A stretch of 64,000 nucleotides of DNA from Heliomicrobium modesticaldum Ice1. GTDB taxonomy: Bacteria; Bacillota; Desulfitobacteriia; Heliobacteriales; Heliobacteriaceae. Of this stretch, positions 1 through 64,000 are shown piece by piece. Each line of letters opens with the position of its first letter. The stretch's first letter is position 1. The translations under genes and the position numbers were made by a program. The notes below the pieces were generated by a model. It saw nothing but the letters and a program-made list of their open reading frames with translations, ran no database searches and had not been told where the DNA came from. The stretch is from assembly GCF_000019165.1 (NCBI RefSeq), contig NC_010337.2, forward strand, positions 1,417,001 through 1,481,000, read 5' to 3'.

Positions 1-180
1 GCCAAGGAAGCCATGGAGCATGGACTGCGGGAAGTCGAATGCCTGGTCAAAGGCCCCGGCTCCGGTCGGGAAGCGGCCATCCGCTCCCTGCAAGCCGCCG
101 GTCTGGAAGTCAACATGATCAAAGACGTAACCCCCATCCCCCACAACGGATGCCGGCCGCCGAAGCGTCGCCGCGTCTAA
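1..180 (+). CDS. rpsK: 30S ribosomal protein S11, C-terminal part
   Basis: The window opens inside this gene; 59 codons and a TAA stop are visible. The last residues, [18 protein letters not shown], are the near-invariant S11 C-terminus, which lies on the platform of the small subunit near the mRNA exit and the anti-Shine-Dalgarno region. rpsD starts 29 bases downstream behind its own ribosome-binding site, as expected for the alpha operon (rpsM-rpsK-rpsD-rpoA-rplQ). The 5' part lies outside the window. Confidence 0.97.
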
Positions 181-209
181 TCTGAACACCTAGGAGGTGC
201 ATCCGCAGA

Positions 210-836
210 ATGGCACGTTATACCGGTCCGGTCTGTCGCCTTTGCCGGCGGGAGGGGGCCAAATTATATCTCAAAGGGGAACGCTGCTACACGGGCAAGT
301 GCGCCGTTGACCGCCGTACCTACGCGCCGGGTCAGCACGGCCAAGGACGCAAGAAGATTTCCGAATATGGTCTGCAGTTGCGGGAGAAACAAAAAGCCCG
401 CCGGGTGTACGGCATTCTGGAAGGCCAATTCCGCGCCTATTTCGCTGAGGCTGACCGCCAGCAAGGCGTCACCGGCGAAAATCTGCTCCGCCTTCTGGAA
501 ACCCGTCTCGACAACGTCGTCTTCCGGCTAGGCTTTGCTCGTTCTCGGAACGAGGCCCGTCAATTTGTTCTGCACAACCACTTTACCCTGAACGGGAAGA
601 AAGTAAACATCCCCTCCATCCAACTGCGGGTGGGTGACGTGATCCAGCTGAAAGAGAAGAGCAAGGATACGCCGCTCTTCAAGGAGATCGTCGACGGCCT
701 CGGCCAGAAGACGCCGCCGGCTTGGTTGGAGCTCGATGTGAACACCCTCTCTGGCCGGGTGATCGCCCTGCCCAAGCGGGAAGACATTGACACGAACCTG
801 CAAGAACACCTGATCGTCGAATTGTACTCCCGCTAG
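210..836 (+). CDS. rpsD: 30S ribosomal protein S4, zinc-finger (C+) form
   Basis: S4 is a primary 16S rRNA-binding protein that starts assembly of the 30S body and in many bacteria also represses its own operon. The 208-residue product has the S4 N-terminal domain followed by an S4 RNA-binding domain from about residue 97 ([15 protein letters not shown]). Four cysteines at positions 9, 12, 26 and 31 form a CxxC...C(x4)C set. This is the zinc-binding version; many Firmicutes carry a cysteine-free paralogue. The ATG follows AGGAGGTG by 11 bases. The gene is the second complete member of the alpha operon and precedes rpoA. Confidence 0.98.
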
Positions 837-881
837 TATTAGGGGTTTTCCGATTCAAGCCAAGGGAGGGTTCAGCAGTAC

Positions 882-1826
882 ATGCTGGAAATCGAAAAAC
901 CGAAGATCGAGTGTGTCGCCCGGAGTGACGACGCCACCTACGGCAAGTTTGTGGTCGAGCCTCTGGAGCGAGGTTACGGGGTGACCCTGGGCAACTCCCT
1001 TCGTCGCATTCTCCTTACCTCCCTGTTCGGGGCCGCCGTTACTTCGGTGAAGATCGAGGGTGTTCTTCACGAGTTTTCTACGATACCCGGCGTTGTCGAA
1101 GACACGACGGATATCATCTTGAATCTCAAACAGCTTGCTATCAAGATGCATACTGAAGAATCGCGGACGATCCGTGTTGAGTTCGAGGGAGAAGGGGTCG
1201 TCACCGCAGCGGACATCCTCACCGATGCCGATGTGGAGATCCTCAACCCTGATCAGGTCATCGCCACCGTCGATAAAGGCCGCCTCTTCATGGAGATCAC
1301 TGTGGAGAAGAGCCGCGGCTATATCACGGCCACCAAACACCGCAAGTCGGAGCATGCCATTGGCGTGATCCCCATTGACGCCAACTTCTCGCCGGTCCGC
1401 AAGGTCAACTACCGTGTCGAGGACACCCGCGTCGGCCAGATCACCAATTATGACCGCCTGATCCTTGAGGTGTGGACGAATGGCAGCCTGACGCCCGAAG
1501 AGGCCATCAGCTGGTCGGCCAAGATCATGAACGACTATCTCAAGCTCTTCGTCGCCCTGACGGAGAACACGGAGAACGTGGAGATCATGGTCGAGACGGA
1601 AGAGCGTCCCCAGGACAAGATCCTTGAGATGACCATCGAGGAACTGGACTTGTCTGTTCGCTCCTACAACTGCCTCAAACGGGCTGGCATCAACACTGTG
1701 AAAGACCTGACCAACAAGACGGAAGAAGATATGATCAAGGTGCGCAACCTTGGCCGCAAATCCCTTGAGGAAGTCGACGCCAAGTTGGCAGCCCTTGGTC
1801 TGTCGTTGCGTAAATCGGAAGACTAA
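882..1826 (+). CDS. rpoA: DNA-directed RNA polymerase subunit alpha
   Basis: The alpha subunit dimerises to nucleate RNA polymerase assembly, and its C-terminal domain contacts UP elements and activators. The 314-residue length is normal. The N-terminal domain contains the conserved [15 protein letters not shown] segment (about residues 31-45). The C-terminal domain holds [16 protein letters not shown] and the helix-hairpin-helix [12 protein letters not shown] near residues 286-297. The ATG follows AAGGGAGGG. It lies 45 bases after rpsD and 30 before rplQ, so it is co-transcribed with them. Confidence 0.98.
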
Positions 1827-1856
1827 ATCCAGCCCCGTCGCAAAGGAGGGAATCGA

Positions 1857-2195
1857 GTGCCCTACCGTAAATTCAGCCGTCCGACCAACCATCGCCGGGC
1901 GCTGCTGCGCAACATCACCACCTCTCTGCTCAAGCACGGGAAGATTGTGACCACCGAGCCGAAGGCCAAAGAACTGCGCCGGATCGCTGACAAGATGATC
2001 ACCCTGGGTAAGCAAGGCGATCTGCATGCGCGCCGTCAAGCGCTGGCCTTCATCCAGGAAGAATCGGTCGTCACCCATCTGTTCAAAGAAATCGCCCCTA
2101 AATACGCCACACGGCAAGGCGGTTACACCCGTGTCCTGAAAGCCGGGTTCCGCCGCGGCGACGCTGCCCCCATGTGTATCGTCGAGCTCGTCTAG
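1857..2195 (+). CDS. rplQ: 50S ribosomal protein L17
   Basis: L17 is a 112-residue bacterial ribosomal protein near the peptide exit tunnel. The sequence begins [19 protein letters not shown], typical of the family, and ends in the usual PMCIVELV tail. The start is GTG, placed 7 bases after AAAGGAGGG. It is the last gene of the alpha operon and is followed by a stem-loop (2201-2220). The downstream ecf genes, normally directly adjacent, are displaced by about 415 bases. Confidence 0.97.
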
Positions 2196-2200
2196 TCCTT

Positions 2201-2220
2201 TAGCCCGCTTTGGCGGGCTA
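2201..2220 (+). terminator. Stem-loop after rplQ
   Basis: A perfect 8-bp stem (TAGCCCGC / GCGGGCTA) with a TTTG loop begins 5 bases after the rplQ stop. Only a broken T-rich run follows (TTGGCGTGTGTTGTTCTCTT), so termination may be partial. Confidence 0.6.
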
Positions 2221-2312
2221 TTGGCGTGTGTTGTTCTCTTGCGAGGTCAGGGCCGTTGATCCTGTGGATCAGGGGTTCCTGGCTTTCCTTTTAGGCGGCG
2301 TGTATTGCGCGA

Positions 2313-2483
2313 CGGGGTGGAATGGCTTCGCTCGCTAAGGGCTGCGCGGCTGCTCGCTTGTCTGCTCCGCTAGGACGCCAAACCTTTCGGGCTTTTCTGC
2401 ATGTTCTGGCGTCCTTAACGCTTCGCAGACTGCGCTCGCTGACGCCGCTTCGCCCAAATCGCTCGCTGTGCTATTCCACCCCG
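2313..2483. repeat. Long imperfect inverted repeat in the rplQ-ecfA1 gap
   Basis: The 414-base gap between rplQ and ecfA1 contains no convincing gene. It is dominated by a 171-base imperfect palindrome. The outer arms are an exact 11-bp match (CGGGGTGGAAT at 2313-2323, complement at 2473-2483). The inner arms are an exact 9-bp match (AGGACGCCA at 2372-2380, complement at 2407-2415) around a 26-base loop. The sequence between is rich in CGCTCGCT and CTTCGC words that pair in part. It could be a miniature mobile element or a folded RNA. No terminal target duplication is obvious. Confidence 0.55.
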
Positions 2484-2609
2484 ATGTGACAGCCGCCCGT
2501 AGCCAAAAACACTTACTGTTCCGTCTACTCGATGGCACTGGTGCGATACTTCTGACCTTAGGCTGATGTATTTTGAGCGATTAGCCGCTTCATGTAAAGG
2601 CCCCGTGGA

Positions 2610-3464
2610 TTGGGGGATAAGTCTTTGATCAGCGTTGAAAACGTAAGCTTTCAATACCGGAATCCTGACGGCGACGCCATACAAGCGCTCTCGAATGTGT
2701 CGATCACGATCCGCTCCGGCGAATGGGTGGCGGTGCTGGGGGCGAATGGGTCGGGGAAGTCGACCCTGGCGAAGCATTTGAATGCCTTGCTGACGCCTGC
2801 CGAGGGGCGGGTGCTGGTGGACGGGTTGGACACGAAAGACGCTCGGCAGCGCTATGACATCCGGCGGCGGGTGGGGATGGTCTTTCAGAACCCGGACAAC
2901 CAGTTGGTGGCGACGACGGTGGAGGAGGATGTGGCCTTTGGGCCGGAGAATCTGGGCTTGCCTTCGGAGGAGATCCGGCGGCGCGTCGATGCGGCGTTAG
3001 CGGTTGTCGGTTTGCAGTCTCTGCGGGAGCGTCCGCCCCATGATCTGTCGGGCGGGCAGAAGCAGCGGGTGGCTATTGCCGGCGCTTTGGCGCTTCAGCC
3101 GGCCTATCTGGTCTTCGATGAAGCCACGTCGATGTTAGACCCGCAGAGCCGCCGCGAGGTGCTCCAGACGGTCCGTCGCTTACATAAGGAGCTGGCGATG
3201 ACGGTCATCACGATCACCCATGACATGGATGAGGCGGCAGAGGCGGAACGGCTTGTCGTCATGTCACAAGGTAGGGTGGTCTTTGACGGTTTGCCCGAGT
3301 CGCTCTTTCGAGAGGAAAGCCTCTTGGAACAGGCCGGTTTGGAACCGCCGCCGTCGGCCGAGATCGCCCGTCGCTTGCGGGAAAGGGGACTGACGATCCC
3401 CCTGGAAGCAGTCACGATGGAAAAGTTGGTGAATGCCCTGTGCCGATTGCAATCCGACAACTGA
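2610..3464 (+). CDS. ecfA1: Energy-coupling factor transporter ATPase EcfA1
   Basis: One of two ABC ATPases that power the shared energy-coupling module of group II ECF vitamin/metal importers, at the inner face of the membrane. Seen in the sequence: Walker A GANGSGKST at residues 44-52, Q-loop Q93 in FQNPDNQ, signature LSGGQ at 146-150, Walker B with D170-E171, and the switch His in THDMDEA. The start used is TTG 2610 behind AAAGG. A second TTG at 2625, 7 bases after GGGGGA, is equally possible and would remove five residues. The 3' end overlaps ecfA2 by 25 bases, implying coupled translation. Confidence 0.95.
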   Translation: MGDKSLISVENVSFQYRNPDGDAIQALSNVSITIRSGEWVAVLGANGSGKSTLAKHLNALLTPAEGRVLVDGLDTKDARQRYDIRRRVGMVFQNPDNQLVATTVEEDVAFGPENLGLPSEEIRRRVDAALAVVGLQSLRERPPHDLSGGQKQRVAIAGALALQPAYLVFDEATSMLDPQSRREVLQTVRRLHKELAMTVITITHDMDEAAEAERLVVMSQGRVVFDGLPESLFREESLLEQAGLEPPPSAEIARRLRERGLTIPLEAVTMEKLVNALCRLQSDN

Positions 3465-4360
3465 GTCATGTCTACAAAGCGGCGACGCCGCTGGCGGTCA
3501 GGGCGCTCTTTGATGTCGATCTGTCTGTCCGTGACGGGGAACTAGTCGGCATCGTGGGACGCACCGGTTCGGGGAAATCAACGCTGATCCAGCATCTCAA
3601 TGGGCTCTTGATACCCACCTCCGGCGCCGTTGTTGTTGATGAGATCACGATCAGCGGTTCCGACGACAAGGGTTCGCAGCCCGGAGGCTCCCATGCCAAA
3701 GGCACGAACCCCACCAACAAAGACGCCTTTCGCCGGTTGCGTCAGCGGGTGGGCATTGTCTTTCAATACCCGGAGCATCAACTCTTCGATGAAACCGTCT
3801 ATGATGACATCGCTTTCGGACCCCGCAACCTCCGCCTCAACGAAGAGGAAGTGGATCGCCGAGTGCGGAAAGCGATGGGCTTGGTCGGCTTGGACGTCGA
3901 AGCGATGGCAAAGCGTTCTCCTTTACAACTGAGCGGCGGTCAGAAACGGAGGGTGGCCCTAGCCGGCGTCTTGGCCATGGGTCCCCAAAAGCTGATCCTT
4001 GATGAACCGACGGCTGGTCTTGACCCACAGGGGCGGCGCAGGTTGCTGGCCTTGATCGATGACCTTCACCGCCGCCAGGGCATGACCATCGTCATGGTCA
4101 GCCACCACATGGAAGAGGTGGCCCAGCTGGCCGATCGCTTGGCGATTATGGACCAGGGGCGGCTTGTGCTTGAAGGTTCGCCTGTAGAGGTCTTCGCGGC
4201 AGCTGACAGGATCGCCGACCTCGGCCTGGAGCTGCCTTTTGCTGCGCGGCTTTTGCACCGCTTGCGCCAGGAGGGACTGCCTGTTGATAAGCAGGCAGTC
4301 GACATGGAAGGCGCTGCAGAGGAAATTTTACGGGCGTTGGGGGTGAGGCAGCCATGCTAA
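3440..4360 (+). CDS. ecfA2: Energy-coupling factor transporter ATPase EcfA2
   Basis: Partner ATPase of EcfA1 in the ECF module. Walker A is GRTGSGKST at residues 40-48; Q109 lies in FQYPEHQ; the signature is LSGGQ; Walker B ends LILDEPTAGLDP. Between about residues 73 and 95 there is a Gly/Ser/Asn-rich insert (GSDDKGSQPGGSHAKG and following) absent from typical EcfA2 proteins. It falls between the Walker A helix and the Q-loop. The GTG start lies inside the end of ecfA1, and the stop overlaps the ecfT start by 7 bases. Confidence 0.95.
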   Translation: MPIAIRQLSHVYKAATPLAVRALFDVDLSVRDGELVGIVGRTGSGKSTLIQHLNGLLIPTSGAVVVDEITISGSDDKGSQPGGSHAKGTNPTNKDAFRRLRQRVGIVFQYPEHQLFDETVYDDIAFGPRNLRLNEEEVDRRVRKAMGLVGLDVEAMAKRSPLQLSGGQKRRVALAGVLAMGPQKLILDEPTAGLDPQGRRRLLALIDDLHRRQGMTIVMVSHHMEEVAQLADRLAIMDQGRLVLEGSPVEVFAAADRIADLGLELPFAARLLHRLRQEGLPVDKQAVDMEGAAEEILRALGVRQPC

Positions 4361-5154
4361 AAGACATCACCCTCGGCCAGTACGTTCCCCTCGATTCACC
4401 GGTCCACCGGCTTGACCCGCGTACCAAAGTGATAGCGACGCTGCTTTTCAGCATCGCCCTCTTCCTGTTGCCCACGCTGCGCTCGGTCACCCTGGCCGGT
4501 CTGCCCATCATCATCGCTATCGTGGCGACCCGGTTGCCGATCCACTATATCCTCCGGGGGATCAAGCCGCTCTGGATCTTCATCGTCTTCACCCTGCTCG
4601 TCCATCTGTTGAGTACGCCGGGGGAGACGGCGGTGAGGCTCGGCCCTTTCGCTATCACCTGGGAAGGGCTTCGACAGGGGGCCATGGTGAGCCAGCGACT
4701 GATCTGGCTCTACGCCGCCACATCGCTCTTGACGCTGACCACATCGCCGATTGCCCTCACCGACGGCTTGGAACTTCTCCTTTCACCGGGAAAGAGGATC
4801 GGCTTGCCGGTCCACGAGTTCGCCATGATGACATCGATCGCCTTGCGGTTCATCCCGACGCTGATTGAAGAGACGGAAAAGATCATGAAAGCCCAGTCAT
4901 CACGGGGGGCCGACTTCGACAGCGGCAGCCTGGTGGCGAGGGTAAAAAGCTTGGTTCCTCTGATGGTGCCGCTGTTGCTTTCCGCCTTTCGCCGGGCCGA
5001 TGAATTAGCCATGGCCATGGAGGCCCGTTGTTACCGGGGAGGGGAAGGGCGGACCCGCATGCGGCCTTTGGTCATGTCCGGCAAGGACTATGCCGTCACC
5101 GTCGCCGTCTCAGGCGTTTTTATCTTGATCTGTCTCTGGAAAAAGGCCCTGTAA
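4354..5154 (+). CDS. ecfT: Energy-coupling factor transporter transmembrane protein EcfT
   Basis: EcfT is the membrane scaffold that links the two ATPases to exchangeable substrate-binding S components. The 266-residue protein starts LGQYVPLDSPVHRLDPRTK, as the family does. It has several hydrophobic segments (roughly residues 28-60, 68-85, 105-125 and near the C-terminus). Two Arg-Gly coupling motifs (SSRGADF and ARCYRGG) occur in the cytoplasmic helices, where EcfT docks to the ATPases. No S component is encoded in the window, so the imported substrate cannot be told. Confidence 0.93.
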   Translation: MLKDITLGQYVPLDSPVHRLDPRTKVIATLLFSIALFLLPTLRSVTLAGLPIIIAIVATRLPIHYILRGIKPLWIFIVFTLLVHLLSTPGETAVRLGPFAITWEGLRQGAMVSQRLIWLYAATSLLTLTTSPIALTDGLELLLSPGKRIGLPVHEFAMMTSIALRFIPTLIEETEKIMKAQSSRGADFDSGSLVARVKSLVPLMVPLLLSAFRRADELAMAMEARCYRGGEGRTRMRPLVMSGKDYAVTVAVSGVFILICLWKKAL

Positions 5155-5168
5155 ACTGTAAATAGTCT

Positions 5169-5285
5169 GATGAGATGGAGATAGACTCAACGGGTTGGCC
5201 AGGTGCCCGACAAACGAGAGAGACTTCCGATGAATCGGAGATAGACGATGAAGCGGAGATATAGCCGATGAATTGGAGATACGCC
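5169..5285 (+). repeat. Short direct repeats before truA
   Basis: Four imperfect copies of an 18-20 bp unit, consensus GATGAATCGGAGATAGAC, occur at 5169-5186, 5229-5246, 5247-5266 and 5267-5285. The last three are contiguous. Each carries GGAGA. The copy in the last unit sits 9 bases before the truA ATG and serves as its ribosome-binding site. Confidence 0.8.
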
Positions 5286-5287
5286 CC

Positions 5288-6067
5288 ATGAGCGAACGCC
5301 GTCTAAAACTGACCGTGGCCTATGACGGAACCTGCTACCACGGTTTTCAGACCCAGGAGAACCCTGCCCTTCCCACCATTCAGGATGCCTTGGTCCGGGC
5401 GATCAAAGTTCTGACCGGTGAGGAGGTCAAGGTGAACTGTGCCGGGCGCACCGACGCCGGTGTCCATGCCCGAGGGCAGGTTGTCGATTTTGTCACGTCG
5501 TCGCCGATCCCCGATGACCGGTTTCCCTTTGCCATGAACGCGATCCTTCCGCCGGACGTCGCCGTTGTAGCGGCGAAGACAGTGCCTTTGGCGTTTCACT
5601 CCCGCTTCGGCGCCCTCGGCAAGCACTACCGCTATACCATCTACAACCACCGCATCCCGTCGCCCTTTCACCGGCGCTATTCTCACCAGGTCTTCCCGCC
5701 CCTTCAGTTTGAGGCCATGGCGGCGGCAGCGCAGTGCTTTGTCGGAACCCATGACTTTCGCGGTTTTTGCGCCACCGGCAGCCCTGTCAAGGACTTTGTC
5801 CGCACCGTTTACCGCTGTGACCTGACGAGGCAGGAAGAACACCGGTTGGTCCTCGACGTGATGGGTAACGGCTTTTTGTACAACATGATCCGCATCATCG
5901 CCGGGACGCTGATCGATGTGGGCAAGGGCAAGATCGCCCTTGAGGAGATCCCGGCGATCATTGCCTCCCGTGACCGCACCCGGGCCGGGATGACAGCGCC
6001 GCCACAGGGACTTTGCTTGATGAAGGTCTGGCACGATCCCCTTGACTTTCCTTTCAACGTAAAATAG
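5288..6067 (+). CDS. truA: tRNA pseudouridine(38-40) synthase TruA
   Basis: TruA converts uridines 38-40 of the tRNA anticodon arm to pseudouridine. The catalytic aspartate is D56 in CAGRTDAGVHARGQV, and the protein begins with the usual LTVAYDGTCYHGFQ. The length is 259 residues. ATG 5288 is preferred because GGAG lies 9 bases upstream; an in-frame TTG at 5273 would add five residues inside the repeat and has no separate ribosome site. Its place between ecfT and rplM is the standard Firmicutes order. Confidence 0.95.
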   Translation: MSERRLKLTVAYDGTCYHGFQTQENPALPTIQDALVRAIKVLTGEEVKVNCAGRTDAGVHARGQVVDFVTSSPIPDDRFPFAMNAILPPDVAVVAAKTVPLAFHSRFGALGKHYRYTIYNHRIPSPFHRRYSHQVFPPLQFEAMAAAAQCFVGTHDFRGFCATGSPVKDFVRTVYRCDLTRQEEHRLVLDVMGNGFLYNMIRIIAGTLIDVGKGKIALEEIPAIIASRDRTRAGMTAPPQGLCLMKVWHDPLDFPFNVK

Positions 6068-6277
6068 AATACTATAGTGAGTTTTTCTCCAAAACTTCTA
6101 CTAGCCCCAGAAGTCAGGAGAGAGGCCCTTCACTGAAAAGCCACCGGAGGCGTTTCCTTCACAGTGACACGCCAGGCGGAGTGGGCACCCGGCGTTGCGG
6201 GCGGCGACGACCGGCCAAACGAATGCAGGGCCGCCCCGATAGGATAAACAGGACGATACCTTTGAGGAGGGAACGCG

Positions 6278-6712
6278 ATGAGCACCTTCATGGCTAAGGC
6301 CGAAGACGTCGAACGCAAGTGGTACGTCATCGACGCCGCCGACAAGCCCCTGGGCCGGGTCGCTTCCGAGGCTGCCCGCTTGCTGCGCGGAAAGCATAAA
6401 CCCATTTTTACCCCCCATGTGGACACCGGCGATCATGTCATCATCATCAACGCCGAGAAAGTGGCCCTGACCGGCAAGAAACTGACCCAAAAGCTGTATT
6501 ACCATCATTCCCGCTACCCTGGTGGGATGACCCTGATCAACTACGGCACCCTGCTGAAGACCAGGCCGGAGCGCGCCGTCGAAAAAGCGATCAAGGGCAT
6601 GCTGCCCAAAAACCGCCTGGGCGAGCAGATGTATCGCAAGCTCAATGTCTACAAAGGCGAAGCGCACCCCCATCAGGCCCAAAAACCGGAAGCCTGGACC
6701 ATTCGGGATTAG
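6278..6712 (+). CDS. rplM: 50S ribosomal protein L13
   Basis: L13 is an early-assembly protein of the large subunit. The 144-residue product contains the family signatures [17 protein letters not shown] and [15 protein letters not shown], and ends [15 protein letters not shown]. The ATG follows GAGGAGGG. It forms a two-gene operon with rpsI, 18 bases downstream. The 210-base leader (6068-6277) is GC-rich and could hold the L13 autoregulatory leader known from Bacillus, but I could not match its conserved core by eye. Confidence 0.97.
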
Positions 6713-6730
6713 GGAAGGAGGTAGTCACCT

Positions 6731-7123
6731 GTGGCCCAAGTGCAATTTTTAGGAACCGGTCGCCGGAAGAAGTCGGTCGCCCGCGTGCGTCTCGTTCCCG
6801 GTGACGGCAAATTCCTCATCAATAACCGTTCGCTGATGGAATACTTCGGGAAGAAAACGCTGGAGATGATCGTCCGTCAGCCTCTCGAGCTGACCAAGAG
6901 CGAAGGTCGTTTCGACGTCCTCTGCAACGTCCACGGCGGCGGCACCAGCGGACAAGCCGGCGCCATCCGCCTCGGCATCGCTCGGGCGCTGTTGAAAGCC
7001 GATATCGGCCTGCGCCCTGTCCTCAAGCGCGCCGGATTCCTCACCCGCGATCCCCGGGCGAAGGAACGGAAAAAATACGGCCTCAAAGCAGCCCGTCGCG
7101 CTCCCCAGTTCTCCAAGCGCTAA
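6731..7123 (+). CDS. rpsI: 30S ribosomal protein S9
   Basis: S9 has a C-terminal tail that reaches the P-site tRNA. The 130-residue product carries [19 protein letters not shown] at the N-terminus and ends [17 protein letters not shown], the characteristic tail with a final Lys-Arg. The GTG start lies behind AAGGAGGT. A strong terminator follows at 7203-7231. Confidence 0.97.
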
Positions 7124-7202
7124 TTTGTCTCGCTGTCGATGCCAGTCTCGAGTATCATTCGAAACGGGACCTGACAGGCGCATCATGCTACAGCTACAGA
7201 AA

Positions 7203-7231
7203 AAGCGAACCTGCATCGGTTCGCTTTTTTT
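7203..7231 (+). terminator. Rho-independent terminator of rplM-rpsI
   Basis: The stem AAGCGAACC / GGTTCGCTT (7203-7211 with 7219-7227) has a 7-base loop and is followed by a run of T residues. Confidence 0.9.
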
Positions 7232-7401
7232 GTTCCGCTTCGCCTTCGCGCCCTGATAAAAGGGTTTATCGCTATCGGCAGAGAATATAGGTTGATAAGA
7301 AATTTATTGATAACTTATTAAAGTACGTCATCATCGGACCGATGAAAGTGATTATCCCTGCTTTTGCAAACTGTAAGGGACAAGCATAGGTGAGCGATAT
7401 C

Positions 7402-7449
7402 GGAGGAACCCCAGCCGACCCACCTGGCCCTGTTCGGGGCGTCGCCTCC
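7402..7449 (+). promoter_or_regulatory. Structured untranslated region before cheW
   Basis: The 347-base gap between the rpsI terminator and cheW shows no credible gene; a minus-strand ORF here lacks a ribosome site. Within it GGAGG (7402-7406) can pair with CCTCC (7445-7449), and CCCC (7409-7412) with GGGG (7436-7439), giving a stacked hairpin with an asymmetric internal loop. It may be a 5' leader element of the chemotaxis-type operon. I could not assign it to a known riboswitch class. Confidence 0.35.
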
Positions 7450-7578
7450 GCAGTCAATTCGTACTTGCTAGCCTTTGGTATTAAGCGTATGATCGAACTA
7501 CAAACAAGATGAAGAATCGAGCCTAAGGCCATATCGGCAATCCGGTCAGCAGCAGATCTCTGGAAAGGGGAAACTTGC

Positions 7579-7998
7579 GTGGAGGCCTTTCAGATCGTCA
7601 CATTCTCACTGGGGACCGAGGCGTACGGCGTTCCGATCGAACAGGTGCAGGAGATCATCCGGCCGTCGCCGGTGACCTATATCCCCTATGCGCCGCCCCA
7701 TGTGCTCGGCTTGATCAACCTTCGAGGGAACGTGATCCCTGTGATCGATCTCCGGCGCCGCCTGAGCTTGGACCCGCAGGGCGATGGAAAATATAACCGC
7801 ATCATTGTCGTTTACCTCGATGACATCGTTGTCGGCTTGTGGGTCGACGCCGTCTCTGCGGTGACGACTGTCCGCGAAGAGATGTTGGCTGATAACCCCG
7901 AAGGTCTCAGTGTGGGGGAACAGTTCATCGACAAGGTGGTCAAGACGGATGAACGGCTGATCGCCTTGCTGAACATCCCTGCATTGATTCAGCATTGA
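7579..7998 (+). CDS. cheW: CheW-type coupling protein
   Basis: CheW links chemoreceptors to the histidine kinase CheA in membrane-bound arrays. The 139-residue protein is a single CheW domain with the usual FSLGTEAYGVPIEQVQEI start and NLRGNVIPVIDLRRRL in the middle. The GTG start follows AAAGGGG. It is first in a run of four same-strand genes (cheW, cheA, STAS, receptor) and lies 40 bases before cheA, so the products probably form one signalling unit. Confidence 0.93.
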   Translation: MEAFQIVTFSLGTEAYGVPIEQVQEIIRPSPVTYIPYAPPHVLGLINLRGNVIPVIDLRRRLSLDPQGDGKYNRIIVVYLDDIVVGLWVDAVSAVTTVREEMLADNPEGLSVGEQFIDKVVKTDERLIALLNIPALIQH

Positions 7999-8038
7999 AA
8001 CCACCCTGGAATGAGCCGGAACGGAGGAGGTGACGGGG

Positions 8039-10132
8039 TTGAGCAATGACAACTTCATGGACCAGTATATGGACCTTTTTTATTCGGAGGCGAAGGAGCA
8101 ACTGGACATCCTGACCCGGGATCTGTTGGCCATCGAATCGGGCAGTTCGAGTCAGGAAATGATTCACGAGATGTTCCGTGCCGCCCATACCTTGAAGGGC
8201 TCCAGCGCCATGGTCGGATTCCCGGCGGTGACAGAGATGACCCACAAGGTGGAGGACCTGCTCGGCAAGGTGAGAGAGGGGAAGCATATTTTAAGCGCCA
8301 AGGATATCGACCTGGTCTTTCAGGCGCTTGATTACATACAAAACTGCCTTTTTCATCCCGAAGCGGTCGATTCTGCGAAGACAGAGGAACTGGCGCGCAA
8401 ACTGGCTGATATCCAGGACCAGCCTGCGCCGGCCAATGGTCCTGCAGACGACAGTGTCGCAAAAAGGACAGCCCAACTGGCCGAACTGCGCAGCCGGGGA
8501 ACTTACAAGGGCAAAGCGACGGAGATTCTTGTCACCTTTAGGCCAGAATGCGCTATGCGCTCCGTCCGTTTCTTTCTCATCCTGAACAACCTGAAAGAAT
8601 TCGGCGAAGTGATCGGCTCCGTGCCCGCTTGGTCGGAGATGGAAGCTAACGAAAATGCCTACGAAGAGGCGTCCATTTTGCTCGATTGGCGTCAGGGAAG
8701 CCGCAACGACCTGGAACGGGCCTTGAACGTGGCCGATGTGCGTTGCATAGAGATTCGCAGCGGAGATGACGGCAACGAAGCCTTTTCAGCAGTTGGGGCT
8801 GCGGAACCGCCGACTGCCCTACCGGCGGCGACCGAAGTGACGGTGGCAAAGGCAGCGGCGGGGTACCGCGGAACAGAGGCGGTGAAAACGCCGGCAGCCG
8901 ACCTGGCCAGCCAAGGTGACAGTTCCCACCGGCCGACAGAGTACATCAAGATTGAAGCTAACCGGCTTGACCTGCTGATGAACCTGATCGGCGAGATGCT
9001 CATCTCTCAGGCGCGCTTTTCCCGGATTCAGGAGAACTACCTGGAGCGGCACGGCCAGACGCCGCTGGCTGTCGAGATGGCCGAAGAGACGCATCAGCTG
9101 GCTCGAATCACGACTCAACTGCAAGACGGGCTGATGAAGGCCCGCCTGGTCCCCATCGGCGGCGTCTTCAGCCGCTTCCCGCGCATCGTCCGCGATTTGG
9201 CACGCAAACAGGGAAAAAAAGTCAATCTGATGATGGAAGGCCAGGACACGGAATTGGACAAAACGGTCGTCGACCTGATCGGCGATCCGATCATGCACCT
9301 GATCCGCAACAGCGTCGACCACGGCATCGAACTGCCGGAGGCCCGCCGTCAGGCCGGCAAGCCGGAGGAAGGGACCATCCGGTTGAAGGCCACCCATGAG
9401 GGCAGTCGCATCGTCGTCGAGATCGGCGATGACGGGCGCGGCATCGACGAAAGCAAGGTCCTTGCCAAAGGGCGGGCATTAGGTCTGATTCCTGAGGGAC
9501 AGACCCCTTCACGTCAGGAGATCCTGGACCTGATCTTCGCCCCCGGCTTCAGCACTGCTGAAAAAGTGACAGACATCTCCGGGCGCGGTGTCGGGATGGA
9601 CGTGGTGAAACGCGCCATCAGCAGCCTTCACGGCATCATCGACATCCAATCGGAGCCGGGACAGGGAACGGCCTTTCAACTGCAACTGCCCATCACCTTG
9701 GCCATCATCCAGGGGCTCATCGTTCGGGTGGAGCGGGAGAGCCTGATCATCCCCCTAGACAACGTGCTCGAAAGCTTCCAACTGCAGAACAAGGAGGTGC
9801 AATCGGTCGGCGGGCGTGAGGTTTTTTCGGTGCGGGGGCGGATCGTGCCGCTCTATCGGCTGCAGGACCTGTTACAAATCCCGCTTGATCCTGAGAAAGG
9901 GCGCCGCAAGTACCGGTCAGTCGTCATGGTCGGTTTGGCCGAACGGCGGATGGGTCTGGAGGTCGACTCCCTGATCGGCAAGAAGGAGATCGTGATCAAG
10001 CCCATCAAGGCGCCCTGGCTGAACCTGGAACATTTTGCCGGCGCCACCATCCTGGGTGACGGTCGCGTCAGCCTGATCCTGAACATTGGTGCCATCTTCC
10101 GCCGGGGAGCGGGAGAGCGGTTGCAGAACTGA
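8039..10132 (+). CDS. cheA: CheA-type chemotaxis histidine kinase
   Basis: CheA autophosphorylates on an HPt histidine and passes the phosphate to response regulators. Domains in order: HPt (P1) with H50 in AAHTLKG; a P2-like segment around residues 155-245; an Ala/Thr-rich linker; P3 dimerisation helices near 300-370; an HATPase domain with N-box HLIRNSVDHGIE, G1 GDDGRGID and G2 GRGVGMDVV; and a C-terminal CheW-like P5 domain. Length is 697 residues. TTG 8039 is preferred, 8 bases after GGAGGAGG; GTG 8030 would overlap that site. No cheY, cheB or cheR is seen nearby. Confidence 0.94.
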   Translation: MSNDNFMDQYMDLFYSEAKEQLDILTRDLLAIESGSSSQEMIHEMFRAAHTLKGSSAMVGFPAVTEMTHKVEDLLGKVREGKHILSAKDIDLVFQALDYIQNCLFHPEAVDSAKTEELARKLADIQDQPAPANGPADDSVAKRTAQLAELRSRGTYKGKATEILVTFRPECAMRSVRFFLILNNLKEFGEVIGSVPAWSEMEANENAYEEASILLDWRQGSRNDLERALNVADVRCIEIRSGDDGNEAFSAVGAAEPPTALPAATEVTVAKAAAGYRGTEAVKTPAADLASQGDSSHRPTEYIKIEANRLDLLMNLIGEMLISQARFSRIQENYLERHGQTPLAVEMAEETHQLARITTQLQDGLMKARLVPIGGVFSRFPRIVRDLARKQGKKVNLMMEGQDTELDKTVVDLIGDPIMHLIRNSVDHGIELPEARRQAGKPEEGTIRLKATHEGSRIVVEIGDDGRGIDESKVLAKGRALGLIPEGQTPSRQEILDLIFAPGFSTAEKVTDISGRGVGMDVVKRAISSLHGIIDIQSEPGQGTAFQLQLPITLAIIQGLIVRVERESLIIPLDNVLESFQLQNKEVQSVGGREVFSVRGRIVPLYRLQDLLQIPLDPEKGRRKYRSVVMVGLAERRMGLEVDSLIGKKEIVIKPIKAPWLNLEHFAGATILGDGRVSLILNIGAIFRRGAGERLQN

Positions 10133-10151
10133 GGGGACGAGGTGATCTAAT

Positions 10152-10490
10152 TTGTTGGAGCATGAGATCAAGGAACGGGGCGATGTGTCGATCCTTCGCT
10201 TCTACGGCAGCATCGGCGTCGGCGACGCCCACCGGATCAAGGATTCCCTGGCTCAACTTCCCCGTGAAAACAGCCGCCTGGTCATCAACCTGGGCGTCAG
10301 TTTTGTCACCAGTGAAGCCATCGGTAATCTGATCTTTCTCTACAAGCGCTACCGGGAAAAAGGGGGGCAGGTGGTCCTCTGCAACATCACCCCTTCCGTG
10401 CGCCAGGTGCTGGAGATCACCCGCCTCGACAAATTGCTTCCTATCGTGGAGACGGAAGAGGAAGCCGTGACAAAGCTTTCCCGGGAGTAA
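10152..10490 (+). CDS. STAS-domain protein (anti-sigma-factor antagonist type)
   Basis: This 112-residue protein is a single STAS domain, the fold of SpoIIAA/RsbV-type antagonists. The segment FVTSEAIGNLIFLYKRYREK corresponds to the loop that in SpoIIAA carries the phosphorylatable serine; here S is followed by E, and no other target stands out. The start is TTG 10152 behind GAGGTGAT, with a second TTG directly after it. It lies 19 bases after cheA and before a receptor gene, which suggests a partner-switch or array-associated role rather than sigma-factor control. The actual partner is unknown. Confidence 0.8.
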   Translation: MLEHEIKERGDVSILRFYGSIGVGDAHRIKDSLAQLPRENSRLVINLGVSFVTSEAIGNLIFLYKRYREKGGQVVLCNITPSVRQVLEITRLDKLLPIVETEEEAVTKLSRE

Positions 10491-10522
10491 GCTATTTCGT
10501 AAGCGCTCGGCGGCGCTGAGGC

Positions 10523-10587
10523 AAGCGAAGGGGAAGCGTAACCTAAGCGAAAAGTAAAGGAAAAGCGAAGGAAAAGCGAAGGGAAGT
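10523..10587 (+). repeat. AAGCGAAGG-type short repeats before the receptor gene
   Basis: Several imperfect copies of GAAAAGCGAAGG occur in a row in the gap between the STAS gene and the receptor gene. The last copy, AAGCGAAGGGAAG, supplies the ribosome-binding site of the receptor at 10596. Confidence 0.7.
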
Positions 10588-10595
10588 GGCTGCGA

Positions 10596-12188
10596 ATGCT
10601 TTCGCGGATGAACGTCGGCACCCGGATCCTCCTGGTGATCCTTTTTTCGTGCCTGGTCACAGCCGCCGTCGGTTTTTACGGCTTGAACAGCCTCGCCGAT
10701 GAAAAGGCGAGCCTCGACGGGATGTACAACAACGCTCTGTTGCCGGTCCGTTACCTGGGAGAGGCGAAGGCCAAGTTGCAACAATACCGCGTGGCCGTCT
10801 ATAACCACATCCTTTCCTCAGACAAACGGGATCTGGATGAATGGGAAGCGAAGACGAAAGAGTACGCCAAGAGCTTTGAACAGGAATTACGAAGATACGG
10901 CGAAACCGAGATCGGCGCTGATGAAAAGCGGATGTTGTCTGACATCGAATCATCCTGGAGCACCTACCGTGAGGTGACGCAGCGGATCATTCAATCGAGC
11001 GCCCTGGGAACAGCGGAAGGGAACGCCAAAGCGCTGGAGATCGCCCGCACGGAAGGGCGGACAAAAGCGCTCGCTCTGGACGAAAAATTGGAGAGAATGG
11101 TGCAACTCCAGGTGGAACTCTCCGAAAAGACCAAAAAGAACGCCGACGACAGATACGCGTCGACGCGAACGACGACGGTGGCCGTCATCGCCGTCGCTTT
11201 CCTGCTTTCCTTGGGCGCAGGGGTGGTCCTCTCCCGCAGCATTTCCAAGCCGCTCGGCGAGTTGGAGCGACTGGCCCAGAACATCGCCCAAGGCGATCTG
11301 ACCCAAAACGTGGCTGACAAGCAAGGGGGCGACGAGATTTCCTCCCTCTCCCGCTCAATCCATCAGATGGTCAACAACCTGCGCAGCTTTGTCAAGCAAG
11401 TGCAGGACGGCGCCCAGTCGGTAGCCGCATCGAGCCAGCAGATCGCGGCTTCATCTCAGCAGTTGGCCAGCGGCGCCCAGTCCCAGGCCCAGGAGGCCCA
11501 GAGCCTGTCGACCATGATGAACGACATGGCCGGCGCAGCCACTCAGGTGGCCACATCTGCCCAGAAAGCGGCCATGTCCTCTGAGACGACGACCAACGCC
11601 ACCATAGAGGGTGGCAAGATCATCGATGAGACCGTTCGGGGCATGGACGCCATCTCGGAAAACGTGATGGTCCTTGGCCAGAACTCGGAAAAGATCGGCG
11701 AAATCGTCGAGATGATCGATGACATCGCCGCCCAGACCAACCTGCTCGCCCTCAACGCTGCCATCGAGGCCGCTCGGGCCGGCGACGCCGGCAAAGGCTT
11801 CGCCGTCGTGGCCGACGAGGTGCGCAAGCTGGCCGAACGGTCCGGTTCGGCGACCAAGGAGATCGCCAGCCTGATCAAACAGATCCAGGCGGTGACGGGC
11901 CGCGCCGTCGAAGCGGCCAAGAGCGGTCGCGAGCTGACCCAGCAGGCCGGCGCCGCCTTCCAGCACATCAAGGATCAGGTCAAGCAGACAGCCACCGAGG
12001 TCGGCGAGATCGCCGCAGCGGCGGAAGAGCAGGCCGCCACGACGGAGCAGGCCTCACGGGCTGTACAGAATGTGGCCGCCATCGCTGAGGAATCGTCGGC
12101 CGGCGCCGAAGAGACGGCCAGCGCCATCGAGGCCATGTCTAACCTGGCGACGGAGCTGCAGGCGTCTGCGGCAAGGTATAAGGTCTAA
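10596..12188 (+). CDS. Methyl-accepting chemotaxis protein
   Basis: A membrane chemoreceptor of 530 residues. It has a first membrane helix at about residues 10-29, a helical periplasmic-type sensor of roughly 160 residues (four-helix-bundle class), a second membrane helix at about 191-213, a HAMP domain, and a long coiled-coil signalling domain. The hairpin tip [20 protein letters not shown], contacted by CheA and CheW, is fully conserved. The ligand cannot be read from the sequence. It is last in the cheW-cheA-STAS-receptor run and is followed by a terminator shared with the convergent cyclase gene. Confidence 0.93.
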
Positions 12189-12210
12189 AGTGTAAGGCAC
12201 CTTTCTGGAA

Positions 12211-12261
12211 AAAGGTCCGCGAAGTTCTCCACCGATGGGTTGGCGAACGTCGCGGACCTTT
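12211..12261. terminator. Hairpin between convergent genes
   Basis: A 12-bp perfect stem AAAGGTCCGCGA / TCGCGGACCTTT (12211-12222 with 12250-12261) lies between the ends of the receptor and cyclase genes. Flanking A and T residues allow it to act in both directions. Confidence 0.75.
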
Positions 12262-12294
12262 ATGCTTGCCCTGTCCTAGCCTCGGCCAATACAT

Positions 12295-14142
12295 TCAGGC
12301 GCCAAAACCGGGACCTAGGAGCGCCCGCCACTTGTTCTGTACCAGCAGGTACTGTTTCTGCTGCGCCAGGTTGACGGCCTCCGTCGCCAGTTGGAGCGAG
12401 TGGGAAAGTAGCCGGCCGAACTGGTTGAAGGTGGCCGGGTTGGTCATCATGTACCCGTCGACAAAGTAGGTGGAATCAGAGGGATCGGCCAAGAAGGGTT
12501 TTTTCTGCTGGCTGAAGATCTGGTGGACGTAGCGGAACCAGTTGTATAGCCCTTCGGGACCCGGTTCGAGGCGGACCTTGCGTAGCAATAAGTCGGTGAG
12601 CATTTCCAAGTGCAGGGTGCGCAGGATGCGGCAGTTCGTGCGTTGCCAGGCTCGGAGGATGCGGATCAGAGCAAGGAAGGTTGGCCCGTGCCGCTGGAAG
12701 GCCGCTGACATCCACCGCTCCGGCGCCTGGGGATCGCGGGGGATCCACGTGTCAGGCCCGTTGGGAAGGTAGAAAACCTCCTTCTCCCCTTCCGCCAGCG
12801 CTAACAAGGGAGAAATACGGAAACTGTCCTCATGTCCCAAGAGGAGGAATGTCGGGTATTCTTCTATATCGCGGTTCCAACCGACCTTGGACAGGATTTC
12901 CCGCATCTGGCCAAGGACTACGGTCACAGGGGGCGTTTTGCCGTCGGGAGGGGCAATCTCCACAAGCAGGTCGAGGCTTTTTTTCGGCCGGATCATCGTT
13001 CCGCGCATGAACGATCCGCTCGGTCGGATCTTCCGCACGGGAAAGTCGGCGCGATCCTTCAGGGCATAGTGCATGTTCTGCAGCATCGTAAAGACCTGAT
13101 CGACATCGTCGCGATTCAGGCTGATCCGCCGTAGAAAGTGACGAAAAGCCTCGTCTGCTACAGGGAGCGGTTCCAGATAGGTCTGCACGAGCGGGGAAAG
13201 GCCGGCCGCCGCCGCTGCCGTCACCGCCGATCCCACCGGGCTGGCGCTGCCCCCTTGCTGTGTAGCGGCCTGGTCGAACGTTGCAGCTGTGACCGCAACA
13301 GAACTGGAGCTGGCACCGGTGACGGCTGAGACAGCGTCGGCAGCCGAGCTGCCGCCGGCAGTGCCGGTGCGCCCGAAGAAGCGCGAAGCGACGGAGGTGG
13401 AGCCCTTCGAACCCGTCAAGTCGCCTGGACTGACGGAACCGCCCTCGGGACTGCCGCCCGAACTGCCGGCGGAAACCCCCGCTGAGGAAGGGGGGACAGG
13501 GGGAATCGTCGCCGGCGGGGTGTTGTTCGGCAGGGCGAAGAAACGGGTCGCCTGGGGCGAAGGTGCGCTTTTTTCCTGGACGAAACCCAACTCGCTGTGG
13601 GAGAGCTCGTAGAGCGGCGTGTAGGAGAGGCCTTTGAGCTCCTGGATCCCCAGAAAGCGGAAGATGACCTTGTCGAGACTCTTGAGGAGCGGCTTTAGAA
13701 TCTGGAACGTCGACTCGTCCAACAGGACCTGATTAGGGGCGCTTTGAGCAGCCAGGCGGGCGGCCATGTCGATGGAAGCCCCCAGGTAATCGGTATCGGG
13801 AGTGCGCACTGGCATCACAAGGCCGAAGGAGAGGCCGATCTTGGTCTGAAAAGGCAGGTTCTCCTTGATGATGTTGTACTTGACATCTAAAGCTGCCAGC
13901 AACGCCGGCAGCGGATTCGGGAAGACGGCGTAGATAGCGTCGCCGATATGCTTGACCACCCGCCCCTGGTAAAGGTCAACGGTCTGGGCGCAGAGTTCGT
14001 TGTGGCGCAACGAGAGGGCGACGCCTTCCAGCGGCCCCAACTGCTGCTTCAGCCGAGTGGAATCGACAAGGTCGAAAAAGACGCTGCAGAGGGCCACGTT
14101 GTCTTGCAGTTGTTTGTATTGGTGAAACAGGCGCTCACGCAC
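12295..14142 (-). CDS. Class III nucleotide cyclase fused to a degenerate CD-NTase/OAS-like domain
   Basis: A soluble 615-residue protein with two recognisable parts. Residues 1-190 are a class III adenylate/guanylate cyclase domain: metal-binding D24 in FFDLVDST and D68 in KHIGDAIYAVF, base-reading K64 and D118 (TDYLG), and R129. The usual Asn of the VNxAAR motif is D125. A Pro/Ser/Ala-rich linker runs to about 330. The C-terminal part has the layout of CD-NTase/OAS enzymes: GSFMRGT near 375, LDLLV near 390, an ISPL...YLPN...W...DP block near 440-465, and LRTLHLEML near 509. Only one of the three expected acidic residues remains, so this half may be a binding domain. It converges with the receptor gene. 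Confidence 0.75.
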   Translation of the reverse strand: MRERLFHQYKQLQDNVALCSVFFDLVDSTRLKQQLGPLEGVALSLRHNELCAQTVDLYQGRVVKHIGDAIYAVFPNPLPALLAALDVKYNIIKENLPFQTKIGLSFGLVMPVRTPDTDYLGASIDMAARLAAQSAPNQVLLDESTFQILKPLLKSLDKVIFRFLGIQELKGLSYTPLYELSHSELGFVQEKSAPSPQATRFFALPNNTPPATIPPVPPSSAGVSAGSSGGSPEGGSVSPGDLTGSKGSTSVASRFFGRTGTAGGSSAADAVSAVTGASSSSVAVTAATFDQAATQQGGSASPVGSAVTAAAAAGLSPLVQTYLEPLPVADEAFRHFLRRISLNRDDVDQVFTMLQNMHYALKDRADFPVRKIRPSGSFMRGTMIRPKKSLDLLVEIAPPDGKTPPVTVVLGQMREILSKVGWNRDIEEYPTFLLLGHEDSFRISPLLALAEGEKEVFYLPNGPDTWIPRDPQAPERWMSAAFQRHGPTFLALIRILRAWQRTNCRILRTLHLEMLTDLLLRKVRLEPGPEGLYNWFRYVHQIFSQQKKPFLADPSDSTYFVDGYMMTNPATFNQFGRLLSHSLQLATEAVNLAQQKQYLLVQNKWRALLGPGFGA

Positions 14143-14450
14143 AGGAAGCCCTCCGATGTACTGCCCGGCATTCGGATCCCAGTCTAGACTGCCGGATGAT
14201 TGGGGAGAACTTCTCCCTTATGGTGGCGCATCCCTGCTAAAGGAGGATCTGAGGCTGAAAAAAACCGATTTGGCGCTTTATGGATTTTATGAGGGGGAAG
14301 GAGGTTCCCGATCAAGGAGCGGGAACATGAGCAAAAACACCTTCGCCCGCCATGGAATAAAACCCAAAAAAGAAGGATGAAAGTGTATACTGGCAAAAAG
14401 AGTGGGAAATAATTAATTTCGGGAGCTAAACCAGCTAAATGGCCGATCGT
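14143..14450. other. Gap between cyclase gene and groES promoter
   Basis: No established gene is seen. A hairpin GTTCCCGATCAAGGAGCGGGAAC lies near 14304-14326. It is followed by a 17-codon ORF (ATG 14327 to TGA 14380) whose ATG is 8 bases after AAGGAG; its peptide is very basic. The upstream, promoter side of the cyclase gene also falls in this gap. Confidence 0.3.
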
Positions 14451-14455
14451 GGTGT

Positions 14456-14484
14456 TTGCATCACTTTGGGCGGCTCCCTATTAT
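14456..14484 (+). promoter_or_regulatory. Promoter of groESL (sigma-A type)
   Basis: TTGCAT (14456-14461) and TATTAT (14479-14484) are separated by 17 bases and lie just upstream of the CIRCE operator. Confidence 0.7.
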
Positions 14485-14496
14485 AGTACTTGGGTG

Positions 14497-14523
14497 TTAG
14501 CACTCGCTACCGGTGAGTGCTAA
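14497..14523 (+). promoter_or_regulatory. CIRCE operator (HrcA site)
   Basis: TTAGCACTC, nine bases, GAGTGCTAA: an exact match to the CIRCE consensus. The HrcA repressor binds it to control class I heat-shock genes. Its position between promoter and groES supports direct repression of groESL. Confidence 0.97.
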
Positions 14524-14568
14524 CAAACTAAGACGATGCAAGCAATCTGAAGGAGGGTACCGTTTCGT

Positions 14569-14853
14569 ATGAACATCAAACCTTTGGCTGATCGGGTCGT
14601 GTTGAAGCCCATCGAGGCGGAAGAAAAAACAGCCTTTGGCATCATCGTGCCGGACACCGCCAAAGAAAAACCCCAGCAAGGTGAAGTCGTGGCTGTGGGC
14701 ATCGGCCGTCTGCTCGACAACGGCGAGCGGGCCGCTCTGGAAGTGGCCGTCGGCGACCGGGTCATCTACAGCAAATACTCGGGCACCGAGATCAAGATCG
14801 AAGGTAAAGAGTACCTGATCCTCAACGAACGCGACATCCTGGCTAAGCTGTAA
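14569..14853 (+). CDS. groES: Co-chaperonin GroES
   Basis: GroES caps the GroEL folding chamber. The 94-residue protein starts [20 protein letters not shown] and has the mobile-loop segment around residues 17-32 that contacts GroEL. The ATG follows GAAGGAGGG. It is the first gene of the CIRCE-controlled groESL operon, 169 bases before groEL. Confidence 0.98.
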
Positions 14854-15007
14854 TCGCTTGACCGAATCGAGGCGTTTCCATTACTTATAAGAAGCCAGTC
14901 CAGTACGAACAGCCTTTAAGCTGGATAAAAAGAACCATCCCTGCCCTATGCAATCCGTCCCCGCCCGCGCCGGAGAAAATCCGACCTTACAGGCGGGAAG
15001 TTGTTAA

Positions 15008-16651
<1,644 letters not shown>

Positions 16652-16740
16652 GACCTGCCGCAAGGTCAGGCCTTTCTCCCGCCGTTTCCACCGTGACAGA
16701 CACAAGGATAGGTACAGGATTGACAGCCAGAAAAAGCGTA

Positions 16741-16780
16741 ACCAAAAAGGCTGCCGGCGAAAGTCGGCAGCCTTTTTGGT
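16741..16780 (+). terminator. Terminator of groESL
   Basis: A 16-bp perfect stem ACCAAAAAGGCTGCCG / CGGCAGCCTTTTTGGT with a short loop encloses an A-run and a T-run. It can work on both strands. Confidence 0.9.
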
Positions 16781-16897
16781 GGTGGCACAGATGAATACAG
16801 CCGATGATGCTGTCTGCAGATCGATCATATTTCGCGGGTCAACTGCGGTCTTCCCCCGATGCCGTCTGCATAAGATCTGGCAGGAAGGGGGGGTACC

Positions 16898-17707
16898 GTG
16901 CGTTCGGTGTGGATGATCGTGGGCAAGCATCCCCGGCTATGGGTGACCGCCGTCCTGGCCCTGTCCGCCGTTCTGATCTACGCAGGCATCGACCGGCTGC
17001 TGGAGGATCGGACTGTACAATCCTTTTCCGGGGCGATCCAGGACAAGGTTGTTGCCATCGATCCCGGCCATGGCGGGGAAGACGGCGGCGCCAAAGGGAC
17101 GCGGGGAACCCAGGAGAAGGTCATCAACCTGCAGATCGCCAAAAAAGTCGTCGACCAGTTGAATCAGGCAGGCGGCAAAGCGATCCTCACCCGCGAGACA
17201 GAAGCCAATCTCAGCGTCGGTCAATGGAGTCAGCGGAGCGAATTGACGAAGCGCGTGGAAAAGGCCCAGGCGGCCAATGCCCTCGTCTATGTATCGATTC
17301 ATGCCAACAGTTTCCCCCTGGCGCCGTCCTGTTCAGGCCCGCAGGTCTTTTACCAGCCGGGCTCGGCGGAAGGGAAACGTCTGGCCCTGCACATCCAAAA
17401 AGAAATGACCAAGCGGGTCGGCAACAAGGACAAGCGGCAGGCGAAGGCCGAAGACTACTTCGTCTTGCGCATGACCAAATGCCCGGCGGTGATGGTGGAG
17501 ACCGGCTTTTTGTCCAATGCGGCCGAAGAAGCGTTGCTCATCAAAGACGATTACCAGGATAAACTGGCCCAGGGCATCGCCGCCGGCATCGCCCGCTACC
17601 TGGGCGGGGAACCGGCGGAGGAGCCGAAAGACGCCGCGAGCGATGCGCCTGGCGGTTTCATCCCCGAGGTCGACCGCGCCCTGTCGCCGGGGACGTTCGA
17701 TTCGTGA
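16898..17707 (+). CDS. cwlD: N-acetylmuramoyl-L-alanine amidase CwlD-like
   Basis: A zinc-dependent Amidase_3 enzyme that removes the peptide side chain from muramic acid. In spore formers CwlD makes the first cut for muramic-delta-lactam in cortex peptidoglycan. The 269-residue protein has an N-terminal membrane anchor (about residues 12-31), then the domain with AIDPGHGGEDGG (H58), VYVSIHANS and VMVETGFLSN carrying the zinc and catalytic residues. The C-terminal 30 residues are acidic and unmatched. The GTG start follows GGAAGGGGGGG. It stands alone between two terminators. Confidence 0.85.
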   Translation: MRSVWMIVGKHPRLWVTAVLALSAVLIYAGIDRLLEDRTVQSFSGAIQDKVVAIDPGHGGEDGGAKGTRGTQEKVINLQIAKKVVDQLNQAGGKAILTRETEANLSVGQWSQRSELTKRVEKAQAANALVYVSIHANSFPLAPSCSGPQVFYQPGSAEGKRLALHIQKEMTKRVGNKDKRQAKAEDYFVLRMTKCPAVMVETGFLSNAAEEALLIKDDYQDKLAQGIAAGIARYLGGEPAEEPKDAASDAPGGFIPEVDRALSPGTFDS

Positions 17708-17733
17708 GAGAGAGGACCCGACATAACGAAGAG

Positions 17734-17771
17734 GCCCTGCAGCCGGGAATCACAGGGGATGCAGGGCTTTT
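17734..17771 (+). terminator. Terminator of cwlD
   Basis: The stem GCCCTGCA / TGCAGGGC (17734-17741 with 17760-17767) is followed by TTTTGCTGTGTTT. Confidence 0.8.
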
Positions 17772-17963
17772 GCTGTGTTTAATAAATAGAGACAGCTGGC
17801 TTTGTCGAAGAAGATTGATTAAAATAGTGACAATAAGACGCCCATACCGTTAGTACGGCACCATCAGCGGAATGAAAAGGATCAATTTTCTGGATAGAAA
17901 AAAGGAATTTGCCGATTGAATGGAGAATGATTATCGATATCAACATTGTCGAGGGGTCTTTTT

Positions 17964-18416
17964 ATGGAACACGTGCAAGACTCCATCCGCAGGTACGAAG
18001 AGCGGGAAGCCCAACTGAAACGCTTCATTCAGGTGCTGCAGGAAAACGAGAACCGCTATATGACGATCCTCAATTCCCTGCCCATCTTGTTGGTGGTTTT
18101 GGACGCGAGCGGGTACATCACCTTTGTCAACCAGGAGTGGGAGCGCCATTCCATTGAGAACGACATCTCCGATCCTTCGTTGGCTGGCGTCGGGATCAAC
18201 TACCTGAAAATCTGTCGTTCCGCCATCGATCAGGGATGCGATGATGTGCGCCCCGTTTATGAAGGCATCCTGTCCGTCCTGGAGGGAAAAGAGCAGTCTT
18301 TTACTCATGAATACCTTTGCAGCTCGCCGACCGGATGCAACAGGTTTCAGATGATCGTCACGCCTGTGCGCGATGGAAAGGGCGGCGTCATCATCATGCA
18401 CCTGGAGAAGCAGTGA
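17964..18416 (+). CDS. Stand-alone PAS-domain protein
   Basis: A 150-residue protein made of a short N-terminal coiled coil (about residues 5-33) and a single PAS sensor domain (ILNSLPILLVVLDASGYITFVN and following). A pair of cysteines, CRSAIDQGCDD, follows the domain's central helix, a feature of a PAS subgroup that often sits in larger kinases. No output domain is present, so it may dimerise with another sensor or bind a small ligand. ATG 17964 is chosen because GAGGGG lies 7 bases before it. It has no clear operon partner. Confidence 0.75.
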   Translation: MEHVQDSIRRYEEREAQLKRFIQVLQENENRYMTILNSLPILLVVLDASGYITFVNQEWERHSIENDISDPSLAGVGINYLKICRSAIDQGCDDVRPVYEGILSVLEGKEQSFTHEYLCSSPTGCNRFQMIVTPVRDGKGGVIIMHLEKQ

Positions 18417-18684
18417 CCGGGGGAGAGCGAGACAGTGTAGCCGCAATCCCCAAAACATCTTGCCAGCCCCGAAGAGGGAAAGGCAGTTTTTTGTACCCTC
18501 GCGGCCCTGCGGCTCTTGTCGGCAGAGGGACGCCGCTCATTCGAAGGACCGCTTACTCCTGCCAGCGGATAAAGGCGGGGCAAGTGAAAACAATACATTG
18601 GACTGGATTTGCGGTACAATAGAGCAGAGGGGTTTTTAGGGACAGAAAGGCCCTTTTCGAGGTAACCGCTTGGGAGGTGTTCCC

Positions 18685-20082
18685 ATGACTGTCGTCTTTG
18701 GCGGGGTGGCGCCTCACCCGCCGATCATCGTGCCTGCCGTGGGCGGCCGCAGCCTGCCCCGCGTCCAGAAGACCGTCGATGCCATGCGGGCATGGGCGAA
18801 GGCGTGTCTGGAGCAGGACCCGGAAACGGTGATCATCATCAGCCCCCATGGCCCCGTCTTTCAAGACGCCATCGCCGTCACGGCTTTTCCGCGTCTGAAA
18901 GGTGACTTGGCCCGGTTCAACGCCCCAGAGGTGAAGGCCGATGTGGAGAACGACCTGCCCCTGGTGTCGTCCATCATCGCCCAGGCCAAGCGCCGCGGCG
19001 TCAGCGTCGCCGTGATAGACGAAAGCCTGGCGAAACGGTTTTCGATTGAACAGGAACTTGATCACGGCACCATGGTGCCGTTCTATTTCCTCAGGGAGGC
19101 TGGCTTTAGCGGCAAGGTCGTTCCCATCGCCATGGCCCTACTTCCCCGGGAAGAACTCTTCCGCTTCGGCATCGCCCTGCGCGAGGCCATAGATGAGTCG
19201 CCCCGCCGTGTCGCCTTGATCGCGTCGAGCGACCTGTCTCACCGCCTGACTGAGGATGCGCCGGCAGGCCAGGCTTTTGACAAGGCCATCGAGCGCGCCT
19301 TCGGGCTCTGGGAGCTGGACGATTTGCTGAATATAGACGAGAGTCTCTGCGAAAAAGCGGGAGAGTGCGGCTACCGGTCATTGCTGATGATGGCCGGCGC
19401 TTTTGACCGGCCTGGAACAAAGAGCCGCATCTACAGCTATGAAGGTCCCTTTGGCGTCGGATACCTCGTCGGTTCCGTCACCGGCGGGGAAGAGGCAGGT
19501 GAAGGAACCGTAATGGGGGAAGGGCGCCTCTCCCGTTATATTCAGGAACGGCGCGCGCAGATTGAAAAGTCTCGCGCCGGAGAATCGGTCATCGTCCGTT
19601 TTGCCCGGCAGACCTTGGAGGCCCACGTCTGCAAGAAGCCGCTGCCGCCGATCCCGGCAGAGCTGGCCGATGCCGACCCCGCCGGCGTCTTTGTTTCCAT
19701 CAAAAGGCAGGGGCGGTTGCGGGGTTGCATCGGCACCATCTCCCCGACGCAAGAGAGCCTAGGCGAGGAGATTCGTCAGAACGCCATCAGCGCCGGCACG
19801 GAGGATCGGCGCTTTTTCCCTGTCGAGGAGGACGAACTGGATGAGCTCGTCTACTCCGTCGACGTGCTCATGCCCGAAGAGCCTGTGGCGTCGATGAAGG
19901 ACCTCGATCCGCAGCGCTACGGCGTCATCGTCCGCTCGGGCCGCCAGCAGGGGCTATTGCTGCCCATGCTCGATGGCGTTGACACGGCGGAGGAGCAGGT
20001 GAGCATCGCCCGGCAGAAAGCCGGCATCCCGGCGGGAAAAGACGTTGCCTTATCCCGTTTTGAAGTCGTGCGGTACCGGTGA
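18685..20082 (+). CDS. AmmeMemoRadiSam system fusion protein (MEMO-like + AMMECR1)
   Basis: A 465-residue fusion of two parts of the uncharacterised AmmeMemoRadiSam system. Residues 1-270 form a MEMO/LigB-type extradiol-dioxygenase-like domain (GGVAPHPPIIVPAVGG at the start, SPHGPVF, SSDLSHR with metal-binding-type His residues). Residues 285-465 form an AMMECR1 domain (VFVSIKRQGRLRGCIGT, SVDVLMPEEP). In many genomes these are separate genes. ATG 18685 follows GGGAGGTG by 5 bases. The radical SAM member lies 140 bases downstream. The biochemical role is not established; a radical-based modification is assumed from the SAM partner. Confidence 0.88.
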   Translation: MTVVFGGVAPHPPIIVPAVGGRSLPRVQKTVDAMRAWAKACLEQDPETVIIISPHGPVFQDAIAVTAFPRLKGDLARFNAPEVKADVENDLPLVSSIIAQAKRRGVSVAVIDESLAKRFSIEQELDHGTMVPFYFLREAGFSGKVVPIAMALLPREELFRFGIALREAIDESPRRVALIASSDLSHRLTEDAPAGQAFDKAIERAFGLWELDDLLNIDESLCEKAGECGYRSLLMMAGAFDRPGTKSRIYSYEGPFGVGYLVGSVTGGEEAGEGTVMGEGRLSRYIQERRAQIEKSRAGESVIVRFARQTLEAHVCKKPLPPIPAELADADPAGVFVSIKRQGRLRGCIGTISPTQESLGEEIRQNAISAGTEDRRFFPVEEDELDELVYSVDVLMPEEPVASMKDLDPQRYGVIVRSGRQQGLLLPMLDGVDTAEEQVSIARQKAGIPAGKDVALSRFEVVRYR

Positions 20083-20222
20083 CGGCAAAAAAGCGGGCAG
20101 ATCCGGCGCGATTTTCTGTAGCCGGTCATTTTTTTGCCAAAAAAGTTGCATCTTTTTGCTGAAAAGGGTATGTATAAGGTGGGCGTCTCCCTTCGGCAGC
20201 TGTACATAAGGAGGGAAACGAA

Positions 20223-21080
20223 TTGTTGCGGGAAGCCATGTACTATGAAGCCGACCCGCCCAAGATCCGCTGTGTTCTCTGTCCCTGGCACTGTCACATC
20301 CCAGAGGGGAAAGTGGGCATCTGCCGCGTGCGGATGAACGAACAGGGGAGCTTATACAGCCTCAACTACGGCAAAGTGACCGGCATCAGCCTCGATCCCA
20401 TCGAAAAAAAGCCGCTGCGCTGTTTTCACCCTGGGAGCATGATCCTCTCCTTAGGCACGTTGGGCTGCAACTTTGACTGCGGCTTCTGCCAGAACTACCA
20501 TATCGCCCAGCGGGACGCCGACTCGCGGGAGATCAGCCCCGACGAGGCCGTCGCCCTGGCCGAAGAGACGAAGGCCTACGGCAACATCGGCATCGCCTAC
20601 ACCTATTCAGAGCCGAGCGTCTGGTTTGAATACATCTATGACACAGCCCCCAAGGTCCGGGCGGCGGGGCTGAAAAACGTCCTTGTCACCAACGGCTACA
20701 TTGAAGAGGCGCCGCTCAAGGCGCTGCTGCCTTACATCGACGCCGTCAACCTGGACATCAAAGGCTTTAGGGAAGATTACTACGCCTGCGTCTGCAAGGG
20801 GCGCCTCGAACCGGTGCTGCGTTCGGCGCGGCTGTACAAAGCCGCCTGCCACCTGGAGATTACCACCCTCGTCGTGCCAGGCCAAAACGACAGCGATGAG
20901 GAGCTGACCAGCCTCTTCGACTGGGTGGCCGATGAGCTGGGCCGAGACACGCCCTTGCACCTCAGCCGATACTACCCGATGTACCGCTTCACCGAGCGCC
21001 CCACCCCAAGGGATACGTTGGAACGAGCGGCTGAACTGGCTCGCAGGCGTCTTCACAGGGTCTTTCTCGGGAACATCTGA
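20223..21080 (+). CDS. AmmeMemoRadiSam system radical SAM enzyme, short C-terminus
   Basis: A pyruvate-formate-lyase-activase-like radical SAM protein of 285 residues. The cluster-binding CxxxCxxC is CNFDCGFC near residues 82-89, and an N-terminal CVLCPWHC motif supplies further cysteines. Family members from memory are about 330-340 residues, with a Cys-rich tail after the VFLGNI segment. Here the frame stops right after GNI, so that tail is missing. TTG 20223 is 7 bases after AGGAGGG. It acts with the fused MEMO-AMMECR1 protein upstream; substrate unknown. Confidence 0.87.
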   Translation: MLREAMYYEADPPKIRCVLCPWHCHIPEGKVGICRVRMNEQGSLYSLNYGKVTGISLDPIEKKPLRCFHPGSMILSLGTLGCNFDCGFCQNYHIAQRDADSREISPDEAVALAEETKAYGNIGIAYTYSEPSVWFEYIYDTAPKVRAAGLKNVLVTNGYIEEAPLKALLPYIDAVNLDIKGFREDYYACVCKGRLEPVLRSARLYKAACHLEITTLVVPGQNDSDEELTSLFDWVADELGRDTPLHLSRYYPMYRFTERPTPRDTLERAAELARRRLHRVFLGNI

Positions 21081-21187
21081 CGGCGGCTTCTGAGGCCTTC
21101 TCGGCATCACAGCACCCTATCGACTACACCTATCGACAACAGGCATTTTAATGAAACACTGCAGGTTGTATGGAAAGGATAACAAGC

Positions 21188-22126
21188 ATGCAGCAACAGC
21201 GTACATCCCGTGTTTCCCCCTTGACGGCCGACCTGATCCTGCTCTCTGTGGCGGCCGTCTGGGGGGGCACTTTTGTGGCCGTCAAAGAGGCTATCGCCTT
21301 CATGCCCCCCTATACCTTCTTGGCCATCCGTTTTTTTATCGCCGGACTCTTTCTCGCCGCCATCGCCGGGCGGCGCTGGCAACGCCTGACCGGCGCTGCC
21401 GTCCGCCACAGCTTCATGCTCGGCGCCTGCCTCTTCGGCGGTTACGCCTTGCAGACCATCGGCCTCCAGTACACCACATCGTCCCATGCCGGCTTTATCA
21501 CCGGAATGTCTGTCGTCCTGGTGCCCCTCGTCGGCTGGCTCGTCCATAAACAGGCCCCCCGCAGCGGTGTCCTCGCCGGCGTCGCCATGGCCGTCACCGG
21601 ATTGGGCTTGCTCACCCTGACCGACGACCTGACTGTCAATCCGGGCGACTTGCTCGTCCTGGGCTGCGCCTTTTGTTTCGGTCTACACATCTTCCTCGTC
21701 GGCCAGGTCACTCATCGCCATGACCCGATGCTGCTCTCGATCATGCAGATCATCGCCGTCGGCATCGCCTGCACCGCCTTTTCCTGCTTTTTCGATCCGC
21801 CGCTGGCCTACGACCAGTTTCGAAGCGAGGTATGGACGGCCCTCGCCTTGACGGCCATCCCGGCCACCTCGCTGGCATTCCTGGCTCAGATGTATTTTCA
21901 AAAGTTCACGACGGCCACCAGGACGGCGCTCATCTTTGCCACCGAGCCTGTCTTCGCCCTCCTCTTCGGCATCGCCCTCGCCGGCGAGACGCTCACCCTG
22001 CGGGGCGCCTTCGGCGGCATCCTCGTCATGGCCGGGATCGTCGTCGCCGAGATGGTCGGCGCTGGGGAGTCCGAAGAGGTCGAACAGGACGCTGCATGCG
22101 ACGGCGTGGACGGTAGGGCGGCGTAA
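21188..22126 (+). CDS. EamA/DMT-family membrane transporter
   Basis: A 312-residue member of the drug/metabolite transporter superfamily with about ten hydrophobic segments arranged as two EamA repeats (DLILLSVAAVWGGTFVAVK starts the first; LLVLGCAFCFGLHIFLVG the second). Proteins of this type export amino acids or other metabolites; the substrate cannot be inferred. The C-terminal tail after the last helix is acidic. ATG 21188 follows AAAGGA; an in-frame ATG at 21170 would add six residues. It lies directly upstream of the arginine genes, so an amino-acid exporter is conceivable. Confidence 0.85.
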   Translation: MQQQRTSRVSPLTADLILLSVAAVWGGTFVAVKEAIAFMPPYTFLAIRFFIAGLFLAAIAGRRWQRLTGAAVRHSFMLGACLFGGYALQTIGLQYTTSSHAGFITGMSVVLVPLVGWLVHKQAPRSGVLAGVAMAVTGLGLLTLTDDLTVNPGDLLVLGCAFCFGLHIFLVGQVTHRHDPMLLSIMQIIAVGIACTAFSCFFDPPLAYDQFRSEVWTALALTAIPATSLAFLAQMYFQKFTTATRTALIFATEPVFALLFGIALAGETLTLRGAFGGILVMAGIVVAEMVGAGESEEVEQDAACDGVDGRAA

Positions 22127-22216
22127 GGCAGGGCCATCGCCTTCGAAGACTGAAAATAGCGACAAAGTATCGAAGACTTGGATAGTCTCGAAAAGGAAGA
22201 ACGATGAAAACAGGAT

Positions 22217-22264
22217 TGAATGATTATACAAGGAACTGTATAATCATTCTTGTATTATGCATGA
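22217..22264 (+). promoter_or_regulatory. Tandem ArgR/AhrC-type ARG boxes before argC
   Basis: Three ARG-box-like 14-mers occur at 22217-22230 (TGAATGATTATACA), 22237-22250 (TGTATAATCATTCT) and 22251-22264 (TGTATTATGCATGA); compare TGAAT-4N-ATTCA. The first two start 20 bp apart, about two helical turns. TGATTATACA at 22221-22230 and its exact complement at 22237-22246 form a 10-bp inverted repeat. Arginine-dependent repression of the block is inferred. Confidence 0.7.
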
Positions 22265-22286
22265 CGATAAGGAGGTCGGCCGAACA

Positions 22287-23342
22287 ATGATTCGAGCAGC
22301 GATTGTGGGCGCCACCGGGTATACAGGCGCAGAACTGGTGCGTCTCTTGGCCCGGCACCGGGAAGTGGAACTGGTCGGACTGACCTCCCGCCAATATGCG
22401 GATCAACCCTATGCCAACGTCTATCCTCACCTGAGCGGTCAAGTAGACTTGGCCTGCCAGAGCCAGGACATCGACCACATCACCGACATGGCCGATGTGG
22501 TTTTTCTGGCCTTGCCCCACGGCTTGTCCGTCCCTTGGGTGGCCGAGTGCGTCCGCAAAGGCAAAAAGGTCGTCGACCTGGGCGCCGATTTCCGCCTGCG
22601 CCGCGCCGCCGTCTACGAACAGTGGTACCATGTTACCCACGAGGCGCCGGAACTGCTGGCTGAGGCCGTCTACGGGCTGCCGGAATTGAAGCGGGAGCAG
22701 ATCCAGAAGGCCCGCATCATCGCCAACCCCGGCTGCTACCCGACCGCCTCCCTCTTGAGTATCGCCCCCCTCTGCGGCCAAGGCCTGATCCGCGAAGACC
22801 GGCTGATCATCGATGCCAAGTCGGGTGTCTCCGGCGCCGGCCGCAACGCCAACCTGGCCATCATCTACGGCGAAGTCAACGAGAACGTGAAAGCCTACAA
22901 CGTGGCCAAACACCGCCACAACCCTGAGATCGAACAGGAGGTGGCCGAGCGGGCGGGCCTTGACCCGGACGCCATGGCCATCACCTTCACGCCTCACCTG
23001 ATGCCGATGACGCGGGGCATCCTCACCACCGTTTACGCCGACTTAAAAGAAGGCGTCCAGCCCACCTCGGAAGAGGTGCGCAATCTCTACCGCCAGTTCT
23101 ACGCCGGCGAGCCCTTCATCCACGTCATGGACGAAGGCGTCTGGCCGCAGACAAAGTGGTCCTACGGCTCCAACCACGCCTACATCGGCTTGACCGTAGA
23201 GGCGCGGACCGGCCGCGTCATCATCACCACCGCCATCGACAACCTGGTCAAGGGTGCTTCCGGCCAGGCCATCCAGAACATGAACATCCTCTTCGGCCTG
23301 CCCGAGACGACAGGCATTGAGGCGGCGGGGATTTATCCCTAA
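22287..23342 (+). CDS. argC: N-acetyl-gamma-glutamyl-phosphate reductase
   Basis: ArgC reduces N-acetylglutamyl phosphate to the semialdehyde with NADPH, the third step of arginine synthesis. The 351-residue product begins with the nucleotide-binding IVGATGYTGAELVRLL and has the catalytic cysteine in NPGCYPTASLL. ATG 22287 lies 10 bases after AAGGAGGTC. It is the first gene of the arginine block and is preceded by ARG boxes; argJ starts 37 bases after its stop. Confidence 0.97.
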   Translation: MIRAAIVGATGYTGAELVRLLARHREVELVGLTSRQYADQPYANVYPHLSGQVDLACQSQDIDHITDMADVVFLALPHGLSVPWVAECVRKGKKVVDLGADFRLRRAAVYEQWYHVTHEAPELLAEAVYGLPELKREQIQKARIIANPGCYPTASLLSIAPLCGQGLIREDRLIIDAKSGVSGAGRNANLAIIYGEVNENVKAYNVAKHRHNPEIEQEVAERAGLDPDAMAITFTPHLMPMTRGILTTVYADLKEGVQPTSEEVRNLYRQFYAGEPFIHVMDEGVWPQTKWSYGSNHAYIGLTVEARTGRVIITTAIDNLVKGASGQAIQNMNILFGLPETTGIEAAGIYP

Positions 23343-23379
23343 AAAAACTGAACCGGCGATAGAGACAGGAGCGACGATT

Positions 23380-24594
23380 ATGCAACAGCAGATAGCCATA
23401 CTCCCCGGCAATGTGACCTCGCCTAAGGGCTTTCAGGCCGCCGGCGTCCCGGCCGGCATCAAAAAACCGGGTGTCCTCGACATGGCCCTCATCGTCAGCG
23501 ACACCCCCGCGACTGCCGCCGCCGTCTACACGACCAACAAGGTCCAAGCGGCGCCTTTGCAGGTGACGAAGGAACATATCGCCGCCGGCCCCCTCAGGGC
23601 TGTCGTCGTCAACGCCGGCAACGCCAACGCCTGCACAGGGGAACAGGGCCTCGCCGACGCCCGCGCCACCACCGCCCACGTAGCCAAAGCGCTGGGCATC
23701 ACCGCTGAAGCGGTGGCCGTCGCCTCCACCGGCGTCATCGGCCAGCCCCTGCCCATGGCGAAGCTCCTCGCCGGCGTCGACGCCCTCGCCGCCGCGCTCA
23801 CCACGGAAGGCGGAGAGCAGGCCGCCCAAGCGATCATGACCACTGACCTCGTTCCCAAAACGGGCAAGGTCGAGATCACCCTCGGCGGCCAGACGGTCAC
23901 GATCGGCGCCATGGCCAAAGGCTCCGGCATGATCCACCCGAACATGGCCACCATGCTCGCCTTCTACACGACCGACGCAGCCATCGCCCCGGCGCTGTTG
24001 CAACAAGCCCTCAGCGCCGCCACGCAGGTCTCCTATAACATGCTCTCTGTCGATGGCGACACCTCGACGAACGATATGGCCGTCATTCTCGCCAACGGAC
24101 AGAGCGGCGCCCCGACCATCGAGACCGAAGGCTCCGACTACGCTGCCTTCACCGCCGCCCTGACGGCCCTCTCCATTCATCTGGCCAAGATGATCGCCCG
24201 CGACGGGGAAGGGGCCACCAAATTGATCGAAGCCCGCGTCGAAGGGGCGGCCACCGCCGAAGACGCCCGCAAAGCGGCCCTGGCGATCATCAAGTCGAAC
24301 CTCTTCAAGTGCGCCGTCTACGGCAACGACGCCAACTGGGGCCGCATCATGTGCGCCATCGGCTACTCCGGCGCCAACGTCGACCCGGCCAAAGTGGATA
24401 TCTTCCTCGGCCCCGTTCAGACGGCCCGCCAAGGCATGGCCCTTCCTTTTTCCGAAGAGGAAGCCTCGAAGGCCCTCGCCGCTGAGGAGGTCGTCGTCAC
24501 CGTTCGCCTGAACGACGGCGACGCCAGCGCCACCGCCTGGGGCTGCGACCTTACCTATGACTACGTGAAGATCAACGCTGACTACCGAAGTTAA
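23380..24594 (+). CDS. argJ: Glutamate N-acetyltransferase/amino-acid acetyltransferase ArgJ
   Basis: ArgJ moves the acetyl group from N-acetylornithine to glutamate, recycling it through the pathway; many homologues also acetylate glutamate with acetyl-CoA. The 404-residue precursor has the self-cleavage site before the nucleophilic threonine in HPNMATMLAF (near residue 190), which yields alpha and beta chains. NAGNANACTGEQGL is the oxyanion-hole region. ATG 23380 follows AGGAG. The presence of argJ explains the absence of argE here. Confidence 0.97.
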   Translation: MQQQIAILPGNVTSPKGFQAAGVPAGIKKPGVLDMALIVSDTPATAAAVYTTNKVQAAPLQVTKEHIAAGPLRAVVVNAGNANACTGEQGLADARATTAHVAKALGITAEAVAVASTGVIGQPLPMAKLLAGVDALAAALTTEGGEQAAQAIMTTDLVPKTGKVEITLGGQTVTIGAMAKGSGMIHPNMATMLAFYTTDAAIAPALLQQALSAATQVSYNMLSVDGDTSTNDMAVILANGQSGAPTIETEGSDYAAFTAALTALSIHLAKMIARDGEGATKLIEARVEGAATAEDARKAALAIIKSNLFKCAVYGNDANWGRIMCAIGYSGANVDPAKVDIFLGPVQTARQGMALPFSEEEASKALAAEEVVVTVRLNDGDASATAWGCDLTYDYVKINADYRS

Positions 24595-24776
24595 TTGCGA
24601 CAGAAACAGGATAGAAAGCCGAGTCAAAAGCAGAGAGCAAACCGTAGCCCAATAAAGAGCCGCATAATCAAGCGCCCCAAAACCTTCATGACCTGTCGGG
24701 TCGCAAGCGATGATGAAAATATCGTTTCATAAAGCAGACACCGTCGACTCTGATCGCCTATAGGGGAGAGACACCG

Positions 24777-25664
24777 TTGCTGAAAGCGTTAGAGAAAGCG
24801 GGCATCCTCGTCGAAGCCCTGCCCTACATCAAAAAATTCTCCGGCAAGACCGTCGTCATCAAATACGGCGGCGCCGCCATGGTCAACGACCAACTCAAAG
24901 AAGCCGTCATCATGGACGTCATCTTGATGAAGCTCGTCGGCATCCACCCCGTCGTCGTCCACGGCGGCGGCCCCGAGATCAACGGCATGCTCGACCGCCT
25001 CGGCCTGAAGAGCCACTTCATCCAGGGGCTGCGCGTCACCGACGAATCCACCATGGAAGTCGTCGAGATGGTCCTGGCCGGCAAAGTCAACAAAGAGATC
25101 GTCGCCCTGATCCAGCGCTTTGGCGGCAAGGCTGTCGGCCTCTGCGGCAAAGATGGCGGCCTGATCCAGGCGAAAAAGCGCTTCGAACTCGTCAAAAACG
25201 AAGGCGGCGCGCGGGTGCCCACCGACATCGGTTTTGTGGGCGACGTGGTCAAGATCGAGCCCGGCCTCGTCCGCGAACTGGCCGACCGGGGCTACATCCC
25301 CGTCATCGCGCCCATCGGCGTCGGCGAAAAGGGCGAGTCCTACAACATCAACGCCGACACAGCCGCCGGCGAACTGGCTCAGGCGCTTAAAGCCGACAAA
25401 CTGGTCCTGCTCACCGACGTGGAAGGCATCCTGCGCGATCGCAAAGACCCATCGAGCCTCATCTCGTCGCTGCGCATCGACGATGTGCCTGCCCTGGTGG
25501 AAGAAGGCGTCATCAGCGGCGGCATGATCCCTAAGGTCGCCTGCTGCGTCGAGGCGCTCCAGGGCGGCGTTGGCCAGACCCACATCATCGACGGCCGTCT
25601 GCCCCACTCGCTCCTGCTGGAGGTTTTCACTGACAAGGGGATCGGCACGATGGTGCTCAAATAG
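24777..25664 (+). CDS. argB: Acetylglutamate kinase
   Basis: ArgB phosphorylates N-acetylglutamate, the second step of the pathway and the usual target of arginine feedback. The 295-residue protein contains [10 protein letters not shown] near residue 26, the HGGGPEI loop and [12 protein letters not shown]. The N-terminal extension ([20 protein letters not shown]) matches the hexameric, arginine-inhibited type. The TTG start lies behind AGGGGAGAG. A 182-base gap separates it from argJ; I see nothing definite in that gap. Confidence 0.97.
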
Positions 25665-25811
25665 AAAATGGAACAGGGAAAACAAAGGCGAGCAAAGAAC
25701 AGGCAAAAGCGCCGCTGATATCAGACATGGGACAAAAGAACACTGTGCGACAGAATCATGCGATAGCGACCTTTTTACGGTACAAATGATATGAAGAAAC
25801 GGGGGACGGCG

Positions 25812-27122
25812 GTGACCGGGACGATGAACAACGCCCAGATCGTCGAACTGGGGAAAAAATATGTGATGAACACCTACGGCAGATTGCCTATCTCGCTGGT
25901 GAAAGGGCAGGGCGCCCGCCTATGGGACGCCGATGGCCGGGAGTACCTGGACTTCCTGGCAGGATTGGCCGTCAACTCGCTCGGCCACTGCCACCCGAAG
26001 GTCGTCGACGCCCTCCAACAGCAGGCGGCGACGCTGCTGCACGTATCCAACCTCTACTGGATCGAGCCACAAGTCCAGCTCGCCCAGGTGCTCGTCGAAA
26101 ACTCTTTCGCCGACAAGGTTTTTTTCTGCAACTCCGGCGCCGAAGCCAACGAAGGCGCCATCAAACTGGCCCGCAAATATGCCAAAAAGACTTGGGGCTC
26201 CGACAAATACGAGATCATCACCATGGAAAAATCCTTCCACGGCCGCACCCTGGCCACCGTCACCGCCACGGCCCAGCCGAAATACCAGAAAGACTACGAG
26301 CCGTTGCCTCAGGGCTTCCGCTACGTCCCCTTCGGTGACCTGAAGGCCCTGGAAAGAGCGATTAGCCCGCACACCTGCGCCATCCTCGTCGAGCCCGTCC
26401 AGGGCGAAGGCGGCGTCAACCTGGCCGAACCGTCCTTCTGGCAGGGCCTCGCCAAGCTGGCCGCAGCGAATAAGCTGCTCCTGATTTTCGATGAAGTCCA
26501 GTGCGGCCTCGGTCGGACCGGTAAACTCTTCGCCCACGAGCACTACGGCGTCACGCCCCACATCATGACCCTGGCCAAAGCCCTCGCCGGCGGCGCCCCC
26601 ATGGGCGCGCTCCTCGCTACCGATGACGTGGCCAATGCCTTCCAGCCGGGCGATCACGCCTCCACCTTCGGCGGCAATCCCCTCGTCGCCGCCGCCGCCG
26701 TCGCTGTCATGGACGTCCTCCTCAACGACGGCCTCATGGACAACTGCCGCGAGATGGCCGCCTACTTTATGGGACACCTGCGCCGCCTCCAGGAGAAATA
26801 CCCCTTTATCACGGAGGTGCGCGGCCTCGGCCTGATGGTCGCCTGCGAACTCGACCGCCCCGGTGCCGACATCGTTGCCAACTGTCTGGAAAAGGGCCTG
26901 ATCATCAACTGCACCGCCGGCAACGTGCTGCGCTTCCTGCCGCCGCTGATCATCAACAAGGCCGATGTCGACGAGGCCGTCGCCGTCCTTGAGGAAGTCC
27001 TCGCGAGTGTCGTCGCTGCTGACGCCGCCAACGCTGCCAGCGTTGCCGACGCAGCCAGCAAAGCGAACACCTTCAGCGCGGCCACCGCCAAGCTGGTCCC
27101 CACAGGAGGTCAATCACAATGA
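25812..27122 (+). CDS. argD: Acetylornithine aminotransferase
   Basis: A PLP-dependent class III aminotransferase that makes N-acetylornithine from the semialdehyde and glutamate. PLP-site motifs are present: the FCNSGAEANEGAIKLARK segment, LIFDEVQCGLGRTG, and the Schiff-base lysine in TLAKALAGGAPMG. The C-terminus carries a 40-residue Ala/Ser/Asp-rich tail (AADAANAASVADAASKANTF) beyond the usual end. GTG 25812 is preferred, with GGGGGACGG just before it; ATG 25791 and ATG 25824 are alternatives. The stop overlaps the carA start (ATGA). Confidence 0.95.
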   Translation: MTGTMNNAQIVELGKKYVMNTYGRLPISLVKGQGARLWDADGREYLDFLAGLAVNSLGHCHPKVVDALQQQAATLLHVSNLYWIEPQVQLAQVLVENSFADKVFFCNSGAEANEGAIKLARKYAKKTWGSDKYEIITMEKSFHGRTLATVTATAQPKYQKDYEPLPQGFRYVPFGDLKALERAISPHTCAILVEPVQGEGGVNLAEPSFWQGLAKLAAANKLLLIFDEVQCGLGRTGKLFAHEHYGVTPHIMTLAKALAGGAPMGALLATDDVANAFQPGDHASTFGGNPLVAAAAVAVMDVLLNDGLMDNCREMAAYFMGHLRRLQEKYPFITEVRGLGLMVACELDRPGADIVANCLEKGLIINCTAGNVLRFLPPLIINKADVDEAVAVLEEVLASVVAADAANAASVADAASKANTFSAATAKLVPTGGQSQ

Positions 27123-28438
27123 CAGCAGTAAAACCGGCCGCCGCCTACCTCCTGCTGGAAGACGGGACCCTGTTCAAAGGGATCCCCTTCGGCTACCGGG
27201 GGAGCAGCACCGGCGAGGTCGTCTTCAACACCGGCATGACCGGTTACCAAGAGGTCCTCACCGATCCCTCCTACGCCGGCCAGATCGTCACCATGACCTA
27301 CCCCCTCATCGGCAACTACGGCATCAACGCAGGCGACGCCGAATCGGCGAAACCCCAGGTGCGCGGCTACATCGTCCGCGAAGCCTGCGCCCGCCCCTCC
27401 AACTACCGCTCCGAAAAAACGCTCGACCACTACCTGGCCCAGCACCGCATCCCCGGCCTGGCCGGCATCGATACGCGTTCCCTGACCCGGCGCATCCGCG
27501 AGCATGGCACCCTGCGGGGGGCCATCATCAATGGCGCCAACAGCCTTAGCAACGGGCAAGCCCTGAACGGCACGAACGGTTCTGCCAGCGTGAAAGGCTT
27601 TAACAGCGCGAACGACCGCTATGGCATGAGCAGCGCCGATGCCGCTCCTTGGGAGGGCGAAGCCCTCGCCAACCTGCGCACCGGCGCCCGCACCTCCCTG
27701 GAAGCCATCTTCGCCCAGATGGACGAAGCGAGCTACACCTGCTGGATCGAATACCTCACCGCCGTCCGCAACCTACCTGTCGCTGGCCCCCATCTGGTGA
27801 GCTCCGTCACCACGCCCCAAGCCTACGTCATCCCCGGCGACGGCTTCCGCGTGGCCGTCCTCGACTTCGGCATCAAAGAAAACATCCTGCGCATGCTCAA
27901 GGCCCTCGACTGCCACCTGATGGTTTTCCCGGCCCACGCACCAGCAGAAGAGATCGGCGCCGCTAACCCCGACGGCCTCTTCCTCAGCAACGGCCCTGGT
28001 GACCCGAAAGACGTCGCCCCGGCCATCGAGACGATCAGCCACTTCCTGCGTCCGGGAACGACCGCCCGACCGCTGCCCATCTTCGGCATCTGCCTCGGCC
28101 ACCAGCTCCTCGGCTTGGCCGCCGGCGCCGACACGTACAAGCTCAAATTCGGCCACCGGGGCGCCAACCACCCCGTCAAGGACCTGCGCACCGGCCGCGT
28201 CTTCATCACCTCCCAGAACCACGGCTACGCCATCGACGAAAACACCCTCCCGAAGGGCTTCACCGTCAGCCACCGCAACGGCAACGACGACACCGTCGAG
28301 GGATTGCGCCACCAGCACCTGCCCCTTTACTCGGTGCAGTACCACCCGGAGGCCGCCCCCGGTCCGCATGACTCGGCCTTTCTCTTTGACGAGTTTATCG
28401 CCAACATGCAGCAGCGCGTCGAAAAAGCCACGGCCTAA
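27119..28438 (+). CDS. carA: Carbamoyl-phosphate synthase small (glutaminase) subunit
   Basis: CarA hydrolyses glutamine and channels ammonia to CarB. The 439-residue protein is longer than the usual 360-380. The extra length comes largely from a low-complexity insert around residues 140-200 (NSLSNGQALNGTNGSASVKG and following), between the N-terminal domain and the class I glutaminase domain. The triad is intact: cysteine in GICLGHQLLG and His/Glu in HPEAAPGPHD. AGGAGGT lies inside the end of argD, and the genes overlap by 4 bases. carB follows after 73 bases. Confidence 0.96.
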   Translation: MTAVKPAAAYLLLEDGTLFKGIPFGYRGSSTGEVVFNTGMTGYQEVLTDPSYAGQIVTMTYPLIGNYGINAGDAESAKPQVRGYIVREACARPSNYRSEKTLDHYLAQHRIPGLAGIDTRSLTRRIREHGTLRGAIINGANSLSNGQALNGTNGSASVKGFNSANDRYGMSSADAAPWEGEALANLRTGARTSLEAIFAQMDEASYTCWIEYLTAVRNLPVAGPHLVSSVTTPQAYVIPGDGFRVAVLDFGIKENILRMLKALDCHLMVFPAHAPAEEIGAANPDGLFLSNGPGDPKDVAPAIETISHFLRPGTTARPLPIFGICLGHQLLGLAAGADTYKLKFGHRGANHPVKDLRTGRVFITSQNHGYAIDENTLPKGFTVSHRNGNDDTVEGLRHQHLPLYSVQYHPEAAPGPHDSAFLFDEFIANMQQRVEKATA

Positions 28439-28511
28439 AGCGAAGTGCACCCGCCGGCGACGCACAACCGCCGGCCTACCCTAAAGCCCCTGACCTAAGG
28501 AGGAACAGCCT

Positions 28512-31766
<3,255 letters not shown>

Positions 31767-31818
31767 GGAAAAAACGCTGCTGCCAAAGAGCGACGTGTGT
31801 GACATGACGCTCTCTTAA

Positions 31819-33050
<1,232 letters not shown>

Positions 33051-33124
33051 GGGAGAAGGGGTGCCGTTGCACTTCATAAAGTAGCCAATAAATCGACCCA
33101 CAAAAAAATCCATAAAAAAACCCC

Positions 33125-33189
33125 ACAAAGAAACCCGTAAAGAAACCCCGTAAAGAAACCCGTAAAGAAACCCGCCATAAAGAAACCGA
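33125..33189 (+). repeat. 12-13 bp tandem repeat between argF and argG
   Basis: Five imperfect copies of TAAAGAAACCCCG lie in the 220-base gap between argF and argG. The flanks are A-rich (AAAAAAATCCATAAAAAAACC). No gene is seen here. Confidence 0.8.
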
Positions 33190-33270
33190 TAAAGTTCCGT
33201 AAAGCTCAAAACCAACCAAACGAGAGCACCCAATAAAAGGGACGCCGATACCGTGAGAGGAGATCGAACC

Positions 33271-34482
33271 ATGACCAAAAAAATCGTCCTGGCCTACTCA
33301 GGCGGCCTCGATACATCGATCATCATCCCTTGGCTAAAAGAGAACTACGGCTACGAAGTCATCGCCATGGCCGCCGACCTGGGCCAAGGGGAAGAACTGG
33401 CCCCCTTAAACGAAAAGGCGATCAAATCAGGCGCCACCAAGCTCTACATCGAAGACGTGAAAGAAGAGTTCGTCACCGACTTCATCTGGCCGACTTTAAA
33501 AGCCGGCGCCGTCTATGAAGGCAAATACCTCCTGGGCACCTCCTTCGCTCGTCCCCTCATCGCCAAGCGCCTCGTCGAGATCGCCCGCGCTGAAGGGGCC
33601 GAAGCCATCGCCCACGGCGCCACCGGCAAAGGCAACGACCAGGTTCGCTTTGAACTGACCGTCAAGGCCTTGGCCCCCGACCTCAAGATCGTCGCCCCCT
33701 GGCGCGAATGGGACATCCGCTCCCGCGAAGACGCCATCGACTACGCCAACGCCCGCAACATCCCCGTACCCGTCAAAAAAGACCGCCCCTACTCGATGGA
33801 CCGCAACCTCTGGCACTTAAGCCACGAAGGGGCCGACCTGGAGGATCCCTGGAACGAGCCTCAGAACGACCTCTTCATGATCTGCACCGCCCCCGAACAA
33901 GCGCCGGACAAGCCGGAGTACGTAGAAATCGACTTTGCAAAGGGCATCCCCGTCAAACTGAACGGCGAGGCTCTCGGCCCCGTCGAGATGATCGAAAAGC
34001 TGAACGCCATCGCCGCCGCCCATGGCGTGGGCATCTGCGACATGGTGGAAAACCGCCTTGTCGGCATGAAGTCGCGCGGCGTCTACGAAACCCCAGCCGG
34101 CACTGTCCTCTACGCCGCCCACCGCGAACTGGAGTACCTTTGCCTCGACCGAGCCACCATGCACTACAAAGAGCAGGTTGCCCTCCGCTACGCCGAACTC
34201 GTCTATGACGGCGTCTGGTACCACCCCCTCAGAGAAGCCCTCGACGCCTTCGTCAACGTGACCCAGGAAACCGTCACCGGCACCGTGCGCATGAAGCTTT
34301 ACAAGGGCAGCGTCACCCCCGCCGGCGCTAAGTCGCCCTACTCCCTCTACAACGAGGAATTCTCCACCTTCGGCCGCGACGAAGTCTACAACCAGAAGGA
34401 CGCCGAAGGCTTCATCAACCTCTTCGGCCTGCCGCTGAAGGTGCGGGCGATCATGGAGCAGAAGGCGGGGCTGCGGGGGTAG
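33271..34482 (+). CDS. argG: Argininosuccinate synthase
   Basis: ArgG condenses citrulline and aspartate using ATP. The 403-residue protein begins with the PP-loop [13 protein letters not shown] and contains [12 protein letters not shown] and the citrulline/aspartate-site residues in [11 protein letters not shown] 33271 follows GAGAGGAGA by 8 bases; GTG 33253 would overlap that site. argH, normally next, lies 19.6 kb downstream beyond an IS-rich stretch. A terminator follows at 34537. Confidence 0.97.
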
Positions 34483-34536
34483 GGGAAGCAGAGAACATTA
34501 CTGGACTACTTCCGAAATCCAAGCCTGAGAAAAGAT

Positions 34537-34575
34537 AACCCTGGTACGACTAAAATAGGTCGACCGGGGTTTTTT
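34537..34575 (+). terminator. Terminator of argG
   Basis: A stem of AACCCTGGT(A)CGAC with GTCGACCGGGGTT, one bulged A, is followed by TTTTTTCG. Confidence 0.8.
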
Positions 34576-34791
34576 CGTCGAGACTTGAATGGGCATCATC
34601 ATGGCGCATCCTTGTTTCTGTCAGTCTATCATGCACAAAAGCGCCTTAGCGGCACGTCAAGTCGCATCACAGCGCCGAAAAAGCACCCTGCTTTACCGCG
34701 AAAAAGCAGAAGGACACCAGTGCTCGTGGCATACGACACCATGCCGTCGACAGCCCCGCTTTTGACCAGAAACGGCTTGAATACACACCAC

Positions 34792-34908
34792 TGTGAACAA
34801 TGTGGGCGGAGTGGATAAAAGAGAGCTTGTGGGCAATGTGGATAATGTGTGGAACGTGGGTAATGTGGACAGTGTGAATGCTGTGGAGACTGTGGACAAT
34901 GTGAATAA
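34792..34908 (+). repeat. Degenerate TGTGGACAATG repeat
   Basis: The 475-base gap after argG contains, beyond the terminator, about 115 bases of degenerate GTGGA/AATGTG words (TGTGGATAATGTGTGGAACG, TGTGGACAATGTG and others) with a loose 9-12 bp period. ORFs through it on either strand are by-products of the repeat. The rest of the gap shows nothing definite. Confidence 0.6.
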
Positions 34909-34957
34909 CTAGGCAGATGCATCAAAAGCCGCGCATCTGGTACAATGATGGCTGAGA

Positions 34958-35419
34958 ATGATATCAGAAGGGAAGTCGTCAGGCTTGTTGTTTTATCTCG
35001 CCATCGGACTCACCATCATCGCCAACATTGCCTACCATGTATTCTTGAAAATCACGCCTCAGAACAGCAACCCCGTCGTGGCGCTGGCGACGACCTATCT
35101 GACCGCGATGGTCGCCTGCCTGCTGCTCCTCCCGTTTTTCAACCAAGAGGGGGGCCTCTTCGCTTCACTGAAAAAGGTGAACTGGACCAGCATTGCCCTC
35201 GGTCTTTCCATCGTCGGATTGGAGATGGGCTTTATGCTCGCCTACCGAGCGGGCGGCAACATCAGCGTTGCGCCGGTCATCTCCAATACGGCCGTCGCCT
35301 TGCTGCTCATCCCTATCGGGGTGCTGGTGTTCAGCGAGGCGCTGTCGGGCAAAAAAGTGTTGGGGATCGTCCTGTGTCTTGTAGGACTTTATTTTATTAA
35401 CCAGGTCGAAACCCCTTAG
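34958..35419 (+). CDS. Single-domain EamA/SMR-like membrane protein
   Basis: A 153-residue protein with about five hydrophobic segments: LLFYLAIGLTIIANIAYHVF near the start, an ALATTYLTAMVACLLLLPFF segment, and a C-terminal pair ending VLGIVLCLVGLYFINQ. It matches one EamA repeat (half a DMT transporter), so it probably works as a dimer, as SMR proteins do. ATG 34958 has no strong ribosome site; TACAAT at 34941 could be a -10 box. Substrate unknown. It is the last ordinary gene before the IS cluster. Confidence 0.7.
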   Translation: MISEGKSSGLLFYLAIGLTIIANIAYHVFLKITPQNSNPVVALATTYLTAMVACLLLLPFFNQEGGLFASLKKVNWTSIALGLSIVGLEMGFMLAYRAGGNISVAPVISNTAVALLLIPIGVLVFSEALSGKKVLGIVLCLVGLYFINQVETP

Positions 35420-35537
35420 TATTCGGTAGCGGTGACTACTACCCTGAAAAATTTTCCAAAAAAATACAATAAGATGCCCGGGACAGTTCATTGCTAAACC
35501 GCCTAGAAAACATTACCTGTAAATATCAACATCATTT

Positions 35538-36763
35538 TTATGCGGCCTGACTTGTTTCCTCAATCGTTACTTTAAATCCCATGGCTTCAAGACGTTTCAC
35601 GGTCCGATTCACCACAGACTGCTTTCGCCGCTGGTCATGATAATTTGCCCCGAGCTCTTTATACGGTTCACGATTTGTAACAATGTGATAGAAGATCACG
35701 AGAATTCGATGTCCCACCGCGAGGGCCGCTCGGTTTTTTCCACGTCGAGCCGCGATTCGGTGGTACATGGCGGAAAGAAAGGTATCTTTCGTTCTAGCTG
35801 CTGCACGCCCTGCTTCGACCAATGCGCTGCGAAGATGCTTATTTCCCTTACGTGTCCTCCCGGACTTTCGCTTTCCGGCACTTTCGTTATTCCCTGGAGC
35901 CATACCCGCCCAAGAGGCTAAATGCGCCGCGTCGGGAAATCGGGACATATCGAGTCCGACCTCCCCCAGCAGATGCTCTGCTGTACGACGACCCACACCC
36001 GGTATGGTATCAAGGAGCTGGATCAATTCTTCCGCCATGTTCATTTGCGAGCTACGGCATGATCCAATCGTTTGATTTGCTCATCCAGGTAGTCAAGATG
36101 TTTCAATTGCTCGCTCAGCATCATTTGTTGGTGAGGTCCCACCAATCCATCCAATGCTTTGGCCAATTTATCTTTCTTCGCTTTCATCCGCCCTTTGGCG
36201 TGTTGAGCAAGTTCCTCCGGTGTAGACTGACCTTCAATGATACTTTCGATCATCTTGCGAGATGATACACCAAGGATATCCGAAGCGACGGATGCCAGCT
36301 TAATGTTGGCTCCTTCGAGAACTTTTTGCATTCGGTTCAGTTCTCGACTTCGTTCATCAATCATGCTTTTGCGATATCGGAGTAATTCCCGAAGTTCCCG
36401 CTGAGGTCGGTCCGGAATAAAGCTTCGTTTCAGAAGCCCGTGCCGCATCAAGCTCGCAATCCACTCCGCATCTTTAACGTCCGTCTTTCGCCCAGGAACC
36501 ATTTTAATATGCTGCGCATTGACCACCCAAGCTTCAATCCCGAATAATTCCAACAGATTATAAACGGGCTTCCAGTACACACCTGTGCTTTCCATCGCCA
36601 CGATTGGACATTCCTTGCTTTGCAGCCATTTAACCAAAGATTTGAGATCTTCTGTCATTGTTCCAAACGTCTGTAGTTCTTTGCCTTCCGGGGTAATTAC
36701 ACAGGCAACGATCTTCTTTTTATGAACATCTAACCCACAGCACCGTTGATAAACAACTTGCAT
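35538..36763 (-). pseudogene. IS110-family transposase, split by a frameshift
   Basis: Two adjacent minus-strand frames together make a full IS110 transposase. Frame 1 (36763 to 36041) holds the RuvC-like DEDD domain: GLDVHKK, AMESTGVYW and KTDVKDAEW. Frame 2 (36044 to 35538) holds the Transposase_20 part: LLDTIPGVGRRTAEHLLGEV and the serine-containing NESAGKRKSGRTRKGN. The junction reads CGC AAA TGA AC; restoring one A to the A-run would give ...ARK-MNMAEEL... in one frame. This is either a one-base deletion or a frameshift site. No terminal inverted repeats are seen, as is usual for IS110. Confidence 0.85.
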
Positions 36764-36960
36764 CGGCCCCACTCTCCCGTTCGGAGATATTTCGTACGGT
36801 CGGTGCAACAACCTCTTAGGTGTAATCTACCCTACGTGCTTCCTTGCGGAGCGACAATCTGGAGTGCACCAGGCTGCTGAGGTCCGTCTAATCATCGGGC
36901 TGTAACGCACCATAGTATTACGACCTCTCTTCGCCAACCGTATGTGGGGTGATTCGACAA
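36764..36960 (-). ncRNA. IS110 non-coding end, candidate bridge RNA region
   Basis: IS110-family elements carry a structured non-coding stretch upstream of the transposase that is transcribed as a bridge RNA (established for IS621). Here the roughly 200 bases upstream of the minus-strand transposase start are gene-free and rich in short complementary words. Boundaries and loops were not worked out. Confidence 0.35.
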
Positions 36961-37462
36961 ATTCTGTTTTCATCCTCTTGAGCGCCCCGTGGCGGGGCAT
37001 GTTTGTCTAATAGAGGAAGTTTGTGTGCTAGCAGACTTCCTTTTGTTTGCTCTTCCGCGTACCGGTTTGTTGACCAAAAAACATTCGGTTGCCATCTCAT
37101 GATAGCGTGCGACAAGCTTTGATAAAATGGAATCTGGATAAGCAACGGAAGCACTACATGCACATCTAAAGAAGCAGGCGTCTAGATGATCTCGTGGATT
37201 GCCGCTGCTCTGGGATATTGTGCGGGGTGAATGTGACTGTTGATTGGATAATTTAAACACTATAAAAGCCGAATTGGTATCGTTCTTGAAGCAGTTGCCT
37301 TAAGGGTCGCTAATTTGTCTGGTGTTATTTGGATTGCGTAGGTTCTGCTATCCAGCCTTAAAAGAATAATTTTACATTGGAAAACAAAGACAAAGTAGCG
37401 AATTATGTGGTAACATATTTAGGGGGTGAAGATTAACGTGTAGATTTGAATAGAGGCGATGT
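36961..37462. other. Gap between IS110 and IS1182
   Basis: About 500 bases, moderately AT-rich. A hairpin GCCCCGTGGCGGGGC lies near 36983. ORFs on the minus strand here have no ribosome site and no recognisable product. I see no gene. Confidence 0.5.
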
Positions 37463-39414
37463 ATGATTCCCCTGCAAAAAGTAACCCCAGGAGGGTATAA
37501 GCTAGGAGGATAACGAAAACCCGAAACCGAACTACCATTCGCAAGCTCTAATTGGAGCTGAATCGGAAAGCAGGAGTGAAATGTCGTATTTCGGAAAAAC
37601 ACCCAACATAAACAAGAGGAATTATTTAACAGTTTTACAGGAATGAATCCAAAGGTACAGAAAAGCATGCAAGGCACTTGGGCGCCCTTGTTCTACGAAC
37701 ACGTCTTTTTTCACATCGACGAAACCCCCTTCGCTGTTCTATACAGCAGCCACAATGGGCGTCCGAACTTTCCGATCAACATCCTGCTTTCCCTCGAGTT
37801 CATTAAACATATGAAAGACTACACCGACGAAGAGATCCTGGAACAGTTCCATTTCAACTTTCAGGTCATGTATGCCCTCGGCATCCGCAATCTGGGCGAA
37901 GTGTACCTGGCCGAGCGCACCCTCTATGAGTTCCGCCGCCGCCTTTATGAGTACACCATCAGCCACCCCGAACAAGAAGATCTTATCTTCCGTCAGTTTC
38001 GAAAGCTGACAGAACATTTTATGACCATCGCGGGAATCGCAAGCCGAGAACAGCCTATGGATTCGACGCAGGTTCAGACCAACATCAAGCTCGCCGGTCG
38101 TCTTTCCCTTGCCTTTGACGTCGTTGAAAAAGCTGTGCGTGAATGTCCGGCCGCCCATTTGCCGGAAGCACTGAAACCTTTTGCCGAACCCGGTTTCCGG
38201 AACCAATTCCTCTATCGTTGCAAGACCAAAGAGACGCTGGGACGCATCCAGGAGATGCTGAATCAGTGCGCCCTGCTATTGGACATTGCCGAAGCACACC
38301 CGGAAAGCCTGCGGAAAGAAACGGTTGCTTTGCTCCAACGCTTTCTTCAAGAGCAGGCCACATACCATGCCGAAAAGAAGCAGTGGATCGCCAAAGCCAA
38401 CAAAGACATCGCAGCAGACGCTATCCAATCAGCCCACGACCCCGACGTGACCTATCGGAAAAAAGGCCGTCAAGGCTATGTGGGTCTTGTAGCGAACGTA
38501 GCAGAAACATGCGCGAACGAAATCCCGGTTCAGATGATCACACACTATCAGGTCGAAAAAAACAGCGTCAGTGACACCGAATTGCTAACCCAGAGCATGG
38601 AGACTCTCAAAAAAGAAACCGGGCTGACCGATCTGTATGTGGATGGTGCATACTTCAGCAGCAAAACAGAGGAGCTTGCCCAAGAAAACCATGTCTGTAT
38701 CCACTACACGAATATGACAGGGAGAGAAAGAAAAGCCGAAAAGCTGCCCGTGCTCGCCTTTACCTTCGACAACAACAAAGCCATCGTCTCTTGTCCGGCG
38801 TGCTACAACCCGCTGGATACATCCTTCGATGAAAAACGAAAAGTTCTCATTGCCGAATTCGAAAGAAGCACCTGCCAAGAGTGTCCGATGCAACCAGCTT
38901 GTCCTGTGAAGATTCAATCGAAGAAAGCCACCGTAACCATCAAGCAGTCGTCAATCCTAGCAGCACAAGCGCGCGAACGAACCATGCAGATCAAAAAGGA
39001 GCGCTTGGCAGCGACGAGCAAGCGAGCCGCCATTGAAGGCAGCATCTCTTCCATCAAACGAGGACAAGGTGCGGGAAGACTTCGGGTGAGAGGCATTGTC
39101 AAAGCAACGTTGGTCTTCGGCATGAAAGTCCTAGGGCACAACTTTCGTCAACTGTTCCGATGCTTCAAGAAAGGATTTTGCCAAAAACTTACAACAATCT
39201 ATCGAGAGGACCAAGGGATAAGTGCGCCTATTTGATGGATAAAAAAGGAAATTTGAAAGAAATACGTACTGAGCATATACATATTTAGTCCATAAAATGG
39301 GAGATAGACTGCCGTAGAGCCCATTTTATCCCATTTTATATTACAGCAAATTCCAGGCAGGCGGCGAGATTACAAAGGAGCCTCTTGAAAAAAGTTTTTT
39401 TGCAGGGGAATCAT
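37463..39414 (+). mobile_element. IS1182-family insertion sequence, apparently complete
   Basis: Exact 18-bp terminal inverted repeats, ATGATTCCCCTGCAAAAA at 37463-37480 and its complement at 39397-39414, enclose one intact transposase gene. Length is 1952 bp. No target-site duplication is visible next to the ends. Confidence 0.85.
37643..39235 (+). CDS. IS1182-family DDE transposase
   Basis: An intact 530-residue transposase. The N-terminal domain has NILLSLEFIKHMKDYTDEEI and a helical region. The DDE core includes D in MDSTQVQTNIK and D in LYVDGAYFSS. A zinc-type Cys cluster follows (CPACYN, then CQECPMQPAC), and a C-terminal part ends near IKRGQGAGRLRVRG. The frame has no stops or indels, so the element could still be active. 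The ATG 37643 has only a weak upstream site (ACAGG). Confidence 0.88.
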   Translation: MNPKVQKSMQGTWAPLFYEHVFFHIDETPFAVLYSSHNGRPNFPINILLSLEFIKHMKDYTDEEILEQFHFNFQVMYALGIRNLGEVYLAERTLYEFRRRLYEYTISHPEQEDLIFRQFRKLTEHFMTIAGIASREQPMDSTQVQTNIKLAGRLSLAFDVVEKAVRECPAAHLPEALKPFAEPGFRNQFLYRCKTKETLGRIQEMLNQCALLLDIAEAHPESLRKETVALLQRFLQEQATYHAEKKQWIAKANKDIAADAIQSAHDPDVTYRKKGRQGYVGLVANVAETCANEIPVQMITHYQVEKNSVSDTELLTQSMETLKKETGLTDLYVDGAYFSSKTEELAQENHVCIHYTNMTGRERKAEKLPVLAFTFDNNKAIVSCPACYNPLDTSFDEKRKVLIAEFERSTCQECPMQPACPVKIQSKKATVTIKQSSILAAQARERTMQIKKERLAATSKRAAIEGSISSIKRGQGAGRLRVRGIVKATLVFGMKVLGHNFRQLFRCFKKGFCQKLTTIYREDQGISAPI

Positions 39415-39494
39415 GCACTGGTTCTCTGGACCTTACGGTTAGATACAGAACTACAACAGTCAATTGGTAAGTAAATAAGAGGAGGTTGACGAAA

Positions 39495-39707
39495 TTGAAA
39501 CGTCTAGTCGCTCTAGCTTTGTGCGTAACCACGTTCTTTGCCGTTTCATCCTTTGCTATAGCAAAAAGTAACAAAGTCGACACTGGGGCCGTTCGGGAAT
39601 ATGCATCAAAAATACGTGCAATTGAATCATCTCCTGATAATACAAAAGAGATTCCTGAATCCGTGAGTCGACTTAGCAGTACCCCAATGATTTTCCACAA
39701 AAAGTAA
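39495..39707 (+). CDS. Small secreted protein of unknown function
   Basis: A 70-residue product from TTG 39495, 9 bases after AAGAGGAGG. It has a clear signal peptide: MKRLVALALCVTTFFAVSSF, then AIAK. The mature part of about 45 residues is polar with no recognisable domain. It begins 80 bases after the IS1182 right end and stops about 190 bases before the IS1380 transposase, in AT-rich DNA. It may be a short gene or the surviving 5' end of a longer secreted-protein gene damaged by insertions. Confidence 0.5.
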   Translation: MKRLVALALCVTTFFAVSSFAIAKSNKVDTGAVREYASKIRAIESSPDNTKEIPESVSRLSSTPMIFHKK

Positions 39708-39894
39708 TTCGTATTACAAGAATTTAATCCAATTTCCTTAGATAGCCATTTGAACACGTCGCCTTATCAAAGAAGGTGGTGCCGTCAAGAAACGAGATCC
39801 ATAAAAGCGTATAGCAAAGCTAACCTTTGACACATTTTACATCCAAAGGTCTATCCCATCGAATGAATTTGATTTTTTAGGAAATTCTTGCCGT

Positions 39895-41238
39895 TTACGA
39901 AAAAGCAAGATAGAGATCCTTAAACGTTGCGTACCAGGGACTATGCGCCCCGAGCCGGAGCTTCACTTGTCTGGCATGTCTCACCAATCGAGACGCAATG
40001 GTGATCACATTTTGAAGTACCGTGCGTATCCGGCGGCGCTGCGTATGGGCCTTTCTCTTTAGGGGAGAATCCGGATGGTGTAAGCTCATTTGACCAACGA
40101 TGCGAAGCAGGTTATAGGCAAGCGCACCGAAATGAAAGACCAGATCATTGACCTTAAATTTTCCACTAGGCAGTCGTTCCAAATCAAGGTCCGTTTTTAA
40201 CTCGCTATGGAATTGCTCGCTGGTTCCGTGATCTCTTTGCAAATGGATCAATTCTTCCGGCGAGACGGGTAACGACGTCCAGTACGTGGCCACTTCTAAC
40301 TCTGGAAGCAGCAATTGCTGCCCATTGGACAAGATGGTTCGTTCCACGACATGGAAAACCACCCGTTCACGTTGTTCCATATTGCCGACCTTCCACATTA
40401 CACTGCCCATATACTCCACTTTTCCTTCCCGAACAATTCGGGCCTGCCCATTTTTAAGGGCGATGTCCCTCCACATTTCGGGAGTTTCTTGGCGAAGGTT
40501 GCGTTTGATTATGTAGTCAACATTCTCTGCGCGGAGGACACGTATGTTATCGACGCTGTCAAAGCCGGAATCCATGCGTACCAGAAGCTTCTCAGCTCCG
40601 CACTGGCGTGCGTAATTGATGCTCTTTGTTAAGAACTGGGGCGTTCCTTTCTGGCTATGATCTTTGCCCGGACGCAGCTCAACGTTTATGCAGTAGCCTT
40701 CCTGACCGAGGTAGGCCAGTATGGGCGCAAAGCCATCATGACCTTTGTAGGTGCGCGTCACCCCCTCTTTTTTGGAACCGGAATTATCCAATGGCGTCAC
40801 ATCTACGTCTACCGTCAGATAGTCTGTAGCGCCGACCCGAACAGGTGTCAGGGGAGCTTTTGCTTTTTTGATGAGACGAGCAGATTCTTCCATAATGATG
40901 TCGTTCCATTTCAAATCCGTCTCAACAACCTTTTCAAATCGTTGTCGTAACGTGGGACTGGAGGGTACGATGTCGACGCCCATGGCGTATCGAAAAAAGT
41001 CATCTCCACGAGCCAGCTCAATCGCATCGAAGTCATTCTTTCCCTGACAGAGAAGGCCCAGGTAGCTCAGAGCAACAGTTCCGTGGCTTATATCTGGTGT
41101 CAAACAAGTGGGCACAGTGAACTTATCCAATCGCAATTTCAATGAAGTCTTTCTTAACAAGGCGCCCACGAGCGCCAATCCAGTTACCGGTGTAAGCTCC
41201 TCATTCGATTGCTCGATAATGAACTTCTTCATGGTCAT
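39895..41238 (-). CDS. IS1380-family transposase
   Basis: A full-length 447-residue transposase with a DDE_Tnp_1-type core: TVDVDVTPLDNSGSKKEG, LVRMDSGFDS and a C-terminal DLERLPSGKF carrying the acidic residue. The minus-strand ATG follows GGGGTGA. I could not find convincing terminal inverted repeats in the 100 bases on either side, so the element borders are not given. It lies between a small secreted-protein gene and a 5'-truncated gene that may be the insertion target. Confidence 0.85.
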   Translation of the reverse strand: MTMKKFIIEQSNEELTPVTGLALVGALLRKTSLKLRLDKFTVPTCLTPDISHGTVALSYLGLLCQGKNDFDAIELARGDDFFRYAMGVDIVPSSPTLRQRFEKVVETDLKWNDIIMEESARLIKKAKAPLTPVRVGATDYLTVDVDVTPLDNSGSKKEGVTRTYKGHDGFAPILAYLGQEGYCINVELRPGKDHSQKGTPQFLTKSINYARQCGAEKLLVRMDSGFDSVDNIRVLRAENVDYIIKRNLRQETPEMWRDIALKNGQARIVREGKVEYMGSVMWKVGNMEQRERVVFHVVERTILSNGQQLLLPELEVATYWTSLPVSPEELIHLQRDHGTSEQFHSELKTDLDLERLPSGKFKVNDLVFHFGALAYNLLRIVGQMSLHHPDSPLKRKAHTQRRRIRTVLQNVITIASRLVRHARQVKLRLGAHSPWYATFKDLYLAFS

Positions 41239-41346
41239 GCATTCACCCCGTCGGTGAGTTTAAATCACTCCGATTAAACTCGTTTATCTCTATTATACGG
41301 GGAAATGCGCTGAATTTCGACTATTTACTTTTTATCCTGTCACTGA

Positions 41347-41982
41347 TTCAGGTATATTATCCCAACACAGCAGAAGATTTTTTTCGCCGCACGCCCAAAA
41401 GGAAGTCAGGTAATAAAACTCGGCTCTATAGATAAAAAAACAAATGAAATATCTTATTGGGGTGACGAAGATACAAATATTGAAGCTATGGTAGTCGACA
41501 GTATAAATAAAAAAGTGTTTATAGCTACTTATTCGATGAAGGAAGCACGTTATAATGTTATGCATCAAGATGGTCCTGCTGGTCAAGATAATTTCGTCAT
41601 GCCGTTACATACTGTTTTTCAAACTGACTACGATTTTACTAATACCGTAAAATTGTTTGATGAGCATTTATGGGTTCGGACACTTATGACTGATGGTAAT
41701 AACCTTGTTGCTTTATGCGACAGGAAATACAATGATTCCACAACCCCATCAATGGTTTTTTGTTATAATTTTACATCCAAAAAAGTATCAAAAAAACCGT
41801 GGGAGTCTGCAAGGCTACAGGTTGGAGACGCAAATTACTCTGCTGACGGAAAGAAAATATATGCTATCTCTACTATTGATGAGAAACGCGGACTGTACGA
41901 GTACGATACTGATACTCTCAAACAAACACCTCTATTTGTTCCCGAAAAAGGCTTTATTAATAACATTCAAATTATCAAATGA
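41347..41982 (+). pseudogene. 5'-truncated beta-propeller-like gene fragment
   Basis: An open frame begins just after a TGA at 41344 with no start codon and runs 211 codons to TGA 41982. The first internal ATG is at 41488. The product has propeller-like strands with repeated patterns (VVDSINKKVFIATYS, DANYSADGKKIYAIST, KRGLYEYDTDTLK). It lies beside the IS1380 transposase, so the N-terminal part was probably removed by that insertion. AT content and codon use differ from the GC-rich neighbours, suggesting foreign DNA. Confidence 0.55.
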
Positions 41983-42499
41983 AAACCTACGAAGACCATC
42001 GTGTAGCTGCCCACCCTCATTGACGGAAACGTGTTTACTGTCAATGGTGGTGAGCCTTCGCATTTGAATTACCGACAGCGGCGGTTCGTTCTTAGGGTAG
42101 AACAACCGCCACTGGCGGTAGCCATTCATGGGTTCATCATTTTGCCTGGCAGCAATTCCTTTTTTATTGCTCACTGCCCACGGGTCGTGTCACCTACAGC
42201 AAAGCGTCATCTAGCCCTTTTGTGACCGCATGTTCATCGATCTCGTCTTCAATACCCATCTTCGGCAGAACCTATGCAATCCAAATAATGCCAAGCAAAT
42301 GAGCGGCCTCTTACGGTTAACCGACTTAAGGGTAATACCAATCTCCTCTTTAAATGTTTAAATTATCCAGTTGATAGTTGCATTTATCTTACGCACGTTT
42401 ATGGAAAAAAACACTTTGTTTATACCATTGCTTCGATAGGCAATCCCACCCTTTCACCCTTGGTCCTGTTTTCGATGAGCACGTAAGCCAATTTACCCC
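41983..42499. other. Decayed AT-rich DNA
   Basis: About 500 bases without an intact gene. A broken frame near 42011-42060 reads PTLIDGNVFTVNGG, resembling the start of a copper-amine-oxidase-like stalk domain, and then degenerates. An interrupted hairpin (GGCGGTT/AACCGCC with GTTCT/AGAAC) lies at 42080-42110. Confidence 0.4.
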
Positions 42500-42897
42500 G
42501 CATTATAGCGGTATTCCAGGGTGTTGTAGCACTGCGGTTACTTTTTTTGAAGGGAGAACTCCCCGATGATCCCTGCTGTTTATCCAGTTATGTGCGGCTT
42601 GGCTTGTTGATCTACAGCTTGCTGGAGCGGAGGATTCGTCAAAACATGACCGGAGAGACGAAGCCGATCCGACTCACCGGAAACCGCTTATCCAAATTAC
42701 CGACAGCGGCAGCGTTTATGCAACTGTTTTCCGATGTGGTCATCCTGATCAACCAACAAACGGATGACACCATTCGCCGTGTCTTGCCTCGACGATTTGA
42801 CACTCAGGAACTACGACGCGCAGCCACGCAAGCCGGGATCGATTTTACGCGGTTTACGCTCCCGCCAGAAGGTCGACATTGCAATTCTAAACTATAA
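42500..42897 (+). pseudogene. 3' remnant of an IS1634-like transposase
   Basis: The frame ending at 42897 contains LGLLIYSLLERRIRQNM and TAAAFMQLFSDVVILINQQT, which match the C-terminal region of IS1634-type transposases from memory. The preceding coding part continues in another frame (GRTPRMIPAVYPVMCGLA), so a frameshift lies near 42590. The DDE core is not present. Confidence 0.55.
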
Positions 42898-43103
42898 CAG
42901 CGATTGAGCTTAAATTAAATTCGTCGGTGGAGCACTTTAGGGGTGTTGTGTTTACGCTGGCCTAAAATGCCCAAAAGCTGCTGGGATTGCCTGACCGAGA
43001 GTTGCTGGATATAATGACCATAACCAATGAAATTGAAAGGAAAAAGACGCCCCTGTCAAGGTACTACCTGCAAGTAGCACCAAGGGCGTCCACACAAAAA
43101 AGC

Positions 43104-43982
43104 ATGATTATTGTAGCAGACTTTACGTTGGTTGAACACCCCGAAACGGGTGTTTTTTGTAAGGAGCGCGGAGCAGATCCCTGTCCCTGTTGTAATGGAG
43201 CACTGAACGGGATCGGAAGCCGTCGAAGGAAGTGCTATCAAGACACGGGAGAACGCATCACCTTGATTATCCGGCGGTGTCGATGCGCTGTATGCAAGCG
43301 GATTCATCATGAGCTTCCAGACATCCTGGTTCCGTACAAACGATACAGTAGCAAGAGCATCGAAACGGTGATTACCGGAGATGCGGCGTTGACCGTGCCG
43401 GCAGACGAATCCACCCTTGTCCGGTGGCGGGGATGGTTTCTGGCGATGGTCAATCACTTTTTGGGATGCCTGCTGTCTATTGCGATGCGGTTTGGCATTG
43501 CTTCTGCGGAAGGACGATCCGGCCTTCCCGAGTCCGCGCTCCAACGGATCTGGCGGTATGTGGGCGACGCCTGCGGTTGGCTGGCCAGGGTTGTCCGGCC
43601 GGTGGCGAATTCAAATCTCTGGAAGAAGCCATTTTGTTGCGGCGAGAGGTTCCCCGGCGCAGCATCGCGCAGATCATCCAGATCCTTGAATGGGAAGGCA
43701 AGGCAGAGCCGGGCAAGCTCAAACGAAGCACCCTGCAGGAGAAACTGGCCGAGCGCGGCTACAGCACCCGGCACATGCAACTGTACGCCAACACCGGTGT
43801 GGCGGCGCGGCGGTTCCAGCAAAAGCACCGCAACCAGCTTTGGCATTCGGACATCAAATACGGCCCTTACCTGCCGATCGGCCCCGACGGGGCGAAGAAA
43901 CAAGTCTACTTGGTCACCTTCTTCGATGACGCCACCCGTTTCGTTCTGCATGGGCAGTTCTATCCGACATTGGACCAGGTGA
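43104..43982 (+). pseudogene. DUF6431-domain protein fused out of frame to integrase DNA
   Basis: From ATG 43104 the first roughly 171 residues form a DUF6431-type domain: a zinc ribbon CPCC...CRCAVCKRIHHELPDIL, then VPYKRYSSKSIE and a helical region. From about 43612 the frame runs on through integrase DNA in the wrong register to a stop at 43982. This implies a deletion that removed the end of this gene and the start of the integrase gene. DUF6431 genes accompany ExeA-like ATPase/integrase pairs in other Firmicutes, as far as I recall. Function unknown. Confidence 0.6.
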
Positions 43983-44728
43983 TCGTGGAGGATTGTTTCC
44001 GCCAAGCCATCCTCAAGTATGGGGCGCCGGAAGCGGTGTTCTTTGACAATGGGAAACAGTACCGCACCAAGTGGATGCATCGCGCCTGCGCCAAAATGGG
44101 CATCCGCTTGTTGTTTGCCAAGCCCTATTCGCCGGAGTCCACCGGCAAGGTGGAGCGCTTCAACCGAACGGTGGACGCCTTTTTGCAGGAAGCCGCCTTG
44201 GAGAAGCCCCACACATTGGACAGGCTCAATCAGCTCTTTTGGGTTTGGCTGGACGAATGTTACCAGAACAAGCCCCATTCGGCATTGGCGGGGAACGTCA
44301 GCCCGGACACGGCCTATCGCAGCGATAAAAAGGCGGTCAAATTCTTGGACCCTGATGTGGTCGCCAACGCTTTCCTTCATTGCGAATCGCGCAAGGTGGA
44401 CAAGTCCGGCTGCATCAGTTTCGAGGGAAGAAAGTATGAGGTGGGACTTTCCTTCATCGGCTGTACGGTCGATGTCATCTACGATCCGGCCGATATCGCC
44501 GAATTGACCATCGAATACGCCGACCATGCGCCGTGGAAAGCGCGGCAACTCGTCATTGGCGAGCGCACCGGCCCACGGCCGAAACTGCCGGAGCGCCTCA
44601 GCCCGCAGAGCGCCGACTCATCGCGGTTGCTCGCCGCGGCAACCCAACAAAAGGAGCAACGAAAAGCGCGACAGGCCCCGGTTGTTTCCTACCGAACGGT
44701 GAGAAAGGAAGGGAACAAGGGTGTTTGA
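43612..44728 (+). pseudogene. DDE (rve) integrase/transposase lacking its N-terminus
   Basis: The recognisable sequence starts at EFKSLEEAILLRREVPRRS and runs to a stop at 44728. The catalytic triad is present: D in LWHSDIKYGP, D in FFDNGKQY, E in STGKVERFNRT. A beta-barrel-like C-terminal region follows. Homologues have about 100 further N-terminal residues with helix-turn-helix domains; here they are replaced by out-of-frame DUF6431 sequence. The stop overlaps the GTG of the ATPase gene by 8 bases, as in an intact operon. Confidence 0.65.
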
Positions 44729-45589
44729 ATCCTTTTATGGCTTCACCCAAACGCCCTTTGCGCGGGACATTCCGACGGAGCAACTGTATTCGTCGATCAT
44801 GCTGGAAGAGACCTTGGGGCGGCTCGAGTATGCAGCCAGCCGCCAACTGTTTGCCGTCGTGACAGGCGACTGCGGCACCGGCAAGACCACCACCATTCGC
44901 CACTTTTTCCATCGCGGTGATACCAAGTAAGGACTTGGTGTAAATAGCATCCTCTTGGTACCCCGCGGTGATTCAAGGACATGCTCGATTCCGCGCGCTT
45001 TCACGTCATGTACCTGGCCGATTCCAAACTGACGCCCCGCCATTTCTACAAAGGCTTGCTCGAACAGTTGGGGGCGGAATCGAAGTTCTATCGCGGTGAC
45101 GCAAAACGGCAACTTCACCGGGAAGTGGAACTGATGCGGGGGATCCACCGCTTGCAGATCGTGGTGATTGTCGACGAAGCCCACCTGCTGGACCGGGAGA
45201 TGCTCGAAGAAGTCCGCTTTCTCCTGAACTTCAAGATGGACGCCCAGAGCCCCATGGCGTTGATTCTCGTCGGGCAGAGCGAGTTGGAAGAAAAGCTGCA
45301 GCTCCAGGCCTATGCGGCAATCCGGCAACGGATCGATCTCCAGTGCCGGTTGATGCACTACGATCGGGCGCAAGTCGGGGAGTATGTAAAACGGCACCTT
45401 GCTTATGCCGGCGCCGTCCACGATATCTTTTCCGATGGGGCGATCTATGAGATTTATCGCTTCTCCAGCGGCGCCGCCCGCCTGATCAACAAGGTCTGCA
45501 CCCATTGCCTGCTCTATGGCGCACAAAACGGCCGCCGCATCATTGATGATCATATGGTAAAGCTGGTGGTCCAGGGAGAATTGAACTGA
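44721..45589 (+). pseudogene. ExeA/TniB-like AAA ATPase, interrupted
   Basis: From GTG 44721 the N-terminal part has the family start FESFYGFTQTPFARDIP and Walker A GDCGTGKTTT (near residues 51-60), then stops at 44930. The rest resumes as LDSARFHVMYLADSKLTPRH and runs to 45589, with Walker B VVIVDEAHLL and sensor motif ILVGQSE. Joining CATCGC (44910-44915) to CTCGAT (44984) restores the family sequence, so 68 bases (44916-44983) were inserted. Such ATPases act as target selectors or transposase regulators. Confidence 0.75.
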
Positions 45590-45675
45590 TTCTCCCTTTT
45601 TTCCTGCCCTGGTGTTCTCGCGAACGTGGCCCGAATCGCACACCCCGACGTCAACCGCCTAATGGATCGTCCTCC

Positions 45676-45750
45676 ATACAGACTGGCGTCTGTCAAGGGA
45701 CGCCGAAGGCGGGGCGCAGCCCTTGCCCTTGACAGGCGACGGTCTGTATG
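45676..45750. repeat. Inverted repeat at the transposon right end
   Basis: CATACAGAC-7N-TGTCAAGGG (45676-45700) is matched by its complement at 45726-45750; only the central seven bases differ. The arms contain the TGTCAAGG end motif. This lies in the 329-base gap between the ATPase relic and the CoA-transferase gene, which otherwise holds nothing I can identify. Confidence 0.75.
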
Positions 45751-45918
45751 AGACCCTCCGAAAGGCGGTGACGGCGGGATCGCAGCATCGATCCGGTATG
45801 TGTTGCCTTGACAGTGAAGCCGTCAAGTTTCGGACAATTAACATCGTCTATTTCTGGACGTTATACCTTAGCTGTAACAACATTAAATCGCAAACAACAC
45901 TACATTTAGTAATCTAGA

Positions 45919-47415
45919 CTACTCCATCATCGACCCCGTCTGCATGTACCGGGCATGGAAAGAGTGGGCCTTTTCGATGACGTGCGGTGTGTGGCCGCCA
46001 AGGGCGACGGCTTCCTCATAGTAGGCCCGCAGCAGGGGGCGGTAGGCGGGATGGGCGCAATTCTCGATGATCCGCTTGGCCCGCTCCCGGGGGGAGAGGC
46101 CGCGCAGGTCAGCCAGGCCCTGTTCGGTGACGATGATGTCCACGTCGTGTTCCGTATGGTCCACATGGGAGCACATCGGCACGATGCTGGAGATCCTGCC
46201 CTTTTTGGCGTAGGACTTGGTGCAGAAGAAGGTGAGGCGGGCGTTGCGGGCGAAGTCGCCGGAGCCGCCGATGCCGTTCATCATCTGGGTACCCAAGACG
46301 TGGGTCGAGTTGACATGGCCATAGATATCCACTTCCAGCGCCGTGTTGATAGCGATCAGGCCGAGGCGTCGGATCAGGCCGGGATTGTTCGATATCTCCT
46401 GCGGGCGCAACACCAGCTTGTCGCGGTACTTGTCCAGGTTTGCCATGACATGCTTGTGAGTCTCCGGCGAGAGGGTGAAGGAGCAACCGGAAGCCATCTT
46501 GACCTTGTTGGCGTCGAGCAATTGGAAGACCGAATCCTGCAGGACCTCCGAGTAGATCTCAAGATCGGAAAAATCGGAGTTGAGGAAGCCGGCGAAGACG
46601 GCGTTGGCGATGGAGCCGACACCCGATTGCAGCGGTGCCAGGTTCGGACCGAGGCGTCCAGCAGATACTTCGTCCTTGAGGAAGTTCAAGAGGTGCTGGG
46701 CCATCCGTTCCGTCTCATCATCGGGCGGGGCGATGGCTGAGTTGACATCAGCCTGGTTGGTGATGACGATGCCGCGGATCTTGGCCGGGTCAACAGGAAT
46801 CGCCGTCATGCCGATGCGCTGGCCCACCTGGGTGAGAGGGATCGGTTGGCGGTGCCCTTGGTAACCGGGATCGTAAATGTCATGAATCCCTTCCAGGGCC
46901 AGGGGTTGAGCGACGTTCAACTCGACGATGACCTCTTTGGCCTGGGCGACGAAGATGTGGGTGTTGCCCACAGAGGTGCTCGGGATGAGGTGTCCCTCTT
47001 CGGTGATGGCGACCGCTTCAATAAGGGCCACGTCGACGGGCGGGATGGCGCCGGAACGGAGCAGTTCCGCCGTATGGGAGAGGTGCTGGTCTACGTAGCA
47101 GACATCGCCGTTGTTGAGAGCGGCACGCATCCGCTTTTCTGACTGGTAGGGCAGCCGGCGGTGGACGATGCCTGATTCAGCCAGGATGCCGTCGATATGA
47201 GCGCTGATGGAAGCGCCGGTGTAGACGTTGACTTTGAACGGCTTTCCTATCTTTTTCACACGCTCGACCAAAGCCAGGGGAATCACCTTGACGTCGCCGG
47301 CAGCGGTAAATCCGCTAAAGCCGAGGGTCATCCCGTCCTCAATCCAGGACGCTGCTTCTTCTGCAGTTACGATGCGTTCTCTCAGGGCGGCATTGCGCAA
47401 GCGTTGGGAAAGCAT
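45919..47415 (-). CDS. Succinate-type CoA-transferase (acetyl-CoA hydrolase/transferase family)
   Basis: A 498-residue class I CoA-transferase of the Cat1/ScpC/AarC group, which moves CoA between succinate or propionate and acetate. Conserved stretches include MTLGFSGFTAAGDVK, the SGVGSIANAV loop, LEIYSEVLQDSV with the likely active-site glutamate, and GIGGSGDFARNA. The minus-strand ATG follows GGGGGA. It could link acetate assimilation to the TCA enzymes encoded at the window's right end. A LytTR regulator lies just upstream on the same strand. Confidence 0.88.
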   Translation of the reverse strand: MLSQRLRNAALRERIVTAEEAASWIEDGMTLGFSGFTAAGDVKVIPLALVERVKKIGKPFKVNVYTGASISAHIDGILAESGIVHRRLPYQSEKRMRAALNNGDVCYVDQHLSHTAELLRSGAIPPVDVALIEAVAITEEGHLIPSTSVGNTHIFVAQAKEVIVELNVAQPLALEGIHDIYDPGYQGHRQPIPLTQVGQRIGMTAIPVDPAKIRGIVITNQADVNSAIAPPDDETERMAQHLLNFLKDEVSAGRLGPNLAPLQSGVGSIANAVFAGFLNSDFSDLEIYSEVLQDSVFQLLDANKVKMASGCSFTLSPETHKHVMANLDKYRDKLVLRPQEISNNPGLIRRLGLIAINTALEVDIYGHVNSTHVLGTQMMNGIGGSGDFARNARLTFFCTKSYAKKGRISSIVPMCSHVDHTEHDVDIIVTEQGLADLRGLSPRERAKRIIENCAHPAYRPLLRAYYEEAVALGGHTPHVIEKAHSFHARYMQTGSMME

Positions 47416-47554
47416 TTAAAATCCCCCTAATACATGTACTACAAAAAGACAGAAACACAGCGTAGGGTATCATAAAAAGTTTGCGCTTTTCAGCCCTTTT
47501 CGATCAAACGAGAAAAAAGGATGATGAACGAGAGAACATCCTCGGAATCGGGAC

Positions 47555-48232
47555 TTAAAAGCCCATGAGCCGGCGAAGGTGACTGGCATACCGCTGACTG
47601 ACGGGGATCTGGGTCTTGCCTTTTGTCTTAATGGAAAGCAGGAAGGTGGAGTGAAAATCGGGCAGGATCTCGGTGATCTTGTCGACGTTGACGATATAGG
47701 CCCGGTGGCAACGGACGTACTGATTGCGCGGCAGCATCCACTCCAGTTCAAAGAGGGTGTGCTTGTTGATGTATTGGTCGTCTTCGGTGAAGATGCGGGT
47801 TCGCCCGTTTTCCGAGTCAATATAGGCGATCTCTTTGAGGGGGATGGGGATCCACTTCTCATCACTCTTGCCGATGAGAAACTTGTGGCGCGGCAGTTTG
47901 ACGATCTCATTGGCCAAAAAGGGCGGAATCACCGCTGTCAGGCAAGACCTCTCCAAGCCCAGTTCAAGCAGCGGGGTGCTGATGGCGAAATAGGGCACGC
48001 CGTAGAGATCCTCTTCCATGTACATGGAGATGGGACCGCCCGAATGAAGGGCCTGCATCGTCACACTGCCCTCTTTGAGGAGATCGCCCGGCTTGATCTT
48101 CAAGTCGACAGAGGAACTGGGCTGGTAATAGACAAAACGGTTATGTTCGGAAATGGCGATGGAGACATCCCAGGGCAAGATGCGACTGATGGCTTTGATG
48201 ATACCTGAAAGGTTCTCAAAGGGGATGTCCAC
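47555..48232 (-). CDS. LytTR-family DNA-binding regulator with PAS-like N-terminus
   Basis: A 225-residue regulator. Residues 1-110 resemble a PAS-type sensor (SIAISEHNRFVYYQPS); the rest is a LytTR domain (IPIPLKEIAYIDSENGRTRI, NQYVRCHRAYIVNVDKI). It has no receiver domain, so it probably senses a ligand directly. GTG at 48232 is preferred, 8 bases after AAAGGAG; a TTG at 48268 would start before that site. It lies 139 bases upstream of the CoA-transferase gene, its likely target. A direct repeat sits in its own promoter region. Confidence 0.82.
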   Translation of the reverse strand: MDIPFENLSGIIKAISRILPWDVSIAISEHNRFVYYQPSSSVDLKIKPGDLLKEGSVTMQALHSGGPISMYMEEDLYGVPYFAISTPLLELGLERSCLTAVIPPFLANEIVKLPRHKFLIGKSDEKWIPIPLKEIAYIDSENGRTRIFTEDDQYINKHTLFELEWMLPRNQYVRCHRAYIVNVDKITEILPDFHSTFLLSIKTKGKTQIPVSQRYASHLRRLMGF

Positions 48233-48281
48233 AGCGCGCGCTCCTTTCGCAGATGTAAAATTATCCAAATATTTATGGGTC

Positions 48282-48307
48282 AGATAGGTATTTTAGATAG
48301 GTATTTC
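48282..48307 (-). repeat. 13-bp tandem direct repeat upstream of the LytTR gene
   Basis: AGATAGGTATTTT and AGATAGGTATTTC are adjacent, about 50 bases upstream of the regulator start. LytTR proteins bind paired direct repeats, so this may be an autoregulatory operator; the 13-bp spacing is shorter than the usual two turns. Confidence 0.5.
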
Positions 48308-48468
48308 AGGATAGCTTTTTAATATGTTAAAAGATTAAGATTTCGAGTATGAAAAACGTTGAGTGCTTGTGAGCCAAGGACTATACCTGGTCCGGGGCGG
48401 TGGGGAAGTGAACACGGAACCGATGGCGCTGTGGTGAAGGGTGGACGATAGGTGATAGAGCTGGGTAT

Positions 48469-49218
48469 TTAGGGATTGCAGAAAATCCCTCGCAAATAGG
48501 CGCGCAAGTCGGTGCGGATCGGCATGAAGTACATGTTCGCCTTAGATTGCGCAACAAAGTCCAGCACCTTTCGGGCAAAGCGAATGTTCCATTCCAAAGT
48601 CGGTTCAAAATCTGCGGGAAAAAGGACATGGTTTTTCGTTTCCCAGTAGCAGGCCGACTTCTCCGTCGTCACCGGAGAAATGCCCCAAAAAACCTGTTGT
48701 CCCTCAAGCATCTCACCATAGATCTCCATAAAACGTAAATCAAAGAACGGCTGTGTAAAAAATCCGTCCGCGCCGGCATCGATCTTACGTTTAATGTAGT
48801 CGTATTCCTTCCGCAAACTATTCCGGTAGGGATCGATGGCGGCATAGACTTTCATGTCAGGGAGCTCCCGCTTGAACCGGCGGATCACGTCAATGCTTGT
48901 CGTGGGATACACCTTGCGGGACATATCCTGGGGCGGATCGCCCGTCACGATAAGAACCTCCGCAATCCCATTTTGTTGCAGTTGTTCCGCCATCTGCAGA
49001 GGCGCATCCGGATTCAGATCAATGGCCCGGATGTGGGGGATGGCTGTTGCAAAATAGCGCTTGGCACAAGTGCAGGCATCCCAACTGCGCAACGGAAAGC
49101 GCAACAAATCAGGTATGTTGATCCCCATGACCTGCGGGAACTCTTGCTGAATCATCTCGAGTTCGGAGATGAGCGCCTCTTCGGAGCGGGGGACAAGTTC
49201 GACGGTAATGCCTGTCAT
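48469..49218 (-). CDS. Methylenetetrahydrofolate reductase-like protein
   Basis: A 249-residue TIM-barrel protein resembling MetF. Visible are TVELVPRS at the N-terminus (position of the catalytic Glu strand), VLIVTGDPPQ and FFTQPFFD. It differs from ordinary MetF by a CTCAKRY segment and by being shorter. The minus-strand ATG 49218 follows GGAGGT. It is not adjacent to other one-carbon genes; a role in methionine synthesis or in reduction of a related folate is likely, but the electron donor is unknown. Confidence 0.75.
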   Translation of the reverse strand: MTGITVELVPRSEEALISELEMIQQEFPQVMGINIPDLLRFPLRSWDACTCAKRYFATAIPHIRAIDLNPDAPLQMAEQLQQNGIAEVLIVTGDPPQDMSRKVYPTTSIDVIRRFKRELPDMKVYAAIDPYRNSLRKEYDYIKRKIDAGADGFFTQPFFDLRFMEIYGEMLEGQQVFWGISPVTTEKSACYWETKNHVLFPADFEPTLEWNIRFARKVLDFVAQSKANMYFMPIRTDLRAYLRGIFCNP

Positions 49219-49595
49219 GGGCAGACCTCCATAGATTCGCATCATAGCAGGTTGTTTATTTTAGTGTATCTGTTTGCGCGGTTACCAGCAAGCCATTTAT
49301 AACAGGAGTGTAAAAATGCATTCTATCTAGTCGTGCCTTGGAATGAGCGCGAAAGCCCTACAGTGAGAATGAAATAAAGCTACTTACAAATATCGACAGA
49401 TTTCAACAAGACGAGTGTGGTAAAATTAGATGCCTTTCTCTTCCTTTGGGGCAATAGGCAACCTTATTAAATTTCAAAAGCGAAGCCTCCACCGAAATCC
49501 GCTAACCGGTTATCTTATGTAACCCCATGCAAACCCACAAAACCATGTAACCGAAAACAAGCAACGACGATGTTCAGCAACGATTCGTGTAACGT
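49219..49595. other. Gap without recognised features
   Basis: About 375 AT-rich bases between the MetF-like gene and xpt. I see no gene, clear terminator or repeat. Confidence 0.5.
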
Positions 49596-50162
49596 TCAGG
49601 CGAAAACGATTTTCCCCGGCTCCATCCGTTCGATAGCCGCCAAGGTTTCGATGCGCATACCTTCAGCCCGCAACGCGGCGCCACCACGCTGAAAAAGTTT
49701 TTCGATGACGATGCCAGCTCCGGCCAAGCCTGCGCCAGACTGGCGGACAATATCGACAAGACCCTTCAAGGCCTCGCCGTGGGCGAGAAAATCATCAACG
49801 ATCAAGACAACATCATCTGCCGGCAGGAATTTCTTGGACACGGTGATGTTCACCGATTCCTGCCGCGTGAAGGAATAGATTTGCGATGTGTACACATCGC
49901 TCTGAGTGCTGGCCTGCTTCTTCTTCGCAAAGACGACCGGCACATTGAGGGAAAGCGCCACTGCCGAGGCGACGGCGATCCCGGATGCTTCCACCGTGAG
50001 CACCCGCGTGATGCCTGCACCGGCAAAACGATCCGCCAGTTCCTTGCCCATTCGAAGGATAAAGGCCGGGTCGATCTGGTGATTCAAAAAGGTGTCCACC
50101 TTGAGGATATGGGTGCCGATCACTTCTCCCTCGGCTAGAATGCGGTCTTTCAATTCCTGCAT
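49596..50162 (-). CDS. xpt: Xanthine phosphoribosyltransferase
   Basis: Xpt salvages xanthine to XMP using PRPP. The 188-residue protein carries LKVDSFLNHQIDP-like LKVDTFLNHQIDP near residue 20 and the PRPP-binding VVLIVDDFLAHGEA near residues 125-138. The minus-strand ATG 50162 lies 8 bases after GGGAG; TTG 50168 is less likely. In Bacillus xpt follows a guanine riboswitch; I could not find its conserved core upstream of this gene. Confidence 0.93.
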   Translation of the reverse strand: MQELKDRILAEGEVIGTHILKVDTFLNHQIDPAFILRMGKELADRFAGAGITRVLTVEASGIAVASAVALSLNVPVVFAKKKQASTQSDVYTSQIYSFTRQESVNITVSKKFLPADDVVLIVDDFLAHGEALKGLVDIVRQSGAGLAGAGIVIEKLFQRGGAALRAEGMRIETLAAIERMEPGKIVFA

Positions 50163-50527
50163 CGTCAACTCTCCCGTGTGCCGCCGACTTTCTGTTTACG
50201 GCGTGATTGTTTAATAGTCAATAAGATACCATAAAAACAGAACCCTGACGATATGCTTCCAATCAGCAGCCATCCAGAAGCCCGAAAAGGATGTACCTTG
50301 TGAACAAGCCCGGTGCCCAAGCCGCTTCGCTTGGGCTAACTTGCGTTCTTCAGCCTTCTTCAGCATTGCCCAACTCGGATGGCCTCCACTGGTTAAGCTC
50401 CATTGGCCGACCTCCGAGGGAAGAATAAGGGCAGTAAAAAAGATTTAGCGAGGAACTGTTGGAAAAAGGGATAAAAACTGTTCATTAAACTATAGAAAAA
50501 TATTCAATTATGTGATATAATATTTTT
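50163..50527. other. Gap between xpt and the IS607 element
   Basis: This holds the xpt upstream region and a hairpin GCCCAAGCCGCTTCGCTTGGGC near 50316. The minus strand has a 50-codon frame with a hydrophobic end but no ribosome site. AT content rises sharply at 50480-50530, the likely IS607 left end. Confidence 0.4.
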
Positions 50528-51094
50528 ATGAAGCTTAGTGAATGGGCAAAGAAGAATGGGATTACCTATCGAACCGCCTGGCAATGGTTCAAGGCTGGAA
50601 AGTTGCCTGTGCCGGCAGTACAAATGCCGACAGGGACGATTCTTATTCAAGAAGGAGGGAAACACGAAGGGAAAGTGGCCTTGTATGCAAGAGTATCCAG
50701 CGCAGACCAGAAAAGCGACCTGGACAGGCAGGTTTCACGCCTTTTGACTTATGCCAATGAACAGGGATGGGATGTGGGAGAGGCGGTTACGGAGATCGGT
50801 TCTGGATTAAATGGCCGCCGTCCTAAGCTTATGAAACTATTGGCTGACCCAAAGGTTAAGGTGATTGTGGTGGAACATCGGGATCGCTTGATGCGGTTTG
50901 GCTTTGAATATGTGGAGTCGGCTTTGGTCGCCCAGGGACGGCGGATAGTGGTCGTAGATCAATCGGAGCTAAAGGACGACTTGGTTCAAGATATGATCGA
51001 AGTGCTGACTTCTTTTTGCGCTCGGTTATATGGACGAAGATCGGCGGCCAATAAAGCGAAAAAAGCGATGGAAGCGATGCAGTGTGAAGATTAA
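50528..51094 (+). CDS. IS607-family serine recombinase TnpA
   Basis: A 188-residue transposase with an N-terminal MerR-type helix-turn-helix (LSEWAKKNGITYRTAWQWFK) and a serine-resolvase domain: ALYARVSSADQKSDLDRQ with the nucleophilic serine near residue 57, EIGSGLNGRRP, and VVEHRDRLMRFG. It looks intact. The 3' end overlaps the start of the tnpB relic by 11 bases, the usual IS607 arrangement. IS607 elements insert without target duplication. Confidence 0.92.
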   Translation: MKLSEWAKKNGITYRTAWQWFKAGKLPVPAVQMPTGTILIQEGGKHEGKVALYARVSSADQKSDLDRQVSRLLTYANEQGWDVGEAVTEIGSGLNGRRPKLMKLLADPKVKVIVVEHRDRLMRFGFEYVESALVAQGRRIVVVDQSELKDDLVQDMIEVLTSFCARLYGRRSAANKAKKAMEAMQCED

Positions 51095-51458
51095 CCGGGC
51101 TTATCGGTATGAGTTAAAGCCCAACGTCGCCCAACGAATTCTGCTGGCCCAAAGGCTCCACCAATAGAAAGAAAAGCGCCTTGGCCTTGGCCCGTTTGCA
51201 TCGGCGAATTCGCAACATCCGGCAGGACTTTTTGCATAAGCTCACCACGAATCTGGCGAAAACCAAGTCGGAAATCGTGATGGAGGATCTGAATGTCCGT
51301 GGGTTCCAAGCAGCAAGACTTGCTCCGCCTGTGGTTATGTCCGGGAAGAATTGCCCCTTTCGGTTCGGGAATGGGATTGCCCAAGCTGTGGCGTCCACCA
51401 TGACCGGGATCATAATGCGGCTAAAAATTTGAAGAATTACGCCAAAGGCATTGCTTGA
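51084..51458 (+). pseudogene. TnpB relic of the IS607 element
   Basis: Pieces of a TnpB protein remain in order: the N-terminal VKINRAYRYELKPNVAQRI; a middle piece [20 protein letters not shown] with [10 protein letters not shown]; and the C-terminal zinc ribbon CSACGYV...[17 protein letters not shown] in another frame. At least two internal deletions have removed most of the RuvC region. The protein cannot be an active nuclease. TnpB is the RNA-guided ancestor of Cas12. Confidence 0.85.
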
Positions 51459-51560
51459 TAACGAGTACCGGAAGTTCTCCGGGAATTAACGCCTGTGGAG
51501 ATTCCTCTGGCGGAGACGGGCAACCGTCTAGTCATGGGTCGATGATGCAGGAATTTCAAC
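51459..51560 (+). other. IS607 right end, possible omega-RNA relic
   Basis: The sequence after the tnpB stop (from ACGAGTACCGGAAGTTCTCC through the CTAGTCATGGGTCG region) resembles the structured right ends from which TnpB guide (omega) RNAs are made. The element border is probably near 51540-51560, but it cannot be fixed without an empty site. Confidence 0.35.
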
Positions 51561-51650
51561 GTAGAAATATTTTTCTATGGAGAAAGGAACGGAATCCTGG
51601 AATGCTGGCGAATAGATTAAACGTAACTACTTTCGTCCGGGGTGACACCT

Positions 51651-52469
51651 TTGATAGGCAACCGTTTTTTCACGCCTTCAGCGACGGCGCAACCTCTTCG
51701 TCATCGTTTACCGCCTTGGCATCGTTTCATCGCCGTCGGCGTCATTGCCGTGCTTTTGATGAGCGGTTGCAGCGCTCGCCCGGCGGCGCCGCCAAATTCG
51801 CCTGCCCGTTCAAAGGCCGGCGCCGAGCCGACTGCTTCAGGATCATCAGCGCCAGCAACGTCGCCTGTAACAGCTGCACCCGCCCCATTGGCGACGGAAA
51901 GGACCGCATCGCCGGACGATCAAACGCCGGCAGCCTCTCCGGTCTCCGAGGAGAACCGGAGAAAAGCGTTCGAATTGTACGAAAAGGGTTACTACGCCTT
52001 CGATGTGGAAAATGGACCGAATCGGCTGAAAAAAGCCATCTCCCTGTACGATCAAGCGCTGGCCCTTGACCCCAACTGCTATCAGGCTTACACGGGGAAG
52101 GGTATCGCCGTGGCCTTCATGGGCGACCTCGATGAGGCGTTGCGACTGCTCGATCGCGCCATCGCCATTCGATCCGATTACGGCTTCGCTTACTATAACC
52201 GGGGCCTCGCCTTAAAATATCACGGCCGTTTCGATGAAGCCCTCGTTTGGTTCGAGCGCTCGCTGACCTATGACCCAGATAACGCCTGGACATACTTCGG
52301 CATGGCGGCCATCTATGACGCCAAGGGAAACACCAGCGCATGCCTGGACAACCTGGCGAAAGCGATTGCGATCATGCCCTACTGCAAGGTGACAGCGAGA
52401 GAAAAGATCGAAGAAGACTTCCGCCATGTCAAGGCGTTGCCGGAGTTCAAAAAGCTGATCGCCGAGTGA
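51651..52469 (+). CDS. TPR-repeat lipoprotein
   Basis: A 272-residue exported protein. A basic N-terminus and hydrophobic segment (residues 26-39) end in the lipobox LLMSGC, with C40 as the lipidated cysteine. A Pro/Ala/Ser-rich linker runs to about 95. Then come about four tetratricopeptide repeats (KAISLYDQALALDPNCYQAY; EALRLLDRAIAIRSDYGFAY; EALVWFERSLTYDPDNAWTY). TTG 51651 is preferred (GGGGTG 6 bases before); GTG 51642 overlaps that site. It is likely a protein-interaction platform on the outer face of the membrane. No partner gene is evident. Confidence 0.82.
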   Translation: MIGNRFFTPSATAQPLRHRLPPWHRFIAVGVIAVLLMSGCSARPAAPPNSPARSKAGAEPTASGSSAPATSPVTAAPAPLATERTASPDDQTPAASPVSEENRRKAFELYEKGYYAFDVENGPNRLKKAISLYDQALALDPNCYQAYTGKGIAVAFMGDLDEALRLLDRAIAIRSDYGFAYYNRGLALKYHGRFDEALVWFERSLTYDPDNAWTYFGMAAIYDAKGNTSACLDNLAKAIAIMPYCKVTAREKIEEDFRHVKALPEFKKLIAE

Positions 52470-52540
52470 GAAAGATGGCAGACCGGATGGTACAGAACCG
52501 TTAAGGAAGGATCATTATAAGAACAGGGTGGAAAAGAGAA

Positions 52541-53077
52541 ATGGATGCGGAAACAATGAATGCCAGTAAGGACGATGCAAAGCAACTAGACTGGCAGGAG
52601 AACGATGCCAAGCCTGTGGGCTCCGACGCGACACCTAGAGCGGAAACATCCCTTGCGGGGCGCGACTTTTTCCGGACGTTGCAATCCTTTTATGAGTGCG
52701 CCATGAGCACCGTCTCGCGGATCAGCCAGCGGACCGACCTGACCTTTACCCAGTTGCAGATCATGAACCACATCAATTATCGCGGTCTTGCCCTTCAGAA
52801 AGAGATGCGCAAGCAGTTTCACCTGACCCAGGGGGCGCTGTCGACGGCCCTGAAAGATCTGGAGAAGCGGGAGCTGATCACGCGCACCCAGAGCCCCGTC
52901 GACCAGCGCGAGTGGGTGATCGCCCTCTCGCCGCAAGGGGAGAAACTGCTGGCGGAAATCGGCCAACCCCTGTACAACCAGCTGCAAAAGCTTACCGAAG
53001 CGCATCCCCAACAAGTAGGCCAGCTGATCGATTCGGTGGAGTGGTTTTCGGATACCTTTTCTCTCGAAGAAGTATAG
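52541..53077 (+). CDS. MarR-family transcriptional regulator
   Basis: A 178-residue winged-helix protein. After a polar N-terminal extension of about 40 residues it has the MarR core: LTFTQLQIMNHINYRG, QKEMRKQFHLTQGALSTALK (recognition helix) and LEKRELITRTQSPVDQREWV (wing). The effector is unknown and no adjacent target gene is obvious. The last codons fall in the first unit of a 27-bp tandem repeat that continues past the stop. Confidence 0.85.
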   Translation: MDAETMNASKDDAKQLDWQENDAKPVGSDATPRAETSLAGRDFFRTLQSFYECAMSTVSRISQRTDLTFTQLQIMNHINYRGLALQKEMRKQFHLTQGALSTALKDLEKRELITRTQSPVDQREWVIALSPQGEKLLAEIGQPLYNQLQKLTEAHPQQVGQLIDSVEWFSDTFSLEEV

Positions 53078-53167
53078 CGGAAGAACTCTCTCGAAGAAGC
53101 ATAGCGGGAGAATTATCCGGAAGAAGCATAGCGGGAGAATTCTCCCGGAGAAGTATAGCGTGCGAAT
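53060..53167 (+). repeat. 27-bp tandem repeat at the end of the MarR gene
   Basis: Four contiguous units (53060-53086, 53087-53113, 53114-53140, 53141-53167), consensus around CGAAGAAGCATAGCGGGAGA. The first contains the gene's stop codon TAG, so the 3' end of the gene has been copied three times downstream. Confidence 0.9.
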
Positions 53168-53211
53168 CATTGTTGTCTAAGAGCGGAGGAAGAGAACGGC
53201 CCCTCTGAAAA

Positions 53212-53242
53212 AAGGGCCCTTGACTGAGCGGTCAAGGGCCTC
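53212..53242 (-). terminator. Terminator of the IscA-like gene
   Basis: GGCCCTTGAC / GTCAAGGGCC forms a 10-bp stem with a 6-base loop. The T-run lies on the minus strand (AAAAAA at 53208-53213 on the plus strand). Confidence 0.8.
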
Positions 53243-53256
53243 TCGCGCGCGATGAA

Positions 53257-53568
53257 TCACAGATCGCACTGGCTGTTGCAGGAGCTGCAGGTCGAGTTGC
53301 AACTGGATGTAGCAAGAAAACCGGGATCTTCATCGCTGTCATCGTAATCGATGCGCAGCCCTCGAAGATAATCCTTGCTCATGTCATCAGCCACAAAAGG
53401 GATCCCTGCCGCTTCGATGACGACATCGCCGCGTTTGGTTTCGAATTCAAGGCCTAGGTCATAGGCCGAGTGTTCCCGGCTGAGGGCAAAAATCCGGACG
53501 TATTTTGCTTTGCTTTCCTCCAGGAGCTCGATGAGCTTCTGACGCCCTTTCTCGGTCACCGTGATCAC
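53257..53568 (-). CDS. IscA/HesB-like protein with a C-terminal cysteine cluster
   Basis: A 103-residue protein with the HesB/IscA-type opening ITVTEKGRQKLIELLEES and a beta-rich middle (DLGLEFETKRGDVVIEAAGI). True IscA proteins have one Cys near position 35 and a CGC motif near the end. Here the first Cys is absent (REHSAYDL) and the tail is CNSTCSSCNSQC, spaced C-x3-C-x2-C-x3-C. It resembles the HesB-like (seleno)protein group, with Cys where others may have selenocysteine. GTG 53568 follows GGAGGT by 7 bases. A metal- or cluster-binding role is inferred. Confidence 0.7.
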   Translation of the reverse strand: MITVTEKGRQKLIELLEESKAKYVRIFALSREHSAYDLGLEFETKRGDVVIEAAGIPFVADDMSKDYLRGLRIDYDDSDEDPGFLATSSCNSTCSSCNSQCDL

Positions 53569-53723
53569 GGGAACCACCTCCACCTTGATTTTACCCCTCC
53601 CTGAACTAAAATCAATACAAAAAAGAAGAACAAACCAAGAGAAAGGGAAAAGAGGAAGGAGAGATGAGTCGCGGAATGATTTGTGAAGGGAATTGTGAAG
53701 TGAGGCGGGTCTAGAAGCGCGGC

Positions 53724-53750
53724 AAAAAACCCGGATGTTGAACACCCGGG
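53724..53750 (-). terminator. Terminator downstream of the miniprotein gene
   Basis: On the minus strand CCCGGGTGTT / AACATCCGGG (one mismatch) is followed by TTTTTT. It ends the transcript that would carry the 36-residue ORF at 53970-53860. The rest of the 291-base gap holds no gene. Confidence 0.8.
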
Positions 53751-53859
53751 CTGGATACAGAACCTTCATTCGTCAAAACGCCCTATGAAACGGTGATTTA
53801 CGCGCCCTTCGCACAGATATGTAAGACTGTCGGGGTCTGCGACTTTCGCAGGTCACCCT

Positions 53860-53970
53860 TTATGCATGGGTGAAAGCCGCTAACCCTGCTGCTACGAGAA
53901 CCACGATCAACAGGGAGATCAAATCCCATTCGTGGGAGGTCATTCTCGATTCATTCGTACAGGATTTCAT
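53860..53970 (-). CDS. 36-residue single-helix membrane miniprotein
   Basis: ATG 53970 follows GAGGTGAAGCCG on the minus strand. The product has a polar N-terminus of about 16 residues (MKSCTNESRMTSHEWD), one membrane helix (LISLLIVVLVAAGLAAF) and ends THA. Histidines flank the helix on both sides (positions 13 and 35). A good terminator 110 bases downstream supports real transcription. It is divergent from argH and 1.7 kb from the pshB pair. No homologue is recognised; a small membrane subunit such as heliobacterial PshX is a possibility to test. Confidence 0.55.
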   Translation of the reverse strand: MKSCTNESRMTSHEWDLISLLIVVLVAAGLAAFTHA

Positions 53971-54130
53971 CGGCTTCACCTCGCTTCGTTTCTGAAGTAT
54001 ACTTATTAGACAGCGAAGTGGGCAAAAAAGTTCCATTACAAAAGCGCTGGAGCGCCCATTTCCCACATATTTTTCGAGCATTCTGCCGGAGAACTTCTTC
54101 CGGTTGGCAATTGACGAGGAGGCAGCGCAA

Positions 54131-55513
54131 GTGTCCAAAAAACTGTGGGGCGGCCGTTTCCAAAAAGGAACCGACAAGGTCGTCGAGGATTTCCATTCGT
54201 CTATCTCTTTCGATCAGCGACTGTATAAGCAGGATATCCGCGGTTCCATGGCCCATGCTCGCATGCTCGGCCAACAGGGCATCATCGCCGAGAGTGACGC
54301 CCAGACAATCATTGCCGGCCTGGAGGGCATCCTGACCGACATCGAAGCCGGGCGCATCGAATTCGACGTGGCTGCCGAAGACATTCACATGAACATCGAG
54401 AAGATCCTGACCGAGCGCATCGGTGACATCGGCAAGAAGCTGCACACCGCCCGAAGCCGCAACGACCAGGTGGCCCTGGACATCCGCCTCTACCTGCGCG
54501 ACGAGATCGCCGAGACGCGTGCGCTGCTGGCTGACCTGATCACCACCCTGCTCGACACGGCTGAGGCGAACCTGGACACGATCATGCCCGGCTACACGCA
54601 CCTGCAAAAGGCCCAGCCGATCACCCTGGCGCACCACCTGCTGGCCTACGTGCAGATGTTTGACCGCGACCGCGACCGGCTGGCCGACTGTGCCCGCCGT
54701 CTCAACCGCTCGCCCCTGGGCTCCGGCGCCTTGGCCGGCACCACCTTTCCCTTGGATCGCATGGCCGTCGCAAAAGAGCTCGGCTTCGACGGCATCACAG
54801 AAAACAGCCTCGACGGCGTGTCGGACCGCGATTTTGCGATCGAGTTCTGCGCTGCCGCCTCCCTGATCATGATGCACCTCTCGCGCTTTTGCGAAGAGAT
54901 CATCCTCTGGAGCAGCCAGGAGTTCTCTTTCATTGAGCTCGATGACGCCTACTCCACCGGCAGCTCCATGATGCCCCAAAAGAAAAACCCCGACGTGGCC
55001 GAACTCATCCGCGGCAAGACAGGCCGCGTCTATGGCGACCTGATGGCTCTGCTCACGGTGATGAAGTCCCTGCCGCTGGCCTACAACAAGGATATGCAGG
55101 AGGACAAAGAGAGCCTCTTCGACGCCGTCGACACCGTCAAAGGCTGCCTGACCGTCTTCATACCCATGATCGCCACCATGCGCGTCCGACGGGAAACGAT
55201 GAAAAAGGGGGCCCGGGGCGGCTTCACCAACGCCACCGATGTGGCCGACTACCTGGCCAAGAAGGGCGTTTCCTTCCGGGAAGCCCATGAGATCGTCGGC
55301 AAGATGGTGCTGCTCTGCGTCCAAAAGGGCCTGGCCTTCGACGACCTCGCTTTTGACGACTTCCGCGCCTGTTCCGACGCCTTCGGCGAGGACATTTACG
55401 AGGCCATTCAGGTGGAGCGCTGCGTGTCCGACCGCAAGGTTCCCGGCGGCCCGGCGCCGGAAGCGGTTAAGGAAGCTATAGCGCAAGCGCGGCGGCGGTT
55501 GAAGGAGCAATAA
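54131..55513 (+). CDS. argH: Argininosuccinate lyase
   Basis: ArgH splits argininosuccinate into arginine and fumarate, the last step of the pathway. The 460-residue protein starts [19 protein letters not shown] and has [12 protein letters not shown], the [13 protein letters not shown] segment, and the signature loop [12 protein letters not shown] with the catalytic serine. GTG 54131 is 8 bases after GAGGAGG. It is separated from argG by 19.6 kb. The upstream region contains AAGTATACTT (53995-54004), a palindrome between the divergent start sites. Confidence 0.97.
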
Positions 55514-55547
55514 GGGACAAACCTGAAACAATTCGCAAAAATAGTGA

Positions 55548-55576
55548 TTGAAGCCAGATCATATCCGTGATATGGT
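55548..55576 (+). promoter_or_regulatory. Promoter of the pshB pair with an internal palindrome
   Basis: TTGAAG (55548-55553) and TATGGT (55571-55576) are 17 bases apart. CATATC-CGT-GATATG (55560-55574) is a perfect 6-bp inverted repeat lying in the spacer and reaching into the -10 box, a position suited to a repressor. Confidence 0.6.
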
Positions 55577-55623
55577 AAAAGTGTTGGAAGTGAACCCGAT
55601 ACACTTTAGGGGGTGAACTTAGG

Positions 55624-55788
55624 GTGGTCTATAAAATCTCTGACGCTTGCGTCGCTTGCGGCGCTTGCGAAGATGCGTGCCCCGTGAATGCAATCATCAA
55701 AGGCGATGTCTATTCCATCACAGATGCCTGCATCGACTGCGGAACTTGTGCTGACACTTGCCCAGCCGGCGCTATCAGCGAGGGTTAA
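55624..55788 (+). CDS. pshB: Two-[4Fe-4S] ferredoxin, PshB type (first copy)
   Basis: A 54-residue ferredoxin with two CxxCxxCxxxC(P) motifs: CVACGACEDACP and CIDCGTCADTCP. Heliobacterial PshB proteins are dicluster ferredoxins of this size that accept electrons from the FX cluster of the type I reaction centre; H. modesticaldum has two adjacent genes for them. GTG 55624 follows AGGGGGTGA by 7 bases. The second copy starts 78 bases downstream. Which copy corresponds to PshBI or PshBII is not settled here. Confidence 0.88.
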   Translation: MVYKISDACVACGACEDACPVNAIIKGDVYSITDACIDCGTCADTCPAGAISEG

Positions 55789-55866
55789 GGCAGAATTATT
55801 CTCGCTGGGTGTGGTGTGTTTCTAGATGAACACTATAGGGATTTAGGAAGGCAGGTGAAAAGAACA

Positions 55867-56031
55867 ATGGCTTACAAAATCACCGATGCTTGCACCGCTT
55901 GCGGCGCTTGCATGGACGGCTGCTGCGTTGGCGCCATCGTCGAAGGCAAAAAGTACTCCATCACCAGTGACTGCGTGGACTGCGGCGTTTGCGCCGACAA
56001 GTGCCCCGTAGACGCCATCATTCCTGGCTGA
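55867..56031 (+). CDS. pshB: Two-[4Fe-4S] ferredoxin, PshB type (second copy)
   Basis: A 54-residue ferredoxin with cluster motifs CTACGACMDGCC and CVDCGVCADKCP. The proline that normally follows the fourth cysteine of the first motif is replaced by a cysteine (CCVGA), giving a ninth Cys. ATG 55867 follows AGGTGA by 9 bases. It forms a tandem pair with the preceding gene, of which it is a diverged duplicate (YKI(T/S)DAC start in both). A strong terminator follows. It is likely a soluble electron carrier at the cytoplasmic face of the reaction centre. Confidence 0.9.
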   Translation: MAYKITDACTACGACMDGCCVGAIVEGKKYSITSDCVDCGVCADKCPVDAIIPG

Positions 56032-56046
56032 TCGAACATAACCTGC

Positions 56047-56084
56047 AAAAGCGTCCCTTGGCTGTTGTCAAGGGGCGCTTTTTT
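56047..56084 (+). terminator. Terminator of the pshB pair
   Basis: AAAAGCG(T)CCCTTG pairs with CAAGGGGCGCTTTT around an 8-base loop and is followed by a T-run. Confidence 0.88.
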
Positions 56085-56325
56085 AGTGCGCCCGGCATGG
56101 GCCTTGTCTCCTCTCAGAGTGCGCAGCAGGGGGCCTTGTCTCTTCAGATTTTTCGATGAGAGAGGAATTCTCCAATCGGTCACGAATATGATCCATTCAA
56201 GTTTTTTGTCTCAAGTTTCTTGTCGACAGAACGACGTTCCATGAACGGTTCGATGGTATGCCGGGCAGGCGAGAAGCCTGATGGATGCAACAATGGATTG
56301 CAGCAGAACGGGAGGATGGAAGGCA

Positions 56326-56610
56326 ATGCGGCAATGGCGCATGAATGGGGTTGCTGTCGCCCTTTTGCAAGAAGGCGGAACAGGGCGGACAGCAGGGTCT
56401 TTCTGTGACCTTTTGGCGGACAGTCGAAGCGCCGGTCCCTCTGCCGGCAGGGCAGGGAGGGGATCCGGCTCTTTGGTTGTCCCTTTTATTCTATCTGGAG
56501 GCCCTCATTCGGTGCAATTTGACCAAAACACAGGCAGAGGCCAATGCACATCTCTACAGGCAGCTCTAAAAGCAGCGATGATTCGCTCCGGTGAGGGGGT
56601 GGCCGCGTGA
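56326..56610 (+). CDS. Uncertain small ORF upstream of paaK
   Basis: The 575-base gap between the pshB pair and paaK contains two overlapping candidate frames. One (ATG 56326, GGGAGGA upstream) ends in TGA overlapping the paaK GTG as GTGA, typical of coupled genes, but its product is Gly/Ser/Arg-rich with no domain. The other (ATG 56345 to 56569, 74 residues) has more protein-like composition but no ribosome site. At most one is real. Confidence 0.3.
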
Positions 56611-57908
56611 TCTGGAATCGTGAGATGGAGTGCATCGACCGGGAGTCTCTCCGCCGGCTGCAGCTGACGCGCCTGCAAGAGACACTGCAACGGGTCTACA
56701 GCCAGGTTCCCTTTTACCGGCAGCGTTTTGATCAAGCCGGGGTGCGTCCCGAAGACCTGAAGACGCTGGAGGACATCAGGAAGTTTCCCTTCACGACCAA
56801 GACAGACCTGCGCGATCAATACCCCTTCGGCCTTTTCGCCGTCCCCAAGCAGGACCTGATCCGCTTGCACGCCTCTTCCGGCACGACGGGCAAGCCGATC
56901 GTCGGCGGCTACACCCGCAGCGACTTGGAACGCTGGACCGAACAGGTGGCCCGCATCGCCGTCATGGCCGGCGTGACGAGTGAGGACGTGGCTCAGATCG
57001 CCTTCACCTACGGCCTCTTCACCGGTGGCTTCGGCCTCCATTACGGGCTGGAAAAAGTGGGCTGCACCATCGTGCCTGCTTCGGGCGGCAACACGCGGCG
57101 CCAGATCATGCTCATGCAGGACTTTGCCACGACCGTGCTCGTTTGCACGCCCAGTTACGCCCTCCACCTGGCCGAAGAGGCGCGGGCCATGGGCATCGAC
57201 CCGGCGAGTCTGTCGCTGCGCGTCGGCCTCTTCGGTTCGGAGCCCTGGTCAGAGGGGATGCGCCGGGAGATTCAAAAGGCCTGGGGCATCTGCGCTACTG
57301 ACAACTACGGCCTGACTGAATTGGGCGGTCCTGGCGTGGCCGGCGAGTGCTTACATACAGCGGGACTGCATATTCTCGAAGACCACTTCCTGGCCGAGGT
57401 CATCGACCCGGAGACGGGCGAGCCCGTCGAGGAAGGTTGCGAAGGAGAACTGGTCTTCACCACCTTGACCAAGGAAGGGTTCCCCATCATCCGCTACCGC
57501 ACCAAGGACATCAGCTGCATCGACCGGAGCCCTTGTGCCTGCGGGCGGACGCTGGCGCGCATGCGCCGCGTCACCGGTCGCACCGACGATATGCTGATCA
57601 TCCGGGGCGTCAACGTCTTTCCGTCCCAGATCGAGAGCGTACTCATGGAGATCGAAGGCGTGGCGCCTCACTACCTGTTGGTCGTCGACCGCCAAGGCTA
57701 TCTCGACACACTGGAAGTCCAGGTCGAGATGGCCGAAGAGCGGCTCGTCGACAATTACCGCGAACTGGAGGCGAAGACCGCCGCCATCCGGGAGCGGCTG
57801 AAAAGCGTCCTTTCCGTCAGCGCCAAGGTGCGCCTCGTCGAGCCTCGCTCTCTGGAGCGGAGCCCCGGCAAAGCCAAGCGCATCCTCGACCGGCGTCCGA
57901 GGGATTAG
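56607..57908 (+). CDS. paaK: Phenylacetate-CoA ligase
   Basis: An AMP-forming ligase that activates phenylacetate or related aryl acids with CoA. The 433-residue protein has the P-loop [16 protein letters not shown] near residues 88-103, the adenylate-binding [12 protein letters not shown] and [21 protein letters not shown], and the C-terminal lysine in [11 protein letters not shown] 56607 follows GAGGGGG. It directly precedes iorA-iorB, 32 bases away, so the operon could interconvert aryl acids, aryl-CoA and aryl 2-oxoacids with ferredoxin. Confidence 0.95.
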
Positions 57909-57940
57909 ACAAAAAGCAGAGACAAAAGGGGGACTATCGT

Positions 57941-59764
57941 TTGAAGACGCTCTTGACCGGCAATGAAGCCATCGCTCGCGGCGCCTATGAATACGGCGTG
58001 ACCGTAGCGGCGGCCTACCCCGGCACGCCCAGCACGGAGATCCTTGAAAACATCGCCAAGTATTCGGAAATCTACTGCCAGTGGTCCCCCAACGAGAAGG
58101 TGGCCCTGGAGGTCGGCATCGGCGCCGCCATCGCCGGCGCGCGGACCATCGTGACGATGAAGCACGTCGGTGTCAACGTCGCAGCCGATCCCCTCTTCAC
58201 GGCGGCTTATACGGGCGTGCGCGGCGGCCTTGTCCTTGTTTCCGCCGACGACCCGGGCATGCACTCCTCCCAGAACGAGCAGGATAACCGCAACTATGCG
58301 CCCTTCGCCAAAATCCCCATGCTGGAACCATCTGACGCCCAGGAAGCCAAGGACATGGTCAAACTGGCCCTGGACATGTCGGAACGCTTCGATACGCCGG
58401 TGCTGCTGCGCATCACCACCCGCATCGCTCATTCCCAGAGCCTGGTCGAACTGGGCGAGCCGGTAGCGCGTGTCGTCCAACCCTACAAAAAGGACGCCAA
58501 AAAATACGTCATGATCCCTGCCTATGCCAGAACGCGGCGGCTCTTCATCGAAGAGCGGGACAAACAGTTGGCCGATTTCTCTGAAACAGTGGAAGTCAAT
58601 CGCATCGAGATGAGAGACCCCTCCTTCGGCATCATCACCTCCGGCGTCAGCTACCAGTACGTTCGGGAAGCCTTCCCCAACGCGTCGGTCCTTCGCCTCG
58701 GCATGACCCATCCGTTGCCGAAGGACAAGATCGCCGATTTCGCCGAAGCTGTCGACGTGCTCTTCGTGGTGGAAGAACTGGATCCCTACTTGGAAGATCG
58801 CATCCGGGCCATGGGCATCGAGGTTATCGGCAAGTCGATCCTGCCGGCTTATGGCGAGCTCTCGGTCAACCTCGTGAAAAAGCAGATCCTTGCGGTCCTC
58901 GGCGTGGTCGGTGAACCTGGCGAAGACGCCGCCGCACCGGACAGCGCCGAAGACAGCGGCGCCTGCGGCGGAAACGAGGCAGTGCAACCGAGCGAGTCGA
59001 GCCAGACAGCCGAGCCCTTCAACGCCCCTGTCCGCCCTCCCGTCATGTGCCCCGGCTGTCCCCATCGCGGGGTTTTCTATATCCTGCGCGAACTCCGGCT
59101 GGTCGTCTCCGGCGACATCGGCTGTTATACCTTGGGCACCATGGCGCCGCTCGAAGCCATGGATACCTGCATCTGCATGGGTGCCTCCGTTTCCGGCGCG
59201 CTCGGCATGGAAAAGGCCAACCCCGATCTGGCTCGCCGCCTCGTCGCCGTCATCGGCGATTCCACCTTCCTCCACTCCGGCGTGACCGGTCTGATGGACA
59301 TCGTCTACAACGGTGGCACCTCGACGGTGATCATCCTCGACAACTCGACCACCGCCATGACGGGCCACCAGCACAACCCCTCCACCGGCCAGACGCTGAT
59401 GGGCAAGGAAGCGCCCGTCGTCGACTTCGTCGCCCTTGCCAAGGCCATCGGCGTCAAGCGCGTCGTTGAGGTCGATCCCCTCGACCTAGACCGCGTCAAA
59501 GCGGTGATCAAGGAAGAAGTAGCTGCCCCCGAACCGTCGGTGATCATCACCCGCCGTCCCTGCGCCCTCATCGTCAAAAACACGGAAAAAGCGCTCGAGT
59601 GCGTCGGTTGCAAGGGCTGCAAAGCCTGCCTGCGCATCGGCTGCCCGGCCCTCTCCTTTGACAAGGCCAACCGCAAGGCTGTCGTCAACAGCGCCCTTTG
59701 CACCGGCTGCGGCCTCTGCGCCCAGCTCTGTATGTTTGACGCGCTGCGAAAGGTCGGTGAATAG
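57941..59764 (+). CDS. iorA: Indolepyruvate ferredoxin oxidoreductase, alpha subunit
   Basis: IorA binds thiamine pyrophosphate and oxidises aryl pyruvates to aryl acetyl-CoA, reducing ferredoxin; with enough reductant it can run in reverse. The 607-residue product starts MKTLLTGNEAIARGAYEYGV. The TPP-binding part begins at CPGCPHRGVFY (near 370), with GDIGCYTLG and GDSTFLHSG. A C-terminal two-cluster ferredoxin domain starts near 553 (CVGCKGCKAC...CTGCGLCAQLC). TTG 57941 follows AAAAGGGGGA; the frame is open far upstream through paaK, but only this start has a ribosome site. Confidence 0.96.
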   Translation: MKTLLTGNEAIARGAYEYGVTVAAAYPGTPSTEILENIAKYSEIYCQWSPNEKVALEVGIGAAIAGARTIVTMKHVGVNVAADPLFTAAYTGVRGGLVLVSADDPGMHSSQNEQDNRNYAPFAKIPMLEPSDAQEAKDMVKLALDMSERFDTPVLLRITTRIAHSQSLVELGEPVARVVQPYKKDAKKYVMIPAYARTRRLFIEERDKQLADFSETVEVNRIEMRDPSFGIITSGVSYQYVREAFPNASVLRLGMTHPLPKDKIADFAEAVDVLFVVEELDPYLEDRIRAMGIEVIGKSILPAYGELSVNLVKKQILAVLGVVGEPGEDAAAPDSAEDSGACGGNEAVQPSESSQTAEPFNAPVRPPVMCPGCPHRGVFYILRELRLVVSGDIGCYTLGTMAPLEAMDTCICMGASVSGALGMEKANPDLARRLVAVIGDSTFLHSGVTGLMDIVYNGGTSTVIILDNSTTAMTGHQHNPSTGQTLMGKEAPVVDFVALAKAIGVKRVVEVDPLDLDRVKAVIKEEVAAPEPSVIITRRPCALIVKNTEKALECVGCKGCKACLRIGCPALSFDKANRKAVVNSALCTGCGLCAQLCMFDALRKVGE

Positions 59765-59766
59765 GG

Positions 59767-60360
59767 ATGAAAAAGAGCATGAACATCCTTCTCGTCGGCG
59801 TCGGCGGTCAGGGAACCATCCTCGCCTCCAAAATCCTCAGCCATGTGGCCCTGGCCCAGGGCTGGGACGTCAAGATGTCCGAGATTCACGGCATGGCCCA
59901 GCGGGGTGGTTCCGTCGTCACTCAGGTCCGCCTTGGAGAAAAGGTCTACTCGCCGATCATCGAACCGGGCGAAGCAGATATCATTGTCGGCTTTGAAAAA
60001 CTGGAGGCCTACCGCTGGACCCATATGCTGCGCCCCGGTGGAACCATGATCGTCAACGACCAGAAGATCGAACCGCTGCCGGTTCTGATCGGGGCGGCCG
60101 CCTATCCCGAAGGGATCATCGAGGCTATCGGCGAGCGCGTCAGCCGCCTGATCGTCGTCCCCGCTCTCGATCTGGCCGCCAAGCTCGGCAACCCGAAGGC
60201 GGCTAACGTGGTCCTCATGGGAGTACTGGCATCGGTCATGGACATCTCCCGCGAAACCTGGGATGCGGCGCTGGCGGCCCGCGTTCCCGCCCGTTTCCTC
60301 GAACTCAACCAGCGCGCCTTCGCAGCGGGACTTGATCACCGGGAACGGAAAGAAGCGTAA
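59767..60360 (+). CDS. iorB: Indolepyruvate ferredoxin oxidoreductase, beta subunit
   Basis: The small subunit of the IorAB complex, a pyruvate:ferredoxin-oxidoreductase gamma-type domain. The 197-residue protein has ILLVGVGGQGTILASKIL at the start and SEIHGMAQRGGSVVTQVR, both typical. It begins two bases after the iorA stop. The operon ends at a terminator at 60422. Confidence 0.95.
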   Translation: MKKSMNILLVGVGGQGTILASKILSHVALAQGWDVKMSEIHGMAQRGGSVVTQVRLGEKVYSPIIEPGEADIIVGFEKLEAYRWTHMLRPGGTMIVNDQKIEPLPVLIGAAAYPEGIIEAIGERVSRLIVVPALDLAAKLGNPKAANVVLMGVLASVMDISRETWDAALAARVPARFLELNQRAFAAGLDHRERKEA

Positions 60361-60421
60361 AGCGTAGAAAGGCGACATGCAGCAAGACAGCGCTGAAAAA
60401 GCGCGCAGAGCAAGACAGCAC

Positions 60422-60454
60422 AAAAAACCGGCGGTGTATCACCGCCGGTTTTTC
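60422..60454 (+). terminator. Terminator of paaK-iorAB
   Basis: AAAAAACCGGCGGTG / CACCGCCGGTTTTT forms a long stem with a short loop and T-run; it can act on both strands. Confidence 0.9.
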
Positions 60455-60567
60455 AACAGGGGCTTGTCCCAAAAGGTCGTTGGCAAGGCCGCTTGCGTCC
60501 CTTTCTCCCTTTTGCCGCATACATTGGATCGGTATACCGATCGGTCGAAGGAAAGGGGAGGGAGCCT

Positions 60568-61524
60568 ATGGGAGACAGGTCTGCCGAAGAGCACCGGCGC
60601 AATAACAACCCCCGCAACAATCTCCGCAACAGCCCGCTCGTCCACTACCCCGACTACCGCCTCGACACTGTCGCCTCCTGGGAAAGGCGCTATACATCGC
60701 TGCGAACCCAGGAGGTCGAACAGGTCGTCGCACCGGCTATGGACTTGGTGGGGCTGGCTTTCCGGGATGGTGACCCAGAGACGGTCGTCTTCATCTTAGA
60801 ACAGGCCAACCAGTGGTGGCAACGGCCACACATAAAGGAACTCTTTGACGAGTACCTGCACCGGCTGTTGATAACGCTCCCCGAGACTCCCCTGAAAGCA
60901 GCCATCGCCGAGCATCTTGGATGCGCCCCTGCGAGCGAGTCGGAAGTCAAGGCCCTCGTCACCGGCTACAACCGCGCGGCTGCGGTGGCTTACGCCAACC
61001 GCTACTATAAAAACCACAACCCCAACTATCCGGACTTCAACAGCCGACCGGGACGCGGCGGCAACTGCGCCAACTTCATCTCCCAGTGCCTCTACGCCGG
61101 CGGAATGCCCTGGGTGCTCGGTCCGCCCGAGCGGTTCACCTGGCCCCGTTACTGGTGGTGCAAGCCCGGTGCCACCGACCGCGACGGCGATCGCCGGATC
61201 ACCCTCAGTTGGAAGGTGACTGCCGCCTTTCGCAACCACTGGTCCGGTCGGGTGGCCCGTTTCACCACCTTGAGCGCGGCGGAGATGCTGAACAACTGGA
61301 ATGCCTGGTATAACCGGCTGCGTCTTGGCGATTTCATCCAACTGGCCTACGGCAACGGCGCGCCCTACCATACGCTGATCCTTGTCGCCAAGGTCGGCAA
61401 CGACATCGCCCTCGCTTCTCAGAGCGATGACGCCAACGACCGGTCCATGCATGGCACCTTGGAAATCATGCGGAATAAGGGACAGCAGGTGCTCGTCTAC
61501 GAGATGGGTAGTGACGGGTCATGA
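60568..61524 (+). CDS. Putative amidase-domain (Amidase_6) protein
   Basis: A 318-residue protein. The C-terminal half matches the putative amidase domain of Firmicutes: YNRAAAVAYANRYYKNHNP, the cysteine motif GGNCANFISQCLYAGGM and a histidine in PYHTLILVAK, arranged like an NlpC/P60-type Cys-His hydrolase. The N-terminal half is helical and unmatched. No signal peptide is seen from ATG 60568 (preceded by AAGGGGAGGGAG), so it may act inside the cell or during sporulation. It is a single gene between terminators. Confidence 0.78.
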   Translation: MGDRSAEEHRRNNNPRNNLRNSPLVHYPDYRLDTVASWERRYTSLRTQEVEQVVAPAMDLVGLAFRDGDPETVVFILEQANQWWQRPHIKELFDEYLHRLLITLPETPLKAAIAEHLGCAPASESEVKALVTGYNRAAAVAYANRYYKNHNPNYPDFNSRPGRGGNCANFISQCLYAGGMPWVLGPPERFTWPRYWWCKPGATDRDGDRRITLSWKVTAAFRNHWSGRVARFTTLSAAEMLNNWNAWYNRLRLGDFIQLAYGNGAPYHTLILVAKVGNDIALASQSDDANDRSMHGTLEIMRNKGQQVLVYEMGSDGS

Positions 61525-61618
61525 AAGTTTTTTTGTTAAATCGAGATGAACCGGAGCAGATTAGCAGGAGTTTAACGAATTTTGTCGAAAAGCGTAAGTA
61601 ATTTTTGGAACAATATTG

Positions 61619-61672
61619 GTCTGACAACCAGACACCACTGACTTTGACTTTTTGCCAGTTGTGGAATAGTAT
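61619..61672 (+). promoter_or_regulatory. Promoter and operator-like palindrome of icd
   Basis: TTGACT (61644-61649), 17 bases, TAGTAT (61667-61672) form a good sigma-A promoter 210 bases before icd. GTCTG-ACAAC-CAGAC (61619-61633) is an inverted repeat just upstream of the -35 box, of the kind bound by GntR-type regulators. The remaining leader (61680-61880) has no gene. Confidence 0.6.
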
Positions 61673-61882
61673 AGGTTACGGTGGGGGTGCACCTTCACCT
61701 ATCGACGATACGGAACTGGACGCTGCGTTCCTTTGAGTACCATCAAGTCTTGCCCCGACGTACCTTTCGACGGGCGGGAGAAGAGATGGAGAAGAATCTT
61801 TTTCAGACAAAAAAGGAATGCGTAGGGAGCGGAAAGAATGTTTGTCTGTTGGACAAACACCATGAGGGAGGGTCGGATCCAT

Positions 61883-64000
<2,118 letters not shown>

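Follow-up and report, generated by a model that had tools for sequence, protein, structure and literature searches.

Gene, domain layout and neighbourhood

The window analysed here is a stretch of 64,000 nucleotides from the genome of the photosynthetic bacterium Heliomicrobium modesticaldum, a single contig of 3,075,407 bases. It carries a gene in which a class III nucleotide cyclase is fused, through a linker, to a degenerate CD-NTase domain (Table 1). The reading frame is intact and begins with GTG. The linker is mostly missing from the shorter orthologues in our alignment.

Table 1. Features of the fusion gene, with positions in the window
Feature	Position	Strand	Basis or remark
Whole gene: class III cyclase, linker, degenerate CD-NTase	12295..14142	(-)	615 aa
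Shine-Dalgarno-like GGAGG	14150..14154	(-)	Sequence; 7 nt upstream of start
Class III nucleotide cyclase domain, aa 1-190	13573..14142	(-)	PF00211 above cut-off, PDB profile matches, dN/dS
Low-complexity Ser/Gly/Ala/Pro linker, aa 191-314	13201..13572	(-)	Sequence, alignment, dN/dS
CD-NTase nucleotidyltransferase core, aa 330-465	12748..13155	(-)	SMODS, PDLC00823, hhalign
CD-NTase helical lobe, aa 466-613, most conserved part	12304..12747	(-)	Alignments, dN/dS
Degenerate DxD, S389-L390-D391	12970..12978	(-)	Alignments
R442 at third catalytic acid	12817..12819	(-)	Alignments; Arg or Lys in all orthologues
R469 at Lid1 position (Thr150 in BcCdnD)	12736..12738	(-)	Alignments; BcCdnD residue roles from PMC13424991

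The fusion is found in six Heliobacteriaceae, namely three Heliomicrobium, two Heliobacterium and one MAG. It is absent from the genomes G003 and G007, presumably Heliorestis-like, and from G006, whose genus name is likewise our assumption. Among 398 genomes of the phylum and 83 of the class we found no fusion outside Heliobacteriaceae, and the SMODS matches outside the family are stand-alone or otherwise built. One pattern scan of genome contigs across phyla also returned the fusion in Heliobacteriaceae only. No relatives were present in the viral contigs, phages or plasmids searched, and we therefore rejected a mobile or viral origin. The closest stand-alone relative found is a CD-NTase of 289 aa (PDLC00823, E 5e-86), which stands in tandem with another of 294 aa at L029:6952-9308, both with an intact DxD and beside a SLATT_4-like 2TM protein.

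The gene lies between a convergent cheA-STAS-MCP cluster and a divergent groES-groEL pair in Heliomicrobium and Heliobacterium, and after addB-addA in the MAG. A perfect CIRCE operator is located upstream of groES (14497-14523), in the divergent intergenic region common to groES and the fusion gene. G003 and G007 have the same cheA-STAS-MCP-groESL locus with a second MCP gene in place of the fusion (L134:10134-11771 and L136:10622-12268). An earlier note on this DNA had set the gene beside a chemosensory operon and not a defence effector. This description is accurate, but the adjacency is syntenic only, since the Heliorestis locus exists without the fusion. A functional link to chemotaxis is unsupported for the same reason, and because the MAG copy adjoins addB-addA. 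We recognised no CBASS effector or accessory gene adjacent to the fusion gene, whose CD-NTase active site is lost too, and across the loci compared no partner gene is consistently adjacent.

The cyclase half

The first 190 residues had been described as a class III cyclase, and all of the residues named for it are in place: D24 and D68 for metal, K64 and D118 for the base, R129, and D125 where the transition-state Asn would stand. The Pfam family Guanylate_cyc (PF00211) matches aa 11-156 with 31 bits against a gathering score of 21.9. The nearest solved relatives in a PDB profile search are Ma1120 (5e-11) and Rv1900c (1e-10), both of which we take to be class IIIc. D24, K64, D68, D118 and R129 are invariant across the orthologues, although identity of the cyclase domain across genera is no more than 57-62%. 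Counted from residue 125, D118 (-7) and R129 (+4) stand where the mammalian class III numbering would place them, and the distance from D24 to D68 agrees with it too.

The Asn usual in class III cyclases is replaced by Asp in all orthologues, whereas 29 of 30 sampled cyclases from other Bacillota and heliobacterial proteins have Asn at the site and one has no aligned residue. Rv1900c aligns a His here. Ma1120 has Ala at the site and is active all the same, and its A164N variant has drastically lowered or abolished activity (PMC4215837). The activity of Ma1120 means that D125 is no argument for inactivity. The fusion protein resembles both of these enzymes in its five catalytic residues (K and D as in Ma1120), in having no GNIGS-type insertion and in lacking the transition-state Asn, and differs from them in having Asp and not Ala or His at that site and a CD-NTase as C-terminal partner. 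From its residues the cyclase half is predicted to be active and to make a cNMP, adenylate cyclase being the most likely activity. No other PF00211 protein is encoded in the H. modesticaldum genome. PycC models of PADLOC match the cyclase half weakly (E 0.0025-0.003), with no adjacent effector recognised.

The same genome encodes four proteins with a cNMP-binding domain. One of these is a CNB-DUF2225 protein in a 573 aa frame (G000:C1:2017187-2017513). It carries the cassette FGEMSLLEELPRSA, has its DUF2225 at the C-terminus and is on sequence grounds a candidate cNMP receptor. Its phosphate-binding cassette is canonical and it contains a long Ser/Ala/Pro repeat linker. Six other genomes of the family contain a clear PF00211 cyclase, and each of them has a close orthologue of this protein (48-91% identity); G003 and G006 have none. 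All of these six genomes carry a conventional cyclase, so the link to the receptor is not specific to the fusion and, among class III cyclases, points to the fusion alone only in H. modesticaldum.

The CD-NTase half

Several profile searches assign the C-terminal half to the CD-NTases. Pfam SMODS (cut-off 26.5) matches aa 331-479 with 29.8 bits, or with 31.9 when the C-terminal half is searched by itself, and the best PADLOC model is the oligonucleotide cyclase PDLC00823 (aa 330-613, E 2.5e-25). PDB profile matches are CdnD 6p82 (4e-12) and CdnC 6p80 (7e-10), and hhalign against a stand-alone CD-NTase profile covers 284 columns with a probability of 99.8 (E 8e-30). The homology to SMODS spans the full length, helical lobe included. 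AlphaFold models built from only four sequences have a pLDDT of 50.6 for the C-terminal half and 41.7 for the full length, too weak for interface or pocket geometry. Run on this low-confidence C-terminal model, Foldseek places CdnD at the top (E 2e-9) and VIA-align gives Z 12-14.5 for CD-NTases (13.6 for CdnD). We base the fold assignment chiefly on the sequence profiles and use the fold search as supplementary evidence.

Of the motifs named in the earlier note, GSFMRGT is present at 376, KSLDLLV at 388 and FRISPL at 441, and the unrelated fold that would have spoken against the assignment did not turn up in the profile or structural searches. We also rejected a shifted alignment: profile alignments to CdnD, CdnC and BcCdnD, as well as multiple alignments with stand-alone CD-NTases, set S389 opposite the first Asp and R442 opposite the third acid.

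The metal triad is S389/D391/R442, compared with D/D/D(E) in relatives, and neither the DxD nor the third acid is present. For instance, CdnC has its catalytic acids in N-D-I-D and V-D-I-V-P, where the fusion protein reads K-S389-L-D391 and F-R442-I-S-P. The corresponding residues are S-L-D with Arg in the three Heliomicrobium, A-I-D with Arg in the two Heliobacterium and D-V-D with Lys in the MAG. The third site is therefore basic in all six genomes, and five of them have Ser or Ala at the first. The reading of this half as a pseudoenzyme, with Ser for the first acid and Arg for the third, is supported by the lack of an intact acidic triad in the close homologues. Loss of the first acid extends to five of the six genomes, but not to the MAG orthologue (L006/L011). 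By parsimony, the third acid would have been lost first. In BcCdnD, D73N (the first Asp, equivalent to S389) and D75N are described as catalytically inactive (PMC13424991), so the domain is predicted to be inactive in the five genomes that have lost the first Asp. Inactivity of the MAG copy is less certain.

We mapped the nucleotide pocket by transferring the BcCdnD contacts given in PMC13424991 through the alignments (the PDB chain numbering is that of the paper plus 7). Four contacts are kept, S53 as S377, R56 as R380, D75 as D391 and K178 as R497, the last being Lys in Heliobacterium and His in the MAG. Other pocket residues are replaced: D73 by S389, D123 by R442 and R111 by T431, the base-stacking F194 by L510 (Pro in H. 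mobile) and the lid residue H155 by P474 (Ser in H. chlorum). T150 becomes R469, which is Arg in all six orthologues, and the acceptor-site residues R111, S112 and T150 are all replaced. The donor-site phosphate contacts are thus retained, while the acceptor site and base stacking are gone and two basic residues have been gained. The catalytically dead BcCdnD D75N binds ATP with a Kd of about 140 nM (PMC13424991), making a nucleotide-binding role of a dead domain possible. It is nevertheless doubtful whether this one would bind an NTP, because the base-stacking aromatic residue and the lid His are lost.

Selection and conservation

Among the three Heliomicrobium genes, Nei-Gojobori dN/dS is 0.08-0.11 for the cyclase and 0.07-0.12 for the CD-NTase half, compared with 0.43-0.53 for the linker. 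Purifying selection on both halves is strong, and the linker evolves fast. The open frame of every orthologue and the low dN/dS led us to reject a decaying pseudogene. Within the CD-NTase half the ratio is 0.09-0.18 for the core and 0.04-0.06 for the helical lobe.

Identity in heliobacterial pairs is 53-69% in the helical lobe against 26-41% in the core. Pairs at 40-56% overall identity have a helical minus core difference of +0.26 to +0.29, compared with -0.23 to +0.06 for pairs of stand-alone CD-NTases with an intact DxD; the comparison includes few independent pairs, with sequences shared among them, and describes a pattern and not a test statistic. It seems that constraint once placed on catalysis now falls on the helical lobe.

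Discussion

On balance we lean towards reading the fusion protein as a class III cyclase, most likely of the adenylate type, with a catalytically dead CD-NTase domain that would control its output. This domain, descended from anti-phage messenger synthases, probably now serves as a switch. Its former donor pocket may bind an NTP or a similar phosphate-rich ligand, its conserved helical lobe may bind a partner, or both may occur. As class III cyclases work as dimers, binding could act by moving the two cyclase protomers closer together or further apart, or by turning them relative to each other. The CNB-DUF2225 protein, whose gene lies at another place in the genome, would then read the cNMP product.

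The main rival is that the dead domain is a protein-docking module without ligand sensing, its helical lobe holding a partner that localises or activates the cyclase, comparable to the surfaces of CdnD and CdnC that engage HORMA or Cap2. The strong constraint on the helical lobe would fit this well, as would the loss of base- and acceptor-site residues and the presence of CdnD-HORMA and CdnC-HORMA complexes among the nearest solved relatives. But pure docking would have no need of the GSxxR loop, the basic K178 site, D391 or the newly conserved R442 (or Lys) and R469, and it lacks a consistently adjacent partner gene. We regard docking as possible, though rather unlikely.

A bolder form of ligand sensing is also conceivable. 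With its acids changed to Arg or Lys and an extra Arg in the lid, the dead pocket might bind a phosphate-rich signal without metal and convert it into a cNMP signal. The signal might be a cyclic or linear oligonucleotide, a ppGpp-like alarmone or an NTP. We consider this combination a long shot. If it were true, a receptor would have evolved from a messenger synthase, cross-wiring two nucleotide-messenger systems.

The invariant D125 raises the question whether the cyclase is degenerate as well, the whole protein then being a non-catalytic scaffold or nucleotide-binding regulator. Inactive cNMP cyclase domains do occur in other signalling systems (PMC7159879), and Asn is nearly universal in the cyclases sampled. 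Still, every other catalytic residue has been kept through considerable divergence between genera, the Ala of Ma1120 shows that some enzymes dispense with the Asn, Rv1900c has a His aligned there, and this is the only class III cyclase of a genome that retains a candidate cNMP receptor with a canonical cassette. Degeneracy of both halves is in our view improbable.

Two further readings are very unlikely. That the C-terminal domain still works as a nucleotidyltransferase through an atypical metal site, giving one protein with two messengers, could draw on the D-V-D of the MAG orthologue and on the Gln found in the aligned third column of some CD-NTases (L021, L104, L105; 9ntn), but is most improbable given the Ser or Ala at the first Asp in five of six genomes, the inactivity described for BcCdnD D73N, the basic third site and the replaced acceptor residues. 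A solitary hybrid defence protein of CBASS or Pycsar type, turning phage sensing into cNMP, is hardly credible either: its domain does derive from the CBASS cyclase family PDLC00823 and its cyclase has weak PycC similarity (E 0.003), but there is no adjacent effector or CBASS accessory gene, the position between the chemotaxis operon and groESL is stable in two genera, evolution is slow and no relative was found in the viral contigs, phages or plasmids searched.

Our preferred reading, that of a cyclase regulated by its dead CD-NTase domain, can be set beside several known systems. The CBASS CD-NTases of PDLC00823 (clade C/D: P. aeruginosa CdnD 6p82, E. coli CdnC 6p80 and BcCdnD 9sa4) are homologous over the full length, core and helical lobe, and the fusion protein shares with them the GSxxR loop, the second Asp and the WR..LG..F end. 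Unlike them, it has lost the first and third acids, is fused to a cyclase, stands outside a CBASS operon and has an inverted conservation pattern. MiD51 (ADP-bound, PDB 4oag), like other inactive proteins of the nucleotidyltransferase fold, is a non-catalytic regulator able to bind nucleotide and is among the fold matches. However, it is a eukaryotic mitochondrial receptor and no cyclase regulator, and the match is a generic one.

The earlier note had called the tethering of a cyclase to a CD-NTase fold unusual. The fusion itself is confirmed, but the architecture is not new, as a 2020 review mentions rare proteins with SMODS and class III AC/GC domains and describes both domains as enzymatic (PMC7288161). 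These have the same domain pair and may include the fusion protein or its orthologues. The review's passages on them contain nothing on degeneracy, distribution or selection. We found no paper on the fusion protein in a literature search that covered few subscription journals. The review also describes AGS-C, a sensor domain common to adenylyl/guanylyl cyclases and SMODS proteins (PMC7288161), which is a precedent for shared regulation of the two families. Unlike AGS-C proteins, the fusion protein has no AGS-C domain detectable with Pfam, and the SMODS fold takes the C-terminal place.

CD-NTases have been studied as messenger synthases in immunity. If our preferred reading is true, a CD-NTase has here turned into a non-catalytic component of a cyclase, one that is conserved and stands outside defence operons. 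This would illustrate a route from synthase to receptor, and class III cyclases would gain a regulatory domain of a new class. The protein is from non-pathogenic bacteria and is amenable to direct experiment.

A second family of degenerate CD-NTases, stand-alone in this case, is present in Bacillota (L018, L019, L020, L092, L095 and L098; family f18). Its members have GSYGRGTAIKG and carry N-I-N, T-I-N or I-F-N instead of DxD, and their third acid is still Glu. The helical minus core difference of this N-x-N type family is mostly intermediate, with the helical lobe tending to be more conserved than the core.
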